From assembly GCA_021730945.1 (NCBI GenBank), contig JAKFYH010000031.1:1-63399 (forward strand): DNA of 63,399 nucleotides, written 5' to 3'. Below, piece after piece: positions 1-63,399 of this stretch; position 1 is the stretch's first letter, and each line of letters opens with the position of its first letter. The stretch comes from Acidobacteriota bacterium. Lineage in GTDB: Bacteria; Acidobacteriota; Vicinamibacteria; Vicinamibacterales; UBA2999. The notes under the pieces are model-generated. The model was not told where the DNA came from. It did not search any database and saw only the letters and a list, made by a program, of their open reading frames with translations. The position numbers were made by a program, and so were the translations under genes.

Positions 1-67
1 GGGGGGCTTGGTGCGGGCATGGGGCGAGTGCGGACAATGTTCCCACGAACGGGCTAAAATCCTCGGC

Positions 68-2191
68 ATGAAGACGACGCTGAAGATGGGTCTGGTTGTG
101 CTGGCGGCATCGGCCACGGTTGCGGCCCAGGGCATCCAGTATCCCGTGACCCGAACCGTCGACCACGTCGACACCTACCACGGCACCCGCGTGCCCGATT
201 CGTATCGGTGGCTCGAAGACGACACTGCCGCCGACACCGCGGCCTGGGTCGAGGCGCAGAACAAGGTCACCTTTGCTTACCTGGACACGATTGCGTATCG
301 CGCGGCGCTCACCACACGGCTCAAGTCCCTGTACGACTACGCCAAGTTCGGCTCGCCGTCGCGCAAGGGCGAGTACTACTTCTTCTCGAAGAACGACGGC
401 CTGCAGAACCAGAGCGTGCTGTACATCCAGAAGGGGCTGACCGGCACGCCCGAAGTGCTGATCGATCCCAATACCTGGTCGACCGATGGCACGGTGCGGC
501 TGGCGGGCTTCTCGCCGTCGAAGGACGCAAAACTGGCCGTCTACGGCGTGTCGCGCAGCGGGTCCGACTGGCAGGAATACAACGTCATGGACCTGGGCAC
601 TCGCAAGGTGCTCAGTGACAAGGTGGAGTGGGTCAAGGTCTCAAGCATTGCCTGGCGCGGCAACGGGTTCTACTACAGCCGCTATCCTCAGCCCGAGAAG
701 GGCAAGGAGCTGTCGTCGATCAACGAGAACCACCAGGTGTATTACCACCGCATCGGCACGCCGCAGTCGGCCGACGAACTGGTGTTCAGCGATCCGAAGA
801 ACCCGCAGCGCTTTCACACGCTGCAAACCACCGAGGATGAGCGTTTCGCCGTGCTCGACGTCTCCGATCGCGGCACCGGCAAGCAGGGCAACGCCGTGTT
901 TGTGCAGGACCTGTCCAAGCCCGGCGCCAGGTTCACGCCACTGATTCCGGAGATTGGTGACGACAGCTACAGCGTGCTCGAAAGCGTCCGCGGCGAGCTG
1001 ATTGTCTTTACCGACAACGACGCGCCCAACGGGAGGGTCGTCCGCATCGATCCGGCCAATCCGGCGCGGGCCAACTGGAAGTCGATCATCGCGCCCAAGT
1101 CCGACACCATCGATACGGTGCGGGTGGCCGCCGGCAAGGTGATTGCCACCTATATGAAGGACGTGGCGTCGAAGGCCTATGTCCACAACCTCGAAGGGGC
1201 GCTCGAGAACGAGATTGATCTGCCGGGCCTTGGCAGCGCCAGCGGCTTTGCCGGCAACATGGACGACACGTCGCTCTTCTACCAGTTCCAGTCGTTCACG
1301 TATCCCACGTCGATCTTCCGCTACGACGTCGCCGCCCGGAAGAGCTCGTTGTTCAGAGCGCCCGAGATTCCCGGCCTCGACGTCAACCAGTACGAGACCA
1401 AGCAGGTGTTTGTCACCAGCAAGGACGGCGCGAAGGTGCCGATGTTCCTGGTGCACAAGAAGGGGCTGGCCCTCAACGGCACCAACCCCACGCTGATGTA
1501 CGGCTACGGCGGCTTCAACATCGCGACCACCCCGGGGTTCAACTCGCTGCGGATTGCCCTGCTCGAACAGGGCTTCGTCTACGCCAGCGTCAACATGCGC
1601 GGCGGCAGCGAGTACGGCGAGGCCTGGCACGACGCGGGCACCAAGCTGAAGAAGCAGAACGTCTTCGACGACTTCATCGCGGCGGCGGAGTGGCTGATTG
1701 CCAACAAGTACACCTCACCCGCGAAGCTGGCGGCGCAGGGTGGCTCGAATGGCGGTCTGCTGGTGGGCGCGGTCATCAACCAGCGCCCGGAGCTGTTCCG
1801 AGCCGCCATCCCGCAGGTCGGCGTGATGGACATGCTGCGATTTCACAAGTTCACCATCGGCTGGAACTGGATTGCCGACTACGGGTCGAGCGACAACGCC
1901 GAGGAGTTCAAGGCGCTCTACGCCTACTCACCGCTGCACAACATCAAGCCGGGCGGCAAGTACCCGGCGACGTTGATTACGACCGCGGATCACGATGACC
2001 GCGTGGTGCCGGCCCACTCATTCAAGTACGCCGCGACGCTGCAGAAGCTGGCGAGCAAGGACAACCCAGTGCTGATCCGCATCGACACCAAGTCGGGCCA
2101 CGGCGCGAGCAATGTGACCAAGCAGATCGAGGCGACGGCTGATATTTACGCGTTCATCATGTTCAACCTGGGCGTGACACCGAAGTTCTGA
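68..2191 (+). CDS. Secreted prolyl oligopeptidase (S9A)
   Basis: Serine peptidase of the prolyl oligopeptidase family, which cleaves short peptides after proline. The 707-residue protein has a signal peptide (MKTTLKMGLVVLAASATVAA), a beta-propeller lid over roughly residues 75-420 and a C-terminal alpha/beta hydrolase. The nucleophile is Ser560 in GGSNGG, with Asp643 in DHDDRVVP and His678 in SGHGAS. Length matches the family. The frame is open from base 8, but the ATG at 68 is preferred because it begins a clean signal peptide. The enzyme probably works in the periplasm or outside the cell, alongside the peptidase-like genes that follow. Confidence 0.95.
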   Translation: MKTTLKMGLVVLAASATVAAQGIQYPVTRTVDHVDTYHGTRVPDSYRWLEDDTAADTAAWVEAQNKVTFAYLDTIAYRAALTTRLKSLYDYAKFGSPSRKGEYYFFSKNDGLQNQSVLYIQKGLTGTPEVLIDPNTWSTDGTVRLAGFSPSKDAKLAVYGVSRSGSDWQEYNVMDLGTRKVLSDKVEWVKVSSIAWRGNGFYYSRYPQPEKGKELSSINENHQVYYHRIGTPQSADELVFSDPKNPQRFHTLQTTEDERFAVLDVSDRGTGKQGNAVFVQDLSKPGARFTPLIPEIGDDSYSVLESVRGELIVFTDNDAPNGRVVRIDPANPARANWKSIIAPKSDTIDTVRVAAGKVIATYMKDVASKAYVHNLEGALENEIDLPGLGSASGFAGNMDDTSLFYQFQSFTYPTSIFRYDVAARKSSLFRAPEIPGLDVNQYETKQVFVTSKDGAKVPMFLVHKKGLALNGTNPTLMYGYGGFNIATTPGFNSLRIALLEQGFVYASVNMRGGSEYGEAWHDAGTKLKKQNVFDDFIAAAEWLIANKYTSPAKLAAQGGSNGGLLVGAVINQRPELFRAAIPQVGVMDMLRFHKFTIGWNWIADYGSSDNAEEFKALYAYSPLHNIKPGGKYPATLITTADHDDRVVPAHSFKYAATLQKLASKDNPVLIRIDTKSGHGASNVTKQIEATADIYAFIMFNLGVTPKF

Positions 2192-2201
2192 CGATTTCCA
2201 G

Positions 2202-2405
2202 GGCCACAGATGCCACAGATGCCACAGATGACGCAGATGACGCAGACGGCAAGCGGCGCCCAGCGGCAGAGCCGCTGGCGCCGGACCGGCAGACGGCGGT
2301 CGCAAGCCGTGTGTCCGGTCTGAAAGCTTGCGACGGCCGTCTGTTGGTCCGGCGAGTCGCGCGCCGCTGCCGCTACGTATCTGTGTCATCTGTGTCATCT
2401 GCGGC
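2202..2405. repeat. Nested inverted-repeat intergenic element
   Basis: This fills most of the gap between the oligopeptidase and the first M20 gene. The ends are inverted copies of the window's dispersed repeat: GCCACAGATG/ACGCAGATG units at 2202-2247 and ATCTGTGTCATCTG units at 2379-2405. Inside are a hairpin at 2255-2282 with an AGA loop and a larger one whose 27-nt arms (2281-2307 and 2326-2352) differ at only three positions around an 18-nt loop. No reading frame is credible here. It resembles a REPIN- or MITE-like non-autonomous element and could also terminate transcription. Confidence 0.8.
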
Positions 2406-2451
2406 TAAACTGATGCCGTCATTCACCTGGCGCGATTGAGGAGTGGAAACG

Positions 2452-4044
2452 ATGTCTTTGAAACATGTGTGTGTGATGGCCGGCTTATCGATGTTGATCG
2501 GCGGCGCCCCGGCGTCGGCCCAGACCAATCCCAAACTGGCCGGCTACAAGACCGAGGCCGTCAAGGGCGTCGACGAAATGGCCAAGCTGGCCCAGGAGAT
2601 GGTCGACTCGGTGTTCAGTTTCGGCGAGCTGGGCATGCAGGAAGTCGAGACCTCGAAGTACCTGACCGCGCAACTCGAGAAGTACGGCTTCAAGGTGCAG
2701 CGCGGTGTGGCCGGCATCCCGACGGCGTGGGTAGCGACCTACGGATCAGGCAAGCCGGTGATCGCGCTCGGCTCCGACATCGACGGCATTCCGCAGGCGT
2801 CGCAGAAGCCGGGCGTAGCCTATCCCGATCCCATCATTGCCGGCGCGCCCGGGCACGGCGAGGGCCACAACACCGGCATGCCGCTCAATATCGTGGCGGC
2901 GATTGCGGTGAAGAAGATCATGGAGCGCGACAAGCTGCCCGGCACGCTGATGCTGTGGCCGGGCGTCGCCGAAGAGCAGCTGGCGTCGAAGGCCTGGTTC
3001 GTCCGCGACGGCATGTTCAAGGACGTCGACGTCGTCTTGTTCACGCACGTCGGCAACAACCTGGGCGTGTCGTGGGGTGCCGGCGGCGGCAACGGCATGG
3101 TCTCGGTGGAATACACCTTCGAGGGCGAGACCGCGCACAGCGCCGGCGCTCCGTGGCGGGGCCGCTCGGCGCTGGACGCCGTGGAGCTGATGAGCGTGGG
3201 TTGGCAGTATCGCCGCGAACATCTGCGTCTGTCGCAGCGCTCGCATTCGGTCATCACCAACGGCGGTGATCAGCCTAACGTCGTGCCGCGAAACGCCAGC
3301 ATCTGGTTCTACTTCCGCGAAACCGATCAGCCCAACATCAAGGCCCTGTGGGAAATTGGCGACAAGATGGCCGAGGGCGCGGCCCTGATGACCAACACCA
3401 AGTGGAGCTCGCGCATTCTGGGCACCGCCTATCCGCAGCACATGAACAAGACGGTGGCCGAAACGATGTACGAGAACATCAAGACGGTGGGGCTGCCGGT
3501 GTGGAGCGCCGAGGACCAGGCCCTGGCCAAGGCGCTGCAGAAGGAGCTGGGCAATGCTACCCAGGAAGGGCTGGCCGTCAAGCTCGGCAACCTCGGCGTG
3601 CCCAACCCGGACCGCGAGAATACGGGCGGCGGCTCCGACGACATCGGCGACGTGTCGTGGAACTATCCCACGGTGACGCTGCGCTTTCCCTCCAATATCC
3701 CGGGTCTGCCCGGCCACAACTGGTCAAGCGCCATCGCCAGCGCGACGCCGATTGCTCACAAGGGCGTGGTCGCCGGCGCCAAGGTGCAGGCCATGACCGT
3801 GCTCGACCTGCTGACCCGGCCCGAGCTGGTGCAGCAGTCATGGGATTACTTCAGGAACGTGCAGACCAAGGACGTGAAGTACGTGCCGTTCCTGAAGAGC
3901 GACACGCCGCCGCCGACACACCTGAACGCCGACATCCTCGGGCGCTACCGCGAGCAGATGAAGAAGTTCTACTACGACCCGACCAGGTTCGGCACGTATC
4001 TCGAACAGCTCGGGATCAAGTACCCGACGGTGCGCCAGCAGTAG
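2452..4044 (+). CDS. Secreted M20-family amidohydrolase, copy 1
   Basis: Metal-dependent amidohydrolase/peptidase of the M20 superfamily (aminobenzoyl-glutamate hydrolase or aminoacylase type). The protein has 530 residues and a signal peptide ending APASAQ. Metal-site motifs are visible: GHGEGHN, the PGVAEE glutamates, THVG, the dimerisation-domain TAHSAGAPWRGRSA, and a final PGLPGHNW histidine. The ATG at 2452 is chosen over an upstream GTG at 2443 because GAGGAG lies about 8 nt before it. The next gene encodes a protein of identical length, pointing to tandem duplication. The substrate cannot be read from sequence. Confidence 0.9.
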   Translation: MSLKHVCVMAGLSMLIGGAPASAQTNPKLAGYKTEAVKGVDEMAKLAQEMVDSVFSFGELGMQEVETSKYLTAQLEKYGFKVQRGVAGIPTAWVATYGSGKPVIALGSDIDGIPQASQKPGVAYPDPIIAGAPGHGEGHNTGMPLNIVAAIAVKKIMERDKLPGTLMLWPGVAEEQLASKAWFVRDGMFKDVDVVLFTHVGNNLGVSWGAGGGNGMVSVEYTFEGETAHSAGAPWRGRSALDAVELMSVGWQYRREHLRLSQRSHSVITNGGDQPNVVPRNASIWFYFRETDQPNIKALWEIGDKMAEGAALMTNTKWSSRILGTAYPQHMNKTVAETMYENIKTVGLPVWSAEDQALAKALQKELGNATQEGLAVKLGNLGVPNPDRENTGGGSDDIGDVSWNYPTVTLRFPSNIPGLPGHNWSSAIASATPIAHKGVVAGAKVQAMTVLDLLTRPELVQQSWDYFRNVQTKDVKYVPFLKSDTPPPTHLNADILGRYREQMKKFYYDPTRFGTYLEQLGIKYPTVRQQ

Positions 4045-4059
4045 AGTGAGCTGAAAAGG

Positions 4060-4112
4060 AGATCAGGAGGACAGGAGTCCTCGGGTGTAAACCCAAGGAC
4101 TCCTGATCTCTT
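4060..4112. repeat. Hairpin repeat between the M20 copies
   Basis: The core is a 15-bp stem (4072-4086 with 4091-4105, one mismatch) around a GTAA loop. Outer arms AGATCAGGAG and CTCCTGATCT lie beside it. The same AGGAGATCAGGAG wording recurs at 5764, 16303 and 20369. It could act as an intercistronic terminator or mRNA stabiliser. Confidence 0.65.
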
Positions 4113-4151
4113 GCCCTCTTGTTGTTTGGCATCCAACGTTACGGAGAGTTC

Positions 4152-5744
4152 ATGACGAGCACGAGACGCGCGATAGTAGTCACCCTCATGTTGCTGCTGG
4201 GGGCCATGCCGGCGGCAGCGCAGGACAGCGCCAAGCTGGCCGAGCAGAAGAAGGACGCCGTCAAGGGCGTTGACGAGATGGCCAAGCTGGCGCAGGAGAT
4301 GGTCGATTCCGTCTTCAGCTTCGGCGAGCTGGGCATGCAGGAAGTCGAGACCTCGAAGTACCTCACCGCGCAGCTCGAGAAGTTCGGCTTCAAGGTCACG
4401 CGCGGGCAGTCGGGCATGCCGACCGCGTGGGTGGCGACCTACGGATCGGGCAAGCCGGTCATTGCGCTGGGATCTGACATCGACGGCATTCCGCAGTCGT
4501 CGCAGAAGCCGGGCGTGGCGTATCACGACCCGATCGTGGAAGGCGCGCCCGGACACGGCGAGGGCCACAACACCGGCATGCCGCTCAACATCATCGCGGC
4601 GATCGCCGTGAAGCGCATTATGGAGCGCGACAAGCTGCCCGGCACCATCATGCTGTGGCCCGGCGTGGCGGAGGAACTGGTGGCCTCGAAGGCGTGGTTC
4701 GTGCGCGACGGCATGTTCAAGGACGTCGACGTGAACCTGTTCACCCACGTCGGCGGCAACCTCAACACGTCGTGGGGCCAGCAGGGCGGCACCGGCCTGG
4801 TGTCGATCGAGTACACGTTCGAAGGCGAGACCGCGCATAGCGCCGGTGCGCCGTGGCGGGGCCGCTCGGCGCTCGACGCCGTCGAGCTGATGAGCGTCGG
4901 CTGGCAGTATCGCCGCGAGCACCTGCGCCTGTCGCACCGTTCGCACTCGATCGTGACCAACGGCGGCGACCAGCCCAACGTGGTGCCCAGAAACGCCAGC
5001 ATCTGGTTCTACTTCCGCGAGATCGATCAGCCGCACATCAAGGAACTGGTCGAGATTGGCAACAAGATGGCCGAGGGCGCGGCGCTCATGACCAACACCA
5101 AGGTCACCTCGCGCATTCTCGGCACCGCCTATCCACGCCACATGAACAAGGTGGTGGCCGAGACGATGTACGCCAACATCCAGGCGGTGGGCCTGCCGAC
5201 CTGGAGCGAGCAGGATCAGATGCTCGCCAAGGGGCTGCAGAAGGAACTGGGCAACGCCACCCAGAACGGCCTGGCCGTCAAGCTCGGTGAGCTGGGCAAG
5301 CCGGTCGCGCTCGAAGACAACAACGGCGGCGGCTCGGATGACATCGGCGACATCTCGTGGAACATGCCGACCATCACGCTGAGCTACCCGGCCAACATCC
5401 CCGGACTGCCCGGCCATAACTGGTCGAGCGGCATCGCCAGCGCCACGCCGATCGCCCACAAGGGCGTGGTCGCCGGCGCCAAGGCGCAGGCCATGACGGT
5501 GCTGGATCTGCTGACCAAGCCGGAACTGGTGAAGGGCGCCTGGGACTATTTCAACGACGTCCAGACCAAGGACGTGAAGTACATCCCGTTCATCACCAGG
5601 GACACGCCGGCGCCGACGCACCTGAACAAGGCGATCCTGGAGAAGTACCGCGAGCAGATGCGGCCGTTCTACTACGACGCGACAAAGTACAAGACCTACC
5701 TCGAACAGCTCGGGATCACGTACCCGACGCTGCGGAAGCAGTAA
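4152..5744 (+). CDS. Secreted M20-family amidohydrolase, copy 2
   Basis: Second member of the tandem pair, again 530 residues, with a signal peptide ending MPAAAQ. It matches copy 1 over long stretches, including KYLTAQLEK, GHGEGHNTGMPLN, TAHSAGAPWRGRSA and PGLPGHNWSS, so the metal-binding and dimerisation parts are intact. Differences cluster in the signal peptide, in the segment around residues 85-110 and near QDQMLAKGLQKE. The ATG at 4152 has GGAGAG just upstream. A hairpin repeat separates the copies, so they may be partly uncoupled. The likely role is periplasmic hydrolysis of N-acyl or peptide-like amides. Confidence 0.9.
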   Translation: MTSTRRAIVVTLMLLLGAMPAAAQDSAKLAEQKKDAVKGVDEMAKLAQEMVDSVFSFGELGMQEVETSKYLTAQLEKFGFKVTRGQSGMPTAWVATYGSGKPVIALGSDIDGIPQSSQKPGVAYHDPIVEGAPGHGEGHNTGMPLNIIAAIAVKRIMERDKLPGTIMLWPGVAEELVASKAWFVRDGMFKDVDVNLFTHVGGNLNTSWGQQGGTGLVSIEYTFEGETAHSAGAPWRGRSALDAVELMSVGWQYRREHLRLSHRSHSIVTNGGDQPNVVPRNASIWFYFREIDQPHIKELVEIGNKMAEGAALMTNTKVTSRILGTAYPRHMNKVVAETMYANIQAVGLPTWSEQDQMLAKGLQKELGNATQNGLAVKLGELGKPVALEDNNGGGSDDIGDISWNMPTITLSYPANIPGLPGHNWSSGIASATPIAHKGVVAGAKAQAMTVLDLLTKPELVKGAWDYFNDVQTKDVKYIPFITRDTPAPTHLNKAILEKYREQMRPFYYDATKYKTYLEQLGITYPTLRKQ

Positions 5745-5763
5745 GAGGAAGTAACAGGAGGGT

Positions 5764-5797
5764 AGGAGATCAGGAGGAGTTGTGCTCTTGATCTCCT
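5764..5797. repeat. Hairpin repeat overlapping a toxin gene end
   Basis: AGGAGATCAGGAG (5764-5776) and CTCTTGATCTCCT (5785-5797) are inverted arms with one mismatch and an 8-nt loop. The element lies between two convergent genes and encodes the last residues and stop of the DUF5615 gene on the other strand. It may serve as a bidirectional terminator. Confidence 0.6.
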
Positions 5798-6123
5798 GTT
5801 TCAGTGATGCGCACTCTGACCACTTGGCCTGGCTGAACGGTCGCCAGCACCAACAGGGTGTTTCGAACGAGCGGCCTTAAGTCATCGATGTCGTTGCTGG
5901 CGCCGATGAGAACGACTACTCCGAGAGTAAGCCCCGTCAGGTCTTGCTGAAATTCGATGCCCTGATCGACTGTCAGGAAGGCATCGAACGCTGCCGACGC
6001 CAGCCGGAGCAATGCGCCGTTCCTGGTGCCGGCCCAACCCATTTCTCGGACCGTCCGGACATCGTGCCCGGGCAACTCTCGCCTGAGCGCCTTCGGCACG
6101 CACTCATCGAGCAGGAGCCGCAT
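5770..6123 (-). CDS. DUF5615 PIN-like toxin
   Basis: Putative RNase toxin of the DUF5615 family, a relative of VapC/PIN proteins. The 117-residue protein opens with MRLLLDECVPKAL and carries further acidic residues expected for the metal site in FLTVDQGIEF. The gene overlaps the upstream DUF433 gene by 20 nt, the usual antitoxin-first order of this pair. Its last codons fall inside a hairpin repeat, so the GDQEHNSS tail may be a late addition. Toxicity is inferred from the family and pairing only. Confidence 0.8.
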   Translation of the reverse strand: MRLLLDECVPKALRRELPGHDVRTVREMGWAGTRNGALLRLASAAFDAFLTVDQGIEFQQDLTGLTLGVVVLIGASNDIDDLRPLVRNTLLVLATVQPGQVVRVRITETGDQEHNSS

Positions 6124-6328
6124 GGGCCGCGAGTTCCTTCATGTGCTCGAGGACCCCGACCGCCAGGGCCTTCTCGACCGTCGGGAAGTCGTCGAGGAAC
6201 TCCGCGAGCGGGCGACCGCGCTCGAGGTAGTCGAACAGGGCCCGCACCGGGACCCGAGATCCGGTGAAGACCGGTGTGCCCCCGAGGATGTCAGGGTCTG
6301 AGTGAACGCCGGGAATCTGTCTTGGCAT
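6104..6328 (-). CDS. DUF433 antitoxin
   Basis: Small 74-residue DUF433 protein, a helix-turn-helix-like antitoxin family. Motifs include SDPDILGGTPVFTGSRVPV and ALFDYLERGRPLAEFLDDFP, which match the family core. The ATG at 6328 is preferred over one 15 nt upstream because the family starts close to it and a G-rich ribosome site precedes it. The gene overlaps the toxin start by 20 nt, implying translational coupling. DUF433 proteins usually neutralise the partner and repress their own operon. Confidence 0.82.
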   Translation of the reverse strand: MPRQIPGVHSDPDILGGTPVFTGSRVPVRALFDYLERGRPLAEFLDDFPTVEKALAVGVLEHMKELAAHAAPAR

Positions 6329-6355
6329 CGAGTCCCCCTGCAACTGACCCCCTCA

Positions 6356-6385
6356 ACTATACGACCGCTTAGGTGTTCGGCTCAA
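6356..6385 (-). promoter_or_regulatory. Putative promoter of the DUF433/DUF5615 pair
   Basis: On the minus strand TTGAGC (6380-6385) and TATAGT (6356-6361) are spaced by 18 nt, a good match to a housekeeping -35/-10 pair. They lie about 28 nt upstream of the antitoxin start. This is sequence inspection only. Confidence 0.45.
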
Positions 6386-6455
6386 CGCGAAGAAACCAGA
6401 GCGCATCCGGCTGCCGAGGAATGCCAGTGTCGTTCGGTCACCCGCCCCTGGCCGC

Positions 6456-8552
6456 TCAATCTCTGCGCAATTCGGACAATGGCTCAACCCTGGCCGCGCG
6501 AGCGGCTGGGGCGAGCGCCGCGGCCAGCGTGGCAACGAGCAGCACCAGGCATGCCGCCGTGATTGCCGTTGGATCATACGGACTCATTCCCACCAGGACG
6601 CTCCGCAACAACGGCATCGAGGCCACGACGCCGACCAGCCCCAGTGAGATCCCGGCTGCAGTGGTCGTCAGCCCGTCGGCGAAGATTGTTCGGGCCATGC
6701 GACCGGCGTCGGCGCCGAGCGCCATCCGGATGCCGATCTCCTTGCGCCGCAGCGACAGCACGTACGACAGCAGCCCGTAGAGCCCGATCGACGCCAGGAG
6801 CAGCGCCAGCGCGCCAAAGAACACGCTGAGCGCAGCCATGACCCGCTCCTGCAGTAGCGTGCGGCCGCGGACGTAGTCGAGGGTGCGCATCGACGGGAGA
6901 GTCTCCACGCCCATGGTGTCCAGTGCACGCTGGATCGACGGCACCGTCGCTTCCGGGGCTCGCACGACGAGGAACTTGTAGTGGGCGAGGTTGCCGGACT
7001 GTAGTGCAGGCGTGAAGGCGGCCGCCGTGACTCCCGGTAGCGCGCGCACGCGCTCCAGCGCCTCGCGGTAGTACGGCGCCGGGTCGAGATCGCGATACGC
7101 CCGCGTCCGCTCGGTGGGATAGCCAACCAGTACCGTGTCGGGCGTCATATCGCCATCGTCGGCGGAGACGAGATAGACGCTACGGGTGAGGAGCGAGGCG
7201 GACGACAGCAACACAACCGACAGGGCGATCTGCGCGCCGACCAGGACGCGTCCGGTGCGCGATGATCGCGTGACCGTGCGGCTTGCGCCTGCACTGAGGG
7301 CCAACGACCGCGAGGCGGTGACCAGGATGCCGGCGGCCGTCGACGCGGTGACCGCGATGCCGACGCTCACCGCCGCGGCCACCAGCACGACCAACCGGTC
7401 GGGCGTGGTGTCGAGTGACGTGCGCACCAGGTAGTCCCGTAGGAGCACCCCGGTCAGCGCCCGGGTAGCATAGGCAGCCAACGTCAGGCCGGCCGCCGCG
7501 CCGCCGGCGCCGAGCAGCGCCCCCTCGACGACGAACTCGCGCAGGAGCCGGGCGCGACTCGATCCTAGCGCGAGGCGTACCGCCAGTTCGTGGCGGCGCG
7601 CCTGGGCACGCGCGAAGATCAACGAGCACAGGTTGGCTCCGGCAACCAGCACGACGCCTGCGGCAATGGCCTGCAGCACGTAGAGGGCCTGGGTGTAGCG
7701 GCGGCGCAGGCCGCGCTCGATGCCCGTGGCGCCGGATTCCGCCACGACCGCACGCATCGCGTATTCGTCACGTTGTATCGGCGACAACTGCGGCGGCGTG
7801 GTGTCGCGCAGCAAGCCAGGCCACAGCGCCTCGATTTGCGCCCGCGCCTCGCTGGGCGTGACTCCGGGCCGCAAGCGACCCGTGGTCGCGACCCAACTCA
7901 CCGTGCTGCCGACGGTCATCGCCGTCTGGCTGATCTCGGGTACCAGCGCGATCGGCACGGTGATGTCGTGCTCGATGGCGATGCCAAGGCCCAAGAAGCC
8001 CTGTTGTGCGACGCCGATGATCGTGAGCGGCACCGCTTCCACCCTGATCGTGCGGTCGAGCACCGCCGGATCGCCGCCTAGCTCGCGCTGCCAGAAATCC
8101 CAGCCCAGGACCGCCACCGGTTGGGCGGTGACCGACGCCTCATCGATGTCGGCGGGTTCAATCAGCCTGCCGATTGCTGCGTGCGCACCGAGTTCGCGAT
8201 AATAGTTGCCGGAGACCCCCGATACCGATGCACGGGCAGTTGTCCGCCCAGTCTCGACGGTGAAGACGCCCTGCTGGATGGAAGCGATGACGGCCGAGAA
8301 GACCGATTGGCGGGCGGCGAGTTCACGGTGCTGGTCCCAAGTCAGGTCGGCGACCCGGCCCTGCCCATTGACGGTGGAAAGCTGCACCAGTGCGTACGGA
8401 TCCGGCACCGGGATCGGCCGCAGCACCAGTGCGTGCAGCAGGCTGAAGACAGCAGTGGTGGCCCCGACCGACAGCGACAATACAACGACTGCGGCAGCGG
8501 TGAACCCCGGCGCCCGGGCCAGGCTGCGAATCGCAGAGCGGAACTCGCGCAT
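6456..8552 (-). CDS. ADOP-type ABC permease, shortened
   Basis: Permease of the acidobacterial duplicated orphan permease (ADOP) type, related to MacB/FtsX. It starts MREFRSAIRSLARAPGF, has a first periplasmic MacB core domain (about residues 45-275), an FtsX block with RRHELAVRLALGSSR, and a second FtsX block with RRKEIGIRMALGADAG. At 698 residues it is about 140 shorter than its neighbour at 9991. The second periplasmic core (the usual YF..lGi..laGR to IVGVV segment) is absent, with LQSGN running straight into YKFLVVRAPE. No ATPase gene is adjacent, as usual for ADOP proteins. The substrate is unknown. Confidence 0.88.
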   Translation of the reverse strand: MREFRSAIRSLARAPGFTAAAVVVLSLSVGATTAVFSLLHALVLRPIPVPDPYALVQLSTVNGQGRVADLTWDQHRELAARQSVFSAVIASIQQGVFTVETGRTTARASVSGVSGNYYRELGAHAAIGRLIEPADIDEASVTAQPVAVLGWDFWQRELGGDPAVLDRTIRVEAVPLTIIGVAQQGFLGLGIAIEHDITVPIALVPEISQTAMTVGSTVSWVATTGRLRPGVTPSEARAQIEALWPGLLRDTTPPQLSPIQRDEYAMRAVVAESGATGIERGLRRRYTQALYVLQAIAAGVVLVAGANLCSLIFARAQARRHELAVRLALGSSRARLLREFVVEGALLGAGGAAAGLTLAAYATRALTGVLLRDYLVRTSLDTTPDRLVVLVAAAVSVGIAVTASTAAGILVTASRSLALSAGASRTVTRSSRTGRVLVGAQIALSVVLLSSASLLTRSVYLVSADDGDMTPDTVLVGYPTERTRAYRDLDPAPYYREALERVRALPGVTAAAFTPALQSGNLAHYKFLVVRAPEATVPSIQRALDTMGVETLPSMRTLDYVRGRTLLQERVMAALSVFFGALALLLASIGLYGLLSYVLSLRRKEIGIRMALGADAGRMARTIFADGLTTTAAGISLGLVGVVASMPLLRSVLVGMSPYDPTAITAACLVLLVATLAAALAPAARAARVEPLSELRRD

Positions 8553-8585
8553 GTCTCTGCTGAGCTATCTGGGCCTTCTGCGGCC

Positions 8586-9872
8586 CTACACGCCGGTCTT
8601 CAGGTAGCGGCTGACGGCGCTCACGAGCCGGTCGACTTCCTCAGGCGAATTGTAGAAGTGCGGCGAGGCGCGCAGGCCGCCGCGATCGCCGCTGCCGCGT
8701 CCCGCGGTGCCGATCTTGTCCTTCTCATACAGCACCTGGCCCAGCTTCGCCGCGTTCAAAGAACCCGGCTGGAACGACACCACCGCAGCGTTGAGCGCGG
8801 GGTTGGGCGAGGTCCAGACCTTGACCTCGGGCAGTTTCGACAGCCCGGCAATCAGCTGATTCGCCAGTGCCCGCGAACGCTGCTCAATGGCCGCGCGCCC
8901 CACCTTGGTCTGGAACTCCAACGCTTCTCGAAATGCGATCATGGTCGCTTCGTCGCGCTGGCCGAAGCTTTCAAAGGTCTTCGAGATGCCGACGGCCCCG
9001 GGATAGGCGCTGTAGATCGACGGCCAGATCTTGGTGTGCGTGCGGGCGTTGATGAAGAGCACGCCGCATTCACGCGCGCCGCAGGGCCACTTGTGCGCGC
9101 TGCCGGAGTAGAAGTCAGGCGAGATGTCGGCGAGGTTGACGTCGAGCAGGCCGAACGACTGCGCACCGTCACAAAGCGAGAGGATACCGCGCTCGCGTGC
9201 CAGCGCGCACAGTTCCTTGGCCGGAAACAAGTCGCCCACCGTGCTGGAGAGGTGAGTAAAGGTCAGCACCTTGGTGCGCGGCGTGATCGCCTTGGTGTAG
9301 GCGGCGATGTAGTGCTCCATGCCCGGGTGCGGATTCACTTGGGGAATGGTGATCACGGTGAAGCCAAAGCGCTTGGCCTTCTCGTTCCAGGCAACCAGGT
9401 TGCTGGGATGATTGTCGGCAAATACGATCACTTCGTCGCCGGCCTTCAGATCGAGGCCGCTCGAGACCATGTTGTTGGCCTCGCTGGTGTTGCGGGTGAT
9501 GACGATTTCTTCGGGCGTCACGCGCAGGAAGGCGGCGAGCGCCTTGCGGGTGTTCTCTTTCTCGCCGCTGAGCCTGGCCCGGTTCTGGCCCGAGGGGTCG
9601 CGATCGACGCTGTCACTCTCGCGCTTCAGCGCCTCGAGCACCGGCCGCGACGCCGGGCAGAGATTCGCGGCGTTCAGCACGCCGAGGTCGGGCGGCATCA
9701 CGAACTGGCCGCGGACCGACTTCCAGAAGGCTTCGCCTGTGCCGGCCGTGGCCGCCGAAAACACCGGCGACTGGGGATTGGCCTTTGCCCAGACGGGATC
9801 GGCAAACAAGGCGGCCGAGCCACCGATTGCGAAGAGACGGGCGAAGTCGCGACGGGATACTGATGCAGCCAT
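8586..9872 (-). CDS. Tat-exported class V aminotransferase
   Basis: PLP-dependent fold-type I enzyme of the class V aminotransferase / cysteine desulfurase group, resembling isopenicillin N epimerase-like proteins. The 428-residue protein has a twin-arginine signal (SRRDFARLFAIGGSAALF). PLP-site motifs are TRNTSEANN, CDGAQSFG with its cofactor aspartate, and SGSAHKWPCG with the Schiff-base lysine. The start at 9872 is chosen because it places the Tat motif at residues 6-14. The Tat signal implies export of a folded, cofactor-loaded enzyme. The exact substrate is unknown. Confidence 0.87.
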   Translation of the reverse strand: MAASVSRRDFARLFAIGGSAALFADPVWAKANPQSPVFSAATAGTGEAFWKSVRGQFVMPPDLGVLNAANLCPASRPVLEALKRESDSVDRDPSGQNRARLSGEKENTRKALAAFLRVTPEEIVITRNTSEANNMVSSGLDLKAGDEVIVFADNHPSNLVAWNEKAKRFGFTVITIPQVNPHPGMEHYIAAYTKAITPRTKVLTFTHLSSTVGDLFPAKELCALARERGILSLCDGAQSFGLLDVNLADISPDFYSGSAHKWPCGARECGVLFINARTHTKIWPSIYSAYPGAVGISKTFESFGQRDEATMIAFREALEFQTKVGRAAIEQRSRALANQLIAGLSKLPEVKVWTSPNPALNAAVVSFQPGSLNAAKLGQVLYEKDKIGTAGRGSGDRGGLRASPHFYNSPEEVDRLVSAVSRYLKTGV

Positions 9873-9895
9873 GCGCCGCAGATTACACCGAAATG

Positions 9896-9946
9896 CAGCC
9901 ACAGATTTGACGCAGATTAGGCATAGGCAGGGAGTCGACCTGCCTA
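9896..9946. repeat. Dispersed-repeat copy and hairpin
   Basis: CAGCCACAGATTTGACGCAG is a degenerate copy of the ACAGATGACGCAGAT repeat. Beside it TAGGCAGG (9924-9931) and CCTGCCTA (9939-9946) form a perfect 8-bp stem with a 7-nt loop. It lies between divergent genes. Confidence 0.55.
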
Positions 9947-9950
9947 GCGC

Positions 9951-9981
9951 TTTACATTACAAAGTGATTCGTGGTTATATC
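9951..9981 (+). promoter_or_regulatory. Possible promoter for the second ADOP gene
   Basis: TTTACA at 9951-9956 is followed after 18-19 nt by TTATAT/TATATC around 9975-9981. The ATG at 9991 follows almost directly and no ribosome site is visible, so the transcript may be nearly leaderless. The -10 match is weak. Confidence 0.3.
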
Positions 9982-9990
9982 GACGGCGAT

Positions 9991-12516
9991 ATGTTCCAGG
10001 GCTTAGGGCGTGATCTGGTGCGTGGCGGCCGGTCGTTGATGAACGCCCGGGCGTTCACCTTCGTTTGCATCGTCTCGCTTGGCATCGGCATGGCGCCAGT
10101 CATCGCCATTCCCTACGTCTCGCGACTGACGACGCTGACGCCGCCGGGCGTGAAGACGGAGGAGCTGGTCGAACTGGTCACCACGACCGTGGGTCCTCGT
10201 CGGCAGACCGAGCAGTGGTCCTACCCGGACTACGTCGATCTGCGTGATGCCGACACCGGCGTGACGATGATCGGGTGGGCCGGGACCCAGCAGAGCGAGG
10301 TCACGTTCCCGGCCGCCGAGGCGTCGACAATGCGCGTGTCCACCATGTTCGTGCCGGCGAACTACTTCACGACGCTCGGCGTGGCGCTGGCGCTCGGCAC
10401 CGGCTTCGACCCATCGGCCGATCATCCGCTCGCGGCCGAGGCGGTCGTCATCCCGAGCCATCTCTTCTGGCAGAACCACCTGGGCGCGGACCCCGACATC
10501 GTGGGCAAGACGCTCACGCTCGACGGCATTGCGCACGTCGTGGCAGGTGTCGGGCCCGATCAATTTGGCGGGCACCTGGGCTTCAGCCCCTGGGACCTCT
10601 TCGTTCCGCTTGAACGGCATCCGCGCCTGCTCGCCCGCAGCGCCGCCGACACCGAGGCAGACTTTCGCGGCAACCGCTCGAAGGAGTGGCTGAACATCCA
10701 CGGCCGGCTGGCGCCCGGGGTCAGCGTTGAACAGGCCAGTGCCGCGGTCGCCGCGGTCACGGCGCAGTTGGCGGCCGCCTATCCGGCCACCAACCAGTTC
10801 AAGGCCGGCATTGCCGGAGCGTACGACCCACTGGGCCTTCTCCAGCGCCCGCAGCTCAGGCTCCTGCAGGCGGTCGGACTGACCCTCACCGGCATGGTGC
10901 TGCTCGTGGTCGCGCTCAACATCTCCGGGATGATGCAGGTCCGCGGCGCCATGCGCGAGCGCGAACTGTCAATCCGCCAGGCCATTGGTGCGAGCCGTGC
11001 GCGGCTGGCGCAGTACCTGCTGGCCGAATCACTGGTGCTCGCCTGCGCCGGCGGAGCACTGGCCGCGGTCGTGCTCTTCAACTTACCACCGTTTCTGTCG
11101 TGGCTGACCGGCAACCCCATTCCGCCGCAGATCCTCGAAGCGCTCGAGGTCGATGCCACGATGGTGGCCATTTGCTTTGGCCTCTGCCTTGTCACCAGCC
11201 TCGCTTTCGGCTGGTTACCGGCCATGCGTTTCAGCCGTCCGGTGATCATCTCCTCGCTCAAGGACGATGCGGGCGGCGGTGGCGGCATGCGCGTGGGACG
11301 CATGCATCGGGTGGCAGCGGCGTTGCAGGTTGCGATCGCGGTGCCGCTTCTCGTGATGAGCGGCCAGTCGCTCGATCGCATGCGCGCCACGGCGACCAAC
11401 GATCTGGGCTTCGCCTCCGAACTCATTTACGCCGTGCGGTTGAAACTCGACGGGCTGGCCCGCGATCAGGCGCAGTTCCAGATCCGCAAGGCCAGCGACA
11501 CGCTCGCGCAGGCCAGCGGCGTGGCGGCCGTGACCGTGGCCGACGGCTTACCGCTCGACTTCCGGTACCGCAACACCTCGGTCTCGCTCCAGGTGGATGC
11601 GGACACCGCGCCGCGGCTGGTGGCCGTGCACGTGACGCGCGTCGGCGACGACTACCTGGAGACGATGGGCATTACGCTGGTGGCCGGCCGCGGATTTGCC
11701 GCGGAGGATGGCGCCGGCGCCGAGCCGGTGACCATCGTGTCGAAGCCGCTGGCCGATCGCCTGGTGCCCGGAGGCGACGTGATCGGCAAGACCATGATGT
11801 TCGGCGCCGACCCCAAGACCCGGCAGGCCCTGACGATCGTCGGCGTGACCGCCGACTTCCCGACCTCACAGATGAGCACGACTCGCGAGCAGTTGCTGTT
11901 GCCACTGGTCCAGCACCCGGGCGTGAACTGGGACGCGGTCGGCGTGTCCGACGACAACAGCCCCGCGCAGCACATGATGCTGATCGCACGCAGTGTGCCC
12001 GGCGAACCGGCGCTGAAGCTGACGACGGCCCTCGAGAACGTCGCCCGCGAGCTGGATCCTGAGTTTCAGCCCACGGCGATCACCACCGGCGTTGGTCTGC
12101 GCGAGTTCAGCATGAACGACTTCCTCACCCAGTCCACGGTCGCGGCGACCGCCGGCGGTGTGATCCTGCTGCTGGCCGCGCTCGGCATCTACGGCGTCGT
12201 GGGCCTGATGGTGGCGACGCGGACACGTGAAATGGCCGTCCGGGCCGCCCTTGGCGCCTCGCGCAGGCGGGTGCTGATGATGATCATCCGTGACGTCGTG
12301 GTGCTGGTGCTGCCCGGCGCCCTGGTCGGCGTCGTCCTCACGATCCTGCTGAACCGCCTGAATGCCGAGAACATGGGCATTTCGCTCAGCAACACCGAGC
12401 CGATTGCCTACGTCGCGGGTCCGGCGATTGCCGTGCTCATTGCCGTGATGGCCAGTCTCGCGCCGGCGCGCCGCGCCGCGTCGGTACCGCCGATGGTCGC
12501 CATGCGATCGGAGTAG
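9991..12516 (+). CDS. ADOP-type ABC permease, full length
   Basis: An 841-residue ADOP permease. Order: N-terminal membrane segment (FTFVCIVSLGIGMAPVIAIP), periplasmic MacB core, FtsX block with RERELSIRQAIGASR, second membrane anchor, second periplasmic core (YLETMGITLVAGRGF through LTIVGVTADFP) and terminal FtsX block with TREMAVRAALGASR. The frame is open far upstream, but that part is antisense to the aminotransferase, and ADOP proteins begin near MFQGLGRDLVRGGRSL, so 9991 is used. The protein is complete by comparison with the shortened relative at 6456. No cognate ATPase is present. Confidence 0.9.
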   Translation: MFQGLGRDLVRGGRSLMNARAFTFVCIVSLGIGMAPVIAIPYVSRLTTLTPPGVKTEELVELVTTTVGPRRQTEQWSYPDYVDLRDADTGVTMIGWAGTQQSEVTFPAAEASTMRVSTMFVPANYFTTLGVALALGTGFDPSADHPLAAEAVVIPSHLFWQNHLGADPDIVGKTLTLDGIAHVVAGVGPDQFGGHLGFSPWDLFVPLERHPRLLARSAADTEADFRGNRSKEWLNIHGRLAPGVSVEQASAAVAAVTAQLAAAYPATNQFKAGIAGAYDPLGLLQRPQLRLLQAVGLTLTGMVLLVVALNISGMMQVRGAMRERELSIRQAIGASRARLAQYLLAESLVLACAGGALAAVVLFNLPPFLSWLTGNPIPPQILEALEVDATMVAICFGLCLVTSLAFGWLPAMRFSRPVIISSLKDDAGGGGGMRVGRMHRVAAALQVAIAVPLLVMSGQSLDRMRATATNDLGFASELIYAVRLKLDGLARDQAQFQIRKASDTLAQASGVAAVTVADGLPLDFRYRNTSVSLQVDADTAPRLVAVHVTRVGDDYLETMGITLVAGRGFAAEDGAGAEPVTIVSKPLADRLVPGGDVIGKTMMFGADPKTRQALTIVGVTADFPTSQMSTTREQLLLPLVQHPGVNWDAVGVSDDNSPAQHMMLIARSVPGEPALKLTTALENVARELDPEFQPTAITTGVGLREFSMNDFLTQSTVAATAGGVILLLAALGIYGVVGLMVATRTREMAVRAALGASRRRVLMMIIRDVVVLVLPGALVGVVLTILLNRLNAENMGISLSNTEPIAYVAGPAIAVLIAVMASLAPARRAASVPPMVAMRSE

Positions 12517-12587
12517 GCCGGCGAGTCTCCTTGTCGGCGCCACGGCGACGATCTGCGCGCAAATGTCACCGGGAAAGAATCCGCTTC

Positions 12588-12639
12588 TAGTCTGCGTCGA
12601 AATCTGCGGCTGGTTGTAGTCTGCGTCGAAATCTGCGGC
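12588..12639. repeat. Two 23-bp direct repeats
   Basis: Two identical 23-bp copies at 12588-12610 and 12617-12639 contain TCTGCGTCGAAATCTGCGGC. A shorter form (AATTCTGCGG) follows at 12646 inside the DinB gene end. This is a variant of the dispersed TCTGCGTCATCTG family. It lies between convergent genes. Confidence 0.7.
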
Positions 12640-12643
12640 GGTC

Positions 12644-13150
12644 CTAATTCTGCGGCCGTTCGTCGCCAGACGGCCCGTAGATCGACGGGATCGGCACGCC
12701 CAGCATCCTGAGATACACGGTCATCTGCCCGCGGTGGTGGACCATGTGATTGAGCACGAAGTTGCGCATCACTGCTGCCTTCGGCATGGTGAACACCTCT
12801 TTGCCACCGGCCTTGAGCGTCCACGGCGCGTCGAATTCGCCGTCGGTCTTGCCGGCGATGCTGGCGCGGGCGGCTTTGAGGCTGCCGTCGAACATGGCGA
12901 GGACTTGAGCGCGAGTCGCCGGGGATTGGTAGTCCGCCGGACGCGACGTTGTCATGTCCAACTCGCTCTGGGCCATCGTCGTGGCGGCCCAGATGGGCAT
13001 CTCGGCGAGGTGCTCGGCCAGGCGGCCGAGCGTCATGCTGGTGGGGTGCGGACGCCAGTCGAACTGGCCATCGGGCACGCGGTCCAGCACCTTGCGGGTC
13101 TGGCCCATCTCGCGGTCAAATTCCGGAAGCAGCGTGTCGATCAGCGGCAT
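12644..13150 (-). CDS. DinB-family protein
   Basis: A 168-residue four-helix DinB/YfiT-like protein. The likely metal-binding histidines are in LAEHLAEMP (about residue 48) and in NHMVHHRGQMTVYLR near residue 140, the pattern expected for the three-His site. Some relatives are thiol-dependent S-transferases, but the function here is unassigned. The C-terminus ends within a dispersed repeat. It is convergent with the ADOP gene and stands 18 nt downstream of the DUF4097 gene, so it may be read through from the sigma-factor operon. Confidence 0.85.
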   Translation of the reverse strand: MPLIDTLLPEFDREMGQTRKVLDRVPDGQFDWRPHPTSMTLGRLAEHLAEMPIWAATTMAQSELDMTTSRPADYQSPATRAQVLAMFDGSLKAARASIAGKTDGEFDAPWTLKAGGKEVFTMPKAAVMRNFVLNHMVHHRGQMTVYLRMLGVPIPSIYGPSGDERPQN

Positions 13151-13168
13151 CCCAGCATCATATCGTGC

Positions 13169-14440
13169 TTACTGTTTCGGCTTGGCCGATCCGGCCTTGA
13201 GGCTGTCGCCGAAACCCTTGAAGCCCTTCTCGACGTGCTTGGCGAAGTTCTCCTCGAACTCGATCTCGAACTGCTTGCTGAACGCTTCCATCTCGTGCTC
13301 GAGTTCGGAGAAGTCAAAGTCGAGTTCGAACGCCGTCTCCCACTCGAGTCCGTCCATACCTGGCGGCTTCGGTGGCCGGGGCGCCGCGGCCGGTGCCGGC
13401 GCGGCCGCCGGAGCGGGCGGTGCCGGTGGTGCGGGCGGTGCTGGCGGTGCGCCCAGACCGCCACCGCGTCGCCGCTGCCGCTCGTCCTCCTTGCTGACAA
13501 TCGACTTGCGGGCCAGCACGATGTCGCCATTGAACGACTGCGCCTCGATGCGCGCGCTGCCGTTGCCCAGCGTGAAGTTGAAGCGCTTGCTGCCGCTGCG
13601 GGCGGTCTGGCCGTCCGGCAACTGGATGGGGAAGTCTGCCGAAAAGTCGCCCTGGAAGGTGCGCACGAATACGGTGGCGTTGGTGGCGCCTCCGAGACCG
13701 ATCCGGATGTCACCGCCGTGCGTCGTCAGTCGATAGACGCCGCTGTCGCGGATGGTGCCGTTGAATGTGAGGTCGCCGTTCACCGTCGACACCTCGAGAT
13801 TCGAGGTCTGCGCGTTGTCGATCACGATATCGCCGTTGGTGGTCTCGGCGGTGATCTCCCCGGCCGAGTTGGTGATCCGAATGCCTTCGTTGACGGTCGT
13901 CGCCTGCACGCGGCCGTTCACTTTGTCGATGGTGATGATGCCCTCAATCGAACGGACGGTGACCGAGCCGGTGCCGCCGGTGACGCGCGCGTTGCCGTGG
14001 ACGGTTTCCACTGTCACCTCGGCAGTTGTGCCCTCGATGGAGGCGTCGAGATAGGTGCCCGAGAGGTTGACCGGCATCCACTTCGGGACGGTGATCTGAT
14101 AGTCGACCAGGCCGGACGGACCGCGGGTCGATCGGGTGCGAATGCGCAGCGTCATGTCGGTGGTGTCGGCGGTGATGGTATCGCGCGGACCGTGGGTCGC
14201 CTGGATTCGGACCTTGTCCTGGTCCCACGAGCGCACCACCACCTCGCCGGCGTTGTTGCTGAGCACCAGTCGCGTGCCCTTGACCGCATCGACGGTCTGG
14301 TCGGACTTGGGCGAGCTGTCGGGGCCGCCCGGCCGCGCCTGGATCGGTTGTTGGCTGTCGTCGGCCGCATTGCGCGGTTGCGCCAGAGACGGTCCGCTAC
14401 ACGCGAACACCAGGGTGGCGGCAAGAAACATTCGGGTCAT
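13169..14440 (-). CDS. DUF4097 beta-strand repeat protein
   Basis: A 423-residue secreted or envelope protein with a signal peptide (MTRMFLAATLVFACSGPSLAQ). A long right-handed beta-helix-like region of short repeats (VRSIEGIITIDKVNG, VSTVNGDLTFNG) fits the DUF4097 family. After about residue 300 comes an Ala-Pro-rich linker (PPAPPAPPAPPAP), then an acidic helix (FDFSELEHEMEAFSKQFEIE). It starts 3 nt after the putative anti-sigma gene, so it looks like the structural target or effector of that sigma operon. Such genes often accompany envelope-stress regulators. The function is unproven. Confidence 0.82.
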   Translation of the reverse strand: MTRMFLAATLVFACSGPSLAQPRNAADDSQQPIQARPGGPDSSPKSDQTVDAVKGTRLVLSNNAGEVVVRSWDQDKVRIQATHGPRDTITADTTDMTLRIRTRSTRGPSGLVDYQITVPKWMPVNLSGTYLDASIEGTTAEVTVETVHGNARVTGGTGSVTVRSIEGIITIDKVNGRVQATTVNEGIRITNSAGEITAETTNGDIVIDNAQTSNLEVSTVNGDLTFNGTIRDSGVYRLTTHGGDIRIGLGGATNATVFVRTFQGDFSADFPIQLPDGQTARSGSKRFNFTLGNGSARIEAQSFNGDIVLARKSIVSKEDERQRRRGGGLGAPPAPPAPPAPPAPAAAPAPAAAPRPPKPPGMDGLEWETAFELDFDFSELEHEMEAFSKQFEIEFEENFAKHVEKGFKGFGDSLKAGSAKPKQ

Positions 14441-14443
14441 CGA

Positions 14444-15043
14444 TTAATCTCCTCCAGCAGACGATAGGGTCGTGGCATGACGCAGCAGGTCGAGCTTTCG
14501 CCGCCGCGCGTCGGCCAAATGGGAATTGAGATAGGCATTGGCGGGGTCGTCGTTCAGAGCCGCCCGGGCTTCCTGGATGGCGGTGTCAATGGCTTTCAGG
14601 TTGCGTTCGATCACGAGCACCGTTCGGGGGTCAAGCCGATCGCGTTCGCTGTAAAGAATCTGTTCAAGGTCACTGACCGCCGCGTTGTACTGCGCGTCGG
14701 CGAAGTTGGCCTTGACGATGCCACCCTCGACGACGCCGGCCGATTCGCCCTGGGCGACGATGGGGGCCGGGCCGGCGGCCGGGGTCGGAGCCTGGCGCGC
14801 GGCCAGCCAGGTGAGCCCAGACGTCACGGCCATCAACAACGAGGCAGCCAGGGCCAACTGCGGCCAACTGAGCGCCACCGGCCGGCGAGGGGGGGCGACA
14901 GGCGCGGCCAGTCGCGCGGCCACGCCGGGCCACAGGTCGCGCGCCGGTGTCTCGTCGCGCCACTCGCCGATGGCCTGTGACAGCACATCGTCGGCGCCGA
15001 GTGCGTCGTGGTCGTGTTCTCCGAACTGTCTCTGTTCCGTCAT
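14444..15043 (-). CDS. Putative membrane anti-sigma factor
   Basis: A 199-residue protein with a cytoplasmic N-terminus, one membrane helix (about residues 62-84, LALAASLLMAVTSGLTWLA) and a periplasmic C-terminal helical part (YNAAVSDLEQILYSERDRLDPRT). It starts 21 nt downstream of the ECF sigma gene and precedes DUF4097. No zinc-binding HxxxCxxC motif is seen, so it is not a standard ZAS-type anti-sigma. The role rests on topology and position. Confidence 0.6.
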   Translation of the reverse strand: MTEQRQFGEHDHDALGADDVLSQAIGEWRDETPARDLWPGVAARLAAPVAPPRRPVALSWPQLALAASLLMAVTSGLTWLAARQAPTPAAGPAPIVAQGESAGVVEGGIVKANFADAQYNAAVSDLEQILYSERDRLDPRTVLVIERNLKAIDTAIQEARAALNDDPANAYLNSHLADARRRKLDLLRHATTLSSAGGD

Positions 15044-15064
15044 AGTGACTGCTTCCAGGCGGGC

Positions 15065-15610
15065 CTAAACACCCGCTCCTACGCGCGTGCGCGTCTTCGT
15101 CAACAATCCGCGCAAGGTCTGGCGTGCGCGATGCAACTGCGACTTCGATGTGCCCGGCGACACGCCGAGGATGTCGCCGATCTCCTCGTGCTTGTAGCCC
15201 TCCACATCGTGGAGCACGAAGACCGTGCGGGCGCCGTGCGGCAGCTGTTCGATCGCCGCCTGCAAATCCATGCTCAAGTCCAGGCTCTTGGTCCGCGCCG
15301 CCGGCGCGATCTCCAGTACCGTCTCGCTGTCGCCAAGGAACCGCTCGCGGGCCGTGCCGAGCGTCCGGAACCGCTCGATGATCACGTTGACCGCCAGCCG
15401 ATGCAGCCAGGTGGCGAAAGACGACTCGCCGCGAAACAAGGCGAGCTTCTGCCACGCGCGGACAAAGACGTCCTGCGTCAACTCGTCGGCCGCGTCGGGT
15501 CCGGCCATGCGCCGCGCCAGGTTGAAAATGCGCTGCACATGGGCCCGGTAGACCCTCTCGAAAGCCGCCGCATCCCCCTGTGTCGCAAGGACTACGTCGT
15601 TCACCGGCAT
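15065..15610 (-). CDS. ECF-type RNA polymerase sigma factor
   Basis: A 181-residue ECF sigma factor. Region 2 spans about residues 15-85 (FERVYRAHVQRIFNLARRM, DELTQDVFVRAWQKL, SFATWLHRLAVNV). Region 4 spans about 112-165 (LPHGARTVFVLHDVEGYKHEEIGDILGVSPGTSKSQ, read in segments). It heads a three-gene set with the membrane protein and DUF4097, suggesting an envelope-signal regulon that probably feeds back on itself. Confidence 0.92.
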   Translation of the reverse strand: MPVNDVVLATQGDAAAFERVYRAHVQRIFNLARRMAGPDAADELTQDVFVRAWQKLALFRGESSFATWLHRLAVNVIIERFRTLGTARERFLGDSETVLEIAPAARTKSLDLSMDLQAAIEQLPHGARTVFVLHDVEGYKHEEIGDILGVSPGTSKSQLHRARQTLRGLLTKTRTRVGAGV

Positions 15611-15646
15611 CTAGTTGGATGATACGGGGCAGGGAAGGGTTGGAAC

Positions 15647-15697
15647 GGGCCCGGGCGTGAGGCCCGGGCCCTGGGGAATCGAGGGGGCGAACCCCCT
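15647..15697. terminator. Two GC-rich hairpins after LemA
   Basis: GGGCCCGGGC and GCCCGGGCCC form a perfect 10-bp stem (15647-15671, loop GTGAG). AGGGGG/CCCCCT form another with a CGAA tetraloop (15682-15697). They sit just beyond the LemA stop in the direction of transcription and before the sigma start. There is no U-tract, so factor-dependent or intrinsic-like termination is inferred. Confidence 0.55.
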
Positions 15698-15704
15698 GCC
15701 GGCC

Positions 15705-16280
15705 TTATTGCGGCTTGGTGAACTGCACTTTCGGCGCCACTTTCGCCTCGGGCGGAGCCTCAAACAGCTTGTAGTCTTCCTTGAACCCGAAGATGCCGGC
15801 CGTGATGTTGGCCGGGAACTGGCGGCGGGCGGTGTTGTAGGCCTGGATCGACTCGTTGTAGCGCATGCGCTCGACGGCAATCCGATTCTCGGTACCGGCC
15901 AGTTCGTCCATCAGGCGCGCGAAGGTGGCGTCGGACTTCAGCACCGGGTAGTTCTCGACCACCACCAGCAGCCGGGCCAGGGCCGAGGTCTGCTCGTTGG
16001 CGGCCGCCATCTTCTGGTCAGGCGTGGTTGCGCCGGCCAGCTTCGCCCGCGAATCGGCGATGGCCTGGAAAACCCCTCGTTCCTGCTCCGCAAATCCCTT
16101 GGTGGTCTCCACCAGGTTCGGAATCAGGTCGTTGCGCCGCTGGAGCTGGTTCTCGACCTGCGCCCACTGGGTCTTGATGGCCTCTTCCTGGCTCACGAAC
16201 TTGTTGTACGAACAGCCAGACGAGGCAACCGCCGCACCCGCAAGGACCACCACCACGAGCAATCGCTTCAGACTCTTCAT
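15705..16280 (-). CDS. lemA: LemA-family lipoprotein
   Basis: A 191-residue LemA-family protein. The N-terminus MKSLKRLLVVVVLAGAAVASSGC is a lipoprotein signal with lipobox ASSGC. The conserved helical core follows: YNKFVSQEEAIKTQWAQVENQLQRR, DLIPNLVETTKG, LLVVVENYPVLKSD, ENRIAVERMRYN and YNTARRQFP. The ATG at 16280 has an AAAGG ribosome site and sets the signal peptide correctly; the upstream frame extension is rejected. It is the third gene of a set with the TPM protein and a nucleotidyltransferase-like protein. Confidence 0.93.
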   Translation of the reverse strand: MKSLKRLLVVVVLAGAAVASSGCSYNKFVSQEEAIKTQWAQVENQLQRRNDLIPNLVETTKGFAEQERGVFQAIADSRAKLAGATTPDQKMAAANEQTSALARLLVVVENYPVLKSDATFARLMDELAGTENRIAVERMRYNESIQAYNTARRQFPANITAGIFGFKEDYKLFEAPPEAKVAPKVQFTKPQ

Positions 16281-16320
16281 AGCTACCTTTCTACAGATCA
16301 CGAGACAAACAGGAGATTAG

Positions 16321-16354
16321 GAGTCAAAGAGCTAACTCATTATCTCTTTGTCTC
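16321..16354. repeat. Hairpin between TPM and LemA genes
   Basis: GAGTCAAAGAG (16321-16331) and CTCTTTGTCTC (16344-16354) form an 11-bp stem with one mismatch. CAGGAGATTAGGAG just before and CTCCTGTC just after match the hairpin repeat family of 4060 and 5764. It may modulate expression between the two genes. Confidence 0.55.
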
Positions 16355-16364
16355 CTGTCATTAA

Positions 16365-17156
16365 TCACCAGCCGGCGCCACCGCCACCGCCGCCAGAACG
16401 ACCGCCGCCAAACCCGCCGCCAAAGCCACCACCGCCGCCGCCCCAACTGCCACCGCCGCCGAAGCCGCCGCCAAAGCCGCCGACGCCGCTCGCCCAGCGG
16501 CCTCCACGCCGCAGGCTCCGCCCCCGCCCGCCGCCACCGCCCATCATGTTCAGGAAGATGATCAGCAGGATGACGATCAGCCCCACCGGGAAGCCGCCGC
16601 TGCCCGGGTCGCGACGTTCGGCGCTGGGCGCCGCGACCGGCACCAGGTCGAGGTTGACGTTGCGGCCCTGGGCGATGCGCCCGGCCACCGTGGTCGCGCC
16701 GGCCAGCAGGCCGCGACCGTAGTCGCCGGCCCGAAAGAACGGCACCATGCCGCGGCTGGTCTCGCCGGCGAACCCATCGGTGATGAAGCCTTCGAGACCG
16801 TATCCGGTCTCGATCCAGACCTGTCGATCGTCGAGCGCCAGCACGAGCAGGACACCGTTGTCCTGGCCCTTGGTGCCGATGCCCTTCCCGCCGTTCTCGA
16901 ACATCTTGACGGCGTACGACTGGAGGTCGGCCCAGGGCTGGAAGGTCTTGACCGTGGCCACCACCATCACGTCGCCGGTGGCCGCCTGCAACCGGCGAAT
17001 CAACGAGTCCAGTTGCTGTTCGGTGCCGCCGTCGATCACATTGGCGAAATCGTTGACCGGCGCCGTCAGTTCAGGTGGCGTCGTCTGCGCTAATGCGGGC
17101 AGCGCCGATGCGCCCAGGTACAGCACGACACACGCCGTACGGATCCACCTGTTCAC
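16365..17156 (-). CDS. TPM-domain membrane protein (YgcG-like)
   Basis: A 263-residue protein with a signal sequence (VNRWIRTACVVLYLGASALPALA), a TPM domain (about residues 35-165: VNDFANVIDGG, DNGVLLVLALDDRQVWIETGYGL), a membrane helix (FPVGLIVILLIIFLNMM) and a Gly-rich tail with FGGGFGGG repeats, as typical for YgcG proteins that travel with LemA. The GTG at 17156 overlaps the upstream TGA as GTGA, arguing strongly for this start and for coupled translation. The longer frame overlaps the upstream gene and is rejected. Confidence 0.9.
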   Translation of the reverse strand: MNRWIRTACVVLYLGASALPALAQTTPPELTAPVNDFANVIDGGTEQQLDSLIRRLQAATGDVMVVATVKTFQPWADLQSYAVKMFENGGKGIGTKGQDNGVLLVLALDDRQVWIETGYGLEGFITDGFAGETSRGMVPFFRAGDYGRGLLAGATTVAGRIAQGRNVNLDLVPVAAPSAERRDPGSGGFPVGLIVILLIIFLNMMGGGGGRGRSLRRGGRWASGVGGFGGGFGGGGSWGGGGGGFGGGFGGGRSGGGGGGAGW

Positions 17157-17848
17157 GCCACCGTCCAGGTATCGATGAACCGGGACAACTGCTCGACCGC
17201 CGCGAGATAGGCCGGGAACACGCGAGCCGCGTCGACGCTTGATGCCGAGGTGCCCGTGAGCGCGAGCACGTCGCCGACCACTCGTGGGTCCAGCCCGGCT
17301 CGCTGTCCGGCAAATGTTCCCAGGTCGGCATGACTGGCGGCGGCGTGGCCGTCCAGCCGCGCCAGGCGGCTCAAGAGCTGCGCGAAGGCCGGCGCCGAGT
17401 CGGCCACCAGCGCAGCGACCGCGGCCGGCCGCGCGCCGCACTCAACATAGTTTTCGCGCAGGTGCAGCAGGTGACTCTTCACCCGCACTTCGCAGGCACG
17501 GCGCAGGTCGTCGGCCTGGATCGACAGCCCGGCGAATGGGTCAGTCCCGAAGATGGTCCGATGCGAGTCGATGATCTCGCCGTACTCGATCGGAAACGCA
17601 TCGAGCGAGCCGGCGAACTCGTCCTTCGTCAGCAGCAGCGGCGTGGCGCTGCCGGCGCGGTGCCACGCCGAGGCGCGTGCCGCGCAGGCACCGAGGTCCG
17701 CCGCGGTGAGCGTGCGCACCAGCGCCAGGTTGGCCAGCGGCTCCGCATGTGGAGGACCGAATGCGACAAAGGCCTCAAGGCGGTCACCAAAGATGCGTTG
17801 CAGATCGTGAAGGGTTGCGGCGAGTGGGCCGCCGTCAGAACTGTCCAT
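17153..17848 (-). CDS. Nucleotidyltransferase-like protein
   Basis: A 231-residue protein resembling bacterial nucleotidyltransferase-superfamily proteins: DRLEAFVAFGP near residue 22 is a weak match to the first strand of the fold, and the helical C-terminal part holds LRRACEVRVKSHLLHLRENYVECG. The canonical GSx(10)DxD signature is not evident, so it may be catalytically inactive. It begins at the ATG at 17848; the frame further upstream is antisense to yvcK. It couples by GTGA to the TPM gene and forms one operon with TPM and LemA. Confidence 0.6.
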   Translation of the reverse strand: MDSSDGGPLAATLHDLQRIFGDRLEAFVAFGPPHAEPLANLALVRTLTAADLGACAARASAWHRAGSATPLLLTKDEFAGSLDAFPIEYGEIIDSHRTIFGTDPFAGLSIQADDLRRACEVRVKSHLLHLRENYVECGARPAAVAALVADSAPAFAQLLSRLARLDGHAAASHADLGTFAGQRAGLDPRVVGDVLALTGTSASSVDAARVFPAYLAAVEQLSRFIDTWTVA

Positions 17849-17888
17849 CTCTTGTAGAATACGACTCTTCCGGGTCACCTGTTCGAAT

Positions 17889-18854
17889 ATGCGCCTGCGC
17901 GAGATTAATCTGGGATGTTTTGGTGGCGGCACCGGCCTGCCGAGTTTGCTTGGCGGCCTCAAGCGCAACCCCTGGCTGCGCCTGAATGCCGTCGTCACGA
18001 TGTTCGACTCGGGCGGCAGCTCCGGCCAGTTGCGCGACGAACTGGGTGTGTTGCCGCCGGGCGACGTCCTGCGCTGCGCGCTGGCGCTGTCGCGCAATGA
18101 AGGCGAGGCGCGCCGCGTGCTGTTGGCGCGGCTGCCGACGCTCGAACACGCGCGGCTCAGCGGACACACCGGGGGCAACCTGCTGCTGTCGATGATGGAG
18201 CGCTACAGTGGCGACTTCCTGGCGGCGGTCGACGGGCTGCGCGCGCTGCTCGGCTGCCGCGGCCACGTGTGGCCGGTGAGTGTTGAGCAGGCCACCCTGT
18301 GCGCCGAGTACGCCGACGGCGCGGTGACCCGTGGGGAAGTGGAAGTGGACCAGGGACACGCCCGCGGCCACCACGTCACCCGCGTATGGCTGGAGCCGCC
18401 GGCGCGGATTCACGCCGGCGTCCAGGCGGCCATCGGCCGCTTCGACGCCGTGGTGATCGGGCCGGGCAGTTTCTTTACCAGCCTGCTGCCGACCTTGCTG
18501 GTCGACGGCGTCGCCGATGTGCTGGCCGGCGTCAAGGGTCCGATCGTGCTGGTGACCAATCTGCTCACCGAGGGCGAGGGCATGAACGGTTTTACCGCCG
18601 CGGACGAAGCGTCGTGGGTGAGCCGGACCATCGGCCGGCCGGTGGATGTGATCATCGCCAATGAAGGCGCGCCTTCGACCGACGCCCTCGCGAAGTATGC
18701 CGCCGAGCACAAGCATCCGCTGGCCCTCGGCCAGCCGGTGGCCGGCGTCGAGGTCGTCACGGGTGAATTCTGGCGTTCGGAGATTGCGCGTCACGACCGC
18801 CAGCGGCTGTCGTACGCGGTGTGGTCGGTGCTGTCACGGAGGCTGCTGGCATGA
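17889..18854 (+). CDS. yvcK: YvcK-family gluconeogenesis factor
   Basis: A 321-residue CofD-like/YvcK protein. It shows the dinucleotide-binding start LGCFGGGTGLPSLLGGL, then MFDSGGSSGQLRDELG and SGHTGGNLLLSMM, AVVIGPGSFFTSLLPTLLV, and VTNLLTEGEGMNGF, all hallmarks of the family. YvcK proteins bind UDP-sugars and adjust cell-wall and carbon metabolism. The usual neighbours rapZ and whiA are missing here; instead the stop overlaps the ATG of an M20 gene (ATGA). It is divergent from the nucleotidyltransferase gene across 40 bp. Confidence 0.92.
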   Translation: MRLREINLGCFGGGTGLPSLLGGLKRNPWLRLNAVVTMFDSGGSSGQLRDELGVLPPGDVLRCALALSRNEGEARRVLLARLPTLEHARLSGHTGGNLLLSMMERYSGDFLAAVDGLRALLGCRGHVWPVSVEQATLCAEYADGAVTRGEVEVDQGHARGHHVTRVWLEPPARIHAGVQAAIGRFDAVVIGPGSFFTSLLPTLLVDGVADVLAGVKGPIVLVTNLLTEGEGMNGFTAADEASWVSRTIGRPVDVIIANEGAPSTDALAKYAAEHKHPLALGQPVAGVEVVTGEFWRSEIARHDRQRLSYAVWSVLSRRLLA

Positions 18855-20350
18855 AGGCTTGGGAGTTGAAAGTTGAAGGTTGGCAGTTGAAAGTTTCAGT
18901 GGGAGTTTCAGTGGGAGTTTCAGTTTTAGTTGCCAGTTTCTTCGTCGCGTCGTTGCTGGTGCCGGTGCCGGTGCGGGCGCAGGGCATGGATGCCAACGCC
19001 GTGCTGGCGTCCATCGATCAGAAGGGCGGGGTCTATCGTGACGTAGCCCAGCAGATCTGGTCGTTCGCCGAGGTCGGCTACCAGGAGACCCGCAGCAGCG
19101 CCCTGCTGCAGGAACAACTGAAGGCCGCCGGCTTCACCGTCACGGCCGGCGTCGCCGAGATCCCGACCGCCTTCACCGCCACCTGGGGATCGGGCCAGCC
19201 GGTGATTGGCATCATCGGCGAGTTCGACGCACTGCCCGGCCTGTCACAGGCTGCCGAAGCCGGTCGTCGCGCCCTCGTCCCGGACGGCGCCGGCCACGGT
19301 TGCGGCCACCACCTGTTTGGCACCGCCGCGACCGCGTCGGCGATTGCCGTCAAGGAGTGGCTGATTGCCAACAAGCGTTCCGGCACCTTGCGCTTCTATG
19401 GCACGCCGGCCGAAGAAGGCGGGGCCGGCAAGGTCTACATGCTGCGGGCCGGACTGTTCGACGATGTCGATGCGGTGGTGACGATGCATCCGGGCGACCG
19501 TAATGCGTCCAGCGCGTCGAGTACCCTGGCGAACATCACCGGTAAGTTCCGGTTCCGCGGTCTTTCGGCGCACGCGTCCACTGCGCCCGACCGCGGCCGC
19601 TCCGCGCTCGACGGCGTCGAAGCCATGAATGCCATGGTCAACCTGATGCGCGAGCATGTGCCCTCGGACGCGCGCATCCACTACGTGATTACCAACGGCG
19701 GCCGCGCCCCCAACGTCGTCCCCGATTTCGCCGAGTCGTATTACTACGCGCGCCACAACGACATGCGCGTGCTCGAGGGCATCTGGGAGCGGATCACCAA
19801 TGCCGCCCGTGGCGCCGCGCTCGGCACCGGCACCACCATGGAGCTGGAACTGACCGGCGCGGTGTGGAACGTGCTGCCCAACAGCTACCTGGTGGGCCTG
19901 ATGCAGGAGAACCTGCGCAAGGTCGGCGGCTATGAGTACACGCCTGCCGAACTGCAGTTCGCGCAGGAGATCCGCAAGTCGCTTGATGGCACCCTGCCGC
20001 CGATTGACAGCGCCAACGCGGTGTTCGCGCCGGAAGGCGGCATCGGCAGTGCGTCCACCGACCTGGGCGACGTCAGTTGGCGCGTTCCCACCGTGCAGGT
20101 GACCGCGGCGACCTGGGTGCCCGGCACGCCGGCACACAGCTGGCAGGCGGTGGCGGCCGGCGGCATGTCGATTGGCGCCAAGGGCATGATGGTGGCAGCC
20201 AAGGCGATGACGTTGATGGCAATGGATCTGTTCTCGGAGCCGGCGCACCTGGCCAAGGCGCGTGCCGAGTTCGACCAGCGGCGTGGACCCAACTTCAAGT
20301 ACACGACCCGCCTGGCCGATCGCAAGCCGGCGCTCGACTATCGGAAATAG
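18851..20350 (+). CDS. Secreted M20-family amidohydrolase, third paralog
   Basis: A 499-residue M20 enzyme, more distant from the tandem pair at 2452 and 4152. Metal-site motifs are GAGHGCGHH, FYGTPAEEGGAG, HPGDRNAS and PGTPAHSW; the dimerisation domain carries SAHASTAPDRGRSALDGVEAM. It starts at the ATG at 18851, overlapping the yvcK stop. The N-terminal leader is odd: basic residues, then VSVGVSVGVSVLV encoded by a 12-bp tandem repeat, then a cleavable-looking end at VRAQG. The enzyme is probably periplasmic; its substrate is unknown. Confidence 0.88.
   Translation: MKAWELKVEGWQLKVSVGVSVGVSVLVASFFVASLLVPVPVRAQGMDANAVLASIDQKGGVYRDVAQQIWSFAEVGYQETRSSALLQEQLKAAGFTVTAGVAEIPTAFTATWGSGQPVIGIIGEFDALPGLSQAAEAGRRALVPDGAGHGCGHHLFGTAATASAIAVKEWLIANKRSGTLRFYGTPAEEGGAGKVYMLRAGLFDDVDAVVTMHPGDRNASSASSTLANITGKFRFRGLSAHASTAPDRGRSALDGVEAMNAMVNLMREHVPSDARIHYVITNGGRAPNVVPDFAESYYYARHNDMRVLEGIWERITNAARGAALGTGTTMELELTGAVWNVLPNSYLVGLMQENLRKVGGYEYTPAELQFAQEIRKSLDGTLPPIDSANAVFAPEGGIGSASTDLGDVSWRVPTVQVTAATWVPGTPAHSWQAVAAGGMSIGAKGMMVAAKAMTLMAMDLFSEPAHLAKARAEFDQRRGPNFKYTTRLADRKPALDYRK
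18893..18924 (+). repeat. 12-bp tandem repeat inside a signal peptide
   Basis: GTTTCAGTGGGA is present twice (18893-18904 and 18905-18916) followed by GTTTCAGT (18917-18924). Upstream GTTGAAAGTTGAAGGTTGG is also repetitive. The repeats code for the hydrophobic core of the M20 signal peptide. Confidence 0.75.
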
Positions 20351-20364
20351 AAAACAATGGAGAC

Positions 20365-20409
20365 AACGAGATCAGGAAAATTTGATCTTCTGGACTCCTG
20401 AACTCCTGT
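20365..20409. repeat. Hairpin-type repeat before the kinase gene
   Basis: AACGAGATCAGGAAAA, then TTTGATCT (a short AGATCA/TGATCT stem) and two CTCCTG-containing words follow in the leader of the kinase gene. The wording matches the AGGAGATCAGGAG hairpin family, here degenerate. Confidence 0.45.
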
Positions 20410-20416
20410 TAAGGCC

Positions 20417-23041
20417 TTGAGTTTGTCGATCCCACGCGGAACGCGAATCGGAACCTATGAGATTGTCGGGCTGCTCGGTACCGGCGGCATGGGCGAGGTG
20501 TATCGCGCCCATGACCCGCGGCTGGGGCGCGATGTTGCGATCAAGATCCTCGCCAGCCGGGTCGCCGAGGATCCGGTGCTGCTCGCGCGCATCGAGCGCG
20601 AGGCGCGGGTGTTGGCGTCGCTGAACCACCACGCCATTGCCACCATCCACGGCGTCGAAGACTGGCAGGGCTCGCCGGCCATCGTGATGGAGCTGATCGA
20701 GGGCGAGACCCTGGCGGTGCGCCTGTTCGATGGCAAGCTGCCGCCCGATGAAGTCGTGCGCATTGCCCGGCAGATCGCCGAGGCATTATGCGCCGCGCAC
20801 GACCGTGGCATCGTCCACCGCGATCTCAAACCCGCCAACATTCACCTGCGGCCCGATGGCGCCGTCAAGGTGCTCGACTTCGGCCTCGCCAAGTCGGTGG
20901 TGGTGGAAGGCACCGACCCCGACCCCCGGCTCTCGCAGAGCGTGACGGCGACTGGGTCGATCATGGGCACGGCGCCGTACATGAGCCCGGAGCAGGCGCG
21001 CGGCCACGAGGTGGATCGACGCACCGACATCTGGGCGTTCGGCTGCACCCTGTACGAGATGTTGACCGGCACACGGGCGTTTTCCGGCGACACGCCGGCC
21101 GACACCGTCGTGGCCATCCTGAGCACGACGCCGGATTTCAGCCGGCTGCCGGCCGACACACCGCCGGGGTTGCGTGCGCTCATCGAACGCTGCCTGCAAC
21201 GTGACATCCGTCAGCGCTTGCGCGACCTGGGCGACGCCAGTTTCGACTACGGCGCGACTAACGGCGCGTTCGTCGGCGCGATCAAGCTGGCTCGCCGCCG
21301 CAACCTGGGGCGGGTGCTGCTGGTGGCGGTGCCGGTGGTGATGGCCATGGGCCTGGCCGGCTCGGTGTTGTATTTCGCAAGCGGTCGCGACCAGGCGCCG
21401 CTGCGCAAGTTTGAAGTGTCGGTCGATGGTCTCGGCGATCAGCCGGGCACCTTTACCGCCGAGTCTGGCCCCGGCGCCGGCGTGGTGATTTCGCCCGATG
21501 GCCGGCGGATCGTCTATCCGGCCGCCGGCCGGTTGTGGGTGCGCGAGTTGAGCGAGCTGACCTCGCGCGCGCTCGAAGGCACCGACCAGGCGGCGGCGCC
21601 GAGCTGGTCGCCCGACAGCCTGTGGGTCGCCTACGCGGTCGGCGATCGCCTCTTCAAGTCGCCAGTGTCTGGCGGCGTCGCGATCCCGCTGGCCATGGTG
21701 CCCGGCGGATTTGCCGAGGCCGGCGGCATCGCCTGGTCCAGTGACGGGAATCTGGTCTACACCACCGGCAATGGCGGTGTCTGGACGGTCGCGGAAACCG
21801 GCGGCGTGCCTGCCATGGTCGTCGACATCGAGCCGGGTGTGCGCGACTACCACGACGCGACGATGGCCGGTGGCCTGCCGATGATCGTGACGCACTACAC
21901 CAACAGCCAGTTCTCGATCGATCGCCTGGACGGGAGCCGGCGGGAGGTGCTGTTCGGTCCGGTTCCGCAGGTGATCCGGCATGCCGCGTACTCTCGCGGC
22001 GGACACCTGGTCTACCAGCAAGTGAACTCCAGTCCTGGCGTGTGGGCCGTGCCGGTCGAACCGCGAACGTTACGGGCTCGCGGCGAGCCGTTTTTGGTGG
22101 CGGCCGGCGGCCTGCGGCCGAGCGTGGCGGCCGATGGCACGCTGGTGTATGTGACCGACGAAAACTGGGGCCGCGTGCAACTGAGCTTCGTCGACCGGAC
22201 CGGCCAGATTCAGTCGAACGTCGGCGATGCCCGCGTCGGCATCCGGCATCCCGCCCTGTCGCCCACCGGCGATCGCATCGTCATGACCGCCCCGAGCGGT
22301 GCCGGCGATGATTTGTTCATGATCGATGTCGCCCGCGGGTCGACGATGCAGGTGACCAGCGCCGGCGTGCGCGGCGACCCGGCGTGGGATCCGACCGGCA
22401 CCCGCATCGCCTTCAGTTGCGGCGCCACCGGTCGCGATGGCGGTGTGTGCCTGACCAACGCCGACGGGTCGGGCGAGGCTGCGGTCGTGATTCCGGGCGC
22501 GAGTCAGCCCAGCTTTGCGCCCGACGGCCGGCACCTGGCGTACCTGTTGCTCGATCCCACGACCCGCACCGACCTCTGGACGTCGCCGATCGACCGGTCA
22601 TCGCCGGCGACCTTGATCCGGCAGACGCCGGCGTTTGACTTCGGCCCTCACGTATCGCCCGACGGCCGGTTCGTCGCCTACTCGTCCAGTGAGTCGGGCA
22701 AGCCGGAGGTGTATGTCGCCGACTATCCGGCGCCGCGACGCCGCTGGCAGGTATCGACCGCCTCCGGCGGGGAAGTGCGGTGGAACCCGCGCGGTGGTGA
22801 GGTGTTCTACCTGGATGCCACTGGCAACCTGATGGGGGCGGCCTTCGACGGGGCCAACCAGCCCGGCACTCCGGCGACGCTGTTTTCCGAGTCGGTGGCC
22901 CGGGCGCACTTGTCGCTCGGCTACGCGCCGGCGGCCGACGGCTTGCAATTCCTGGTCGTGCGCGACATCGATCGCGGCAACATTCACCCCCGCATCACGG
23001 TGGTCGAGAACTGGTTCGCGGAGTTTTCACCTAAGCAGTAG
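20417..23041 (+). CDS. Ser/Thr protein kinase with beta-propeller sensor
   Basis: An 874-residue receptor kinase. The Hanks kinase domain (about residues 12-280) is complete: GTGGMGEVY, AIKIL lysine, HRDLKPANIHL, DFGLAKS and MSPEQARG. One membrane helix (about 297-318, VLLVAVPVVMAMGLAGSVLYF) leads to an extracytoplasmic part with repeated SPDG/SPTGDRI/APDGRHLAY motifs, fitting a PD40/TolB-like propeller. The start is either TTG 20417 or TTG 20423; the latter has better spacing (8 nt) to AAGG. It is convergent with DUF5995, their ends overlapping by 11 nt. It is probably an environmental sensor kinase. Confidence 0.92.
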   Translation: MSLSIPRGTRIGTYEIVGLLGTGGMGEVYRAHDPRLGRDVAIKILASRVAEDPVLLARIEREARVLASLNHHAIATIHGVEDWQGSPAIVMELIEGETLAVRLFDGKLPPDEVVRIARQIAEALCAAHDRGIVHRDLKPANIHLRPDGAVKVLDFGLAKSVVVEGTDPDPRLSQSVTATGSIMGTAPYMSPEQARGHEVDRRTDIWAFGCTLYEMLTGTRAFSGDTPADTVVAILSTTPDFSRLPADTPPGLRALIERCLQRDIRQRLRDLGDASFDYGATNGAFVGAIKLARRRNLGRVLLVAVPVVMAMGLAGSVLYFASGRDQAPLRKFEVSVDGLGDQPGTFTAESGPGAGVVISPDGRRIVYPAAGRLWVRELSELTSRALEGTDQAAAPSWSPDSLWVAYAVGDRLFKSPVSGGVAIPLAMVPGGFAEAGGIAWSSDGNLVYTTGNGGVWTVAETGGVPAMVVDIEPGVRDYHDATMAGGLPMIVTHYTNSQFSIDRLDGSRREVLFGPVPQVIRHAAYSRGGHLVYQQVNSSPGVWAVPVEPRTLRARGEPFLVAAGGLRPSVAADGTLVYVTDENWGRVQLSFVDRTGQIQSNVGDARVGIRHPALSPTGDRIVMTAPSGAGDDLFMIDVARGSTMQVTSAGVRGDPAWDPTGTRIAFSCGATGRDGGVCLTNADGSGEAAVVIPGASQPSFAPDGRHLAYLLLDPTTRTDLWTSPIDRSSPATLIRQTPAFDFGPHVSPDGRFVAYSSSESGKPEVYVADYPAPRRRWQVSTASGGEVRWNPRGGEVFYLDATGNLMGAAFDGANQPGTPATLFSESVARAHLSLGYAPAADGLQFLVVRDIDRGNIHPRITVVENWFAEFSPKQ

Positions 23042-23780
23042 CCGCGGCCTGGCACAACACACGCAAGTTCTCGCGCACGTCGTCGCTCTCCCGGCGCTTG
23101 ATCAGATGCGCGATGGGATCGTTCTTCAGCATTTCAGCGATCACCAGGGCCTCGGCATCGCGATGGCCAATGGCGATGGATTGTTGGCCCAGATCCATCA
23201 CGGCCAATTGGCTGGCAAACGCCCAGGACGAGGCGCGGCCCTCGTCGAGGCCGCGGTTGATCAACTTGTCCTTCAGCGGGCCGATCGTGTGGTCGAGCAG
23301 CGCGGTGGTGGGTGACAGACGGTCGAGTTCGGCGTCGATCACCGGCATGAGCCCGAGGATGATGCCGTTGATCTTGTTGAAGTCCTGCTGCAGGCCGGCC
23401 AGGGCGGCGCCCGGGCATGTGCGCGCGGCGGCGACACCGAGATCGATCATGATGTGTGGATTGATCCCGATTAGCAGGTGCTGGAGGATGGTGTAGCGAT
23501 CGGTGGTGGCGGCTTCGTAGGCTTGCAGCCACGACTGCCCGTGCAACTCGCCGGCCAAGTACTGGGTGCGGGTGTCAAGATAGCGGTTGGCGAAGGTGAC
23601 ATCGAGGGCCTCCATACGCGCGGCATCGTCGAAGACGCCGGCGCGAATGGCATCGCGCACCGCCATCGTCATGCGCTTGTAGAGCGCCGCGAAGTAACCC
23701 AGCCGTGACCCCTGGGCCATGCACTGGTCAATAATGTCCTGCAGTTGATCGATGACGCCGTCAATGTTGGTGGCTGACAC
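23031..23780 (-). CDS. DUF5995 family protein
   Basis: A 249-residue, largely helical cytoplasmic protein with GSRLGYFAALYKRMTMAVRDAI, ANRYLDTRTQYLAGE, HLLIGINPHIMIDLGVAAA and FNKINGIILGLMP, matching the DUF5995 family. No signal peptide or membrane segment is seen. The start is GTG at 23780. The function is unknown. It lies back to back with the MpaB-like oxygenase gene (24 bp between starts), so the two probably share a divergent control region and may act together. Confidence 0.75.
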   Translation of the reverse strand: MSATNIDGVIDQLQDIIDQCMAQGSRLGYFAALYKRMTMAVRDAIRAGVFDDAARMEALDVTFANRYLDTRTQYLAGELHGQSWLQAYEAATTDRYTILQHLLIGINPHIMIDLGVAAARTCPGAALAGLQQDFNKINGIILGLMPVIDAELDRLSPTTALLDHTIGPLKDKLINRGLDEGRASSWAFASQLAVMDLGQQSIAIGHRDAEALVIAEMLKNDPIAHLIKRRESDDVRENLRVLCQAAATA

Positions 23781-23804
23781 GCCGCCATTCTAAGGCCAAC
23801 GCCC

Positions 23805-24998
23805 ATGCCCGTACCCGATTCGTCTGTTGCTCCGCAGGTCCGTTGGTCCGATGCCGTGCTCGACGCCGCCCGCACGCGCGGCGATGCGCTGGCCGACGCG
23901 GCGGTCGCGTCCGTGTTTGCCGCCGGCCAGACCGCCGCTGTCTCGGACCTGATGGGCACCCTGATGCGGAACGACCAGGCGGCGCCGGCGGCGTTGCCGG
24001 CCGTGGTTCGCGATTACCTGGCGCAGACGTCAGGCCTGGTGACCCGTCCTGCCTCGTCGGTCGCCCGCGGCGAGCGCATGTTCGCGCAACACGGCCCTGA
24101 GATCCTGATGCTGTTGTGCTGCTACTCGCTGCCGTCCTCGTATGCCGCTCGTAAGGGCGTTGCGGTCCTGCATCAGACGGCCTACCTGGCCAAGCGGCCG
24201 AACCGCCGGCTCTTCGAGACGGCGCAGATGATCGTGGACGTGATGTCGCCGGGCGGCCTGGATGCCGGCGGCCGCGGGATTCGCACGGCGCAGAAAGTGC
24301 GCTTGATGCATGCTGCCATTCGCCACCTAATCCTGACCAACCCGCATGCGGCCTGGGACCGCCAGGATCTTGGCACACCGATCAATCAGGAGGATCTGCT
24401 CGGTACCCTGATGACTTTCTCGTGGCTGATTCTCGACGGCCTGCGCCGGCAACACATCGCGATCGATCCCGAAGACGAAGCGGCCTATCTTGAGGCGTGG
24501 CTGGCGGTGGGCGAGTTGATGGGCGTGGAGCCGGCGCTGCTGCCGCGGACGGTGGCCGAGGCGGAAGCGCTGACCCAGATCATCGAACGACGCCAGATTG
24601 CGCCCTCGACGGCCGGGTCGGAGATGATGGCGGCGCTGCTGACGATGATGGCCGACAATGTGCCGCGAGCGTTCCGAACCATGCCGGCATCGATGATTCG
24701 CCAGTTCCTGCCCGTCGAGGTTGCGAACTTCCTGGGCGTGCCGAACCATGTGCTCGAACGTGAGCTGCTGGATCTGGCCGAGCGCCTCGTGCATCCGCTC
24801 CAGGTCTTCGCGGAGGTCGAGGCGCGGCGCCACGGCGTGATCCGCGCCTTCAGCGTTCACCTGATGCGCGCGATGATGACCGCCGATCTGGACGGGCGCG
24901 CGACGTTCGCCATGCCGGACACCCTGACCCAGGCCTGGCATCTGGCGCCCGCCGACAGCGAAGAGAGCTTCTGGCGCAAGCTGGCCGAGCGGGCCTAG
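23805..24998 (+). CDS. MpaB/Lcp-like oxygenase (DUF2236)
   Basis: A 397-residue protein of the DUF2236 group, which includes fungal MpaB and bacterial latex-clearing protein Lcp, a b-type haem dioxygenase. The signature RTAQKVRLMHAAIRHL places an Arg, a Lys and His169 where Lcp holds its haem-ligating histidine and nearby basic residues. HGPEILMLLCCYSLPSSYAARKG and INQEDLLGTLMTFSWLILDGL are other family-like stretches. No signal peptide is evident. The substrate is unknown. It is divergent from DUF5995 and convergent with the LigD-like gene. Confidence 0.8.
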   Translation: MPVPDSSVAPQVRWSDAVLDAARTRGDALADAAVASVFAAGQTAAVSDLMGTLMRNDQAAPAALPAVVRDYLAQTSGLVTRPASSVARGERMFAQHGPEILMLLCCYSLPSSYAARKGVAVLHQTAYLAKRPNRRLFETAQMIVDVMSPGGLDAGGRGIRTAQKVRLMHAAIRHLILTNPHAAWDRQDLGTPINQEDLLGTLMTFSWLILDGLRRQHIAIDPEDEAAYLEAWLAVGELMGVEPALLPRTVAEAEALTQIIERRQIAPSTAGSEMMAALLTMMADNVPRAFRTMPASMIRQFLPVEVANFLGVPNHVLERELLDLAERLVHPLQVFAEVEARRHGVIRAFSVHLMRAMMTADLDGRATFAMPDTLTQAWHLAPADSEESFWRKLAERA

Positions 24999-25696
24999 CG
25001 CTTCTTTGCGGCCTTCCTGGCTTTCGTCGGCGCTGTCATGGTCAGCGCGCGTTCGATGATCTTCTTGAACACCTCGCCGGTGTCGCCCGTCTTGGCCGGC
25101 GGGTTGTTCAGCCACAAGTCGGGAGTCTTCCCTTGGAGGATCTCCGCGAAGTCGGCATTGGGCGTCTTGACGCTGAGCGGCGCGAACTCGGCGATGTCGA
25201 GCGGGCCCGACCAGTCGTCCTTGTGTTTGATCAGCAACCAGCTGTTTGGCGCCCCACCAAAGCCGTGGGTCTTGACCAGCACCCACGATCCCTTGAGCTT
25301 GTAGCCGTTCAACCGGAACTTCAGATCGCCCTTGCGGAAGGCGGCGTCGACATCGACCTCCGGTTCCCAGGTGCCAACGTCCCACAGCATGACGATGCCG
25401 GCGCCGTAGCCTTCGGGGATGACGCCTTCGAAGGTGCCGTACTCGATGGGATGGTCTTCGACATGCATCGCCAGCCGCTTGTCGCGCGAGTCGATTGACG
25501 GTCCCTTTGGCACCGCCCACGACAGCAGGACGCCGTTCCATTCCAGCCGCAGGTCGTAGTGGAGATGCGAGGCGAGGTGCTTCTGGACGCAGAAGAACAG
25601 CGGTGCGCCGGCCTTCTTTCGCTTGGGCGACGCATCCCCGGCCGGTTCCGGCGACTTCGTGAAGTCGCGTTTCTTTCGATAGTCGTCCAGTGCCAT
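24995..25696 (-). CDS. Stand-alone LigD-type 3'-phosphoesterase
   Basis: A 233-residue protein homologous to the phosphoesterase domain of LigD, which trims 3'-phosphate or ribonucleotide ends during non-homologous end joining. It contains QKHLASHLHYDLRLEW, the HVEDHPIEYGTFEGVIPEG metal-site stretch, and WVLVKT / WLLIKHKDD. The glycine loop reads PEGYGAG, one residue shorter than the usual PEG-x-YGAG. The tail is basic (TKARKAAKKR). No ligase, polymerase or Ku gene is nearby. Independent PE-domain proteins exist in many bacteria. Confidence 0.87.
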   Translation of the reverse strand: MALDDYRKKRDFTKSPEPAGDASPKRKKAGAPLFFCVQKHLASHLHYDLRLEWNGVLLSWAVPKGPSIDSRDKRLAMHVEDHPIEYGTFEGVIPEGYGAGIVMLWDVGTWEPEVDVDAAFRKGDLKFRLNGYKLKGSWVLVKTHGFGGAPNSWLLIKHKDDWSGPLDIAEFAPLSVKTPNADFAEILQGKTPDLWLNNPPAKTGDTGEVFKKIIERALTMTAPTKARKAAKKR

Positions 25697-25723
25697 GCCA
25701 ATGCCTATTGTCGCCAGATCCGT

Positions 25724-26182
25724 TCAGCCGGCCCGGCCGCCGTCGTGGCCGACCAGTTCGAGGTCCAACCCCCGGAACTGCCGAAACGCCACGTCGGTCG
25801 TCACCAGCCGATGTCCCCCCGCGATCGCGTAGGCCGCCAGGTAGGCGTCCATCCACAACTTGGGTGAGGCGGTGTCACGCACGGCGTACTGCTTCCAGCG
25901 CACGTCGAGGCCGGCCGGTTCCTCGGCGCGAAACACGATGCGATCGTCGGTCAGCAAGGCCTCGTAGGCCTGCCAGGCCTGCCGATTGGTCAACGGCGGG
26001 TTCCCGTACGGGGCGAGTACCGAGGCATTGGTCAGCAGCCTGAGAAAGGCCTGTTGGGTCGCGCGGCAGAACAACGCCTGGCGCGACGCGGTCAGCGAAT
26101 GCAGCCACCGGCGAGCGGCGACATGGTGCACGTGCTTCGAGAGCGCCAGGGCCAGCCAGAGGTTGCTGTCACACAGGATCAC
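25724..26182 (-). CDS. VapC-type PIN-domain toxin
   Basis: A 152-residue PIN-domain RNase toxin. Acidic metal ligands are visible in ILCDSNLWLAL, in KLWMDAYLAAYA and in LVTTDVAFRQF. The GTG start at 26182 overlaps the antitoxin gene by 14 nt. It is thought to act as a sequence-specific endoribonuclease held in check by the upstream antitoxin. Confidence 0.88.
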   Translation of the reverse strand: MILCDSNLWLALALSKHVHHVAARRWLHSLTASRQALFCRATQQAFLRLLTNASVLAPYGNPPLTNRQAWQAYEALLTDDRIVFRAEEPAGLDVRWKQYAVRDTASPKLWMDAYLAAYAIAGGHRLVTTDVAFRQFRGLDLELVGHDGGRAG

Positions 26183-26438
26183 GGGTCGGCTCCGCCTCGC
26201 CGGCGAGCAGGATCGCCGCGGCCTTTCTGGGGGTGATCTCTTCCCGCGGATCAGCCCGATGCGCGCACTGCACCAGCGGCAGTTGGACCCGGCGACTCTT
26301 CCTGGTGGCCGCCGGCTCGCGGGCGAGGCCCTGCCGCAACAGGTCGGCGACCGCGTCCTTGAGCTTGCGCTTGTCGCGAACGGCCCGCAGCTTGACGTCG
26401 CGCAAGAGATCGTCGGGCAGGTCGAGCGTCGTCTTCAC
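26169..26438 (-). CDS. VapB-type antitoxin
   Basis: An 89-residue protein with an N-terminal ribbon-helix-helix-like segment (MKTTLDLPDDLLRDVKLRA), a basic middle and a C-terminal tail likely to clasp the toxin. The start is GTG at 26438. It overlaps the PIN toxin gene, the standard vapBC order. An inverted repeat immediately upstream may be its operator. Confidence 0.83.
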   Translation of the reverse strand: MKTTLDLPDDLLRDVKLRAVRDKRKLKDAVADLLRQGLAREPAATRKSRRVQLPLVQCAHRADPREEITPRKAAAILLAGEAEPTRDPV

Positions 26439-26443
26439 TGAGC

Positions 26444-26469
26444 CATCATACCAGTAAGCTGGTTTGATG
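26444..26469. promoter_or_regulatory. Putative VapB operator
   Basis: CATCATACCAG (26444-26454) and CTGGTTTGATG (26459-26469) are inverted arms matching at 10 of 11 positions around TAAG. They end 5 nt upstream of the vapB start codon, where an autoregulatory operator of a ribbon-helix-helix antitoxin would lie. Confidence 0.45.
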
Positions 26470-26581
26470 GCATTCAGATGACCTGGCGCCGCGGATTCCG
26501 GCCAGGCCGGAGGCTGGGTTCCGCCGACGTTGCGGCCCGGTCACCGGCTTAACTGTGGCAGAATCGGCAGACCCAATCACC

Positions 26582-28081
26582 ATGACGACACCCACTGCCC
26601 AGGACCGCGCCTTTTTCGGCCACCCGCGTGGCCTGTCCACGCTGTTCTTCACCGAGATGTGGGAACGCTTCAGCTACTACGGCATGCGGGCGTTGCTGCT
26701 GCTCTACATGACCGCGCCGTTGTCGGCGGGCGGACTGGGGTTCGACGCCGCGCAGGGCGGCGCCGTCTACGGGCTCTACACCTCGATGGTCTACCTGGCG
26801 ACCATGCCCGGTGGCTGGATCGCGGACCGGTTGATCGGTCCGCGCCGCGCCGTGCTGTACGGCGGCATCATCATCGCCGCCGGCCACTTCAGCATGGCGG
26901 TGCCGTCGCTGGCGACGTTCTATCTCGGCCTGTTCCTGATTGTGATCGGCACCGGCCTGCTCAAGGGCAACGTCAGCGTCATCGTTGGCAAGCTCTACGG
27001 CGCCACCGACATCCGCCGTGATGCCGGCTTCTCGATTTTCTACATGGGCATCAACCTCGGCGCGTTTCTGGCGCCGCTGGTGTGCGGCTACCTGGGACAG
27101 CAGGTGAGCTGGCACCTCGGGTTTGCCGCGGCCGGCGTCGGCATGCTGATTGGCGTCGTCCAGTATGTGATGGGCGCGAGCAACCTTGGTGAGGCCGGCA
27201 TCGATCCGGCGCCGGCCCCGACGCCGGAGATTGCCGCGCAGTGGAAGCGCCAGGTGCAGACCTGGGTTGGCGGCAGCGCCGTTCTGGTGGTGGTAGCCGC
27301 ACTGGCAGCCTACTTCGGTCTGCTACAGGTGTCGGCGACCGAGGTCAGCGATGGCGCCGGGGTGTTTCTGCTGCTGGTTGTCGTCGGCTTTTTCGGCTGG
27401 CTGATGTTCTCGGGCGGCTGGACACCTGAGGAGAAGAAGCGCCTGTATGTCATCGCGGTCCTGTTCTTCGCGGCGTCGCTCTTCTGGTCGGTGTTCGAGC
27501 AGGCGGGATCGACCTTGAACCTGTTTGCCGACCGCAGCACGCGCAACCAGGTGCTGGGCATGGCCTATCCCAGCAGTTGGTTTCAGTCGATGAACTCGCT
27601 GTTCATCTTCGCGTTCGCGCCGGTCATCGCGTGGCTGTGGATCAAGATGGCGTCGAGCGGCAAGGAGCCGACCAGCCCGACCAAATTTGGCTTCGGCCTG
27701 ATCTTCGTCGGCGCCGGATTTCTGATTCTGATCATCCCGGCCCGCCTGGCGGAGCAGGGGACCCTGGTCAGTCCGATGTGGCTGACGGCCACTTACTTTC
27801 TGCACACCATCGGTGAACTGGTGCTGAGCCCGGTTGGGTTGAGTGCCATGACCACGCTGGCGCCGGCGCGGATTGCCGGCCTCATGATGGGCGTGTGGTT
27901 CCTGGCCACCTCGGTTGGCAACTTCATCGGTGGCCGCGTCTCGGGCCTCTACGAATCATTCGCCCTGCCCACGCTGTTCGGCGTCGTCGCGGCCTTTGCC
28001 ATCGTGGCCGGGTTAATCCTGCTGGCGCTGGTGCCGTCGATGCGCCAGTTGCTGCCGGCTCAGACCGGGAAGGCGAAATAG
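26582..28081 (+). CDS. POT-family peptide transporter
   Basis: A 499-residue proton-dependent oligopeptide transporter (PTR2/POT, MFS). The N-terminus contains the diagnostic TEMWERFSYYGMRALLLLYM (ExxERFxYYG proton-coupling motif). Many hydrophobic segments follow, including FYMGINLGAFLAPLVCGYLG, FFAASLFWSVFEQAGSTLNL and a late helix SPVGLSAMTTLAP. ATG 26582 is preferred to an in-frame GTG at 26555. The radical SAM gene starts only 28 nt downstream on the same strand, so co-transcription is likely; the transporter may move the substrate or product of those enzymes. Confidence 0.93.
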   Translation: MTTPTAQDRAFFGHPRGLSTLFFTEMWERFSYYGMRALLLLYMTAPLSAGGLGFDAAQGGAVYGLYTSMVYLATMPGGWIADRLIGPRRAVLYGGIIIAAGHFSMAVPSLATFYLGLFLIVIGTGLLKGNVSVIVGKLYGATDIRRDAGFSIFYMGINLGAFLAPLVCGYLGQQVSWHLGFAAAGVGMLIGVVQYVMGASNLGEAGIDPAPAPTPEIAAQWKRQVQTWVGGSAVLVVVAALAAYFGLLQVSATEVSDGAGVFLLLVVVGFFGWLMFSGGWTPEEKKRLYVIAVLFFAASLFWSVFEQAGSTLNLFADRSTRNQVLGMAYPSSWFQSMNSLFIFAFAPVIAWLWIKMASSGKEPTSPTKFGFGLIFVGAGFLILIIPARLAEQGTLVSPMWLTATYFLHTIGELVLSPVGLSAMTTLAPARIAGLMMGVWFLATSVGNFIGGRVSGLYESFALPTLFGVVAAFAIVAGLILLALVPSMRQLLPAQTGKAK

Positions 28082-28109
28082 CGGAGACGCACGGGTTAAG
28101 ATCAGGCTT

Positions 28110-29561
28110 GTGCGGGTAGTTCTCGTCAGCACTTACGATCTGGGACGCCAGCCGTTTGGCCTGGCGTCGCCGGCCGCGTGGTTGAGGCGGGCCGGCTTTC
28201 AGGTGACCTGCGTCGACCTGTCGCGCGAGAAACTCGACGCGGTGCTCGTGGCTGAGGCGGGCCTGGTGGCCTTCTATCTGCCCATGCATACGGCCACGCG
28301 GCTGGCCATGCCGGTCATCGCCAGAATACGCGCGAGCCATCCCATCCTCCTGATCGCAGCCTATGGCCTCTATGCGCCACTGAATGAAGCGTTGCTGCGT
28401 GAGCACGGCGTCTCGATCGTGCTCGGCCCGGAGGCCGAAGCCGATTTGGTCGCGGCGGCCACGTCCTTGAGTGCCATCGGCACCGTGGCATCCGCCTTCG
28501 CTCGCGAACATCACTCCAGCGAGCTATGGCGAGACCTCGCCGTAGCGGCCTCCGGCCGCGTAGGCGGGCCCTTGGCACCTGAGATGGTGTTGCCCCGCTT
28601 GGCGTTCATTCAGCCGGACCGGACCGGTCTGCCGGCACTGGAGAACTACGCCAGTTTGCAGATGCCAGACGGCAGCCGCAAGACTGTCGGCGCCACCGAC
28701 GCCACGCGCGGGTGCAAGCACCGCTGCCGGCACTGTCCGATCGTGCCGGTCTACGACGGGCAGTTTCGCGTGGTTCCGGTCGATGTGGTGATGGCCGACG
28801 TCCGGACCCTGGTGGCGCAGGGCGCCACGCACATCAGCTTCGGCGATCCGGACTTCTTGAATGGTCCAGGCCACGCCCGCAAGCTGATGGAGGCCCTGCA
28901 CGCCGAATTCCCGTCACTCACCTACGACGTGATCATCAAGGTTGAGCACTTGCTGCGGCATCGCGACTTGCTGGAGCCTCTGGCCCGCACCGGCTGCCTG
29001 TTTGTGACGAGCGCCGTCGAAGCCGTGGACGACGAGGTACTGGCCAAGCTGGACAAGGGCCATACCCGAGCCGGCTTTGTCGAGGCCGCAACGCTTTGTC
29101 GCGCTGCGGGCCTCACGCTGGTCCCGACCTTTGTCGCGTTCACGCCGTGGACCACGCTCGATGGGTATCGCGACCTGCTCGACGTGGTGGAGGCGTTGGA
29201 CCTGGTGGCCAACGTCGCTCCGGTGCAGTGGGGGATTCGGCTGCTGGTGACCTGGCAGTCGCGTCTGTTGGAGTTGCCGGACATTCAGGCGGTAGTGGGC
29301 CCCTTCGACTCGCGCTCGTTGACGTTTCCGTGGCGCCATCCCGACCCGCAGGTGGATGAACTCCAGGCGCACGCGATGGCCATCGCCGGCGCGGCCATTC
29401 ACGGCGGCCGCCACGAAGTGTTCGAGGCGATTCGCAGCCTTACGCGATCACCACATCGCGAGGTCACAAGACCGCCAAATCCGCGGACGGCAATCCCGTA
29501 CTTGAACGAACCCTGGTACTGTTGAGCGGAACCCACCGCAGAGCAGGTGGCTCTGTTATGA
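28110..29561 (+). CDS. Radical SAM selenoprotein, CUAEP tail
   Basis: A radical SAM enzyme read here as 483 residues through an in-frame UGA. The N-terminal half resembles a cobalamin-binding Rossmann part (VVLVSTYDLGRQPFGLASPAAW). The 4Fe-4S motif is Cys202, Cys206 and Cys209 in RGCKHRCRHC, followed by a SAM barrel (HISFGDPDFLNG). The frame reaches NEPWYC, then TGA at 29523-29525, then Ala-Glu-Pro and eight more residues to TGA 29559-29561. That stop overlaps the next ATG as ATGA. A SECIS-like stem follows the UGA. I recall CUAEP/CCAEP-tail radical SAM proteins as a named family of unknown function. If UGA is a stop, the product has 471 residues, ends at Cys471 and the gene ends at 29525. 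The start is GTG. Confidence 0.86.
29538..29556 (+). promoter_or_regulatory. Putative bacterial SECIS element
   Basis: In the mRNA, GCAGAGC (29538-29544) pairs with GCUCUGU (29550-29556) in a 7-bp stem with one G-U pair, exposing AGGUG. The loop begins 19 nt after the UGA at 29523-29525. Bacterial SECIS elements are known for a short stem placed about 16-37 nt behind the UGA with a G at the first or second loop position, as here; the loop GGU also resembles the E. coli fdhF loop. It lies inside the extended reading frame. Confidence 0.72.
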
Positions 29562-30865
29562 CGCTTCCACTCGATGCGCGGGAGGCACGGCCCGGACAGC
29601 CCCGCGTGCTGCTGCTGGCCATGACCACCGGCTACCAGACCCGCATGTTCGGCGAGGCCGCGGCGGCCCTCGGCGTCGAGCTGATTTACGCGACCGATCG
29701 CTGCGATCAACTGGACGATCCGTGGCGGGACGGCGCCATCCCCGTTCGGTTTCACGAGGAATGGCGCTCAGTGGACGCCGTCCTCAAGGCGCTTGAGTCA
29801 CGGCCGGTGTCGGGCGTGCTGGCAGTGGGCGATCGCCCCAGCGTGATGGCGGCGTCGATCGCGCGACTCCTGGGTTTGCCCGGCCACTCCACCGAAGCCG
29901 CCGCCATTGCCCGTGACAAGCGTCTCTCGCGCGAGCGCCTGCGGGCGTCAGGATTGCCGGTGCCAGAATTCCAGGCCGTGCCGGCCGGCGTCGACCCGGC
30001 CACCCTGCTCGCGGGCCTTACCTTCCCGGTCGTCATCAAGCCCACGGTTCTGTCGGGTAGCCGCGGGGTGATTCGCGCCGACGATGCGCTGAGTTTTGTG
30101 ACGGCGTTTGACCGCGTGCGCCGGATGTTGGCGTCGAGCGACATTCGCGAGCTGCACGATCCTGAGTCGGATGTGATCCAGATCGAGTCATACATCCCTG
30201 GCAGCGAGTACGCCCTGGAGGGCCTGCTCGATCACGGCGCGTTCCGCACGCTGGCGATGTTCGACAAGCCCGATCCGCTTGACGGCCCCTTCTTCGAGGA
30301 GTCGATTTACGTCACGCCGTCACGGGTGAATCCCGGCATCCAGCAGCAGATCGCCGCCGCCGTGGAGCGCGCGGCCGCGGCCATTGGTCTGCACCACGGT
30401 CCGGTGCATGCCGAATGCCGCGTCAACAGCCGTGGCGTCTACCTCCTGGAGGTGGCGGCGCGTCCCATTGGCGGCCTCTGCGCCAAGGTGCTGCGCTTCG
30501 TGAAACCAGGCGAACCCACGATTGGCCTCGAGCAGTTGATCCTGCGGCAGGCGATTGGCGAGTCGACGGCCGATTGGACGCGCGAGGCAGCGGCCTCGGC
30601 GGTGATGATGATCCCCATTCCGCGCAGTGGCGTCTTTCGTGGCGCCGCCGGAATCGAAGAGGCCAGGGCCGTGGCCGGCGTCGATGAAGTGCTGATTACC
30701 GCGAAAGCCGACCAGCACCTGCTGGCACTGCCGGAGGGGGCGAGCTACCTGGGATTCATCTTCGCACGCGCCGCCTCGCCGGAAGCGGCGGAGCAGGCCG
30801 TGCGAACCGCGCATGAGCGCCTGCGGGTGACCATCGATCCCTGGCTGGAAGTCCTGAACCAGTAG
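29558..30865 (+). CDS. ATP-grasp ligase-like protein
   Basis: A 435-residue ATP-grasp enzyme. An N-terminal Rossmann-like part (PRVLLLAMTTGYQTRMFGEAA) precedes the ATP-grasp fold: LTFPVVIKPTVLSGSRGV for nucleotide binding, and HAECRVNSRGVYLLEVAARPIGG for the metal site. Relatives join carboxylates to amines or thiols, including L-amino acid ligases. ATG 29558 overlaps the read-through stop of the radical SAM gene. In the alternative where UGA is a stop, this ATG would sit 32 nt downstream. The pairing suggests the two enzymes make or modify a small peptide-like metabolite; this is inference. Confidence 0.88.
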   Translation: MTLPLDAREARPGQPRVLLLAMTTGYQTRMFGEAAAALGVELIYATDRCDQLDDPWRDGAIPVRFHEEWRSVDAVLKALESRPVSGVLAVGDRPSVMAASIARLLGLPGHSTEAAAIARDKRLSRERLRASGLPVPEFQAVPAGVDPATLLAGLTFPVVIKPTVLSGSRGVIRADDALSFVTAFDRVRRMLASSDIRELHDPESDVIQIESYIPGSEYALEGLLDHGAFRTLAMFDKPDPLDGPFFEESIYVTPSRVNPGIQQQIAAAVERAAAAIGLHHGPVHAECRVNSRGVYLLEVAARPIGGLCAKVLRFVKPGEPTIGLEQLILRQAIGESTADWTREAAASAVMMIPIPRSGVFRGAAGIEEARAVAGVDEVLITAKADQHLLALPEGASYLGFIFARAASPEAAEQAVRTAHERLRVTIDPWLEVLNQ

Positions 30866-30920
30866 AATCTGCCGCTGTCGTGAACTCGGCGTCTAATCTG
30901 CGGCTGTCGTGAAATCGGCG
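30866..30920. repeat. Two 26-bp direct repeats
   Basis: Copies at 30866-30891 and 30895-30920 differ at two positions; the shared core is GCTGTCGTGAA. They begin AATCTGC, linking them to the dispersed TCTGCGTC family. They fill the space between the convergent ATP-grasp and yggX genes. Confidence 0.7.
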
Positions 30921-30922
30921 GC

Positions 30923-31252
30923 CTATTTCGCCTGGGGCGGCACGAAATCGGGCGGCAGGGCCGACCCTTCGCCGAAGAAGAAGTCTTCCATGTGCTTGCG
31001 GATGAGCTCCTGGCCTTCCTTCTGCCAGGGCATCAGCCGATATTCGTTGAGGATCATCTTCTGCCGATCCTCCCAGAGCTTCCAGGCCTGCGCCGACACG
31101 TTCTCGTAAACGCGCTGGCCGATTTCGCCGGGCCACGGCGCCGCGTCGAGTCCGGGCAGCTCTTTCTGCAACTTCACGCACTGAACCGTGCGGCCCGACT
31201 TGTTGGTGACTGGTTGGTTGCTCGGACCGGTGGGTCCCCCGCACATGCTCAT
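30923..31252 (-). CDS. yggX: Fe(2+)-trafficking protein YggX
   Basis: A 109-residue member of the YggX family, small proteins linked to iron supply and protection of Fe-S clusters from oxidation. The core is plain: RTVQCVKLQKELPGLDAAPW, PGEIGQRVYENVSAQAWKLWEDRQ (in segments), MILNEYRL and KHMEDFFFGEG. The ATG at 31252 is chosen over the longer frame because GGAGG stands 9 nt before it. About 18 residues precede the family's usual start (MSMCGGPTGPSNQPVTNK). It is convergent with the ATP-grasp gene and near an Fe-S radical enzyme, which may be chance. Confidence 0.88.
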   Translation of the reverse strand: MSMCGGPTGPSNQPVTNKSGRTVQCVKLQKELPGLDAAPWPGEIGQRVYENVSAQAWKLWEDRQKMILNEYRLMPWQKEGQELIRKHMEDFFFGEGSALPPDFVPPQAK

Positions 31253-31286
31253 CGACGTGTGCCTCCGCTCCAATCTTACTCCGGCA

Positions 31287-31355
31287 GGCCCTCCCGACAA
31301 GTGGTGCCTCCCGACCCGAAGTGCCCTCCCGACCAGAATTACTTCCCGGCTAGAA
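31287..31355. repeat. Four degenerate 17-18 bp tandem units
   Basis: Units at 31287, 31304, 31321 and 31339 share the frame G(T/G)GCC(C)TCCCGAC followed by A-rich ends. The array forms the spacer between yggX and the small Cys-rich gene. The last unit ends TAGAA, which could contribute a -10 element (TAGAAT). Confidence 0.55.
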
Positions 31356-31363
31356 TCAGTACC

Positions 31364-31579
31364 GTGGAACCCGAAGAGCGTCACCGTTGCTGCTGGTATG
31401 GCCGCCGCACCGCCGACCTGCCTGAAGACATCGGGTCCCACACCATTGTCGACGGCGAACTGGTGTACTGCGCCCACCCCATGTACTGGCCGGTCGTGCG
31501 CTACGAGTTTGACCTTCGCAATTGCGAAGACTGCGACGTCTTCAAGGCCCGCCGCCCGGAACGGCCGCCCGATTCCTAG
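31364..31579 (+). CDS. Small cysteine-rich hypothetical protein
   Basis: A 71-residue acidic-then-basic protein starting at GTG. It has five cysteines: CCW near residue 10, Cys37 (YCAHPMYWP) and CEDC near residue 54, a spacing that could bind zinc or an Fe-S cluster. No family is recognised. The start was chosen from a possible TAGAAT box just upstream and from the absence of credible protein before it. Its stop shares CTAG with the stop of the FkbM gene on the other strand. Confidence 0.5.
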   Translation: MEPEERHRCCWYGRRTADLPEDIGSHTIVDGELVYCAHPMYWPVVRYEFDLRNCEDCDVFKARRPERPPDS

Positions 31580-32346
31580 CGCGTGACCGGCGCAAAGAAA
31601 TCATCCTGCTTGTAGCTGTGGACGCGGCGGTAGCCCACCGCCTCAAGGAACCGGACGATCTCGGATCGCTTCGGTTCTTCCTCGTTGTGTTCGATGGCCA
31701 TGGCGCCGAATCGATAGCGGTCGAACGGGATGCCGCGTAGCGCCTCGAGCTCCGCGCCCTCGATGTCGAGGCTCAGGAAGTGAATAAAGCCAGGCGCCTC
31801 TGCCCGCTCGAGGACCTCGGCCAGGGTCACAGTGGTCAGCTCCACGGCCGGCGCCCGCGACGCCTCCTCTTTCCACTTGCCCAGCGTGTCGGCGATGCCG
31901 CCGAGCCCGTCGTGGGTGTGGAAGAGCACCCGCACGCCGCTCTGGCTCGACACGACTTCCCTGGCCACCGTACATCGGCGGCCGTCCATCGCCACTGGGA
32001 ACGGATCGACGCAGATGCCGGTCCAGCCGCGATCCTCAAGGGCCCGGGTGTTCGAGCCGATTTGGCCGTGGCCGGAACCGACATCGAGAAACACGCCATC
32101 AGTCACGCCGGGAAACATCACTTCGGCCACCCACTTGTCCTGACCAATCTCCGATGGATATGGCGGATTGCCGATCGATTCCTGGTATGCGATCGCGATG
32201 GCCCGGCCGAACGGGAGTTGGCAGCACCGCCGGTTCTCGGCCAGATGGCCGGCGAAGGCCTGCCCCCGAGGGCTGAAGAATGCGGCTGCGACGATGAGCG
32301 GCAGGGCCACCCCGAGGATCAATAGGCGCCGTGCAATGGTCACCAT
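31576..32346 (-). CDS. FkbM-family methyltransferase
   Basis: A 256-residue protein with an N-terminal membrane anchor or signal (LLILGVALPLIVAAAFF) and a SAM-dependent FkbM domain: VFLDVGSGHGQIGSNTRALE (motif I), GICVDPFP and FLSLDIEGAELEALRGIPF. FkbM enzymes usually O-methylate sugars or polyketides. The membrane anchor is uncommon for the family and suggests action at the inner membrane. It is convergent with the small Cys-rich gene and divergent from the KGG stress gene. Confidence 0.88.
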   Translation of the reverse strand: MVTIARRLLILGVALPLIVAAAFFSPRGQAFAGHLAENRRCCQLPFGRAIAIAYQESIGNPPYPSEIGQDKWVAEVMFPGVTDGVFLDVGSGHGQIGSNTRALEDRGWTGICVDPFPVAMDGRRCTVAREVVSSQSGVRVLFHTHDGLGGIADTLGKWKEEASRAPAVELTTVTLAEVLERAEAPGFIHFLSLDIEGAELEALRGIPFDRYRFGAMAIEHNEEEPKRSEIVRFLEAVGYRRVHSYKQDDFFAPVTR

Positions 32347-32573
32347 CTGATTGTAGTGATCCTCGGCAGCTCAGGGCCCATATGTAGCGATTGTATACAC
32401 ATGGATGGGCTGGCGCCAATTTTGTCTTTGCCTGTATCTTCGTAAATAGCTGAAAACAAGATTGTTACGGGAACGCTCGGTCAGCTGAGCTGGCACGTTA
32501 TTCGCTACATAACACGGTAGCTACGGATGCCATTCACCACCGGATGGCGTCAAATCACCAGCAGGAGGTGACC
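32347..32573. other. AT-richer intergenic region
   Basis: This 227-bp gap between divergent genes is AT-richer than its surroundings. It holds a short palindrome CAGCTGAGCTG (32482-32492) and possible promoter words (TTGTCT then TAAATA near 32425-32451), none convincing. No reading frame stands out. It probably controls the downstream KGG stress gene. Confidence 0.4.
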
Positions 32574-32774
32574 GTGTTCGAGATTCGAAAGGCACGCCGG
32601 GGTTTTGCGTCGATGTCAGCCGAGAAGCAGCGCGAGATTGCCAGCAAGGGTGGCCGGGCCGCGCACGCCAAGGGGACCGCGCACGAATGGTCGGCTGATG
32701 AAGCCCGCGCCGCCGGACGCAAGGGCGGTCAGGCCAGCCGCGGCGGTCGCGGCAAACTGCCGTCGGTCGCGTAA
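32574..32774 (+). CDS. KGG-motif stress protein
   Basis: A 66-residue hydrophilic protein of the KGG/con-10 (YciG-like) family: RRGFASMSAEKQREIASKGG, then RAAHAKGTAHEWS and EARAAGRKGGQASRGG. The two KGG boxes and alternating acidic-basic character are typical of desiccation or general-stress proteins. GTG 32574 is chosen because a perfect AGGAGGTG lies 3-5 nt upstream; an ATG at 32544 would add ten residues but places that ribosome site inside the gene. Confidence 0.85.
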   Translation: MFEIRKARRGFASMSAEKQREIASKGGRAAHAKGTAHEWSADEARAAGRKGGQASRGGRGKLPSVA

Positions 32775-32854
32775 TTCGGCCGACGCGGGTCACGACCCGC
32801 ACTCGGGAAGAGAGAAGTGCCGCGCCACCCTCCCCGGCCGGTACTTCTCACTTC

Positions 32855-34885
32855 TCACTTCGTCGTTTCGGCCTTCTCCACCTGCACGCGCGCGTCGTTG
32901 AAGCAGGCGCCGCCTCCCAAGTCTGACAACGTATCGGGCACCAGCGCGTTGGACGTGAAGCCGTTGGCCGTGTGGCGGCGCCACACGCCTTTGGGCATCG
33001 ACACCGTGCCGGGCCGCACCAGGTGCGTGAGGTGAGCCTTGATTCGCATCTCACCGAGCGCGTTCCACACGCGCAGCGCATCGCCCTCTTCCACGTCGCG
33101 GGCCGAGGCATCGTCAGGATTCATCTCGAGTCGCACCTCGGGTCGGTTCAATTCGCCGAGGGTCGAGCTGATCGTGCGCTCGCTGGCCGGTGAGATCAGC
33201 GCAAGCGGGAACGCCGCCGTGCCGGGGTCCGGCTGGTAGCCGTACAGACCCTGGGGCGTCTGCGAGTCGAGCGCGCTCGGAAAGAGGTTGACCTTGCGGT
33301 CAGCGGTCTTGGGAAACACGTCGACAAACTGGATCGGCCGGCCGCCGTGGGGCGGTGCGGCCTTCCAGGTTTCGCGCAGGTCGTTGCCCACACGCTCCGG
33401 GAGGTTGCCGAGTACCGACAGCATCGCCTCGAGGTCGTCCTCGGGATCGCCCTGGGCCGACAGCTCCAGGCGGCGGGAGAGGTCGAGAAACACGTCGCTG
33501 TTCGAGCGCGATTCGCCGACCGCATCGATCACGGGCTTGCCGAGCTGCAGCGTGATGGGGCCGTAGCCACGAGCGAAGTCGTAGTGCTCGAGGAACGTCG
33601 TCGCCGGCAGCACAACGTCGGCGTACATCGCCGAGTCGGTCATCACCTGGTCGAACACCACCGTGAACAGGTCCTCGCGCTCGAACCCGCGAATCACCCG
33701 ATGTTGATCGGGCAGGATCGCCACCGGGTTGCAGTTGTAGACGAACAAGACGTTGACCGGCGTGCCTTCCGGTTCGGTGAGGACGCGGCCGACCTTGTTC
33801 ATGTTGATCGCGCGGGTTGGCGGTTCGGCGTCGGCCAGCCACTTGCGGTCGATGTCCCACGAGGCGGAGTTGCTCATCGAGAAGCCGCCGCCCCGCACGC
33901 CGAACTTGCCGCCCACCGCGGGGAGCGCCAGGACGGCCGCCGCGGCGCTGCCGCCGTTGCGATTGCGTTCCAGGCCCCAGCCGCACTTGACCAGGGCCGG
34001 CGATGCCTTGGCGAAGCGTTCAGCCAGGCCGCGCAATTGCGCGGCGCTGACGCCGCTGACCTCAGCGGCACGTTCGAAGGTCCAGGGCTCCGCCATCCGC
34101 CGGAGATCCGCCGCGCCGGTGGTGTGCTGATCCAGGAAGGCCTGGTCGGCGTGTCCCTCTTCGAACAGGTAGCGATGGATGGCCAGCGCCACCGGCAGGT
34201 CGGTGCCGGGCCGCACGGCCAGGTGCAGGTCGGCCTGGCGGGCGACGGTGGTGGCGCGCGGGTCGAGCACGACGACATAGGCGCCGCGATCGCGCGCCTC
34301 CTTCAGGAACGGCATGAGGTGGATGCCCGAGACGCCGGGGTTCACGCCCCAGATCACGATCAGCTTGGCTTCCGGATAGTCTTCGTAGCTGACCGACGTC
34401 ATCTTGCCGTAGAGGCCGAGGTTGGCGGCGCCGGTGGGCGCTGCGCAGACGGTGCGCAAGAGGCGCGAGGCGCCGAGGCGCCGGAACAGGATGGCATCGG
34501 CGTAGTCCTGGGTCAGGAAGCCGTTGGACCCGCCGTAGCAGAGCGGCAGGATGGATTCGGCGCCCGCACTTGCCCGCGCATCGCGCATCTTCTCGGCAAT
34601 CAAGTCCAGCGCCGTGTCCCAGGTCACGCGCGTGAACTGCCCCGAGCCCTTGGCACCGCGCCGCACGGCGGGGTAGAGGAGGCGGTCGTCGCCGTAGACG
34701 CGTTCGTGGAAGGTCCGGACCTTGGCGCAGATGTAGCCGTTGGTGATGTGGTTGTCTTTCGACCCATCGATCTTGGTGATGCGTCCTGAGCGCAGGGTCA
34801 CGTCCAACGTGCAGGCATCCGGGCAATCGAGCGGGCAGGCGGTTTGGACATTCGACTCGGTTGGGGCAGCACCTGGCTTGGCCAT
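32855..34885 (-). CDS. Molybdopterin oxidoreductase (DMSOR family)
   Basis: A 676-residue catalytic subunit of the DMSO-reductase superfamily. The N-terminal 4Fe-4S motif is CPLDCPDAC with a fourth cysteine in GYICAK. Molybdopterin-binding stretches are IVIWGVNPGVSGIHLM, LDPRATTVARQADLHL, VLFVYNCNPVAILP and DVVLPATTFLEHYD. Cys in RTVCAAPTGAANLG sits where family members carry the Mo ligand (Cys, Ser or Sec). No signal peptide and no electron-transfer or membrane subunit lie nearby, suggesting a soluble enzyme. The substrate is unknown. The gene diverges from NDH-2 by 41 bp. Confidence 0.9.
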   Translation of the reverse strand: MAKPGAAPTESNVQTACPLDCPDACTLDVTLRSGRITKIDGSKDNHITNGYICAKVRTFHERVYGDDRLLYPAVRRGAKGSGQFTRVTWDTALDLIAEKMRDARASAGAESILPLCYGGSNGFLTQDYADAILFRRLGASRLLRTVCAAPTGAANLGLYGKMTSVSYEDYPEAKLIVIWGVNPGVSGIHLMPFLKEARDRGAYVVVLDPRATTVARQADLHLAVRPGTDLPVALAIHRYLFEEGHADQAFLDQHTTGAADLRRMAEPWTFERAAEVSGVSAAQLRGLAERFAKASPALVKCGWGLERNRNGGSAAAAVLALPAVGGKFGVRGGGFSMSNSASWDIDRKWLADAEPPTRAINMNKVGRVLTEPEGTPVNVLFVYNCNPVAILPDQHRVIRGFEREDLFTVVFDQVMTDSAMYADVVLPATTFLEHYDFARGYGPITLQLGKPVIDAVGESRSNSDVFLDLSRRLELSAQGDPEDDLEAMLSVLGNLPERVGNDLRETWKAAPPHGGRPIQFVDVFPKTADRKVNLFPSALDSQTPQGLYGYQPDPGTAAFPLALISPASERTISSTLGELNRPEVRLEMNPDDASARDVEEGDALRVWNALGEMRIKAHLTHLVRPGTVSMPKGVWRRHTANGFTSNALVPDTLSDLGGGACFNDARVQVEKAETTK

Positions 34886-34926
34886 ATCCCTCAATTGTAA
34901 ATGAAGGTTCGGTAGACTGGGGCGGG

Positions 34927-36180
34927 ATGGCGCGTCTGCCTCAGGTAGTAATCATTGGCGGTGGTTTCGGCGGCCTGGCGGCCGCCCGGCAGCTGAAGCG
35001 CGTGGCCTGCGAGGTGACGATCATCGACCGTCACAACCACCATGTGTTCCAGCCGCTGCTCTACCAGGTGGCGACCGCCGGCCTGTCGCCCGGCGACATT
35101 GCCTCGCCGATTCGGTGGATTCTCAGGAAGCAGCCGCAGCTCCGGGTACTTCTGGGCACCGTCGAGCGAATCGACACCGCGGCCAGGCAAGTATGGATGG
35201 ATGGCCACGACGCGGTGCCGTACGACTTCCTGATCGTCGCCGCGGGTGCCACCCACTCGTATTTTGGTCACGACGAGTGGAGCGCGGTAGCGCCGGGGCT
35301 CAAGACCCTGGACGATGCCCTGGCCATTCGGCGGCGGTTGCTGTTGGCCTTCGAGGAGGCGGAGCGCGAGCACGATCCGGCGCGACAGCGCACCCTGCTG
35401 ACGTTCGTGGTGATAGGCGGCGGACCGACCGGCGTGGAATTGGCCGGCGCGCTGGCCGAGATTGCCAGGCAGGCGCTACGTTCTGAATTTGATGCCATCG
35501 ATCCGGCGTCGGCGCGCATTCTGCTGGTCGAGGCGGGGCCGTCGATCCTGCCGGCCTTTCCCGAGGGCCTGCGCGCCTCGGCCCGGCGCGCGTTGCGGCG
35601 TCTGGGTGTGGAGGTGCGGGAGGGTCTGGCGGTCAGCCAGGTGGAAGATGGCGCGGTGGCGATTGGCGACGAACGGATCGAGGCGCACACCGTGTTGTGG
35701 GCGGCCGGCGTGTCGGCGGCGCCGATCGGTCGCGACCTCGGACCCGGACTCGATCGGGCCGGCCGGGTCCCGGTGGCGGCGGACCTGACCGCACCAGGGC
35801 ATGCCGGCGTCTTCGTGGTTGGCGACCTGGCCAGCTTCTCACACCAGACCGGCCAGCCGCTGCCCGGTGTGGCGCAAGTGGCCAAGCAGCAGGGGACCCA
35901 CGCCGCGCGGAATGTCGCGCGGCTGATTCGCGGCGAGTCGACGCGTCCGTTTCGCTATTTCGACCCCGGCAATATGGCGACCATCGGTCGCGCCAATGCG
36001 ATTGCCGATTTTGGCTTCCTGCGAGTGTCGGGATTCATGGGCTGGCTGATGTGGTTGTTCGTCCACATCCTGTTCCTAATCGGGTTCCGCAGTCGCCTGT
36101 CGGTGCTCCTGCAGTGGGCGGCGGCCTACCTGACCTACCAACGCAGTGTGCGGTTGATCACGCGCAACCCGGGATCGTGA
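34927..36180 (+). CDS. Type II NADH dehydrogenase-like flavoprotein
   Basis: A 417-residue FAD/NAD(P)-dependent oxidoreductase of the NDH-2 group, which passes electrons from NADH to quinone without pumping. The FAD site is VVIIGGGFGGLAAARQL; HHVFQPLLYQVATAGLSPGDIA is a family hallmark; the NAD site is FVVIGGGPTGVELAGALAE; a second flavin motif is GVFVVGDLA. The C-terminus is hydrophobic (GWLMWLFVHILFLIGF), fitting membrane association. ATG 34927 was chosen for the GGGGCGGG ribosome site and position just before the FAD motif. Confidence 0.93.
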   Translation: MARLPQVVIIGGGFGGLAAARQLKRVACEVTIIDRHNHHVFQPLLYQVATAGLSPGDIASPIRWILRKQPQLRVLLGTVERIDTAARQVWMDGHDAVPYDFLIVAAGATHSYFGHDEWSAVAPGLKTLDDALAIRRRLLLAFEEAEREHDPARQRTLLTFVVIGGGPTGVELAGALAEIARQALRSEFDAIDPASARILLVEAGPSILPAFPEGLRASARRALRRLGVEVREGLAVSQVEDGAVAIGDERIEAHTVLWAAGVSAAPIGRDLGPGLDRAGRVPVAADLTAPGHAGVFVVGDLASFSHQTGQPLPGVAQVAKQQGTHAARNVARLIRGESTRPFRYFDPGNMATIGRANAIADFGFLRVSGFMGWLMWLFVHILFLIGFRSRLSVLLQWAAAYLTYQRSVRLITRNPGS

Positions 36181-36237
36181 GGGGGGCGTTCATGCGTTCA
36201 GTGTTATTCTCCTCTTGCCTCGGAGACTCATAGCGCC

Positions 36238-38808
36238 GTGCATGCCGGAACCGCCGTCGGACCCTATCAGATCGTCCGCCAGCTTGGTGCTGGCGGCATG
36301 GGCGTGGTGTGGCTGGCCGAAGATACCCGTCTGCAGCGCAAGGTCGCGCTCAAGACCGTCAAGGGCGCCGATGCCGATACCACCGAGGGCCGCCAGCGCC
36401 TGATGCGCGAGGCCCGGGCCGCTGCCACCCTCAATCACCCCAATATTGCCACGGTCCACGACGTCCTCGACGTCGACGGCCAGGTCGTCGTCGTGTTCGA
36501 GTATGTCGAGGGCGACACGCTGGCCGCGCGCCTGCAGAGCGGTCCGCTGTCGGTGGCCGAGGCGGTGGAAGTTACCTGGCAACTCGCCGATGCGCTGGCC
36601 GCCGCGCACGCCGTCGGTGTGATTCACCGCGATCTCAAGCCCTCGAACGTGGTGATTGCGCCCGATGGCCGCGCCAAGGTCCTCGATTTCGGCATTGCCC
36701 GCCTGGTGCCGATTGGCGCCGACATGTCGGCCAGCGCACCCGGTACGCTCGGCGGCGGGCTGGTGGGGACGCCGGGCTATGCGGCGCCTGAGCAGTACTT
36801 GTCGCGCAATGTCGACGGCCGCGCCGACCTCTATTCCCTCGGCGTGATGCTGTTCGAGATGATCGCCGGCCGGCGTCCGTTCCCTGGCAGCGACGCCATC
36901 CAGCTGGCCACGTCGGTCCTGCGAGACGATGCCCCGATGTTGGCGAGCAGCGGCCTGTGGGTGCCGCCGCAACTGGCGCGATTGGTCGAGCGCCTGCTTG
37001 CCCGCGAACCGGCCCGGCGTCCGGCCACGGGCGAAGAGGTCCTGGTTGAGCTCAGTCCGATTCGCGACAACGAGTCGTCGCCGCTGGCGCGCCGCACGGT
37101 GTTGCTGCGGCAACGCCTGCCCACGAGCACGCTGGTGGCGGCCGCGCTGACGCTGGCCGGGGTGGCGGCCTTTGTCGTCTGGCTGCAATGGAACGCGCGG
37201 CCAATGGGGCCCGAGGCGCCGGTGGTCGCCGTGCTCCCGTTGACCAACTCGAGCGGCGACGCCGGCAACGACTATCTCGGCGCCGGGCTGGCCGAGAGCC
37301 TGATTACCAGCCTTGCTTCTGTCCCCAGGGTGACGGTATTGTCGCGCTCGGCAGTGGAGGAGAGCCGGCAGCAGAATCCGGATCGAGCCAGCTTCGTGCG
37401 CTCGCTCGATGCCAACTACATCGTGACCGGCTCGGTGCAGTCGGTCGGCAATCGCTTGCGCGTCACCCTGAACCTGGAACGCCCCGATGCGTCGGTGGCA
37501 TGGGGGGAGACGGTCGAAGGCCCTGCCACCGGCTTGTTCGAACTGCAGACGCGGCTGGCCAGCGCGCTGGGCAACGCGATCGCCGACCAGACGCCGTCGG
37601 CGTTACGGGTGACACCGTCAGCGCCGGCCACAACCAGCGATCCGGCGCAGTTGGCGTACTGGCGCGGGCGGGCGCAACTCGATCGGCGCGAACTGACCGG
37701 CAGCATCCAGGCGGCGATCAAGGAGTTCTCCGACGCCATTGCGATCGACCCAAAGTTTGCCTTGGCCCACGCGGGATTGGCGGACGCCCAGTGGTCGATG
37801 TACCTGGGCACCAACGACAAGACTTGGGCCGAGCGGGCGATGGCGTCCACCGCGGCCGCGATCGAACTGGAGCCCGACCGGCCCAGTGTGCGCTACGTCG
37901 CCGCGTTGACCCTGTTTCGGGGCGGCCGTTATGCGGAGGCCAAGGACGAAGTGGAACGGGCACTGGCCCTGCAGCCAACCTACGAAGATGCCATCCGTCT
38001 GCACGCCAGGGTGCTCATGCGAGACGGCAGCGTCGAGCAGGGGCTGGCGGAGTTCAAGAAAGTGATGTCCCTTCGGCCGAACGACGTGTCGCTGTACGGC
38101 GACATGGGCAATGCGTTGTATGGGGCGTCGCGCTATTCGGAAGCATTGAGTGCGTTCGAGAAAGCCATTGAACTATCGCCAGGTTCATCCGTGAATCTGA
38201 CCCGTGCCGGAGCGACCGCGCAGGCCATGGGTGAACGGCAGCGGGCGCTCGAGTTCTACGAGCGCGCGAACGCCATTCAGCCTCGCGCTGAGACTTTCTC
38301 GAACATGGGGACCATCTACTATGGCCTTGGCGACTACGCCAAGGCGGCGCGATCGTACGAGGGCGCGCTTCTGATTCGCCCCTTGAGCGCAGTGACCCAT
38401 CGCAATCTCGGCGATGCGTACCTGCACCTTGGCCGAAAAGACGATGCCCGGCGCGCCTATCAAGAGGCGGTGCAGCGGGCGGAAACCGAGGTGTCGGTCA
38501 GCCCGTCCGACGCGAGGGCCATCGCGCGACTGGCGGTCTACCAGGCCAAGGCGGGCGACGATCTTGCGGCGCAAAGGAACTTGAAGCGGGCTCAATCCAT
38601 TGCACCCAGGGACGCACAGGTGTTCCAGCGTGCGGCGGTGGTGCACGTGTTAGCTGGCCGCCACGGCGAGGCCATGCAGGCGATTGAGCAGGCGATTGCC
38701 GCAGGTGTGGCCGCACGCCTCATTCTTGAAGAGGAAGACTTCGAACCACTCCGATCCTTGCCGCGCTTTGCGGCAATGGTCTCAACCCCAGCCGAGGTGA
38801 AACGATGA
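36238..38808 (+). CDS. Ser/Thr protein kinase with TolB/FlgO-like and TPR domains
   Basis: An 856-residue receptor kinase starting at GTG. Kinase motifs: LGAGGMGVVWLAEDTRL, VALKTV, HRDLKPSNVV, DFGIARL and APEQYLS. After a membrane helix (about 300-322, LVAAALTLAGVAAFVVWLQW) comes a TolB/FlgO-like domain (VVAVLPLTNSSGD to YIVTGSVQSVGNRLRV), then many TPRs from about residue 470 to the end (YAEAKDEVERALALQPTYEDA is one). Its stop overlaps the ATG of a lysine-rich protein gene (ATGA), so the two are co-translated. Confidence 0.92.
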   Translation: MHAGTAVGPYQIVRQLGAGGMGVVWLAEDTRLQRKVALKTVKGADADTTEGRQRLMREARAAATLNHPNIATVHDVLDVDGQVVVVFEYVEGDTLAARLQSGPLSVAEAVEVTWQLADALAAAHAVGVIHRDLKPSNVVIAPDGRAKVLDFGIARLVPIGADMSASAPGTLGGGLVGTPGYAAPEQYLSRNVDGRADLYSLGVMLFEMIAGRRPFPGSDAIQLATSVLRDDAPMLASSGLWVPPQLARLVERLLAREPARRPATGEEVLVELSPIRDNESSPLARRTVLLRQRLPTSTLVAAALTLAGVAAFVVWLQWNARPMGPEAPVVAVLPLTNSSGDAGNDYLGAGLAESLITSLASVPRVTVLSRSAVEESRQQNPDRASFVRSLDANYIVTGSVQSVGNRLRVTLNLERPDASVAWGETVEGPATGLFELQTRLASALGNAIADQTPSALRVTPSAPATTSDPAQLAYWRGRAQLDRRELTGSIQAAIKEFSDAIAIDPKFALAHAGLADAQWSMYLGTNDKTWAERAMASTAAAIELEPDRPSVRYVAALTLFRGGRYAEAKDEVERALALQPTYEDAIRLHARVLMRDGSVEQGLAEFKKVMSLRPNDVSLYGDMGNALYGASRYSEALSAFEKAIELSPGSSVNLTRAGATAQAMGERQRALEFYERANAIQPRAETFSNMGTIYYGLGDYAKAARSYEGALLIRPLSAVTHRNLGDAYLHLGRKDDARRAYQEAVQRAETEVSVSPSDARAIARLAVYQAKAGDDLAAQRNLKRAQSIAPRDAQVFQRAAVVHVLAGRHGEAMQAIEQAIAAGVAARLILEEEDFEPLRSLPRFAAMVSTPAEVKR

Positions 38809-39242
38809 GCAAGAAGAAACCTGGAAAGAAACCGGTCAAGAAGAAGGCAGCAACGAAGAAGGCTCCGGCGAAGAAGGCGGCATCGGCCCGACGGGCCGTG
38901 CGCGTCGCGAGTACTGCACAGGTGGCCGGCGGCAAGCGCAACAACACGGCGACCATCTTCCTCTATAAGGTCGACGGCAACTACCGCGTGCGGACATCGC
39001 CGCAGTTGATTAGCGCGGCGCCCGGCTACATCGAGTGGACGGTGGTGAACCTCGCATCCGACGAGCAGGTCGATGTCGACATCACCTGGCCGGAGGGCGG
39101 GCCCTGGGGTGCGGATCCGATCAAGTTCAAGGGCAACAAGCGCAAGAGCCTGTCTGATGCCAAGCCCGGCCGCTACAAGTACAACGTGACCGCTAACGGC
39201 TTCACCGAAGACCCGGAGATTGAGTTCCCCGAGGGAAACTGA
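38805..39242 (+). CDS. Lysine-rich N-terminus protein with beta domain
   Basis: A 145-residue protein of unknown function. The first 35 residues are Lys/Ala/Pro-rich (KKPGKKPVKKKAATKKAPAK) like histone H1-type DNA-binding tails. The rest looks like a beta-sandwich (TATIFLYKVDGNYRVRTSP, GYIEWTVVNLASDEQVDVDI, GRYKYNVTANGFTEDPEIEF), reminiscent of cupredoxin-like folds but without copper ligands. The start overlaps the kinase stop, so it is a plausible substrate or partner of that kinase. This is inference. Confidence 0.6.
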   Translation: MSKKKPGKKPVKKKAATKKAPAKKAASARRAVRVASTAQVAGGKRNNTATIFLYKVDGNYRVRTSPQLISAAPGYIEWTVVNLASDEQVDVDITWPEGGPWGADPIKFKGNKRKSLSDAKPGRYKYNVTANGFTEDPEIEFPEGN

Positions 39243-39251
39243 CTGTTCTGC

Positions 39252-40829
39252 TCATCGCTCCGGACGCAGCACGCGGCCGGCCAGCGCCGACGTGAACTTA
39301 CCCTCACGCCGCACCACTTCGCCGTTCAGGATGATGTCGTTCATCCCTTCGGCGAGCTGGTGCGGTTTTTCGTAGGTCGCGGCATCGTTGACCCGCGCCA
39401 AGTCGAAGATCAGCACATCGGCAAACGCGCCGGCCCTCAACTGGCCGCGATCCTTCAACCCGAACACGGTCGCCGGCAACGACGTCATCGATCGAATGGC
39501 GGTGGCCAGGTCGATGGCGTTGCGCTCGCGCACATAGCGCTTCAACTTGCGCGCGAAAGCGCCGTAGGCGCGCGGGTGGGGCACACCGACGCCCATGGGC
39601 ACCAGGTCGCCATCGGTGCAGGTCATGGTCCACGGCTGACGCATGATGCCCTCAATGTCGCCCTCCGACATGTTGAACGACACCAGGCTGGCATCGCCTT
39701 TTTCCAGCATCTTCAGCGCGAACTCCTCTGGCGCCAGGCCGGCCCTGGCGGCGAGCGCCGACAAACGTTGCCCTTCGAACGAAGGGTCGGCGGTGTAGCG
39801 GCTGATCATCAGCGTCTCGGCGCCGCCACGCCTGGCGATGTTGACCTTGACGTCTTCGCGGATCTCATCGCGCAGTTCGCCCAGGACACGCTTCATCATG
39901 GCGTCGCGGCCGCCGACCTGGGCGGAGCGCGGCATCAGGGCGCCGACAATGCCGGTGCCGCTGGCCTCGTAGGGATACTGATCGGCAAACACCTGCACAC
40001 CGCGCGCCCGGGCCGCTTCGATCCGTTCAATCAGCGTCTTTGACAGGCCCCAACTCGCCGGCCCGAGCGCCTTCATGTGCGACACCACGCCGATCACGCC
40101 GCCCTGTTCGGCGATGTCGATCACTTCCTGCACGGCCGCCACCACGCCAATGGTGTAGTCCGACTCGTCGCGGATGTGGCTGGAGTAGACCCCGCCAAAC
40201 GGCGCCGTGGCCCTGGCCATGGCGATGACCTCGGCCGTCTTCGAGTAGCTGCCGGGCGCGTAGTAAAGGCCGCTCGACAGGCCGATGCCGCCGGCCAGCA
40301 TGCCCTGGCGCGTCAACTCCACCATCCGCGCGACCTCGGCCGGGTTGGGATCGCGGTCGGACATCTCCATCACCGCGCGGCGGATCGAGCCGTGCGGCAC
40401 GAACTGACCGACATTGGTGCCGATGCGCTGCCGTTCGTAGGTGGCCCGCTGCGCGGCCAGGTCGACCGGTCCGCCCCCATCGGGATTCACAAACACCGTC
40501 GTCAGGCCCTGCGCCAGCAGCGGTTGGCCGTGCTTGAGGCCCTCGGTGCCGAGTCCCTCGCCGGCGTGCGAATGAACATCGATGAACCCGGGCGTGACCA
40601 GGCGATCGGCGGCGTCGATCACGGTCTTTGCCGAGGCGCCCGAAAGGGCGCCCATGGCGACGATGCGGTCGCCGGTGATGCCGAGGTCGGCGCGATACCA
40701 GGGATTGCCGGTGCCGTCGAGGACACGGCCATGGCGAATCAGGATGTCGAACTGCTGAGGGACTTGCGCTCTGACCGGGGCGAGGAGCAGCAGCAGGGTA
40801 ACGGCAAGGCGGATCACCATGCCCGCCAT
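39252..40829 (-). CDS. Secreted N-acyl-D-amino-acid deacylase
   Basis: A 525-residue amidohydrolase-superfamily enzyme of the D-aminoacylase group. A signal peptide (VIRLAVTLLLLLAPVRAQ) is followed by FDILIRHGRVLDGTG, the zinc motif GFIDVHSHAGEG, SSHIRDESD, SHMKALG and a TDGDLVPMG aspartate region. The last part is the small beta domain (GAFADVLIFDLARVND). Starts at 40829 and 40820 are both possible. The substrate is probably N-acylated D-amino acids or dipeptides in the periplasm. Confidence 0.88.
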   Translation of the reverse strand: MAGMVIRLAVTLLLLLAPVRAQVPQQFDILIRHGRVLDGTGNPWYRADLGITGDRIVAMGALSGASAKTVIDAADRLVTPGFIDVHSHAGEGLGTEGLKHGQPLLAQGLTTVFVNPDGGGPVDLAAQRATYERQRIGTNVGQFVPHGSIRRAVMEMSDRDPNPAEVARMVELTRQGMLAGGIGLSSGLYYAPGSYSKTAEVIAMARATAPFGGVYSSHIRDESDYTIGVVAAVQEVIDIAEQGGVIGVVSHMKALGPASWGLSKTLIERIEAARARGVQVFADQYPYEASGTGIVGALMPRSAQVGGRDAMMKRVLGELRDEIREDVKVNIARRGGAETLMISRYTADPSFEGQRLSALAARAGLAPEEFALKMLEKGDASLVSFNMSEGDIEGIMRQPWTMTCTDGDLVPMGVGVPHPRAYGAFARKLKRYVRERNAIDLATAIRSMTSLPATVFGLKDRGQLRAGAFADVLIFDLARVNDAATYEKPHQLAEGMNDIILNGEVVRREGKFTSALAGRVLRPER

Positions 40830-40851
40830 TCTAGCGGCTGCTGCCCGGCCG

Positions 40852-41340
40852 CTACAGGGTCTTGTGGTAGCGGATGTATTCGCCCGCAAACCCGCGCCGC
40901 TCGTAGATGGCGCGAGCGCGGTGGTTGGTCACGAGCGCATTGAGCGTGAGCCGGGCGGAGCCGCGCGCGCGGGCCCAGGCTTCGGCGTAGTCGAGCAGGG
41001 CGGAACCGACGCCCTTTCCCTCGGCCTCCGCGGTGACCGCCAGTACCGACAGGTGTGCGTGTGGCTGCTGGGTGAAGAAGTCGATCAGGGTGACCAGGTA
41101 GGCGCAGCCGGCCGGTCGCCCGTCGACTTCGGCAATGACCAGGGCTTGGTCCGCCTCCGCGCTTTGTGCTTCGGCGTGACTATCGTCCGGCAGGCGCGCG
41201 AACCACTCCGCCAATGCCCGGCGATCGCCGTCGGCGAACTCTGCCTTGGAGCGGAAGGGCGGCACCTCGAACGACACCAGCCGGTCGGCGAGTCCGAGGA
41301 CGAACTCGCGATCAGCGGGCGCTGCCTGGCGAATCGTCAT
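40852..41340 (-). CDS. GNAT-family N-acetyltransferase
   Basis: A 162-residue GNAT acetyltransferase. The acetyl-CoA site is LAVTAEAEGKGVGSALLDYAEAWAR; the C-terminus LTLNALVTNHRARAIYERRGF is typical. The ATG overlaps the ispG TGA (ATGA), so it is translationally coupled to ispG as the last gene of the Gfo-ispG operon. The substrate is unknown. Confidence 0.88.
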   Translation of the reverse strand: MTIRQAAPADREFVLGLADRLVSFEVPPFRSKAEFADGDRRALAEWFARLPDDSHAEAQSAEADQALVIAEVDGRPAGCAYLVTLIDFFTQQPHAHLSVLAVTAEAEGKGVGSALLDYAEAWARARGSARLTLNALVTNHRARAIYERRGFAGEYIRYHKTL

Positions 41341-42584
41341 CCGGCGACCGGCGCGACTTTCTTCGCGTACTTGCGCTCGACGTAGTCGTCCAGCAGATGC
41401 TGAAAGGCGAGCGCGAGCTCCTCGTAATTGCCCTTGAGGGTGGTGGCGTGGACGCCGTCGATGAACACCGGGCAATGAGGCGCTTCGCCGGTGCCCGGCA
41501 ACGAGATGCCGATGTTGGCCGCCTTCGATTCGCCGGGGCCATTGACCACGCACCCCATCACGGCCAGGGTCAGCGACTCCACGCCTTCGTAGGTCTGCTT
41601 CCACGCCGGCATCTGCTCGCGGATGTAGGCCTGCACCGCTTCAGCCAACTCCTGGAACGTCGAGCTGGTGGTGCGGCCGCAACCGGGGCAGGCAGTCACG
41701 CTGGGCGCGAAGGTCCGCAGGCCGAGCGCCTGCAACAACTCGCACGCGGCATACACTTCCTCGCGCCGGTCGCCGCCAGGCTTGGGCGTCAGCGAGACGC
41801 GGATGGTGTCGCCGATGCCGTCGGCCAGCAGCACGCCCATGGCCGAAGCCGACCACACCAGGCCCTTGGTGCCCATGCCCGCTTCGGTCAGGCCCAGGTG
41901 CAGCGGCTGCGTGGTTTGCCTGGCCAGTGCGCGATACACCTCGATCAGGTGGCGCGGCCGCGACAGCTTGCACGAAATGATGATCTGGTCGGCACGCAGT
42001 CCGGTCTCGATCGCCAGTTCGGTGGACTGGACCGCCGACAGCACCATGCACTCGCTGATGATGTCGTCGGACTCCTTGCCCAGGTTGCGGTCGGTGTTCT
42101 CCTGCATCCTGGCCATCACCAGCTCCTGGTTGAGGGAGCCGCCGTTGACACCGATGCGCACGGGCTTGCCGTGCTCGATGGCCACCTGGCAGATGGTCGC
42201 GAACTGCTCGTCGCGGCGTTTGCCGGTGCCGACGTTGCCGGGATTGATGCGGTACTTGTCGAGGGCGCGGGCGCAGTCCGGATGGCGGGTGAGCAGCAGG
42301 TGGCCGTTGTAGTGGAAGTCGCCGATCAGGGGGGCCGTGCAGCCGGCATCGAGCATGCGCTGCTTGATCTCCGGCACGGCGGCCGCCGCTTCCGGCACGT
42401 TGACGGTGACCCGGACCATCTCCGAGCCGGCCTGCCAGAGCTCGATGCACTGCTGCGCCGTGGCGGCCGCGTCGGCGGTGTCGGTCATGGTCATCGACTG
42501 CACCACCACCGGCGCGCCGCCGCCGACCATGACGTTGCCGACCTTCACGCCGATCGTGCGATGCCGCTTGTCAATCGTAAGCAT
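41337..42584 (-). CDS. ispG: 4-hydroxy-3-methylbut-2-enyl diphosphate synthase
   Basis: A 415-residue IspG (GcpE), the penultimate MEP-pathway enzyme; it converts cyclic MEcPP to HMBPP using a 4Fe-4S cluster. The TIM-barrel part holds MVRVTVNVPEAAAAVPEIK, YRINPGNVGTG and RIGVNGGSLN. The cluster cysteines are in TACPGCGRTTS and MGCVVNGPGESK, with the glutamate ligand beside them. Length fits the bacterial type that lacks the plant insertion. It stands between a 72-residue protein and a GNAT gene in a tight operon. Confidence 0.96.
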   Translation of the reverse strand: MLTIDKRHRTIGVKVGNVMVGGGAPVVVQSMTMTDTADAAATAQQCIELWQAGSEMVRVTVNVPEAAAAVPEIKQRMLDAGCTAPLIGDFHYNGHLLLTRHPDCARALDKYRINPGNVGTGKRRDEQFATICQVAIEHGKPVRIGVNGGSLNQELVMARMQENTDRNLGKESDDIISECMVLSAVQSTELAIETGLRADQIIISCKLSRPRHLIEVYRALARQTTQPLHLGLTEAGMGTKGLVWSASAMGVLLADGIGDTIRVSLTPKPGGDRREEVYAACELLQALGLRTFAPSVTACPGCGRTTSSTFQELAEAVQAYIREQMPAWKQTYEGVESLTLAVMGCVVNGPGESKAANIGISLPGTGEAPHCPVFIDGVHATTLKGNYEELALAFQHLLDDYVERKYAKKVAPVAG

Positions 42585-42593
42585 TCGTTGGCT

Positions 42594-42812
42594 CTAGTCC
42601 TCGTTCCAACCGTCGGCCAGCAGTGACTGCCGAATCTCGTCCGCGCGAAAGAGCGCGACGTCGATGGCGGTGTAGTTCTCGATCCGGTCCATGGCTTCGT
42701 CGGCGAAAAACGCCAGCGTGAAGGGAGGGCCGCCCGGGAGAATCACCGCTCGCGCGTAGGTGTGCCCCGGCTTGAACAGGCGCCACAGAATCGTGGGTGC
42801 GGCCGACTCCAC
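42594..42812 (-). CDS. Small hypothetical protein upstream of ispG
   Basis: A 72-residue protein starting at GTG directly after the Gfo stop (no gap) and ending 9 nt before ispG. It contains LWRLFKPGHTYARAVILPGG and FFADEAMDRIENYTAIDVALFRADEIRQ. No family is recognised. Tight packing between two coupled genes supports a real gene; function unknown. Confidence 0.6.
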   Translation of the reverse strand: MESAAPTILWRLFKPGHTYARAVILPGGPPFTLAFFADEAMDRIENYTAIDVALFRADEIRQSLLADGWNED

Positions 42813-43793
42813 CTACTCAGGATACAACGCCGTCGCATCGCGTGCCGAGTCGACGAGCGCCGACAGGGTCGCGGCGGCATCGCGGCTGTCGGCCAGGGTC
42901 ACGACCGGCGGCGCACCGTCGAGCACCGCCGCCTCGAAGTCCGCAATCTCCCGCACGAACAGCTCCGCCGACCCGGCCACGGTGATGGTCTCGACTCGGC
43001 CATTGCGTTCGAGCTCCAGGGTCTCGCGGATTCCGGGCTTGAAGGGATTGGGCACCGTCAGGGCGCCGTCGCTGCCCAGCACCTCGAGCCACGTGCGCAG
43101 CGAGGCGTGGAAGCCGGCATAAACGGTGGCCGTGGCGCCGCCCGGATAACGCAGCATGCCCATGAACTCGGTGTCCACTCCGCCGGCGTGCCACTGCGCC
43201 GAACCGAAGACCATCTTCGGACCGCGGCCGGTCAACAGCTGCGCGTAGGTCACGGGATAGCCGCCGACGTCCCACAGCGCGCCGCCGCCCAGCGTGGCAT
43301 CGAGCCGCACGTCGTTGGCGCGGACCAGCGAGAAGGTGAATCCCGAAACGATGGCATGCACCGTCCCGAGGGCGCCGCCGTGCACCAACTCGAGCACCTT
43401 GGCGGTGAGCGGCTCATGCCGGTACATGAAACCCTCTTCGACCACCACCTTGGCCGCGGTCGCCGCGGCGTGAATGCGGTCGATGTCGGCGGCATTGAGG
43501 GCCATGGGCTTTTCACACAGCACATGCTTGCCCGCCGCAATGGCCGCCAGCGTCCATGGCACATGTTCACTGTTGGGCAGCGGAATGTAGACGGCATCGA
43601 TCGCCGGGTCGTCGAGCAGGGCCTGGTAACCCGCACACGCTCGCGGAATCTCCCATTCGGAGGCATAGGCTTCGGCCCGCGCGCCACTGCGGCTCGCGAC
43701 CGCCAGCAACCGGCTGCGCCCGGTTCGGCGAATCGCCGGGATGACGCGGCGATTGATGCGCGCCGTTCCCAGAATGCCCCAGCGCAAAATCAC
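42813..43793 (-). CDS. Gfo/Idh/MocA family oxidoreductase
   Basis: A 326-residue NAD(P)-dependent oxidoreductase. The nucleotide-binding start is LRWGILGTARINRRVIPAI; VYIPLPNSEHV, the catalytic-core EKPMALNAADI and MYRHEPLTAKV follow. It probably acts on a sugar or polyol. The start is GTG 43793 with GGAG upstream. The open frame continues 57 codons further, but these are DDADISGAADDTD repeats coded by the intergenic tandem array and are rejected. It heads the operon with the small protein, ispG and GNAT. Confidence 0.88.
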   Translation of the reverse strand: MILRWGILGTARINRRVIPAIRRTGRSRLLAVASRSGARAEAYASEWEIPRACAGYQALLDDPAIDAVYIPLPNSEHVPWTLAAIAAGKHVLCEKPMALNAADIDRIHAAATAAKVVVEEGFMYRHEPLTAKVLELVHGGALGTVHAIVSGFTFSLVRANDVRLDATLGGGALWDVGGYPVTYAQLLTGRGPKMVFGSAQWHAGGVDTEFMGMLRYPGGATATVYAGFHASLRTWLEVLGSDGALTVPNPFKPGIRETLELERNGRVETITVAGSAELFVREIADFEAAVLDGAPPVVTLADSRDAAATLSALVDSARDATALYPE

Positions 43794-43808
43794 CAGATCT
43801 CCGGCCCT

Positions 43809-43955
43809 GTCTGCGTGATCTGTGTCATCTGCGGCCCCGGAGATGTCTGCGTCATCTGCGACTCCGAAGATGTCTGCGTCATCTGTGTCATCTGCGGCCC
43901 CGGAGATGTCTGCGTCATCTGTGTCATCTGCGGCCCTGGAGATGTCTGCGTCATC
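43809..43955. repeat. Tandem array of 27-36 bp units
   Basis: Five copies of a unit beginning GATGTCTGCGTCATCTG: a first copy at 43809-43840, a 27-bp shortened copy (43842-43868), two 36-bp copies (43869-43904 and 43905-43940) that differ at one base, and a partial copy to 43955. The unit is the window's dispersed TCTGCGTCATCTG repeat. It fills the Gfo leader and supplies the DinB stop codon. The copies are contiguous without unique spacers, so it is not a CRISPR. Confidence 0.85.
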
Positions 43956-44496
43956 CCTTCTCAACTCTGAGTTTCGCGAGCATGCGGCGGTTGAATTCCT
44001 CGGACTGGCCGCGTGGGATCGAGAGCGTCTTCCAGGACGGTCCCAGCAGGTGCTTGGCGAGGAACAGGATCTGGTAGGCGTGCCCGGCGTAGTGCGCCAC
44101 CTGGCGGCTCATGGCCTTGTAGACGGAGTGGGGCTCTCCGCGAATCACCACCGTGCGCTGCAGGTCGGCGTCGGTGAGCGGCGTGATCGCATCGAACACG
44201 CACTGCCAGCCGTGCTCCCACTCGGCAGTCAACTCGGCCCGCGACTGTGCCACCTCCTCGAATTCCTGGTCGCGCAGGCGCGTGGCCTTCTCACCGTCGC
44301 TGACCAGGAAGTCCACCCAGCGCGACCGCATGTTGCCGGCCATGTGCCGCATGATCACGGCCACGCTGTTGGCTTCGGCGTCGAGCTTGATGTGCAGTTG
44401 ATCGTCAGAGAGCTGTTCGATGGCCTTGTCGGCCAGCTTCTTGATCTTCTGGAATTCGTCGAGGGCGGCCGCGAGGATGGGCGAGTCAGTAGGCAT
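43951..44496 (-). CDS. DinB/DUF1572-like protein
   Basis: A 181-residue four-helix protein of the DinB superfamily, DUF1572-like. Possible metal-binding residues are in VIMRHMAGNMRSRW and QVAHYAGHAYQILFLAKHLLG. The end is LAKLRVEKG, with the stop codon lying in the tandem array, so the last residues may have been altered by repeat insertion. No functional context is visible; it is probably a metal-dependent hydrolase or transferase. Confidence 0.8.
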   Translation of the reverse strand: MPTDSPILAAALDEFQKIKKLADKAIEQLSDDQLHIKLDAEANSVAVIMRHMAGNMRSRWVDFLVSDGEKATRLRDQEFEEVAQSRAELTAEWEHGWQCVFDAITPLTDADLQRTVVIRGEPHSVYKAMSRQVAHYAGHAYQILFLAKHLLGPSWKTLSIPRGQSEEFNRRMLAKLRVEKG

Positions 44497-44725
44497 GTTG
44501 GATCACCAGGAGAATCCCCTACAGAATACCTTGGGCGATGCGGTTGCCGGCCGATGCTTTCGGCGCAGGCAGGGTGCCTGGGCGCCGCTGTTCGTCCCTG
44601 CCTCCTGCCAGTTCATCCCTGAAATCAGCCAGTCTGGGTACTTTGTGTCGCTGCTGTCTTATCAATGCGGTAGCGTTGAATCCTGCCTCATTTGATGTTG
44701 ATGTACCTGGGTTAGGAGTTTTGTA

Positions 44726-47641
44726 ATGGCTCGTTTTACTGCCGTCGCAGCGATGGTGCTGCTCGCATTCGGCTCGGTCGATACTTCGGCGCAAGGTGTG
44801 CAAACCGGTTCAGTCAGGGGCGTCGTGCGCGACGCGACCGGGCTCGTCCTCCCTCAAGCCACCGTGCGGGCCGAGTCGCCCGCGCAGCAGGGTGATCGTG
44901 GCACCACCACCGACCAGGCTGGCGCCTACCGTCTGGCCGGGTTGGCGCCTGGCGACTACACGATCACGATTGAGTTTCCGGGTCTGCAGCCGATGGTGCG
45001 CAGCCTGCGCATCGGCGTGGGTGCCAGTGCTCAGGTCGATGTCGAGTTGCGCGCCGCCGGCGTCACCGAAGCGGTGACGGTGAGCGCCACCGCGCCATCG
45101 CTGGTGTCGACGACCACGGGTGGCTCGCGTTTCCGGGTGACCGAGGTCGACGCCTTGCCCACCGGCCGCACGCCCTCGCTCGTGGCGGAGCTGGCGCCGG
45201 GCTTGACCAACAACACGCCGAACGTGAATCAAGTCACGATTTCCGGCGCGGTGGCCTACGACAACATCTTCCTGGTCGACGGCGTGGACATTGGCGACAA
45301 CCTGCTGGCCCGTCCCGACGACCTCTACATCGAGGATGCCATTGACGAGACCCAGGTGCAGACGGCCGCCATTTCCGCGGAGTACGGCCGCTTCTCGGGT
45401 GGGGTCGTCAACGCCGTGACCAAGCGCGGCGGCAACCTCTTCTCGGGCAGCATTCGCAGCAACCTGTCCAACGCCGCCTGGACCGACGAGACGCCGTTCG
45501 AGGTGGCCGCCGGCCAGAAGCGCCAGAGCAAAATGGATCGTTACTACGAAGGCACCTTTGGCGGTCCGCTGCGTCGCGATCGCCTGTGGTTCTTCTTTGC
45601 CGGCCGCACGCAGTCGAGTGAGACCAGCCTGACCCTGCCGCAGACCGCGGCGGCCTTTCAGCAGACCGACGACCAGCATCGCTGGGAGTTGAAGCTGACG
45701 GCGACGCCGTGGGTCAACCAGACGGTGCAGGTGCAATACCTCGATCGCCGGCAGGTCAGCGTGCGTCCGTCCATTCCGATCACGATCGATCCGACGGCCA
45801 GCGATGAGCAGGACACTCCCGGCCACCTGTTCGTGGCCAACTGGAACGGGGTGCTGGCGGGGCGCTTCTTCGCCACCGCCCAGTACTCGCAGAAGGCCAA
45901 CCACCCGCGGTTTGGCAACACCAGCACGCAACTGGCTGACTCGCCGTTCCTGACCATCGGCCGCGTGTCCCCGGGCGGCCTGCACTTCGGCGCGCGCTAC
46001 TTTGATCGCACCGACCCGGAAGACCGTGACAACAACCAGATCACCGGCAGCCTGTCGTACTTCGGCTCGCGTCCGGGCTTTGGCACGCACGACGTCAAGG
46101 TGGGCATGGAGCGGTTCTCGCTGGTGTTGCGCGGCGGCAACTCGCAGTCGTCGACCGGTTACCTGTTCAACACCGACTTCGCCACGGCCAGCGGCAAGCC
46201 GGTGACCGATGCCAGCGGTCGCGTCGTGCCGGTCTGGATTCCCGGCGCCTCGTCCATCGGCAACACCTTGCCGACGCGGGGTGCGGAAATCGATATCACC
46301 ACCACCTCGTTCTACCTGCAGGACCGATGGATGCCGGCGCCGCGAGTGACCCTCGACCTCGGCGTGCGTTACGAGCACACCGGCAGCACCGCGACCGGCT
46401 CGGCCAGAAGCATCAGTGCGCAGTCGTTCGTGCCGCGTCTCGGCGTGAGCTACGAGCTAGGTGACGATGGCCGCACCATTGCCGGCGCCTCGTACTCGCA
46501 CTACTCGGGCCGCTACACCTCGAGCATCTTCGGCCGCAACACGCCGGTCGCCAACGCCGGACGCGTGACCAGCGTCTACAACGGCCCGGCCGGCCAGGGC
46601 TACGACTTCGCCCCGGCGTTTGATTTGGCCAACTACTCGGTGGTTTCGGGTTCGTTCCCGACCGCCAACATCTTCCTCGACGAGGACCTGCGGTCGCCGG
46701 TGACCCGCGAGTTCACGTTGTCGCTGGGGCAGCAGGTGGGTGCCGGCTCCGTTCGCGCGCTCTACGTCTGGCGCCACGCCACCGGCCTGGTCGAGTCGTT
46801 CGTGAACGATCCCTCGGCCGCCGGCAAGACGACGGTGGCGCTCAACGGCGTGACCTTTGGCACCTTCGATAACGTCTACTACCGCAATTCCGATGATGCC
46901 GTCCGCGACTACCAGGCCGTCGAACTGCAGGGCAACTACCGCCTGCGGTCGAACTGGTCGGCGGCGGGGCACTGGACCGTGCAGCTCAAGAACGATGGCA
47001 ACTACGAAGGTGAAGCGGCCAACCAGCCGGGGATCGGCACCTTGCTCGGCGACTATCCCGAGATGCTGGTGGCCGGCCGCAACTTTCCGACCGGCCGTCT
47101 CGATGACTACCAGCAGCACAAGGTGCGGCTGTGGTCGACCTACCAGCTCGATTTGGGCCGGGTGGGTCAGCTCGACCTGACGCCGATGTGGCGTTACAAC
47201 TCGGCGACCACTTACAGCCTGGCCGCCGCCAGCGTGCCGCTCAGTGTGGCGCAACGGGCGCTCAATCCCGGCTATGCGCGTCTGCCCGGATCGGGCGCCA
47301 ACGGGTCGCAGCAGTTGTTCTTTGGCGAACGGGGCAGCGAAGAGTTTGCCGGCTATGGCCTGCTCGATCTCGCGGCCACCTACCAGGTGCCGGTGATGAA
47401 GTCAGTGCGCCCCTGGGTCAAGATCGAAGTGCTGAACCTGCTCAACAACGACAAGTTGATTGGGTGGGATACCACCGTGACCGCCGACGCCACCAGCGCG
47501 CTCGACGCTAGCGGGCTGCCGACCGGATTCGTGCGTGGCGCCCGATTCGGCCAGGCCACCTCGACGGCGCACTTCCCGCGCCCGCGCCCGGGCCTGACCG
47601 GCGGACGCACGTTGCTCGGCGCCTTCGGCGTTCGCTTCTAG
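44726..47641 (+). CDS. TonB-dependent receptor with regulatory domain
   Basis: A 971-residue outer-membrane protein. A signal peptide (ending VDTSAQG) is followed by a carboxypeptidase-regulatory-like domain (about residues 28-110: GSVRGVVRDATGLVLPQATV), a plug (about 125-230: NVNQVTISGAVAYDNIFLVDGVDIGDN) and a long beta-barrel ending FGVRF, a terminal aromatic suited to barrel assembly. This layout is very common in Acidobacteriota, in Oar/SusC-like importers of oligomers. The AGGAG ribosome site is 8 nt before ATG. A hairpin terminator follows. Confidence 0.93.
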   Translation: MARFTAVAAMVLLAFGSVDTSAQGVQTGSVRGVVRDATGLVLPQATVRAESPAQQGDRGTTTDQAGAYRLAGLAPGDYTITIEFPGLQPMVRSLRIGVGASAQVDVELRAAGVTEAVTVSATAPSLVSTTTGGSRFRVTEVDALPTGRTPSLVAELAPGLTNNTPNVNQVTISGAVAYDNIFLVDGVDIGDNLLARPDDLYIEDAIDETQVQTAAISAEYGRFSGGVVNAVTKRGGNLFSGSIRSNLSNAAWTDETPFEVAAGQKRQSKMDRYYEGTFGGPLRRDRLWFFFAGRTQSSETSLTLPQTAAAFQQTDDQHRWELKLTATPWVNQTVQVQYLDRRQVSVRPSIPITIDPTASDEQDTPGHLFVANWNGVLAGRFFATAQYSQKANHPRFGNTSTQLADSPFLTIGRVSPGGLHFGARYFDRTDPEDRDNNQITGSLSYFGSRPGFGTHDVKVGMERFSLVLRGGNSQSSTGYLFNTDFATASGKPVTDASGRVVPVWIPGASSIGNTLPTRGAEIDITTTSFYLQDRWMPAPRVTLDLGVRYEHTGSTATGSARSISAQSFVPRLGVSYELGDDGRTIAGASYSHYSGRYTSSIFGRNTPVANAGRVTSVYNGPAGQGYDFAPAFDLANYSVVSGSFPTANIFLDEDLRSPVTREFTLSLGQQVGAGSVRALYVWRHATGLVESFVNDPSAAGKTTVALNGVTFGTFDNVYYRNSDDAVRDYQAVELQGNYRLRSNWSAAGHWTVQLKNDGNYEGEAANQPGIGTLLGDYPEMLVAGRNFPTGRLDDYQQHKVRLWSTYQLDLGRVGQLDLTPMWRYNSATTYSLAAASVPLSVAQRALNPGYARLPGSGANGSQQLFFGERGSEEFAGYGLLDLAATYQVPVMKSVRPWVKIEVLNLLNNDKLIGWDTTVTADATSALDASGLPTGFVRGARFGQATSTAHFPRPRPGLTGGRTLLGAFGVRF

Positions 47642-47649
47642 CCGTTCGT

Positions 47650-47681
47650 GTGGATGGACCGCGCTCGCGCGGTTCATCCAC
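47650..47681 (+). terminator. Hairpin after the TonB receptor gene
   Basis: GTGGATGGACCGCG (47650-47663) pairs with CGCGGTTCATCCAC (47668-47681) with one mismatch and a CTCG loop, 9 nt after the stop. No U-tract follows. It lies between convergent genes and may work in both directions. Confidence 0.6.
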
Positions 47682-47705
47682 GCCTATCTGGGCAGCGGCC
47701 GCCGA

Positions 47706-48269
47706 TCAGAACGATCGGGCAAACAACCCTTCGATGGCCTTTTGCGCGGCGGCGCCGACGACCCGCGTCCCGGTGCCGCTGAAGTGCATGTGGGTAATGA
47801 CCGGCTCGGCGCTGCCGGTGCGCGCGTGCCAGGCCGCGGACTCGCCGTCCCACTCGAACCAGCTCGCCCGGTCCTGATCGAACACGAACAGCGGCTTGTT
47901 GCAGAGCTTCGCGAATTCGGCGCCCCACCCGGTGCCGCCGCGAACGGTGTGATCGGGCTGGATGGTGCCAATCACGTAGATTTCCTGTCCGTGGTTGACC
48001 TGGTACCAGATGCTTTGCAGGATCTTGCGGAAGGTCGGCGTGTCGGGATAACGGCGATTCATGAGCCGTGACACGTAGGCGAGGCTGACCTCGCCGGCGT
48101 AAAGCTCTTCGTGATTGAGAACCCGGAGCCCGCGGGTGCGGACCGGCTTGTGGCCGTCGAACGAGAAGTTGACCTCCTCGATTCCGAAGCGCTCCGCACA
48201 GGCACCGAACTCCGCTTCAGCGCCCTGGGCGCCGCCGCTGAAGAGGATGACGTCCTCGCGCTTCGGCAT
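47706..48269 (-). CDS. Rossmann-like (possibly SLOG) conserved protein
   Basis: A 187-residue protein not confidently assigned. It opens with VILFSGGAQGAEAEFGACAERFG, a glycine-rich strand-turn-helix similar to SLOG/LOG or YpsA-like nucleotide-binding proteins, and later has EIYVIGTIQPDHTVRGGTGWG, then CNKPLFVFDQDRASW. These fit a Rossmannoid fold with ligand-binding loops. It lies 6 nt after the RRM protein gene on the same strand, so the two probably form an operon. SLOG proteins include sensors of nucleotide signals; any such role here is speculation. Confidence 0.5.
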   Translation of the reverse strand: MPKREDVILFSGGAQGAEAEFGACAERFGIEEVNFSFDGHKPVRTRGLRVLNHEELYAGEVSLAYVSRLMNRRYPDTPTFRKILQSIWYQVNHGQEIYVIGTIQPDHTVRGGTGWGAEFAKLCNKPLFVFDQDRASWFEWDGESAAWHARTGSAEPVITHMHFSGTGTRVVGAAAQKAIEGLFARSF

Positions 48270-48275
48270 GACTGG

Positions 48276-48962
48276 CTACTCCTTGTCGTCGCCGCCTTCG
48301 GGCTCGCCGTCGCCGGTGTCCGGCGCCGCGTCGACGGCCGTCTCGGGGGCGTCGGGATCCGGGTCGTCGTGCTTCATGAAGTCGGGCAGCGCATCGATCG
48401 CGTCGTCTTCCGAATCATCCAGGTCGTACATGCGGCCGGTGAACTTGGTGGGAATCGGTCCACGCGGCTTGTCTTCCTTCTTGGTGAAGGGCTTCTTCTT
48501 GTCCTTCGGCGGGGCCGGTGGACCGAAGTTCTTCGCGCCACCAGTGGCCTCGCCGCCACCGTAGCCGCCAGACCTGGGCGGGCCGCCAAAGCCGCCACCG
48601 GGCCGCGGACCGCTGAACCCGCCTCCGCCACTGAACCCACCACCACCGCTGAAGCCACCCGGTCGCGGCGGACCGCCGAAGCCGCCGCCAGGACGGGGCG
48701 GCCCTCCGGCTTCACGGGCACGGGCTTCGCTGACGGCCAGGGGACGGCCCATGAACAGCTGGCCGTCGAATTTCTTGATGGCCTCTTCGGCGGGCGCGCG
48801 CTCGGCGTACTCCACAAAGGCAAATCCGCGGGCGCGGCCGGTTTCCCGGTCGAGCGGACGCACGATTTGGGTTGGCGGAGCCACCTGCGCGAAGTGGGTA
48901 CGCAGGTCGTCTTCGGTCGCCTGATAGGGCAAATTGCCCACGAACAATCGGACTGGTGGCAC
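48276..48962 (-). CDS. RRM-domain RNA-binding protein
   Basis: A 228-residue protein with an N-terminal RRM (about residues 4-82): RNP2 is RLFVGNLPY and RNP1 is RGFAFVEYA. A Gly/Pro/Phe-rich linker with GGFSGGGGF units follows, then a basic patch (PKDKKKPFTKKEDKP) and an acidic tail. The start is GTG at 48962. Bacterial RRM proteins of this type are often cold- or stress-induced RNA chaperones; the disordered tail is longer than usual. Confidence 0.9.
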   Translation of the reverse strand: MPPVRLFVGNLPYQATEDDLRTHFAQVAPPTQIVRPLDRETGRARGFAFVEYAERAPAEEAIKKFDGQLFMGRPLAVSEARAREAGGPPRPGGGFGGPPRPGGFSGGGGFSGGGGFSGPRPGGGFGGPPRSGGYGGGEATGGAKNFGPPAPPKDKKKPFTKKEDKPRGPIPTKFTGRMYDLDDSEDDAIDALPDFMKHDDPDPDAPETAVDAAPDTGDGEPEGGDDKE

Positions 48963-49084
48963 TGGTGAACTCTAACGGGTAACGGCTGACGGCAATGGGG
49001 TGTTCTGGTTCAAATCCAACGTGGATGAGGAATGTTGGTTTGGCTTTTGGCTTGGGCGGGTAGCTTAGCAAATCTGCCCGGTCG

Positions 49085-49321
49085 TCACAAGTCTTTCAAT
49101 TGCTGCTCGATGGCGGCCAGGCGCAGTTGCAGCATTTCCCGATGAGCTGCCCGGCAGGCCGCGCCCATCTGGGCCTGGGTCTCGGCCAGCGCCAGTTCCA
49201 GTCCGGCCTTGAGGTGGGCACGGGCCTGTTGGTCGGCGGTCAGCGCCGGCCCGAGGGCAGCCCTGCGTTCCGCCTCGTCTTGCTGGGACTCGACTGCCTT
49301 GCTCTCCCACCCACGCGCCAT
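49085..49321 (-). CDS. Small helical hypothetical protein
   Basis: A 78-residue protein, Ala/Glu/Gln-rich, likely a single long helix or coiled coil (LKAGLELALAETQAQMGAACRAAHREMLQLRLAAIEQQLKDL, in parts). No family recognised. It is alone between the RRM gene and the glyoxalase gene. It begins MARGWESKAVESQQDEAERR, a start common to short acidobacterial hypothetical proteins. Confidence 0.55.
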   Translation of the reverse strand: MARGWESKAVESQQDEAERRAALGPALTADQQARAHLKAGLELALAETQAQMGAACRAAHREMLQLRLAAIEQQLKDL

Positions 49322-49470
49322 TTCTGGAGCATAGCAGGTCAGGAAAGCGCGGAATGGGCCTAAAATGTGCTGTCCCTCGCGGGGGCTGGCCCAAACAGCG
49401 CCCCTACTCGGCGCCCGATTCTCGCAGGTCGCCGGATGGAGGTCATGCGAGCTACGGCCGGAGTGTGCCC

Positions 49471-49869
49471 ATGACCCGCTTTACTTCGATTACCCCTAAT
49501 CTCATCGTCCGCGACCTCGCCGCCAGCCTCGCGTTCTATCGCGATGTGCTGGGCTTTGGCATCACCATGAGCGTGCCCGACGCGCCGCCGTACGTGTTTG
49601 CCGGGCTCGAGCGCGACGGTGTGCCGGTGTTCCTCAACGATGTGAAGGCCGCCGCCGCGGACTTTCCCGCGATGGCCGCCACCCCGCCAGGTGGCACCTG
49701 CACGATGTTCTTCATCGTCACCGACGTCGATGGGCTGCACGCGGCGGTCGCGCCGCGCGCGACGGTGGTGATGCCGCTCAAGACCCAGTTCTACGGCATG
49801 CGCGAGTTCGCCGTGACCGATCCCGATGGCCACGTGATCACATTCGCCGAGCGGGTGGCTGAAGTCTGA
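49471..49869 (+). CDS. Glyoxalase/VOC-family protein
   Basis: A 132-residue VOC-fold protein: ITPNLIVRDLAASLAFYRDVLGF at the start and REFAVTDPDGHVITFAE at the end are the paired beta-alpha-beta modules. Metal ligands of true glyoxalases are only partly present, so the enzymatic role is open. The ATG at 49471 is used because family members begin here. The stop (TGATG) overlaps the ATG of the PagL-like gene, giving coupled translation. Confidence 0.83.
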   Translation: MTRFTSITPNLIVRDLAASLAFYRDVLGFGITMSVPDAPPYVFAGLERDGVPVFLNDVKAAAADFPAMAATPPGGTCTMFFIVTDVDGLHAAVAPRATVVMPLKTQFYGMREFAVTDPDGHVITFAERVAEV

Positions 49870-50456
49870 TGCTGCTGGCGGCGCTCTTCGCGATGCAAGT
49901 GGCGGTGACGCCGGTTGCGACCTGCCTGCAGCCGGGTCGCAGCGGCGAACTGCGATCCGAGTGGATGGTGTCGGCCGGCGCCGCGAGTAGCGTGGCCCTG
50001 TTTCAGTCGCTCGGCCATCGCAGCTACGGCGTGCAAACCGTGTCGTGGGGCCGGACGTTGACCCGGCCGCATGGCCCGGGCTGGCTGCGCGGCTGCTTTG
50101 CCTGGGCGGCGGAAGCCACGCCGCTCCTGGTGCAGTTCGAGCCGTCGCGGCTGTACGGCATGGGGTTGGCGCCGGTGGTGTGGCGCTGGAACTTCCTGCC
50201 GCTAGGTCGCTGGTCGCTCTACGCCGAGCTGTCGGCCGGTGGACTGTGGACCAGCGCCGCGATTCCCGAGGGCACCCAGACCGCGAACTTCACCGCCCAT
50301 TGGGGCGGGGGCGTACGATGGCACACCTCGCCGCGCGACAGCATGGTCGTGTCGTACCGGTTCCAGCACTTCTCGAACGGCAATCAACTGTCGACCAACC
50401 CCGGCGTGAACAGCCATGTGCTGCTCGCCGGCTGGTCGCGGCGTTCCATTCGTTAG
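49869..50456 (+). CDS. PagL-like lipid A deacylase (acyloxyacyl hydrolase)
   Basis: A 195-residue outer-membrane beta-barrel protein with a short signal (MLLAALFAMQVAVTPVAT). The C-terminal RFQHFSNGNQLSTNPGVNSH matches the PagL family pattern, with the His and Ser of HFSN as the expected catalytic pair. PagL removes the 3-O acyl chain from lipid A, so this would remodel lipopolysaccharide. It is translated through the glyoxalase stop (TGATG). The assignment is by motif and size. Confidence 0.75.
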   Translation: MLLAALFAMQVAVTPVATCLQPGRSGELRSEWMVSAGAASSVALFQSLGHRSYGVQTVSWGRTLTRPHGPGWLRGCFAWAAEATPLLVQFEPSRLYGMGLAPVVWRWNFLPLGRWSLYAELSAGGLWTSAAIPEGTQTANFTAHWGGGVRWHTSPRDSMVVSYRFQHFSNGNQLSTNPGVNSHVLLAGWSRRSIR

Positions 50457-50480
50457 CGGGGAGTCGCCTCTGTGGCCAGT

Positions 50481-51983
50481 CTATCTTTCGTAGCTCTCGC
50501 GTTTCGCCGAGGCCGACAGCTTCACCAGGTAGCGCGCCGGATCGGCGCGGAATAACTGCCGGAGTTCGTCGAGGCTGCGCGCGCCGCCGTAGCTGATCGA
50601 CGAGCACAAGTGTTTGAGAATGTCCTGCACCAGCGGCCGCACCGAGCCGCGGGCCGGGACGCTGACTTCGGTGCCCTCGGCGCCGAGCGCTTCGAGGTCG
50701 ACCACTTCGTCGTCCTCGACGTCGAGCCGATCGCGAATCGCCTGAATCGACGCCATGCCGCGCAGGACCTTGAAGGGCACCTTGACCGAGCGCTGCTGGT
50801 CGGGCAGCACGACCGATTTCTGCACCACATCGCCCGGCGTTTCCTCGGTGCCGGCAAACATGCTGCCCAGCATCACGGTGTCGCCGCCAAAGAGCAGCGC
50901 CTCGAGAATGGCGCCGTGGCGCTTGATGCCGCCGTCGGCAATCAGCGGCACGCCGCCCTCGCCGGCGCCCTGGCGGCATTCAACGAGCGCCTGCAACTGC
51001 GGCACGCCGAAGCTGGTGGTCAGCCGGGTCGTGCAGCCGCCACCGGGGCCGATCCCGACCTTGATGGCATTGACACCACGCTCGGCGAGGAACCGCACCC
51101 CGTCGGCGGTGGCCACGTTGCCGGCCACCAGTTCGACTGCCGGAAAGGCCTTGCGGAACCCGTCGAGCGCCCGCGCCATCACCGTCGAATGACCGTGGGC
51201 AATGTCGATCACGATCACGTCGACGTGCGCTTTCACCAACTCGGCGGCGCGCTCAAGGTAGTCGCCGGTGGCGCCGATGGCGGCGCCCACGCGCAGCCGT
51301 CCGTGATCGTCACGGGTGGCGAACGGCAGGCGCACCTGGCGGTCGATGTCCCTGGCGGTGATCAGGCCGAGCAGCGTGCCATCGCCGCCGACCAGTGGCA
51401 GCTTCTTGACCTTGCGCTCGACCATGATGGTTTCGGCCGCCGCGAGCGTCAGCTCGCCGTGCCCGACGACGAGCGCGGGCAGCGGGGTCATGCGTGAGGC
51501 GACGGTGCCCTGGGTGCGGTCGACGAATCGCAGGTCGCGCTCGGTGAGCAGTCCCTGCAGCCGCCGTTGGGCGTCGACCACCACCAGCGTGCCGGCGCGG
51601 CGCTGCTTCATCAACGCCGCCGCCGCCGACAGCGGCGTCTCGGGGGTTACGGCATACGGGTCGCGGATGATGATGTGCTGCATCCGCTTGACCTTTTGTA
51701 CCTCGCGCACCTGCGGTTCGATGTCGCCGCTGCGAAAGCCGCGATCGATGATGCCGAGGCCGCCTTCTTCGGCCTGGACGATGGCCATCGGCGCGCGGGT
51801 GACGGTGTCCATGTTGGCCGATACCAGCGGCCGCTTGAGCGTGATGTGCGTGGAGAACCGGCAGGACAGGTCGATGGCGGCCGGGTCGCGGCGCTCGATC
51901 ACGCTGAACTGCGGGCGCAGGAGGAAGTCGTCGAAGGTGGCGCCGCGCACCAGATCCGCCAGGACGTCGAAGCCTGAAGCCAT
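50481..51983 (-). CDS. IMP dehydrogenase / GMP reductase-like protein with CBS pair
   Basis: A 500-residue IMPDH-family protein: catalytic barrel (SANMDTVT, ELVAGNVATADG), two CBS motifs inserted at about residues 110-220 (MKQRRAGTLVVVDAQRRLQG), then the cysteine loop GIGPGGGCTTRLTT rather than the usual GSICTTR. The flap region reads LRGMASIQAI and EGTEVSVPARGSVRP instead of YRGMGS and VPYKG. These changes fit a divergent IMPDH-related group such as GuaB1/GMP reductase, or an IMPDH paralog. Which reaction it performs cannot be settled here. Confidence 0.82.
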   Translation of the reverse strand: MASGFDVLADLVRGATFDDFLLRPQFSVIERRDPAAIDLSCRFSTHITLKRPLVSANMDTVTRAPMAIVQAEEGGLGIIDRGFRSGDIEPQVREVQKVKRMQHIIIRDPYAVTPETPLSAAAALMKQRRAGTLVVVDAQRRLQGLLTERDLRFVDRTQGTVASRMTPLPALVVGHGELTLAAAETIMVERKVKKLPLVGGDGTLLGLITARDIDRQVRLPFATRDDHGRLRVGAAIGATGDYLERAAELVKAHVDVIVIDIAHGHSTVMARALDGFRKAFPAVELVAGNVATADGVRFLAERGVNAIKVGIGPGGGCTTRLTTSFGVPQLQALVECRQGAGEGGVPLIADGGIKRHGAILEALLFGGDTVMLGSMFAGTEETPGDVVQKSVVLPDQQRSVKVPFKVLRGMASIQAIRDRLDVEDDEVVDLEALGAEGTEVSVPARGSVRPLVQDILKHLCSSISYGGARSLDELRQLFRADPARYLVKLSASAKRESYER

Positions 51984-52000
51984 GCCGCTACTCTACCTGT

Positions 52001-52070
52001 CTCGCCGTAGCTTTGGTGCAGGCGGACCTGACTCGCCTTAGCTTTAGCGAAGTGGACCGGTCTGGCCGTA
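52001..52070. repeat. Two degenerate 31-bp direct repeats
   Basis: Copy A at 52001-52031 and copy B from 52032 share CTCGCC, TAGCTTT and GGACC blocks at the same spacing. The array lies between the divergent IMPDH-like and YgjP-like genes. A third fragment (TCTGGCCGTAAG) follows at 52061. Confidence 0.5.
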
Positions 52071-52081
52071 AGATTACACGG

Positions 52082-52699
52082 GTGACGCAGACCGCGCAGA
52101 TCACGGGAGCCGCTCCAACCTCGATGCAGCTCGATCTGCCGTTTCGCGTTGCCCCGACGGTGCTGGTGCGGCACCAATGGGCCCGCCGCTACATCCTGCG
52201 GGTGCTCGATGACGGCACGCTGCGGGTGACGTTGCCGCGCTGGGGCTCGAAGCGAGAGGCGCTGGCGTTTGTCGAGCAGAGCCGGCCCTGGATCGAGCGG
52301 CAGCGCGCCGCCCGCCAGGCGCGCCCGGCGGTGGTCCATCCCGACGAACCGGGATTGCGCCGGCGGGCGCTACGCGAGTTGCCGCCCGCGCTTACGGCGC
52401 TGGCGGCGGCCCATGACATTTCGGTCACGCGCATCTCGGTGCGCAATCAGCGGTCGCGCTGGGGCGCCTGTTCGGCTGCCGGCGCCATCACCCTCAATTG
52501 GCGGCTGATCCTGGTGCCGGAGTATGTGCGCGAGTACGTGATGCTGCACGAGTTGATGCACCGGCGCGAGTTGAATCACTCCGCCCGGTTCTGGCGGCAT
52601 GTACAGGCGGTCTGCCCGCGGCACCGGGAGGCGCGGCAGTGGCTGCTGACCGAAGGACAGCGGCTCTTTACCGGTCCGGCCGCGAGCGGCGAGTGTTAG
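52082..52699 (+). CDS. YgjP/SprT-like metalloprotease
   Basis: A 205-residue metallopeptidase of the YgjP (DUF45) group. The zinc motif is VMLHELMHRRELNHSARFW, an HExxH with the downstream histidine. Upstream is NQRSRWGACSAAGAITLNWRLILVP, a family hallmark. The start is GTG 52082; an ATG at 52124 would also work. The molecular role of the family is poorly defined. It precedes the OMP gene by 8 nt and may be co-transcribed. Confidence 0.85.
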   Translation: MTQTAQITGAAPTSMQLDLPFRVAPTVLVRHQWARRYILRVLDDGTLRVTLPRWGSKREALAFVEQSRPWIERQRAARQARPAVVHPDEPGLRRRALRELPPALTALAAAHDISVTRISVRNQRSRWGACSAAGAITLNWRLILVPEYVREYVMLHELMHRRELNHSARFWRHVQAVCPRHREARQWLLTEGQRLFTGPAASGEC

Positions 52700-52707
52700 G
52701 AGACCTG

Positions 52708-53277
52708 ATGAAGCGGATGATCGTGTTCGCGGTGTGTGTGTGCGCCCTGGTGACGGCGGGGGCGACTCGTGCCGAAGCGCAATTGAGCATGGGCGCGTTT
52801 CGTGGCTATCTCACCGGGCAGGTGGGCCTCGGCGCCGGCGGCGACCTGTCCAACCCGGTGCTGACGCCAGGCGTGGCGGTGTCGGTCCAGGAGGCCAATG
52901 GCTGGGGCGCCGAGTTTGACTTCGGTTATGCGGCCGATGCCGAAGCCGGCCGCCAGGTGCTCGATGTGGCAACCTACATGTTCAACGGCAACTGGATGCA
53001 GCCGCGCGGGCGCCTGCGGCCGTTTGCCTCGGCGGGTGCCGGCCTGATCCAGGCGGACGGGTGCGACGCGCCCTGCTCGCGCCCGGCCAAGACGTTCGAT
53101 CTGGGCTTGAACGCCGGCGGCGGCGCCATCTACGCCGCCAACGACATCGTCGGCTTGCGTGCCGATGTCCGCTACTTCCGGACCCTGGCCGATCATCCGG
53201 ACCTGGGGCGCGCCGACCAACTGGGGTTCTGGCGCATTGCCGTGGGGGTCACCTTCCAATGGGTCATCGTTCCGTAA
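52708..53277 (+). CDS. Outer-membrane beta-barrel protein
   Basis: A 189-residue protein with a signal peptide (MKRMIVFAVCVCALVTAGATRAEAQ) and alternating beta-strands (GAFRGYLTGQVGLGAGG, FGYAADAEAG, LRPFASAGAGLIQADG) ending IAVGVTFQWVIVP, like small OmpA/OmpW barrels. Two cysteines (CDAPC) may form a loop disulfide. TAGGAGAC precedes ATG. Its 3' end overlaps the next gene by 19 nt. Confidence 0.78.
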   Translation: MKRMIVFAVCVCALVTAGATRAEAQLSMGAFRGYLTGQVGLGAGGDLSNPVLTPGVAVSVQEANGWGAEFDFGYAADAEAGRQVLDVATYMFNGNWMQPRGRLRPFASAGAGLIQADGCDAPCSRPAKTFDLGLNAGGGAIYAANDIVGLRADVRYFRTLADHPDLGRADQLGFWRIAVGVTFQWVIVP

Positions 53278-54128
53278 CACTCGTAGTCGGCGTCATGCTG
53301 CTGTCGGCCGGCAGCTTTGCCCAGCAGGCTGCGCAGTGGGAGCTGGTTGTCCTCGGTATCGCGCAGGATGGCGGCATTCCTCAACTCGGATGCGAGCGGC
53401 CGATCTGCCAGGAGATTCGCGCCGGCAAGCGGCCGGCGGAGAAGGTGGCGAGTCTCGGCCTGATCGAACGGCGCACCGGCGCGTCGTACGTGTTCGATGC
53501 CACGCCGGATTTTCCGGCGCAGATGCAGCGGTTGACCGGCGGCAAGCTGCCGGCCGGAATCTTCCTCACACACGCGCACATGGGCCACTACACCGGTCTC
53601 ATGTTCCTCGGCCGCGAGGTGGTCAATGCCCCATCGGTGCCGGTTTATGCCACCGAGCGCATGGGAGCCTTCCTGCGCGGCAACGGGCCGTGGAGCCAGT
53701 TGGTGTCGATTCCAAACATCGCGCTGCGGACACTCACCTACGATCAGCCCATTGCGCTCGACGGCGGCGTCACCGTGACCGCGTTCAAGGTGCCGCACCG
53801 CGACGAGTTTTCCGACACGGTCGGATTCCGCATCAGCGGCCCGAATCGATCGGCGTTGTTCATTCCCGATATCGATCGGTGGGAGAAGTGGGAGCGCAGC
53901 ATCCGCGACGTGGCGAGCACGGTCGACTACGCGTTTCTCGATGGCACTTTCGCTACCGCGACTGAGATCAACCGGCCGATCGAGGACATTCCGCATCCGC
54001 TCATGAGCCGCACTCGCGAACTGCTCAAGGGCGTGAAGGCCAAGCTGTGGTTCATTCACATCAACAACAGCAACGCCGAGATCGATGGCCCGGACGTTGT
54101 CAAGGAAGGCATGACCTTCCCGATGTAG
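53259..54128 (+). CDS. Secreted metallo-beta-lactamase-fold hydrolase
   Basis: A 289-residue MBL-fold protein with an N-terminal signal (MGHRSVTLVVGVMLLSAGSFAQQ). Metal-site motifs are LTHAHMGHYTGLMF, where the usual HxHxDH has Gly in place of Asp, and FKVPHRDEFSDTVGF and HINNSNAE later. The start (ATG 53259) lies inside the OMP gene. It resembles PqqB-like hydrolases, but substrate is unknown. The missing aspartate suggests one metal or altered chemistry. Confidence 0.78.
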   Translation: MGHRSVTLVVGVMLLSAGSFAQQAAQWELVVLGIAQDGGIPQLGCERPICQEIRAGKRPAEKVASLGLIERRTGASYVFDATPDFPAQMQRLTGGKLPAGIFLTHAHMGHYTGLMFLGREVVNAPSVPVYATERMGAFLRGNGPWSQLVSIPNIALRTLTYDQPIALDGGVTVTAFKVPHRDEFSDTVGFRISGPNRSALFIPDIDRWEKWERSIRDVASTVDYAFLDGTFATATEINRPIEDIPHPLMSRTRELLKGVKAKLWFIHINNSNAEIDGPDVVKEGMTFPM

Positions 54129-54235
54129 GTCGGGCGGCCGATGTCGTTACCGTCATCTGTTGTCAGTTGCGGTCTTGCCAATAGGCACCTCGGACTCGCG
54201 AATTGATCAGCACGAGGCAGTAAGATAGGGCTTCG

Positions 54236-54835
54236 ATGGTCGCTGCCGGTCCGACACCACCAACGGCTGAGTTGCCGTTTCCGAACGTCCCGCTGATCCA
54301 TAGACCCGGCGACATCCCGGCTCCGGCGACCCTGGCGCGCCCGCCGCTGGCGGTTCGTAAGCGTCTGCTGGTGGTGGACGACGAACAGCCGGTCCTGAAG
54401 CTGCTGGTGAAGGTGCTCTCGGTCGACAACTACGAGATTCAGTCCACCGACTCCGGCGTGGCAGCCGCTGAACTGCTCGCGATGCCTGGCTTTCGTGGCG
54501 TCGACCTGCTGGTCACCGACCTGATGATGCCGAAGATGAGCGGCCGCGAGTTGGCGGTCGTGGTGCGGCAGCGGTATCCGGCCGCGCGCGTGTTGTACGT
54601 GACCGGATTTGCCGACACGCTGTTCACCGGCGTCAATGAACTCGGCGAAGGCGAGTCGTTCATCGAAAAGCCGTTTGGCGCCGAAGGCCTGCTCGAGGCG
54701 GCGCGCTTGCTGATGTTCGGCCACATTTCGGACGGCCAGGAACCCAAGGACAAGCGCGACTCCCAGGAAGATTGGTCCGACGATCGACTGCGCGCCAAGG
54801 TGGTGCGACTGTTGCGGCGCCTGCGCTTCGCTTAA
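54236..54835 (+). CDS. Response regulator receiver protein
   Basis: A 199-residue single-domain response regulator. The receiver (about residues 42-160) carries LLVVDDEQPV, the phosphoacceptor in LLVTDLMMPKMSGRE, LYVTGFAD and FIEKPFG. There is no DNA-binding output domain; a 40-residue Pro-rich N-terminus and a basic tail (RAKVVRLLRRLRFA) flank it. No kinase gene adjoins, so it is an orphan. Confidence 0.9.
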   Translation: MVAAGPTPPTAELPFPNVPLIHRPGDIPAPATLARPPLAVRKRLLVVDDEQPVLKLLVKVLSVDNYEIQSTDSGVAAAELLAMPGFRGVDLLVTDLMMPKMSGRELAVVVRQRYPAARVLYVTGFADTLFTGVNELGEGESFIEKPFGAEGLLEAARLLMFGHISDGQEPKDKRDSQEDWSDDRLRAKVVRLLRRLRFA

Positions 54836-54856
54836 TCGGCGTGGGTCCGGTCGACC

Positions 54857-55630
<774 letters not shown>

Positions 55631-55675
55631 ACGACGAGATTCTGCCTCCAACCCGGTCTCGTGTCATCAAGGTTC

Positions 55676-55720
55676 AGGGGCCGCAGATGCCACAGATGAC
55701 GCGAGATGACGCAGATTGGG
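55676..55720. repeat. Dispersed repeat copy
   Basis: GGGGCCGCAGATGCCACAG followed by ATGACGCGAGATGACGCAG is a copy of the dispersed repeat, in the GCAGATGACGCAGAT orientation. It lies between the SDR and DUF3553 genes. Confidence 0.7.
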
Positions 55721-55785
55721 TTCTCGAGTGCGCGCGCGGCGAAACGCACGGCGATCTCGTCGCGAGGCGCTATGCTGGAATCAGC

Positions 55786-56085
55786 ATGACCATTGAGGCA
55801 GGGCAGCACGTCCGCCATCGCTCGCGGTTGGAGTGGGGGATTGGCAAGGTCGAGGGCAGTAACGGCGAGAGCGTGTTCGTGCGCTTCGGCGATCAGTTGA
55901 AGACCATCAAGATCTCGTTCGCGGAGGAGTTCCTGGAGGCGGTGACGGCCGTTGAGTTGGAGGCACTGAAGCCGGTCGCCCGCGCCGGCCCTGCCGTGGG
56001 CCGCACCCCACAATGCCCGGAATGCGGCCGGGCGCTGTTTCGAGGTGCCGACGGGGAGTGGCGGGCCTGTTCGCACTGCGCGTAA
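55786..56085 (+). CDS. DUF3553-like protein with zinc ribbon
   Basis: A 99-residue protein. The N-terminal part (GQHVRHRSRLEWGIGKVEGSNGES) is a DUF3553-like SH3 barrel, as in UvrD/PcrA tails that bind RNA polymerase. The C-terminus has PQCPECGRALF and WRACSHC, a four-Cys zinc ribbon. The ATG at 55786 is chosen because the upstream frame runs through the dispersed repeat. It could bind nucleic acid or RNA polymerase. Confidence 0.68.
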   Translation: MTIEAGQHVRHRSRLEWGIGKVEGSNGESVFVRFGDQLKTIKISFAEEFLEAVTAVELEALKPVARAGPAVGRTPQCPECGRALFRGADGEWRACSHCA

Positions 56086-56126
56086 TCGTTGAGCCGGGCT
56101 CTTGCTTCGTATAGAGTCTCGCCAAC

Positions 56127-58784
56127 ATGCGTCTGCTCGTGATGGCGTTGGGCGTGGCGCTCGCCGTGGCAGGGCCAGATGGCCAGCGGCCGCGTGCGCT
56201 TCCCCTTGAGGCACCACAGGCCTTCGCCATCACCCCTTCTGAAGGACCCATCGCCGGCGGAACCGACGTAATCGTCAGCGGCGCCGGTTTCACGGGTGCC
56301 ACGATTCGCATCGACGATCGGCCTGTCACGCCGATGGCGCACTCCGATACCTCGATCCATCTGCGGATGGCCGCGCACGATAACGGCTACGTCATCGTCA
56401 GCATCCGCCGCGCGACCGGCGAAATCTCATACGCGAAATATCTCTATGTGCCGCCCCGCCTCGATGACATCCCGCCGGGGTACATCACCACGGTGGCGGG
56501 TGTCGGCGGTTTCAAGGGCGACTTTGGCCCGGCGCTCGACGCCATGGTGCTGCCGCGAAACCTGGTCTACGACCAGTACGGCAATCTGTACGTCGCCGAG
56601 AGTGACTACGACGTCGTATCGCGCATTCGGCCCGACGGCGTCATCGAGCGGTTCGCCGGCGCCGGCACCGCGGCCATCATCAATAGCTCGTGCTGTGGCG
56701 ACGGCGGCCCTGCCTCACAGGCTGTCATCAGATTCCCGCGCGGGGTGGCCACCGACACCGCCGGCAATGTATACATCGGCGACGTCGGATTCCGAGTCAG
56801 GCGGGTCGATGCGGGGACCGGCGTAATCACGACCATTGCCGGCACCGGCGTGAAGGGATTCTCGGGTGACGGAGGGCCCGCCCTGGCGGCCACCGTGGGG
56901 CAGCCCACCTATCTGGCGTATACCAACGGGACGCTGTTCTTCCTCGATTTCGAGAACCTTCGCATCCGCAAGGTCGATGCGAGCGGCATTATCGCGACCG
57001 TGGCAGGAAACGGTGCCAGGGGATTCCGCGGTGATGGCGGCCCCGCGGTCGACGCGTCGTTCGACTTCACCTACAACTCCGACGATGCGGGCCTGGCCGC
57101 GGATTCCAGCGGCAACCTGTTTGTGATTGACGCGGGCAATGCCCGCGTGCGCCGGATCGACGCGGTGACCGGACGAATCTCCACGTTCGCCCAGTTTACG
57201 GCCGGCGACTTTCCCGAGGGCATTGCCGCCGACCGGGAGGGCAACATCTACTACACCAACGCGAATCGGATCTTGAAGCTGTCGCCGTCGGGCGCGGTGC
57301 TCAAGAGCTGGGGCGCCCAGCCGGGCGACCTTGTTCCGGACGGCACGCCGCTCGACCGTGTGCGCTTCGGGTATATCACCGGCATTACGTTCGATGCTGC
57401 GGGCAACCTGGTGTATTCAGATCAGGCGGTCCACCGGGTGCGCCGGATGAACTTCTCGACCAACACCGTCGAAACCATTGCGGGGTTTTCGCCGGGGAGC
57501 ATCGGTGAGGAGGGACCGGCCGTCGGAGCGGCGTTGCAGCTGGCCGACAACGGCGGCGATGTCGCGCTGGCTCAGAATGGCGATCTACTCGTCGCCGATG
57601 AGGCGGTGCGCCGGATCTCCATGACGACGGGCATGATCAAGACCGTCGCGGGCCGGGCGCTGCATATTGGATCACAGAGCTCCCTCAATCATGTCCCGGC
57701 GCTGACCGCCTACATTGGGGCGATGGCCCTGTTCGTCGGTCCCAACGACGAGCTCGATACCGTCGGGTTTACCAGCGTTCCGTATCACATTGATGCCAAC
57801 GGGATCGCGCACATCCTGGCCGATCATGAGATCCACTGCGGGCCCCTCGGCGATGGCGGACTGGCTACGGCGGCCACCCTGTGCCAGCCCTGGGACATCG
57901 TGCGCGACCGGGACGGACACGTGTTCATCGCCGACACGAACAATAACCGGATTCGGCGCATCGACGCCCGCACGGGTGTCATCAGCACGATCGCCGGCAA
58001 CAACAGCCCCGTGAACGGGTTCGAGAATTATGGACAGGGGTCATTTTGTGGCGACGGCGGACCGGCGGCCGACGCGTGCCTCAACACGCCGGCCTCGATC
58101 GCCTTCGACGGCAGGGGCAATCTCTTTGTCTCGGATTCCTTCAACCATCGCATCCGCCGCATTGACTCCGCGGGCGTCATCACCACCTGGCTTCAATGGA
58201 CCGAGGGATTGTTCGCCACCACGATTCGTTTCGATCGCGCCGGTAACCTCTATACGAACATCGGCGACCGCCTGATTCGGATTGATCCGTCGCGCGTGAT
58301 CACAACGATCGCCGGAATGGACGGCAAGGGGGGCCGGGTCCACAGCGGATTCAGCGGCGACGGCGGACCGGCGGTGCAGGCCCTCATCAACAAGGTGGCT
58401 TTCGCGTCCGGTATCGCCATCAATGACCGAGGCGATGTCTTCTTCGCCGACGGGGCCAACCGGCGCGTGAGAGCCGTCCGTCAGGGCGCGACCATCGGGC
58501 CGTCGTGCGGCCCGCCGATCGACTGGCCGGGATTTCTTCGCGGCTCGGTGAGCGGCCGGAACGTGACGTTGACGTGGGACTTCGCCACCGGCGCGACCTC
58601 CTATCGAATCGAAGCCGGATCAACTTCCGGGCGAGCCGATCTGGTCGACATCGACACGGGGAGCCCCGCCACGACGTTCGTGGCGTCTGGCCTGGCCGTC
58701 GGTACCTACCTCTTTCGCGCACGAGCCAAGAGTCCATGCGGCATCAGCAACACGACGAACGAGGTCCCGATCCGCGTTCAATAG
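56127..58784 (+). CDS. Secreted NHL-repeat protein with IPT and FN3-like domains
   Basis: An 885-residue protein. A short signal precedes an IPT/TIG-like domain (about 32-110: ITPSEGPIAGGTDVIVSGAGF), then a long run of NHL-type repeats (about 115-790) with GNLYVAESDY, GNVYIGDVGF and VFIADTNNNRIRRIDARTG, each followed by an ITTIAG step. The end (about 795-885) is fibronectin-III-like (NVTLTWDFATGATSYRIEAGS). NHL repeats form beta-propellers that bind protein or RNA. It is probably an exported binding or structural protein. Confidence 0.88.
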   Translation: MRLLVMALGVALAVAGPDGQRPRALPLEAPQAFAITPSEGPIAGGTDVIVSGAGFTGATIRIDDRPVTPMAHSDTSIHLRMAAHDNGYVIVSIRRATGEISYAKYLYVPPRLDDIPPGYITTVAGVGGFKGDFGPALDAMVLPRNLVYDQYGNLYVAESDYDVVSRIRPDGVIERFAGAGTAAIINSSCCGDGGPASQAVIRFPRGVATDTAGNVYIGDVGFRVRRVDAGTGVITTIAGTGVKGFSGDGGPALAATVGQPTYLAYTNGTLFFLDFENLRIRKVDASGIIATVAGNGARGFRGDGGPAVDASFDFTYNSDDAGLAADSSGNLFVIDAGNARVRRIDAVTGRISTFAQFTAGDFPEGIAADREGNIYYTNANRILKLSPSGAVLKSWGAQPGDLVPDGTPLDRVRFGYITGITFDAAGNLVYSDQAVHRVRRMNFSTNTVETIAGFSPGSIGEEGPAVGAALQLADNGGDVALAQNGDLLVADEAVRRISMTTGMIKTVAGRALHIGSQSSLNHVPALTAYIGAMALFVGPNDELDTVGFTSVPYHIDANGIAHILADHEIHCGPLGDGGLATAATLCQPWDIVRDRDGHVFIADTNNNRIRRIDARTGVISTIAGNNSPVNGFENYGQGSFCGDGGPAADACLNTPASIAFDGRGNLFVSDSFNHRIRRIDSAGVITTWLQWTEGLFATTIRFDRAGNLYTNIGDRLIRIDPSRVITTIAGMDGKGGRVHSGFSGDGGPAVQALINKVAFASGIAINDRGDVFFADGANRRVRAVRQGATIGPSCGPPIDWPGFLRGSVSGRNVTLTWDFATGATSYRIEAGSTSGRADLVDIDTGSPATTFVASGLAVGTYLFRARAKSPCGISNTTNEVPIRVQ

Positions 58785-58895
58785 CAACGTCAATGCTCAG
58801 GGAATGTCGGTGGCCGCACCGAGCGTGGCGAGGGAAACGAGCCGCAAGAGTGGCCGCGGGTTAGGATGTAGGGTCCGTGTCCCCAGGTGAACACC

Positions 58896-61460
58896 ATGCA
58901 TCCACGAATCGTTGCCCTGATCCTGCTGTTGCCGTTGGCCGCCACCTTGTCGGCGCAAGCGCCGCCCAGTGGCCTGACGCGGCTGCTCGAGTCGCAACTG
59001 GCGGGCTTCCCGGCCCGGACCGGCCTCTACGTCAAACACCTGGGCACCGGCGAGGAAGCCGCCGTGCGCGGCGACGAATCGTTCAGCAGCGCCAGCGTCA
59101 TCAAGCTCGCGATCATGATTCGCGCGTTTCAGCTGGTCGACGCCAGAACGCTCGACCTGAACGAGCGGGTCACGATCGGCAGGGCCGACCTGCGCGACGG
59201 CAGCGGCGTGCTGCAGTTTCACGACCTCGGCCTGACCCCGACCTACCGTGACCTGATCACCGAGATGGTGATCACCAGCGATAACACGGCCACCGATCTG
59301 ATGGTGCAGAAGATTGGCGGCGTGGCGGCCCTGAATACCTGGCTCCAGTCGTCCGGGTTCACGCAAACGCAGATGGTTGGCCGTGGCCACGAGTACAGGA
59401 AGAAGCTGCTCACGCTGATTAATCCCGCCTTCGCCAACCTGACGCCGGAAGAGACCACCGGGCTGCAGTATGCATCGCAGGGCAGCGCGCTCTTCTCCCT
59501 CTATACCGACCTCTTCACGGGGACGCGAGCGAAGTGGGTCGAGCTCGTACGCGACCCCGCCAATCGCCGCACCCTGGCCGAGCAGCGCGGCCGCCTGACG
59601 GTGCAGGATCGCGCCTACTGGTTGGGCGACATGACACCACGTGAAACCGGTCGACTGCTCGAAGCGATCGAGCGGGGCACGCTCACCTCGAAGGAAAGCG
59701 CCGCGACCATGAAGACGATCATGGGCCGGCAGCAGGCCGGCAGTCGCCGCCTGCCGCACTTTCTCGACGTGCCGGTCGCTCACAAGACCGGCGACAGCGC
59801 CGTGATCGCCAACGATGTCGGCCTGGTGTCAGCGCGATCGGGCACGGTGATCATCTCGTTCTTCGTCAACGGGGTGACCGGCTCCTACGGCGAGGCCGAG
59901 GACCGCATGGGCCGTGCCGCCCGCGAGATCGTGGACTACTTCGACGCCGCCGCGCAGAAGCCGCCAGCGCCGGCCGCCCCGGTCGCGCTGCCGCACTACG
60001 AGCGGTCGGTGCTGCTCGAGCCGACCTCGGAAACCTCGGCCAACGTCAGCATTGGCGATGTCAACGGCGACGCTAACCCCGACATCGTGCTCGCCAAGGG
60101 CCGCCACTGGCCGCTGGTCGATCGGGTGCTGCTTGGCGACGGCCGCGGTGGATTCTCCGCCGCCTACGACCTGGGCAGCGCCTCGGACCGCACCTACTCC
60201 GGCCACCTCGTCGACCTCGACGGTGACGGCGACCTGGATGTGGCGATCAGCAACGACCGCGATCCGAAGCTCGTCTACCTGAACGATGGCACCGGCCACT
60301 TCCGGCCTGGGTCGAATTTCGGCCAGCCCGACTGGCCTACGCGTAACGCCACCGTCATCGATCTCAATGCCGATCGTCTGCCCGATATTGTCGTGGCTAA
60401 TCGCACCGGCAACCGGCCCGGCGCCAGCTACATTTGCTACAACCATGGGCGCGGCCAGTTCGACGGCGAGTGCGAGAAGTTCGCCACCGAGTCGGCGACC
60501 ACGATCACGGCGGCCGATGTGACGGGCGACGGCCTGGCGGACTTGATCGTGCCGCACCGCGATGGTGGGCAAAGCCACATCTATGTCAATGGCGGCAAGG
60601 GGACGTTCATGGGCGCGGTCCGCGTGCCGTTCGGGCCTCCCGATGCGAATATCCGCATGTCGGCGGCAGCCGACCTGAACGGCGATGGCCGGCAGGACTT
60701 GGTCACCATCGACGAGAAGACGGGCGTCGCGGTCTACTACGGAGAGACCGGCAATCGGCTCTCGGCGCCGGTACCGATTGGCCTCGGCGACAAGTCGCCC
60801 TACGCACTTGCGCTCGGCGATCTCGATGGCAACGGCACCACCGACATCGTCGTCGGCTACATCGAGGCGCGGCCGGCAGTGTTCTTCAATGACGGTTCGG
60901 GCCGCCAGTTCACGCCGGTGTTGTTTGGCGATGCCCAAGGGACGGCGTACGGGTTTGCGATTGGCGACCTCGACAAGGACGGCCGCCTCGACATCGCCAT
61001 GGCGCGGTCCGAGGCGCCCAACGTGCTGTACTTCGGCGGGACCGCGGCGCAGCAGGCCCGCACTCCCGCGCCGGTCAGGCGGGTGATTCAGCCCGCCGGC
61101 TACAAGCCCACGCCGTCGCCGCTCGTGCCGGCCATCCTGGTGGGCGACACGCTGTACTTGTCCGGCAGTACGGGCGGCGACCCGGTGTCGGGTGGGTTGG
61201 TGCCCGGCGGCCTCGAGCCCGAGATGCGGCAGATCATGTCCAACGTGCAGACCGTGCTGGCCGCCGCTGACATGACGCTGGGCGACGTGGTCGCCGTTAC
61301 GATCTATCTGGCCGACATGGCCGACTTCGCGCGTTTCAACGCGATCTATACCTCGTATTTCCCGAACGGCGCCTATCCCACGCGGTCGACCGTGGCGGTC
61401 AAGGATCTGGCGCGCGGTGCGCGGCTCGAGATCACAATGACTGCCGTGCGTAGCAAGTAG
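58896..61460 (+). CDS. Beta-lactamase-like / FG-GAP / RidA fusion protein
   Basis: An 854-residue protein of three fused parts. After a signal peptide, residues about 25-340 are a class A beta-lactamase-like serine hydrolase with Ser67 and Lys70 (SVIK), Ser128-Asp129-Asn130 (SDN) and Lys297 in HKTGD. Residues about 384-710 are FG-GAP/VCBS repeats (GDVNGDANPDIV, DLDGDGDLDVAI, DLNGDGRQDLV). Residues about 735-854 are a RidA domain with AILVGDTLYLSGSTG, Arg830 in YPTRSTVAV and LEITMTAV, so the imine-deaminase arginine is kept. ATG 58896 has AGGTG before it; a GTG at 58887 is less well placed. Function unknown. Confidence 0.87.
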   Translation: MHPRIVALILLLPLAATLSAQAPPSGLTRLLESQLAGFPARTGLYVKHLGTGEEAAVRGDESFSSASVIKLAIMIRAFQLVDARTLDLNERVTIGRADLRDGSGVLQFHDLGLTPTYRDLITEMVITSDNTATDLMVQKIGGVAALNTWLQSSGFTQTQMVGRGHEYRKKLLTLINPAFANLTPEETTGLQYASQGSALFSLYTDLFTGTRAKWVELVRDPANRRTLAEQRGRLTVQDRAYWLGDMTPRETGRLLEAIERGTLTSKESAATMKTIMGRQQAGSRRLPHFLDVPVAHKTGDSAVIANDVGLVSARSGTVIISFFVNGVTGSYGEAEDRMGRAAREIVDYFDAAAQKPPAPAAPVALPHYERSVLLEPTSETSANVSIGDVNGDANPDIVLAKGRHWPLVDRVLLGDGRGGFSAAYDLGSASDRTYSGHLVDLDGDGDLDVAISNDRDPKLVYLNDGTGHFRPGSNFGQPDWPTRNATVIDLNADRLPDIVVANRTGNRPGASYICYNHGRGQFDGECEKFATESATTITAADVTGDGLADLIVPHRDGGQSHIYVNGGKGTFMGAVRVPFGPPDANIRMSAAADLNGDGRQDLVTIDEKTGVAVYYGETGNRLSAPVPIGLGDKSPYALALGDLDGNGTTDIVVGYIEARPAVFFNDGSGRQFTPVLFGDAQGTAYGFAIGDLDKDGRLDIAMARSEAPNVLYFGGTAAQQARTPAPVRRVIQPAGYKPTPSPLVPAILVGDTLYLSGSTGGDPVSGGLVPGGLEPEMRQIMSNVQTVLAAADMTLGDVVAVTIYLADMADFARFNAIYTSYFPNGAYPTRSTVAVKDLARGARLEITMTAVRSK

Positions 61461-61494
61461 ACCAGACGCCGATCATCGCTCACAGGAGATCGTC

Positions 61495-62436
61495 ATGTTC
61501 AAAATCAGTGTGTCCCTCGCGATGGTGTTGTGCGTCCTGTCAGCCTCGGAGTCATTCGCGCAGGCGCCGGCCGCCGCACCGGCCAATCCGCTGTGGCACG
61601 AGCAGAAGGTCAAGAACTACCTGCCGCACATGACCTCGCCGGAAGTCAGCGAGCTGTTGACGCGCACCGACATGGTGATTCTGCCGGTGGCCTCGCTCGA
61701 GCAACACGGCTTGCACGGCCCGATTGGCACCGATTTCCTGAGCGGGCTCGAGCGCGCAAAACTGATCGCGCAGAAGACCGACGCGCTGGTGGCGCCGATC
61801 CTGTTTCCCGGCAACTCGCCGTATCACATGGCCTTTCCCGGCACCGTCACGCTGCCGGCGGAAACCATTCAGCTGGTCTACTTCCAGGCCGCCCAGAGCC
61901 TGCTGGCGCACGGCTTCAAGCGCTTCCTCTTCCTGAACAGCCACGCCGGCAACGCCAGCATCGTGCAGTACGTCGTCGACCGCATCAACCAGGAGACCGC
62001 CGGTATCGCGGTGGAACTGGATGCCGCGGCCCAGCCGTTTCTGACCCGGGCGCCGAGGCAGGAGCCACCGGCGTTCGACCGCCACGGCGGCGTAAGCGAG
62101 ACCTCGCGATCGCTCTACCTGACGCCAAACCTCGTGAACATGAGCGTGGCTCGCACCGCACCGCTCACGCTGCTCCCGCACCTCGAGAAGATTCTCCCGG
62201 AGGTGGTGGCCGGCGACCCGACGGCGACGCGGGTGTTTCTCGCCGAGGCGCTCAAGGCCGCGGCAACCGGGAAGGGCACTTCGACCAGGGACATGACCGA
62301 GACCGGCGTGTGGAGCGCGCTCGATGTCAAAGCGGCCACCGCCGCGCGCGGTCTGTCAGAGACCGAGGCATCGGTGAACGCCGCCGTGGCCTTCATCGAG
62401 CGCTGGAAGCAACTGCGCCCGGTTGGGATCAAGTAA
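61495..62436 (+). CDS. Secreted creatininase-family amidohydrolase
   Basis: A 313-residue protein with a signal peptide (ending ESFAQ). Creatininase-family metal motifs are VASLEQHGLHGPIGTDFL, GNSPYHMAFPGTVTL and FLNSHAGNASI. Members open cyclic amides such as creatinine, or hydrolyse formamides. An AGGAG ribosome site precedes the ATG, 34 nt after the fusion gene, so co-transcription is likely. The substrate is unknown. Confidence 0.9.
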   Translation: MFKISVSLAMVLCVLSASESFAQAPAAAPANPLWHEQKVKNYLPHMTSPEVSELLTRTDMVILPVASLEQHGLHGPIGTDFLSGLERAKLIAQKTDALVAPILFPGNSPYHMAFPGTVTLPAETIQLVYFQAAQSLLAHGFKRFLFLNSHAGNASIVQYVVDRINQETAGIAVELDAAAQPFLTRAPRQEPPAFDRHGGVSETSRSLYLTPNLVNMSVARTAPLTLLPHLEKILPEVVAGDPTATRVFLAEALKAAATGKGTSTRDMTETGVWSALDVKAATAARGLSETEASVNAAVAFIERWKQLRPVGIK

Positions 62437-62448
62437 GGCGGGTTTCGG

Positions 62449-62482
62449 TCTGTGTCATCTGCGTCATCTGCGGCCCTGGAGA
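62449..62482. repeat. Dispersed repeat copy before tRNA-Leu
   Basis: GTCTGTGTCATCTGCGTCATCTGCGGCC is a full copy of the dispersed repeat, between the creatininase stop and the tRNA end. A further partial copy (GCGAAATCTGCGGCTGG) lies at 62669-62685. Confidence 0.7.
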
Positions 62483-62504
62483 AGGGCACTGACGCCATCT
62501 GAGT

Positions 62505-62591
62505 TGGTGCCGGAGGAGGGGGTCGAACCCACACACAGTTGCCTGTACGGGATTTTGAGTCCCGCGCGTCTGCCAGTTCCGCCACTCCGGC
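62505..62591 (-). tRNA. tRNA-Leu (anticodon CAA)
   Basis: An 87-nt gene with encoded CCA. The acceptor stem is GCCGGAG/CTCCGGC, the anticodon stem CGGGA/TCCCG encloses CTCAAAA with anticodon CAA (62555-62557), and a long variable arm (ACAG-GCAA-CTGT) marks it as class II. The T-stem has one U-U mismatch. It decodes UUG. Confidence 0.95.
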
Positions 62592-62602
62592 TGGAACTTC
62601 GA

Positions 62603-62608
62603 ATTATA
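62603..62608 (-). promoter_or_regulatory. -10 element of tRNA-Leu
   Basis: On the minus strand TATAAT matches the consensus perfectly and lies 11 nt before the tRNA 5' end, as expected for a leader-short tRNA promoter. The -35 is weak. Confidence 0.55.
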
Positions 62609-62685
62609 GCCTGAGATCGCCTGTGGTTAGTCCCGCAGGATTATGAAGGTCTGGCCGGAAGAATCAGCGCGAAATCTGCGGCTGG

Positions 62686-63090
62686 TCATGGGGCGATGAT
62701 GCGCAGCGTCGGAAAGTAGTGCCGATAGCGCCGCGCGTCGCGCGTGAGCAACGTGTGACCGGCCACCGCCGCATGCGCGCCGATGTAGAAGTCGGGGAGC
62801 GGCGAACGGCGTTCCCCGCCTCGCTTGCGATAGACGCGAAACGCCTGTCCGGCCAGAAAGGCGGCCCCCCAGGGCAACGACTCGCGATGCAGCATGGAGG
62901 CCGGGAATATTTCTTCGACCAGGTCGACCGAGGTAAAGCCCGACGACACTTCCGCGAAGATGATGGGGTTGATAACGACGGGCCCCCGATCCCGGCACTG
63001 CTGGAGCATGGCGTCCGACCAGGATCGCCACTCCGATTCGTCGTCGACGAGATCGACCAGGACGTTCGAATCAATCAGGGTCGAGTTCAT
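62686..63090 (-). CDS. VapC-type PIN-domain toxin
   Basis: A 134-residue PIN toxin. Acidic residues are in LIDSNVLVDLV, EVSSGF and SPLPDFYIGAHA / LLTRDARRY. The start is ATG 63090; the gene overlaps the antitoxin by 20 nt. It is the second PIN/VapC pair and the third toxin-antitoxin set in the window. A dispersed-repeat fragment ends at its 3' side. Confidence 0.87.
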   Translation of the reverse strand: MNSTLIDSNVLVDLVDDESEWRSWSDAMLQQCRDRGPVVINPIIFAEVSSGFTSVDLVEEIFPASMLHRESLPWGAAFLAGQAFRVYRKRGGERRSPLPDFYIGAHAAVAGHTLLTRDARRYRHYFPTLRIIAP

Positions 63091-63325
63091 CGGGCTCGTC
63101 ACGCAGCAGCGCCATCAGTTCCGCGCTGCTCATGATCATCTTTCCCGCCCCACTCTCGCGAATGTGCCTGACCAGTTTCGCACCGGGGCTCAGCGGATCG
63201 GCTTGGGGTGTGATGACGGCTCGTCCGTCCTCGACCGAAAACACCACTTCAGTGTTGGGGTGCAGACCGAGCTGCTCTCGAATGTGCTGGGGAATAGTGA
63301 CCTGGCCCTTGCTGGTGATTCGCAT
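63071..63325 (-). CDS. AbrB/MazE-type antitoxin
   Basis: An 84-residue protein with a swapped-hairpin AbrB DNA-binding domain: MRITSKGQVTIPQHIREQLGL and VVFSVEDGRAVITP. The rest (VRHIRESGAGKMIMSSAELMALLRD) likely contacts the toxin. ATG 63325 is chosen because the family begins MxITSKGQ. It overlaps the PIN toxin gene. Confidence 0.88.
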   Translation of the reverse strand: MRITSKGQVTIPQHIREQLGLHPNTEVVFSVEDGRAVITPQADPLSPGAKLVRHIRESGAGKMIMSSAELMALLRDEPDELDPD

Positions 63326-63326
63326 G

Positions 63327-63356
63327 GTAAGACTCTTACTGGTAGGAATATTACCA
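63327..63356. promoter_or_regulatory. Putative AbrB-type operator
   Basis: GTAAGACTCTTAC (63327-63339) is a palindrome with 6-nt arms. GGTAGGAATATTACC (63341-63355) is a partial inverted repeat beside it. They begin 1 bp upstream of the antitoxin start codon and could be the autoregulatory site and part of the promoter. Confidence 0.4.
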
Positions 63357-63399
63357 CGGGGGTTCAAGCACGGGGGTTCAAGCTCGGGGGGTTCAAGCA
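63357..63399. repeat. Three 14-15 bp tandem repeats at window end
   Basis: CGGGGGTTCAAGCA (63357), CGGGGGTTCAAGCT (63371) and CGGGGGGTTCAAGCA (63385) run to the last base. They may continue beyond the window; a tandem repeat at an edge is a common cause of assembly breaks. Confidence 0.7.

What the first reader, a model, noticed from the sequence alone, without database searches (positions are those of the whole stretch)
28110..29561. Probable selenoprotein: radical SAM enzyme with a Cys-Sec-Ala-Glu-Pro tail
The frame ends NEPWYC and then meets TGA at 29523. Read as selenocysteine it gives C-U-A-E-P plus eight residues and stops at TGA 29559-29561, which overlaps the ATG of the ATP-grasp gene as ATGA. 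A 4-bp overlap is the kind of gene junction seen elsewhere in this window (18851, 38805, 41340) and would be a coincidence if TGA 29523 were a true stop. The Cys-Sec pair invites a selenenylsulfide or metal-binding role. I recall CUAEP/CCAEP-tail radical SAM proteins as a named family of unknown function, which I could not check.
Basis: partly seen in the sequence, partly recalled or inferred. Interest (0 to 1): 0.93.

Follow-up and report, generated by a model that had tools for sequence, protein, structure and literature searches.

The report
Selenocysteine-tailed radical SAM enzyme
This bacterium very probably reads an apparent stop codon as selenocysteine to finish an enzyme of unknown function, and the enzyme's relatives and gene partners suggest it makes an unusual amino acid that a second enzyme then builds into a dipeptide.

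Summary
TGA 29523-29525 is in frame; read-through gives NEPWYC-U-AEPTAEQVALL, ending at TGA 29559-29561, which overlaps the ATP-grasp start as ATGA. The protein belongs to NCBIfam NF040546 (596 bits, cut-off 500), an already named family whose description gives no function. Of 99 class loci examined, 95 have a readable tail: 71 TGA, 24 TGC, nothing else. SelA is over cut-off in 66 of 71 TGA and 12 of 24 TGC genomes. The genome has selA, selB, tRNA-Sec and a SelD that itself carries UGA. A hairpin with loop AG(G/U)U follows the UGA beyond a codon-shuffle null in 64 of 85 TGA loci and 1 of 34 Cys loci. What is added here is a functional lead. The nearest family is ArsL (arsinothricin synthesis), whose C-terminal CC aligns with Cys-Sec. 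The gene goes with a BL00235-like L-amino acid ligase: 99 class genomes have both, 5 only this enzyme, 3 only the ligase. ArsL-type clusters also carry ATP-grasp genes (7 of 8 opened). I propose ArsL-like transfer of a SAM fragment giving an unusual amino acid that is ligated into a dipeptide. Chemistry and substrate are inferred; almost no arsenic genes stand nearby.

The parts
28110..29561 (+). Radical SAM selenoprotein gene (483 residues with Sec472), GTG start, final stop TGA 29559-29561
   Evidence: NF040546.1 596.3 bits against cut-off 500
28713..28736 (+). CX3CX2C motif (Cys202, Cys206, Cys209), [4Fe-4S]/SAM site
   Evidence: invariant in 29 and in 71 aligned members and in the 4 ArsL-type proteins
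29523..29525 (+). UGA read as selenocysteine (Cys471-Sec472)
   Evidence: TGA/TGC only in 95 readable class loci; Sec machinery in the genome
29538..29556 (+). Probable bacterial SECIS hairpin: stem 29538-29544 / 29550-29556, loop AGGUG 29545-29549
   Evidence: searches (codon-shuffle null; folding z-scores) for the set of loci. For the window alone it is the inner hairpin of the fold (z -1.9); a shorter stretch folds otherwise (z -1.2)
29558..30865 (+). ATP-grasp ligase of the L-amino acid ligase type (ATP-grasp_4 + LAL_C2), overlaps the rSAM stop by 4 bp
   Evidence: nearest solved structure by sequence 3vot BL00235, 122.9 bits; co-occurrence
26555..28081 (+). POT-family peptide:H+ symporter, 28 nt upstream of the rSAM gene
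   Evidence: TIGR00924 445.6 bits, PF00854; a homolog is found in 40 of 61 class loci, 32 of them on the opposite strand, and in 18 of 80 loci of the wider scan; may be synteny
30935..31192 (-). YggX-type Fe(2+)-trafficking protein, the only copy found in this genome; may be synteny
   Evidence: found in 48 of 61 class loci and 40 of 80 of the wider scan

Best explanation
The gene encodes a selenoprotein: UGA 29523 is decoded as Sec with the help of the hairpin just downstream (strongly supported by sequence, not shown by experiment). The enzyme is a radical SAM protein on the scaffold of ArsL. I infer that it uses its [4Fe-4S] cluster and SAM to transfer a SAM-derived group, most likely 3-amino-3-carboxypropyl (ACP), onto a soft small acceptor held by the mobile Cys-Sec tail, giving an unusual methionine-like amino acid. 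The product is then joined to a second amino acid by the co-encoded ATP-grasp ligase (a relative of BL00235, which makes Met-Gly and Met-Met), and the resulting dipeptide, or a related peptide, may be handled by the neighbouring POT transporter. Supported by data: Sec coding, family, gene pair, ligase type, kinship with ArsL. Inferred: ACP chemistry, acceptor, tail as ligand, dipeptide product, transport.
For: Family: NF040546 596 bits; second is ArsL NF040542 at 254 bits over residues 4-422; the third family scores only 45 bits; all 71 members of A2 hit both NF040546 and NF040542 at E 1e-10 or better. Sec: UGA column TGA 71, TGC 24, other 0 of 95 readable class loci; selA 522 bits, selB over cut-off, ARAGORN tRNA-SeC (tca), selD with in-frame TGA in SCAG-U-ASK; SelA over cut-off in 66 of 71 TGA against 12 of 24 TGC genomes (hand tally), Fisher p 1.5e-5. 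SECIS: 6.31 of 7 pairs observed against 4.44 in the codon-shuffle null for 85 TGA loci, 64 with P<0.05; 3.74 against 3.44 and 1 of 34 for Cys loci. Tail: E467, W469, C471, C/U472, A473, E474, P475 invariant in 71 members behind a variable linker (model pLDDT 55 at 451-460, 86 at 461-470, 78 at 471-480); the CC of ArsL's RCCLKC aligns with Cys-Sec. Ligase: of 193 class genomes 99 have both genes, 5 only the rSAM, 3 only the ATP-grasp, 86 neither (hand tally; Fisher 2e-44; genomes are related). Where the wider scan showed no ligase near the rSAM although more than 500 bases of contig followed (22 of 80 loci), 20 of these 22 genomes hold one elsewhere, at 38-56% identity. Nearest solved relative is BL00235, which makes Met-Gly and Met-Met (PMC6920838, passages). 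ArsL-type plasmid clusters carry an ATP-grasp gene in 7 of 8 opened (several from the same genera), homologous to the window's in the 3 compared.
Against: No ars cluster was seen near the 142 CUAEP loci scanned (60 + 80 relatives in part the same, T. roseum, window): the ArsR, ArsB, ArsQ, ArsN1, aquaporin and other queries gave no hit, with one ArsC-like hit (L119) and one weak ArsM-like hit (L141) (divergent ArsR could be missed). So the acceptor is probably not arsenite, and the ACP step rests on kinship at 27-32% identity. In the ArsL paper's abstract ACP transfer is itself called predicted, and the passages I saw discuss only the CX3CX2C cysteines of B. gladioli ArsL (PMC8552651), so a role of ArsL's tail is not established in what I read. 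The closest solved fold is AprD4, a diol dehydratase. The ATP-grasp superfamily is large: homology between the two sets of ligases is distant (24-28% identity), and LAL_C2 is below its cut-off in two of the three ArsL-cluster proteins and absent in the third. The ligase is missing in G191 and in the genomes of L181 and L188; none was annotated within 8 kb in T. roseum. Outside the class the two genes are often unlinked; in 3 distant class members the ATP-grasp is on the opposite strand. SelA is absent or below cut-off in 5 of 71 TGA genomes, whose completeness is 74-92%, and present in half of the TGC genomes.
Confidence: 0.45

Rival explanations
1. Redox-arm model: the Cys-Sec tail is a mobile thiol/selenol pair, as in the GCUG tail of mammalian thioredoxin reductase (recalled), that gives a hydrogen atom or electrons to a substrate radical made by ordinary 5'-deoxyadenosyl chemistry and is re-reduced through a selenenylsulfide. 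The product may still be an amino acid used by the ATP-grasp ligase.
For: Sec and Cys interchange at one column at least 13 times on the tree, 7 or more on well supported branches, as expected for a redox residue; vicinal pair on a conserved tail behind a variable linker; closest solved fold AprD4, a dehydratase that I recall uses 5'-deoxyadenosyl chemistry.
Against: ArsL, the nearest family by about 200 bits over the next, has a CC-x-x-C tail in an arsenic setting, which fits ligand binding at least as well. Of the recurrent class neighbours that I annotated (10 cluster representatives, 6 with a Pfam hit: LigD_N, CofD, OmpA, SSF, Omp85/POTRA, TPM) none is a thiol reductase; four gave no hit and further clusters were not annotated, so a partner reductase is not excluded.
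Confidence: 0.3
2. Arsenic model: it is an arsinothricin-like enzyme, making a trivalent arsenic amino acid and its dipeptide, in organisms that keep their ars genes elsewhere.
For: ArsL kinship and ATP-grasp genes in ArsL-type clusters.
Against: Almost no ars genes near 142 CUAEP loci, whereas all 8 RCCLKC loci opened, of 16 found, have one or more arsenic-related genes within 5 kb (in one of them, an ArsR/SmtB-type regulator only); the distribution is broad and housekeeping-like (90 of 193 class genomes over cut-off).
Confidence: 0.12
3. UGA 29523 is a true stop and the protein ends at WYC; the downstream AEP resemblance is a relic.
For: The gene table that I saw for the Thermomicrobium roseum record ends its relative at WFC.
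Against: AEP (once VEP) kept after TGA in 71 class loci, only TGA/TGC/TGT at the column, SECIS-like hairpin specific to TGA loci, Sec machinery in the genome; in T. roseum the TGA is also followed by AEP.
Confidence: 0.02

Closest known systems
CUAEP/CCAEP-tail radical SAM (seleno)protein, NCBIfam NF040546
   Same: Full-length match 1-467 of 468, 596 bits over a cut-off of 500; Cys-Sec-Ala-Glu-Pro tail
   Different: Nothing essential. It is a member; the family description shown names no function
ArsL, arsinothricin biosynthesis radical SAM protein (RCCLKC tail), NF040542
   Same: Collinear over residues 4-422, CX3CX2C, W-x-H-x-D...D-x-L segment, vicinal C-terminal Cys pair, frequent ATP-grasp neighbour
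   Different: 254 bits is below the family cut-off of 450; tail CUAEP instead of RCCLKC; Sec in place of Cys; almost no ars genes around
L-amino acid ligase BL00235 (PDB 3vot), for the partner ATP-grasp protein
   Same: Homology over residues 36-424, 122.9 bits, shared GPFFEE segment; LAL_C2 domain in the window's protein
   Different: Goes with a radical SAM selenoprotein; substrate unknown
AprD4 (6fd2), radical SAM diol dehydratase
   Same: Closest solved fold, Z 26.7, 404 residues aligned at 3.8 A
   Different: 20% identity; sequence hit E 6e-8 over 172-365 only
Other radical SAM selenoprotein families in a 2026 review (TIGR04167; TrsS NF045646)
   Same: Radical SAM proteins with Sec (PMC13188914, passages)
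   Different: Other families and motifs; NF040546 has no occurrence in that paper's main text

Membership tests
NF040546 CUAEP/CCAEP-tail radical SAM (seleno)protein | HMM score over the curated cut-off across the full length | tested here: met
   596.3 against 500 bits, profile 1-467 of 468 (Sec given as Cys)
NF040546 CUAEP/CCAEP-tail radical SAM (seleno)protein | C-terminal C-[U/C]-A-E-P | tested here: met
Bacterial selenoprotein | In-frame UGA aligned with Cys in relatives | tested here: met
   71 TGA, 24 TGC of 95 readable
Bacterial selenoprotein | selA, selB, selC, selD in the genome | tested here: met
Bacterial selenoprotein | SECIS hairpin directly downstream of UGA | tested here: met
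   for the set of loci; single-sequence folds of the window have z -1.9 and -1.2, and the second shows another structure. Computed only; no SelB-binding test
Bacterial selenoprotein | Selenium in the protein | not testable with these tools
   needs 75Se labelling or mass spectrometry
Radical SAM superfamily | CX3CX2C motif and Radical_SAM domain | tested here: met
   PF04055 53.7 bits; C202/C206/C209 invariant
ArsL NF040542 | HMM score over 450 bits | tested here: not met
   254.3 bits
ArsL NF040542 | RCCLKC tail | tested here: not met
   CUAEP tail; only the vicinal pair aligns
ArsL NF040542 | ACP transfer from SAM to As(III) | not testable with these tools
   needs biochemistry
B12-dependent radical SAM enzymes | B12-binding domain over the gathering score | tested here: not met
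   PF02310 17.6 bits against 32.1; the model still aligns over its N-terminal part with B12-dependent enzymes
L-amino acid ligase (partner protein) | ATP-grasp fold with LAL_C2 domain | tested here: met
   PF13535 108.6, PF18603 54.0 bits
L-amino acid ligase (partner protein) | Dipeptide synthesis | not testable with these tools
   needs biochemistry

The most novel reading that the evidence does not exclude
A selenium-dependent counterpart of arsinothricin synthesis, common in one probably acidobacterial class: a Cys-Sec-tailed radical SAM enzyme moves the 3-amino-3-carboxypropyl group of SAM onto a soft acceptor other than arsenite (for example a selenium, sulfur or metal species), and an L-amino acid ligase turns the product into a conserved dipeptide of unknown role, possibly linked to iron handling through the nearby YggX. 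It would be a new class of natural dipeptide and, as far as I recall, the first selenoprotein in ACP-type radical chemistry.
Probability: 0.22. Interest if true: 0.85.

Novelty: new member of a known kind. Interest (0 to 1): 0.58.

Why it matters
The family is named, but no function is given in its description, and the open library that I searched has no paper with its name. The kinship with ArsL, the near-perfect co-occurrence with a BL00235-type amino acid ligase, and ATP-grasp genes in ArsL clusters together give a testable pathway: which SAM product is released, and which amino acid the ligase activates. It also shows how a gene caller can end such a protein just before its most conserved residues; the T. 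roseum entry looks like an example.

Tried and rejected
True stop: rejected (codon column, SECIS, Sec machinery). Alternative code (TGA as Trp or Gly): not tested separately; the alternatives at the column are Cys codons, and the final stop of this gene and the ATGA junctions checked end with TGA. Arsenic substrate: lowered, because almost no ars genes stand near CUAEP loci. YggX and POT as dedicated parts of the pathway: left open. YggX is the only copy found in this genome and is close by, but it occurs in 152 of 193 class genomes and lies beside the ATP-grasp gene also in G083, G185 and G189, which lack the rSAM (read off). LigD_N- and CofD-type genes recur in the same class neighbourhood (20 and 16 of 61 loci), so class-wide synteny can explain such neighbours. 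In L141, L155 and L169 of the wider scan YggX instead lies upstream of the rSAM. A first neighbour clustering was spoiled by antisense ORFs of GC-rich DNA and was replaced by tblastn. Single-sequence folds of the window's hairpin were not conclusive. The Rfam scan of the window gave only one tRNA. In fold search pdb_via the best rows are AprD4, MgmA, OxsB and TsrM; ArsL is not listed, which excludes nothing. Two papers of Haft and colleagues on new selenoprotein families are not held, so I cannot say whether CUAEP is discussed there. Searches of the held library for CUAEP (0 papers) and for RCCLKC, NF040546, CCAEP (5 papers with the letters ccaep, by title unrelated; listing only) found nothing; no paper in it holds both arsinothricin and ATP-grasp. 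Listings were not followed up.

Rows dropped or not opened: of 104 class genomes that I count as holding the rSAM, 6 with only N-terminal fragments (G059, G064, G078, G117, G161, G188) were not opened. In one search, 3 of 80 loci have no readable tail (L131, L152 contig ends; L166, the same contig as L210). In one search, 4 of 38 (L200, L228, L231 contig ends; L210 a run of N); 2 more (L227, L236) show the TGA tail in another frame than the BLAST hit and are counted as TGA. In one search, 7 of 77 usable loci were left out by hand (L110, L129, L154, L160, L168, L171, L183). Identical or N-holding segments were removed (138 to 119) and duplicates (138 to 127). Sets L050-L109/L200-L237 and L110-L189 overlap in part (for example L086 and L110 are one contig) and are not independent. 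Of 16 ArsL-type plasmid hits 8 were opened. One search did not include L200-L237.

Full report
WHAT IS THERE. The gene at 28110-29561 (+) reads in one frame from GTG to TGA 29523-29525 and, if that TGA is read through, goes on for 12 residues to TGA 29559-29561, sharing four bases with the ATG of the next gene. The tail is NEPWYC-U-AEPTAEQVALL. The protein scores 596 bits against NCBIfam NF040546, 'CUAEP/CCAEP-tail radical SAM (seleno)protein' (cut-off 500, nearly the whole profile).

IS UGA READ AS SEC? Five lines agree. (1) Codon column: besides the window I opened 98 loci in 97 genomes of the 193-genome class search. Where the tail can be read the codon is TGA in 71 and TGC in 24, with no other codon in 95 of 99; a wider scan of named genomes gave TGA 53, TGC 18, TGT 6 in 77 readable of 80 loci. 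The sets overlap in part. (2) Machinery: selA (522 bits), selB over cut-off, an ARAGORN tRNA-SeC with anticodon tca, and selD in the window's own genome; its selD itself has an in-frame TGA in SCAG-U-ASK. (3) Across the class, SelA is over cut-off in 66 of 71 genomes with TGA but 12 of 24 with TGC (hand tally, Fisher p 1.5e-5; genomes are related, so the p value overstates independence). (4) RNA: positions 16-22 and 28-34 (or 27-33) from the UGA pair around the loop AG(G/U)U. For 85 distinct TGA loci 6.31 of 7 pairs form on average against 4.44 when synonymous codons are shuffled, and 64 loci have P below 0.05 against their shuffles; in 34 Cys loci the figures are 3.74, 3.44 and 1. Folding z-scores agree (-1.11 against 0.02). 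The better of two registers was taken for observed and null alike. The loop resembles that of the E. coli fdhF SECIS as I recall it. For the window alone the folds are modest. (5) On a quick tree built without the tail, Sec and Cys forms interchange at least 13 times, 7 or more of them on well supported branches. The relative in Thermomicrobium roseum is listed as ending at WFC, but its TGA is followed by AEP too.

WHAT KIND OF ENZYME. The CX3CX2C motif and a Radical_SAM domain are present. The second-best family by sequence is ArsL, the arsinothricin enzyme, at 254 bits over residues 4-422; everything else is at 45 bits or below, and all 71 aligned members show both hits. Four ArsL-type plasmid proteins align at 27-32% identity, and their C-terminal RCCLKC (8 of 8 read) places its CC on the Cys-Sec pair. 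The predicted structure is confident (mean pLDDT 91.4); residues 451-460 are a weak linker (55), the tail region is better predicted again (86 at 461-470, 78 at 471-480). The closest solved folds are AprD4 (Z 26.7) and, next, MgmA, OxsB and TsrM. The B12-binding Pfam model is not reached (17.6 against 32.1 bits).

THE PARTNER GENE. The gene that overlaps the rSAM stop encodes an ATP-grasp protein with an L-amino acid ligase C-terminal domain; its best solved relative by sequence is BL00235 (122.9 bits), which makes Met-Gly and Met-Met (PMC6920838, passages). In the first 61 class loci it is found in 57; the 4 without it have at most 145 bases of contig left; in three distant loci it lies on the other strand. 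Among 193 class genomes I count 99 with both genes, 5 with the rSAM alone (4 of them fragments or contig ends; G191 is a real absence), 3 with the ATP-grasp alone and 86 with neither (hand tally; 14 rSAM fragments of 100 bits or more counted as present; Fisher 2e-44). In the wider scan the ligase is within the fetched stretch in 53 of 80 loci, among them records labelled Betaproteobacteria, Tectomicrobia and Methylomirabilota/NC10. Of the 27 others 5 end within 200 bases of the rSAM; the remaining 22 genomes were searched whole, and 20 hold one ligase relative elsewhere at 38-56% identity (one of them in two pieces); the genomes of L181 and L188 hold none. So the two genes go together even where they are not neighbours. 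A POT peptide transporter is nearby in 40 of 61 class loci, mostly divergent, and YggX in 48 of 61; both may be synteny.

A LINK NOT MET IN THE PAPERS SEARCHED. Of the 16 ArsL-type plasmid hits I opened 8. Seven have an ATP-grasp gene within 5 kb, and all eight have one or more arsenic-related genes (ArsR-type regulators, ArsM, ArsN1 or transporters; one, only an ArsR/SmtB-type regulator); three are Priestia and two Pantoea, so they are not eight independent cases. The three ATP-grasp proteins compared are homologous to the window's, but distantly (E 2e-14, 9e-21 and 6e-21; LAL_C2 below its cut-off or absent). No paper in the library holds both 'arsinothricin' and 'ATP-grasp', and CUAEP occurs in none. 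So ArsL-type and CUAEP-type enzymes share a plan: a radical SAM enzyme with an amino acid ligase-like partner.

MECHANISM. In the ArsL paper the enzyme is predicted to cleave SAM to a 3-amino-3-carboxypropyl radical and attach it to As(III), giving a glutamate-like amino acid (PMC8552651, abstract, section 5 and passages; that arsL is required is the heading of a section that I did not read). I propose the same type of reaction here with another acceptor, held by the Cys-Sec pair, followed by dipeptide formation. That a Met-type ligase is the constant partner fits an ACP-derived product. Against it: almost no arsenic genes near 142 CUAEP loci, no biochemical evidence, and an equally simple redox-arm reading of Cys-Sec. 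I give 0.45 to the pathway statement as a whole; the Sec reading alone deserves about 0.97.

NOVELTY. The protein is a new member of a named family, so it is not a new kind. The proposed function, the ligase pairing and the ArsL comparison are the new part as far as my searches reach, and they can be tested at the bench.

Noticed in passing
L017 (own genome G000 contig C34:15882-16808): SelD of this genome is itself a probable selenoprotein: in-frame TGA in the motif SCAG-U-ASK.
   Followed up: partly
L192, L193, L194, L196-L199: RCCLKC-tail (ArsL-type) radical SAM clusters on plasmids of Alicyclobacillus, Priestia, Pantoea and Klebsiella carry an ATP-grasp gene near arsenic-related genes, which hints at peptides of arsinothricin-like amino acids.
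   Followed up: partly
L190:7935-9371: The listed protein of Thermomicrobium roseum (WP_012643191.1) ends at WFC; TGA is followed by AEPLEDPSGPVASQVRMVDQPLR, so the entry is probably truncated at a Sec codon (the table seen may not show recoding).
   Followed up: yes
window 30935-31192 (-): The only YggX (Fe(2+)-trafficking) gene found in the genome lies beside the ATP-grasp gene, as in 48 of 61 class loci; it may be synteny or a functional link.
   Followed up: partly
G032 contig C16:2688-3980: The ATP-grasp match in this relative is listed with one in-frame TGA; not looked at: sequencing error, wrong frame or a further recoding.
   Followed up: no
genomes G131, G124, G141, G136, G140, G142: Six Cys-form genomes carry SelA proteins that score 569-605 bits with matches ending near position 445, where most others end near 453 at lower scores; perhaps a separate SelA subtype.
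   Followed up: no
L227, L236: Two relatives show the tail in another frame than the matched part of the gene, which suggests frameshifts in the assembly or broken copies.
   Followed up: no
L126, L131, L134: Some named records that carry the gene (labels Bifidobacterium breve, Acidimicrobiia, Betaproteobacteria) are metagenome bins; the labels may be wrong, so phylum counts from names are unsafe.
   Followed up: no
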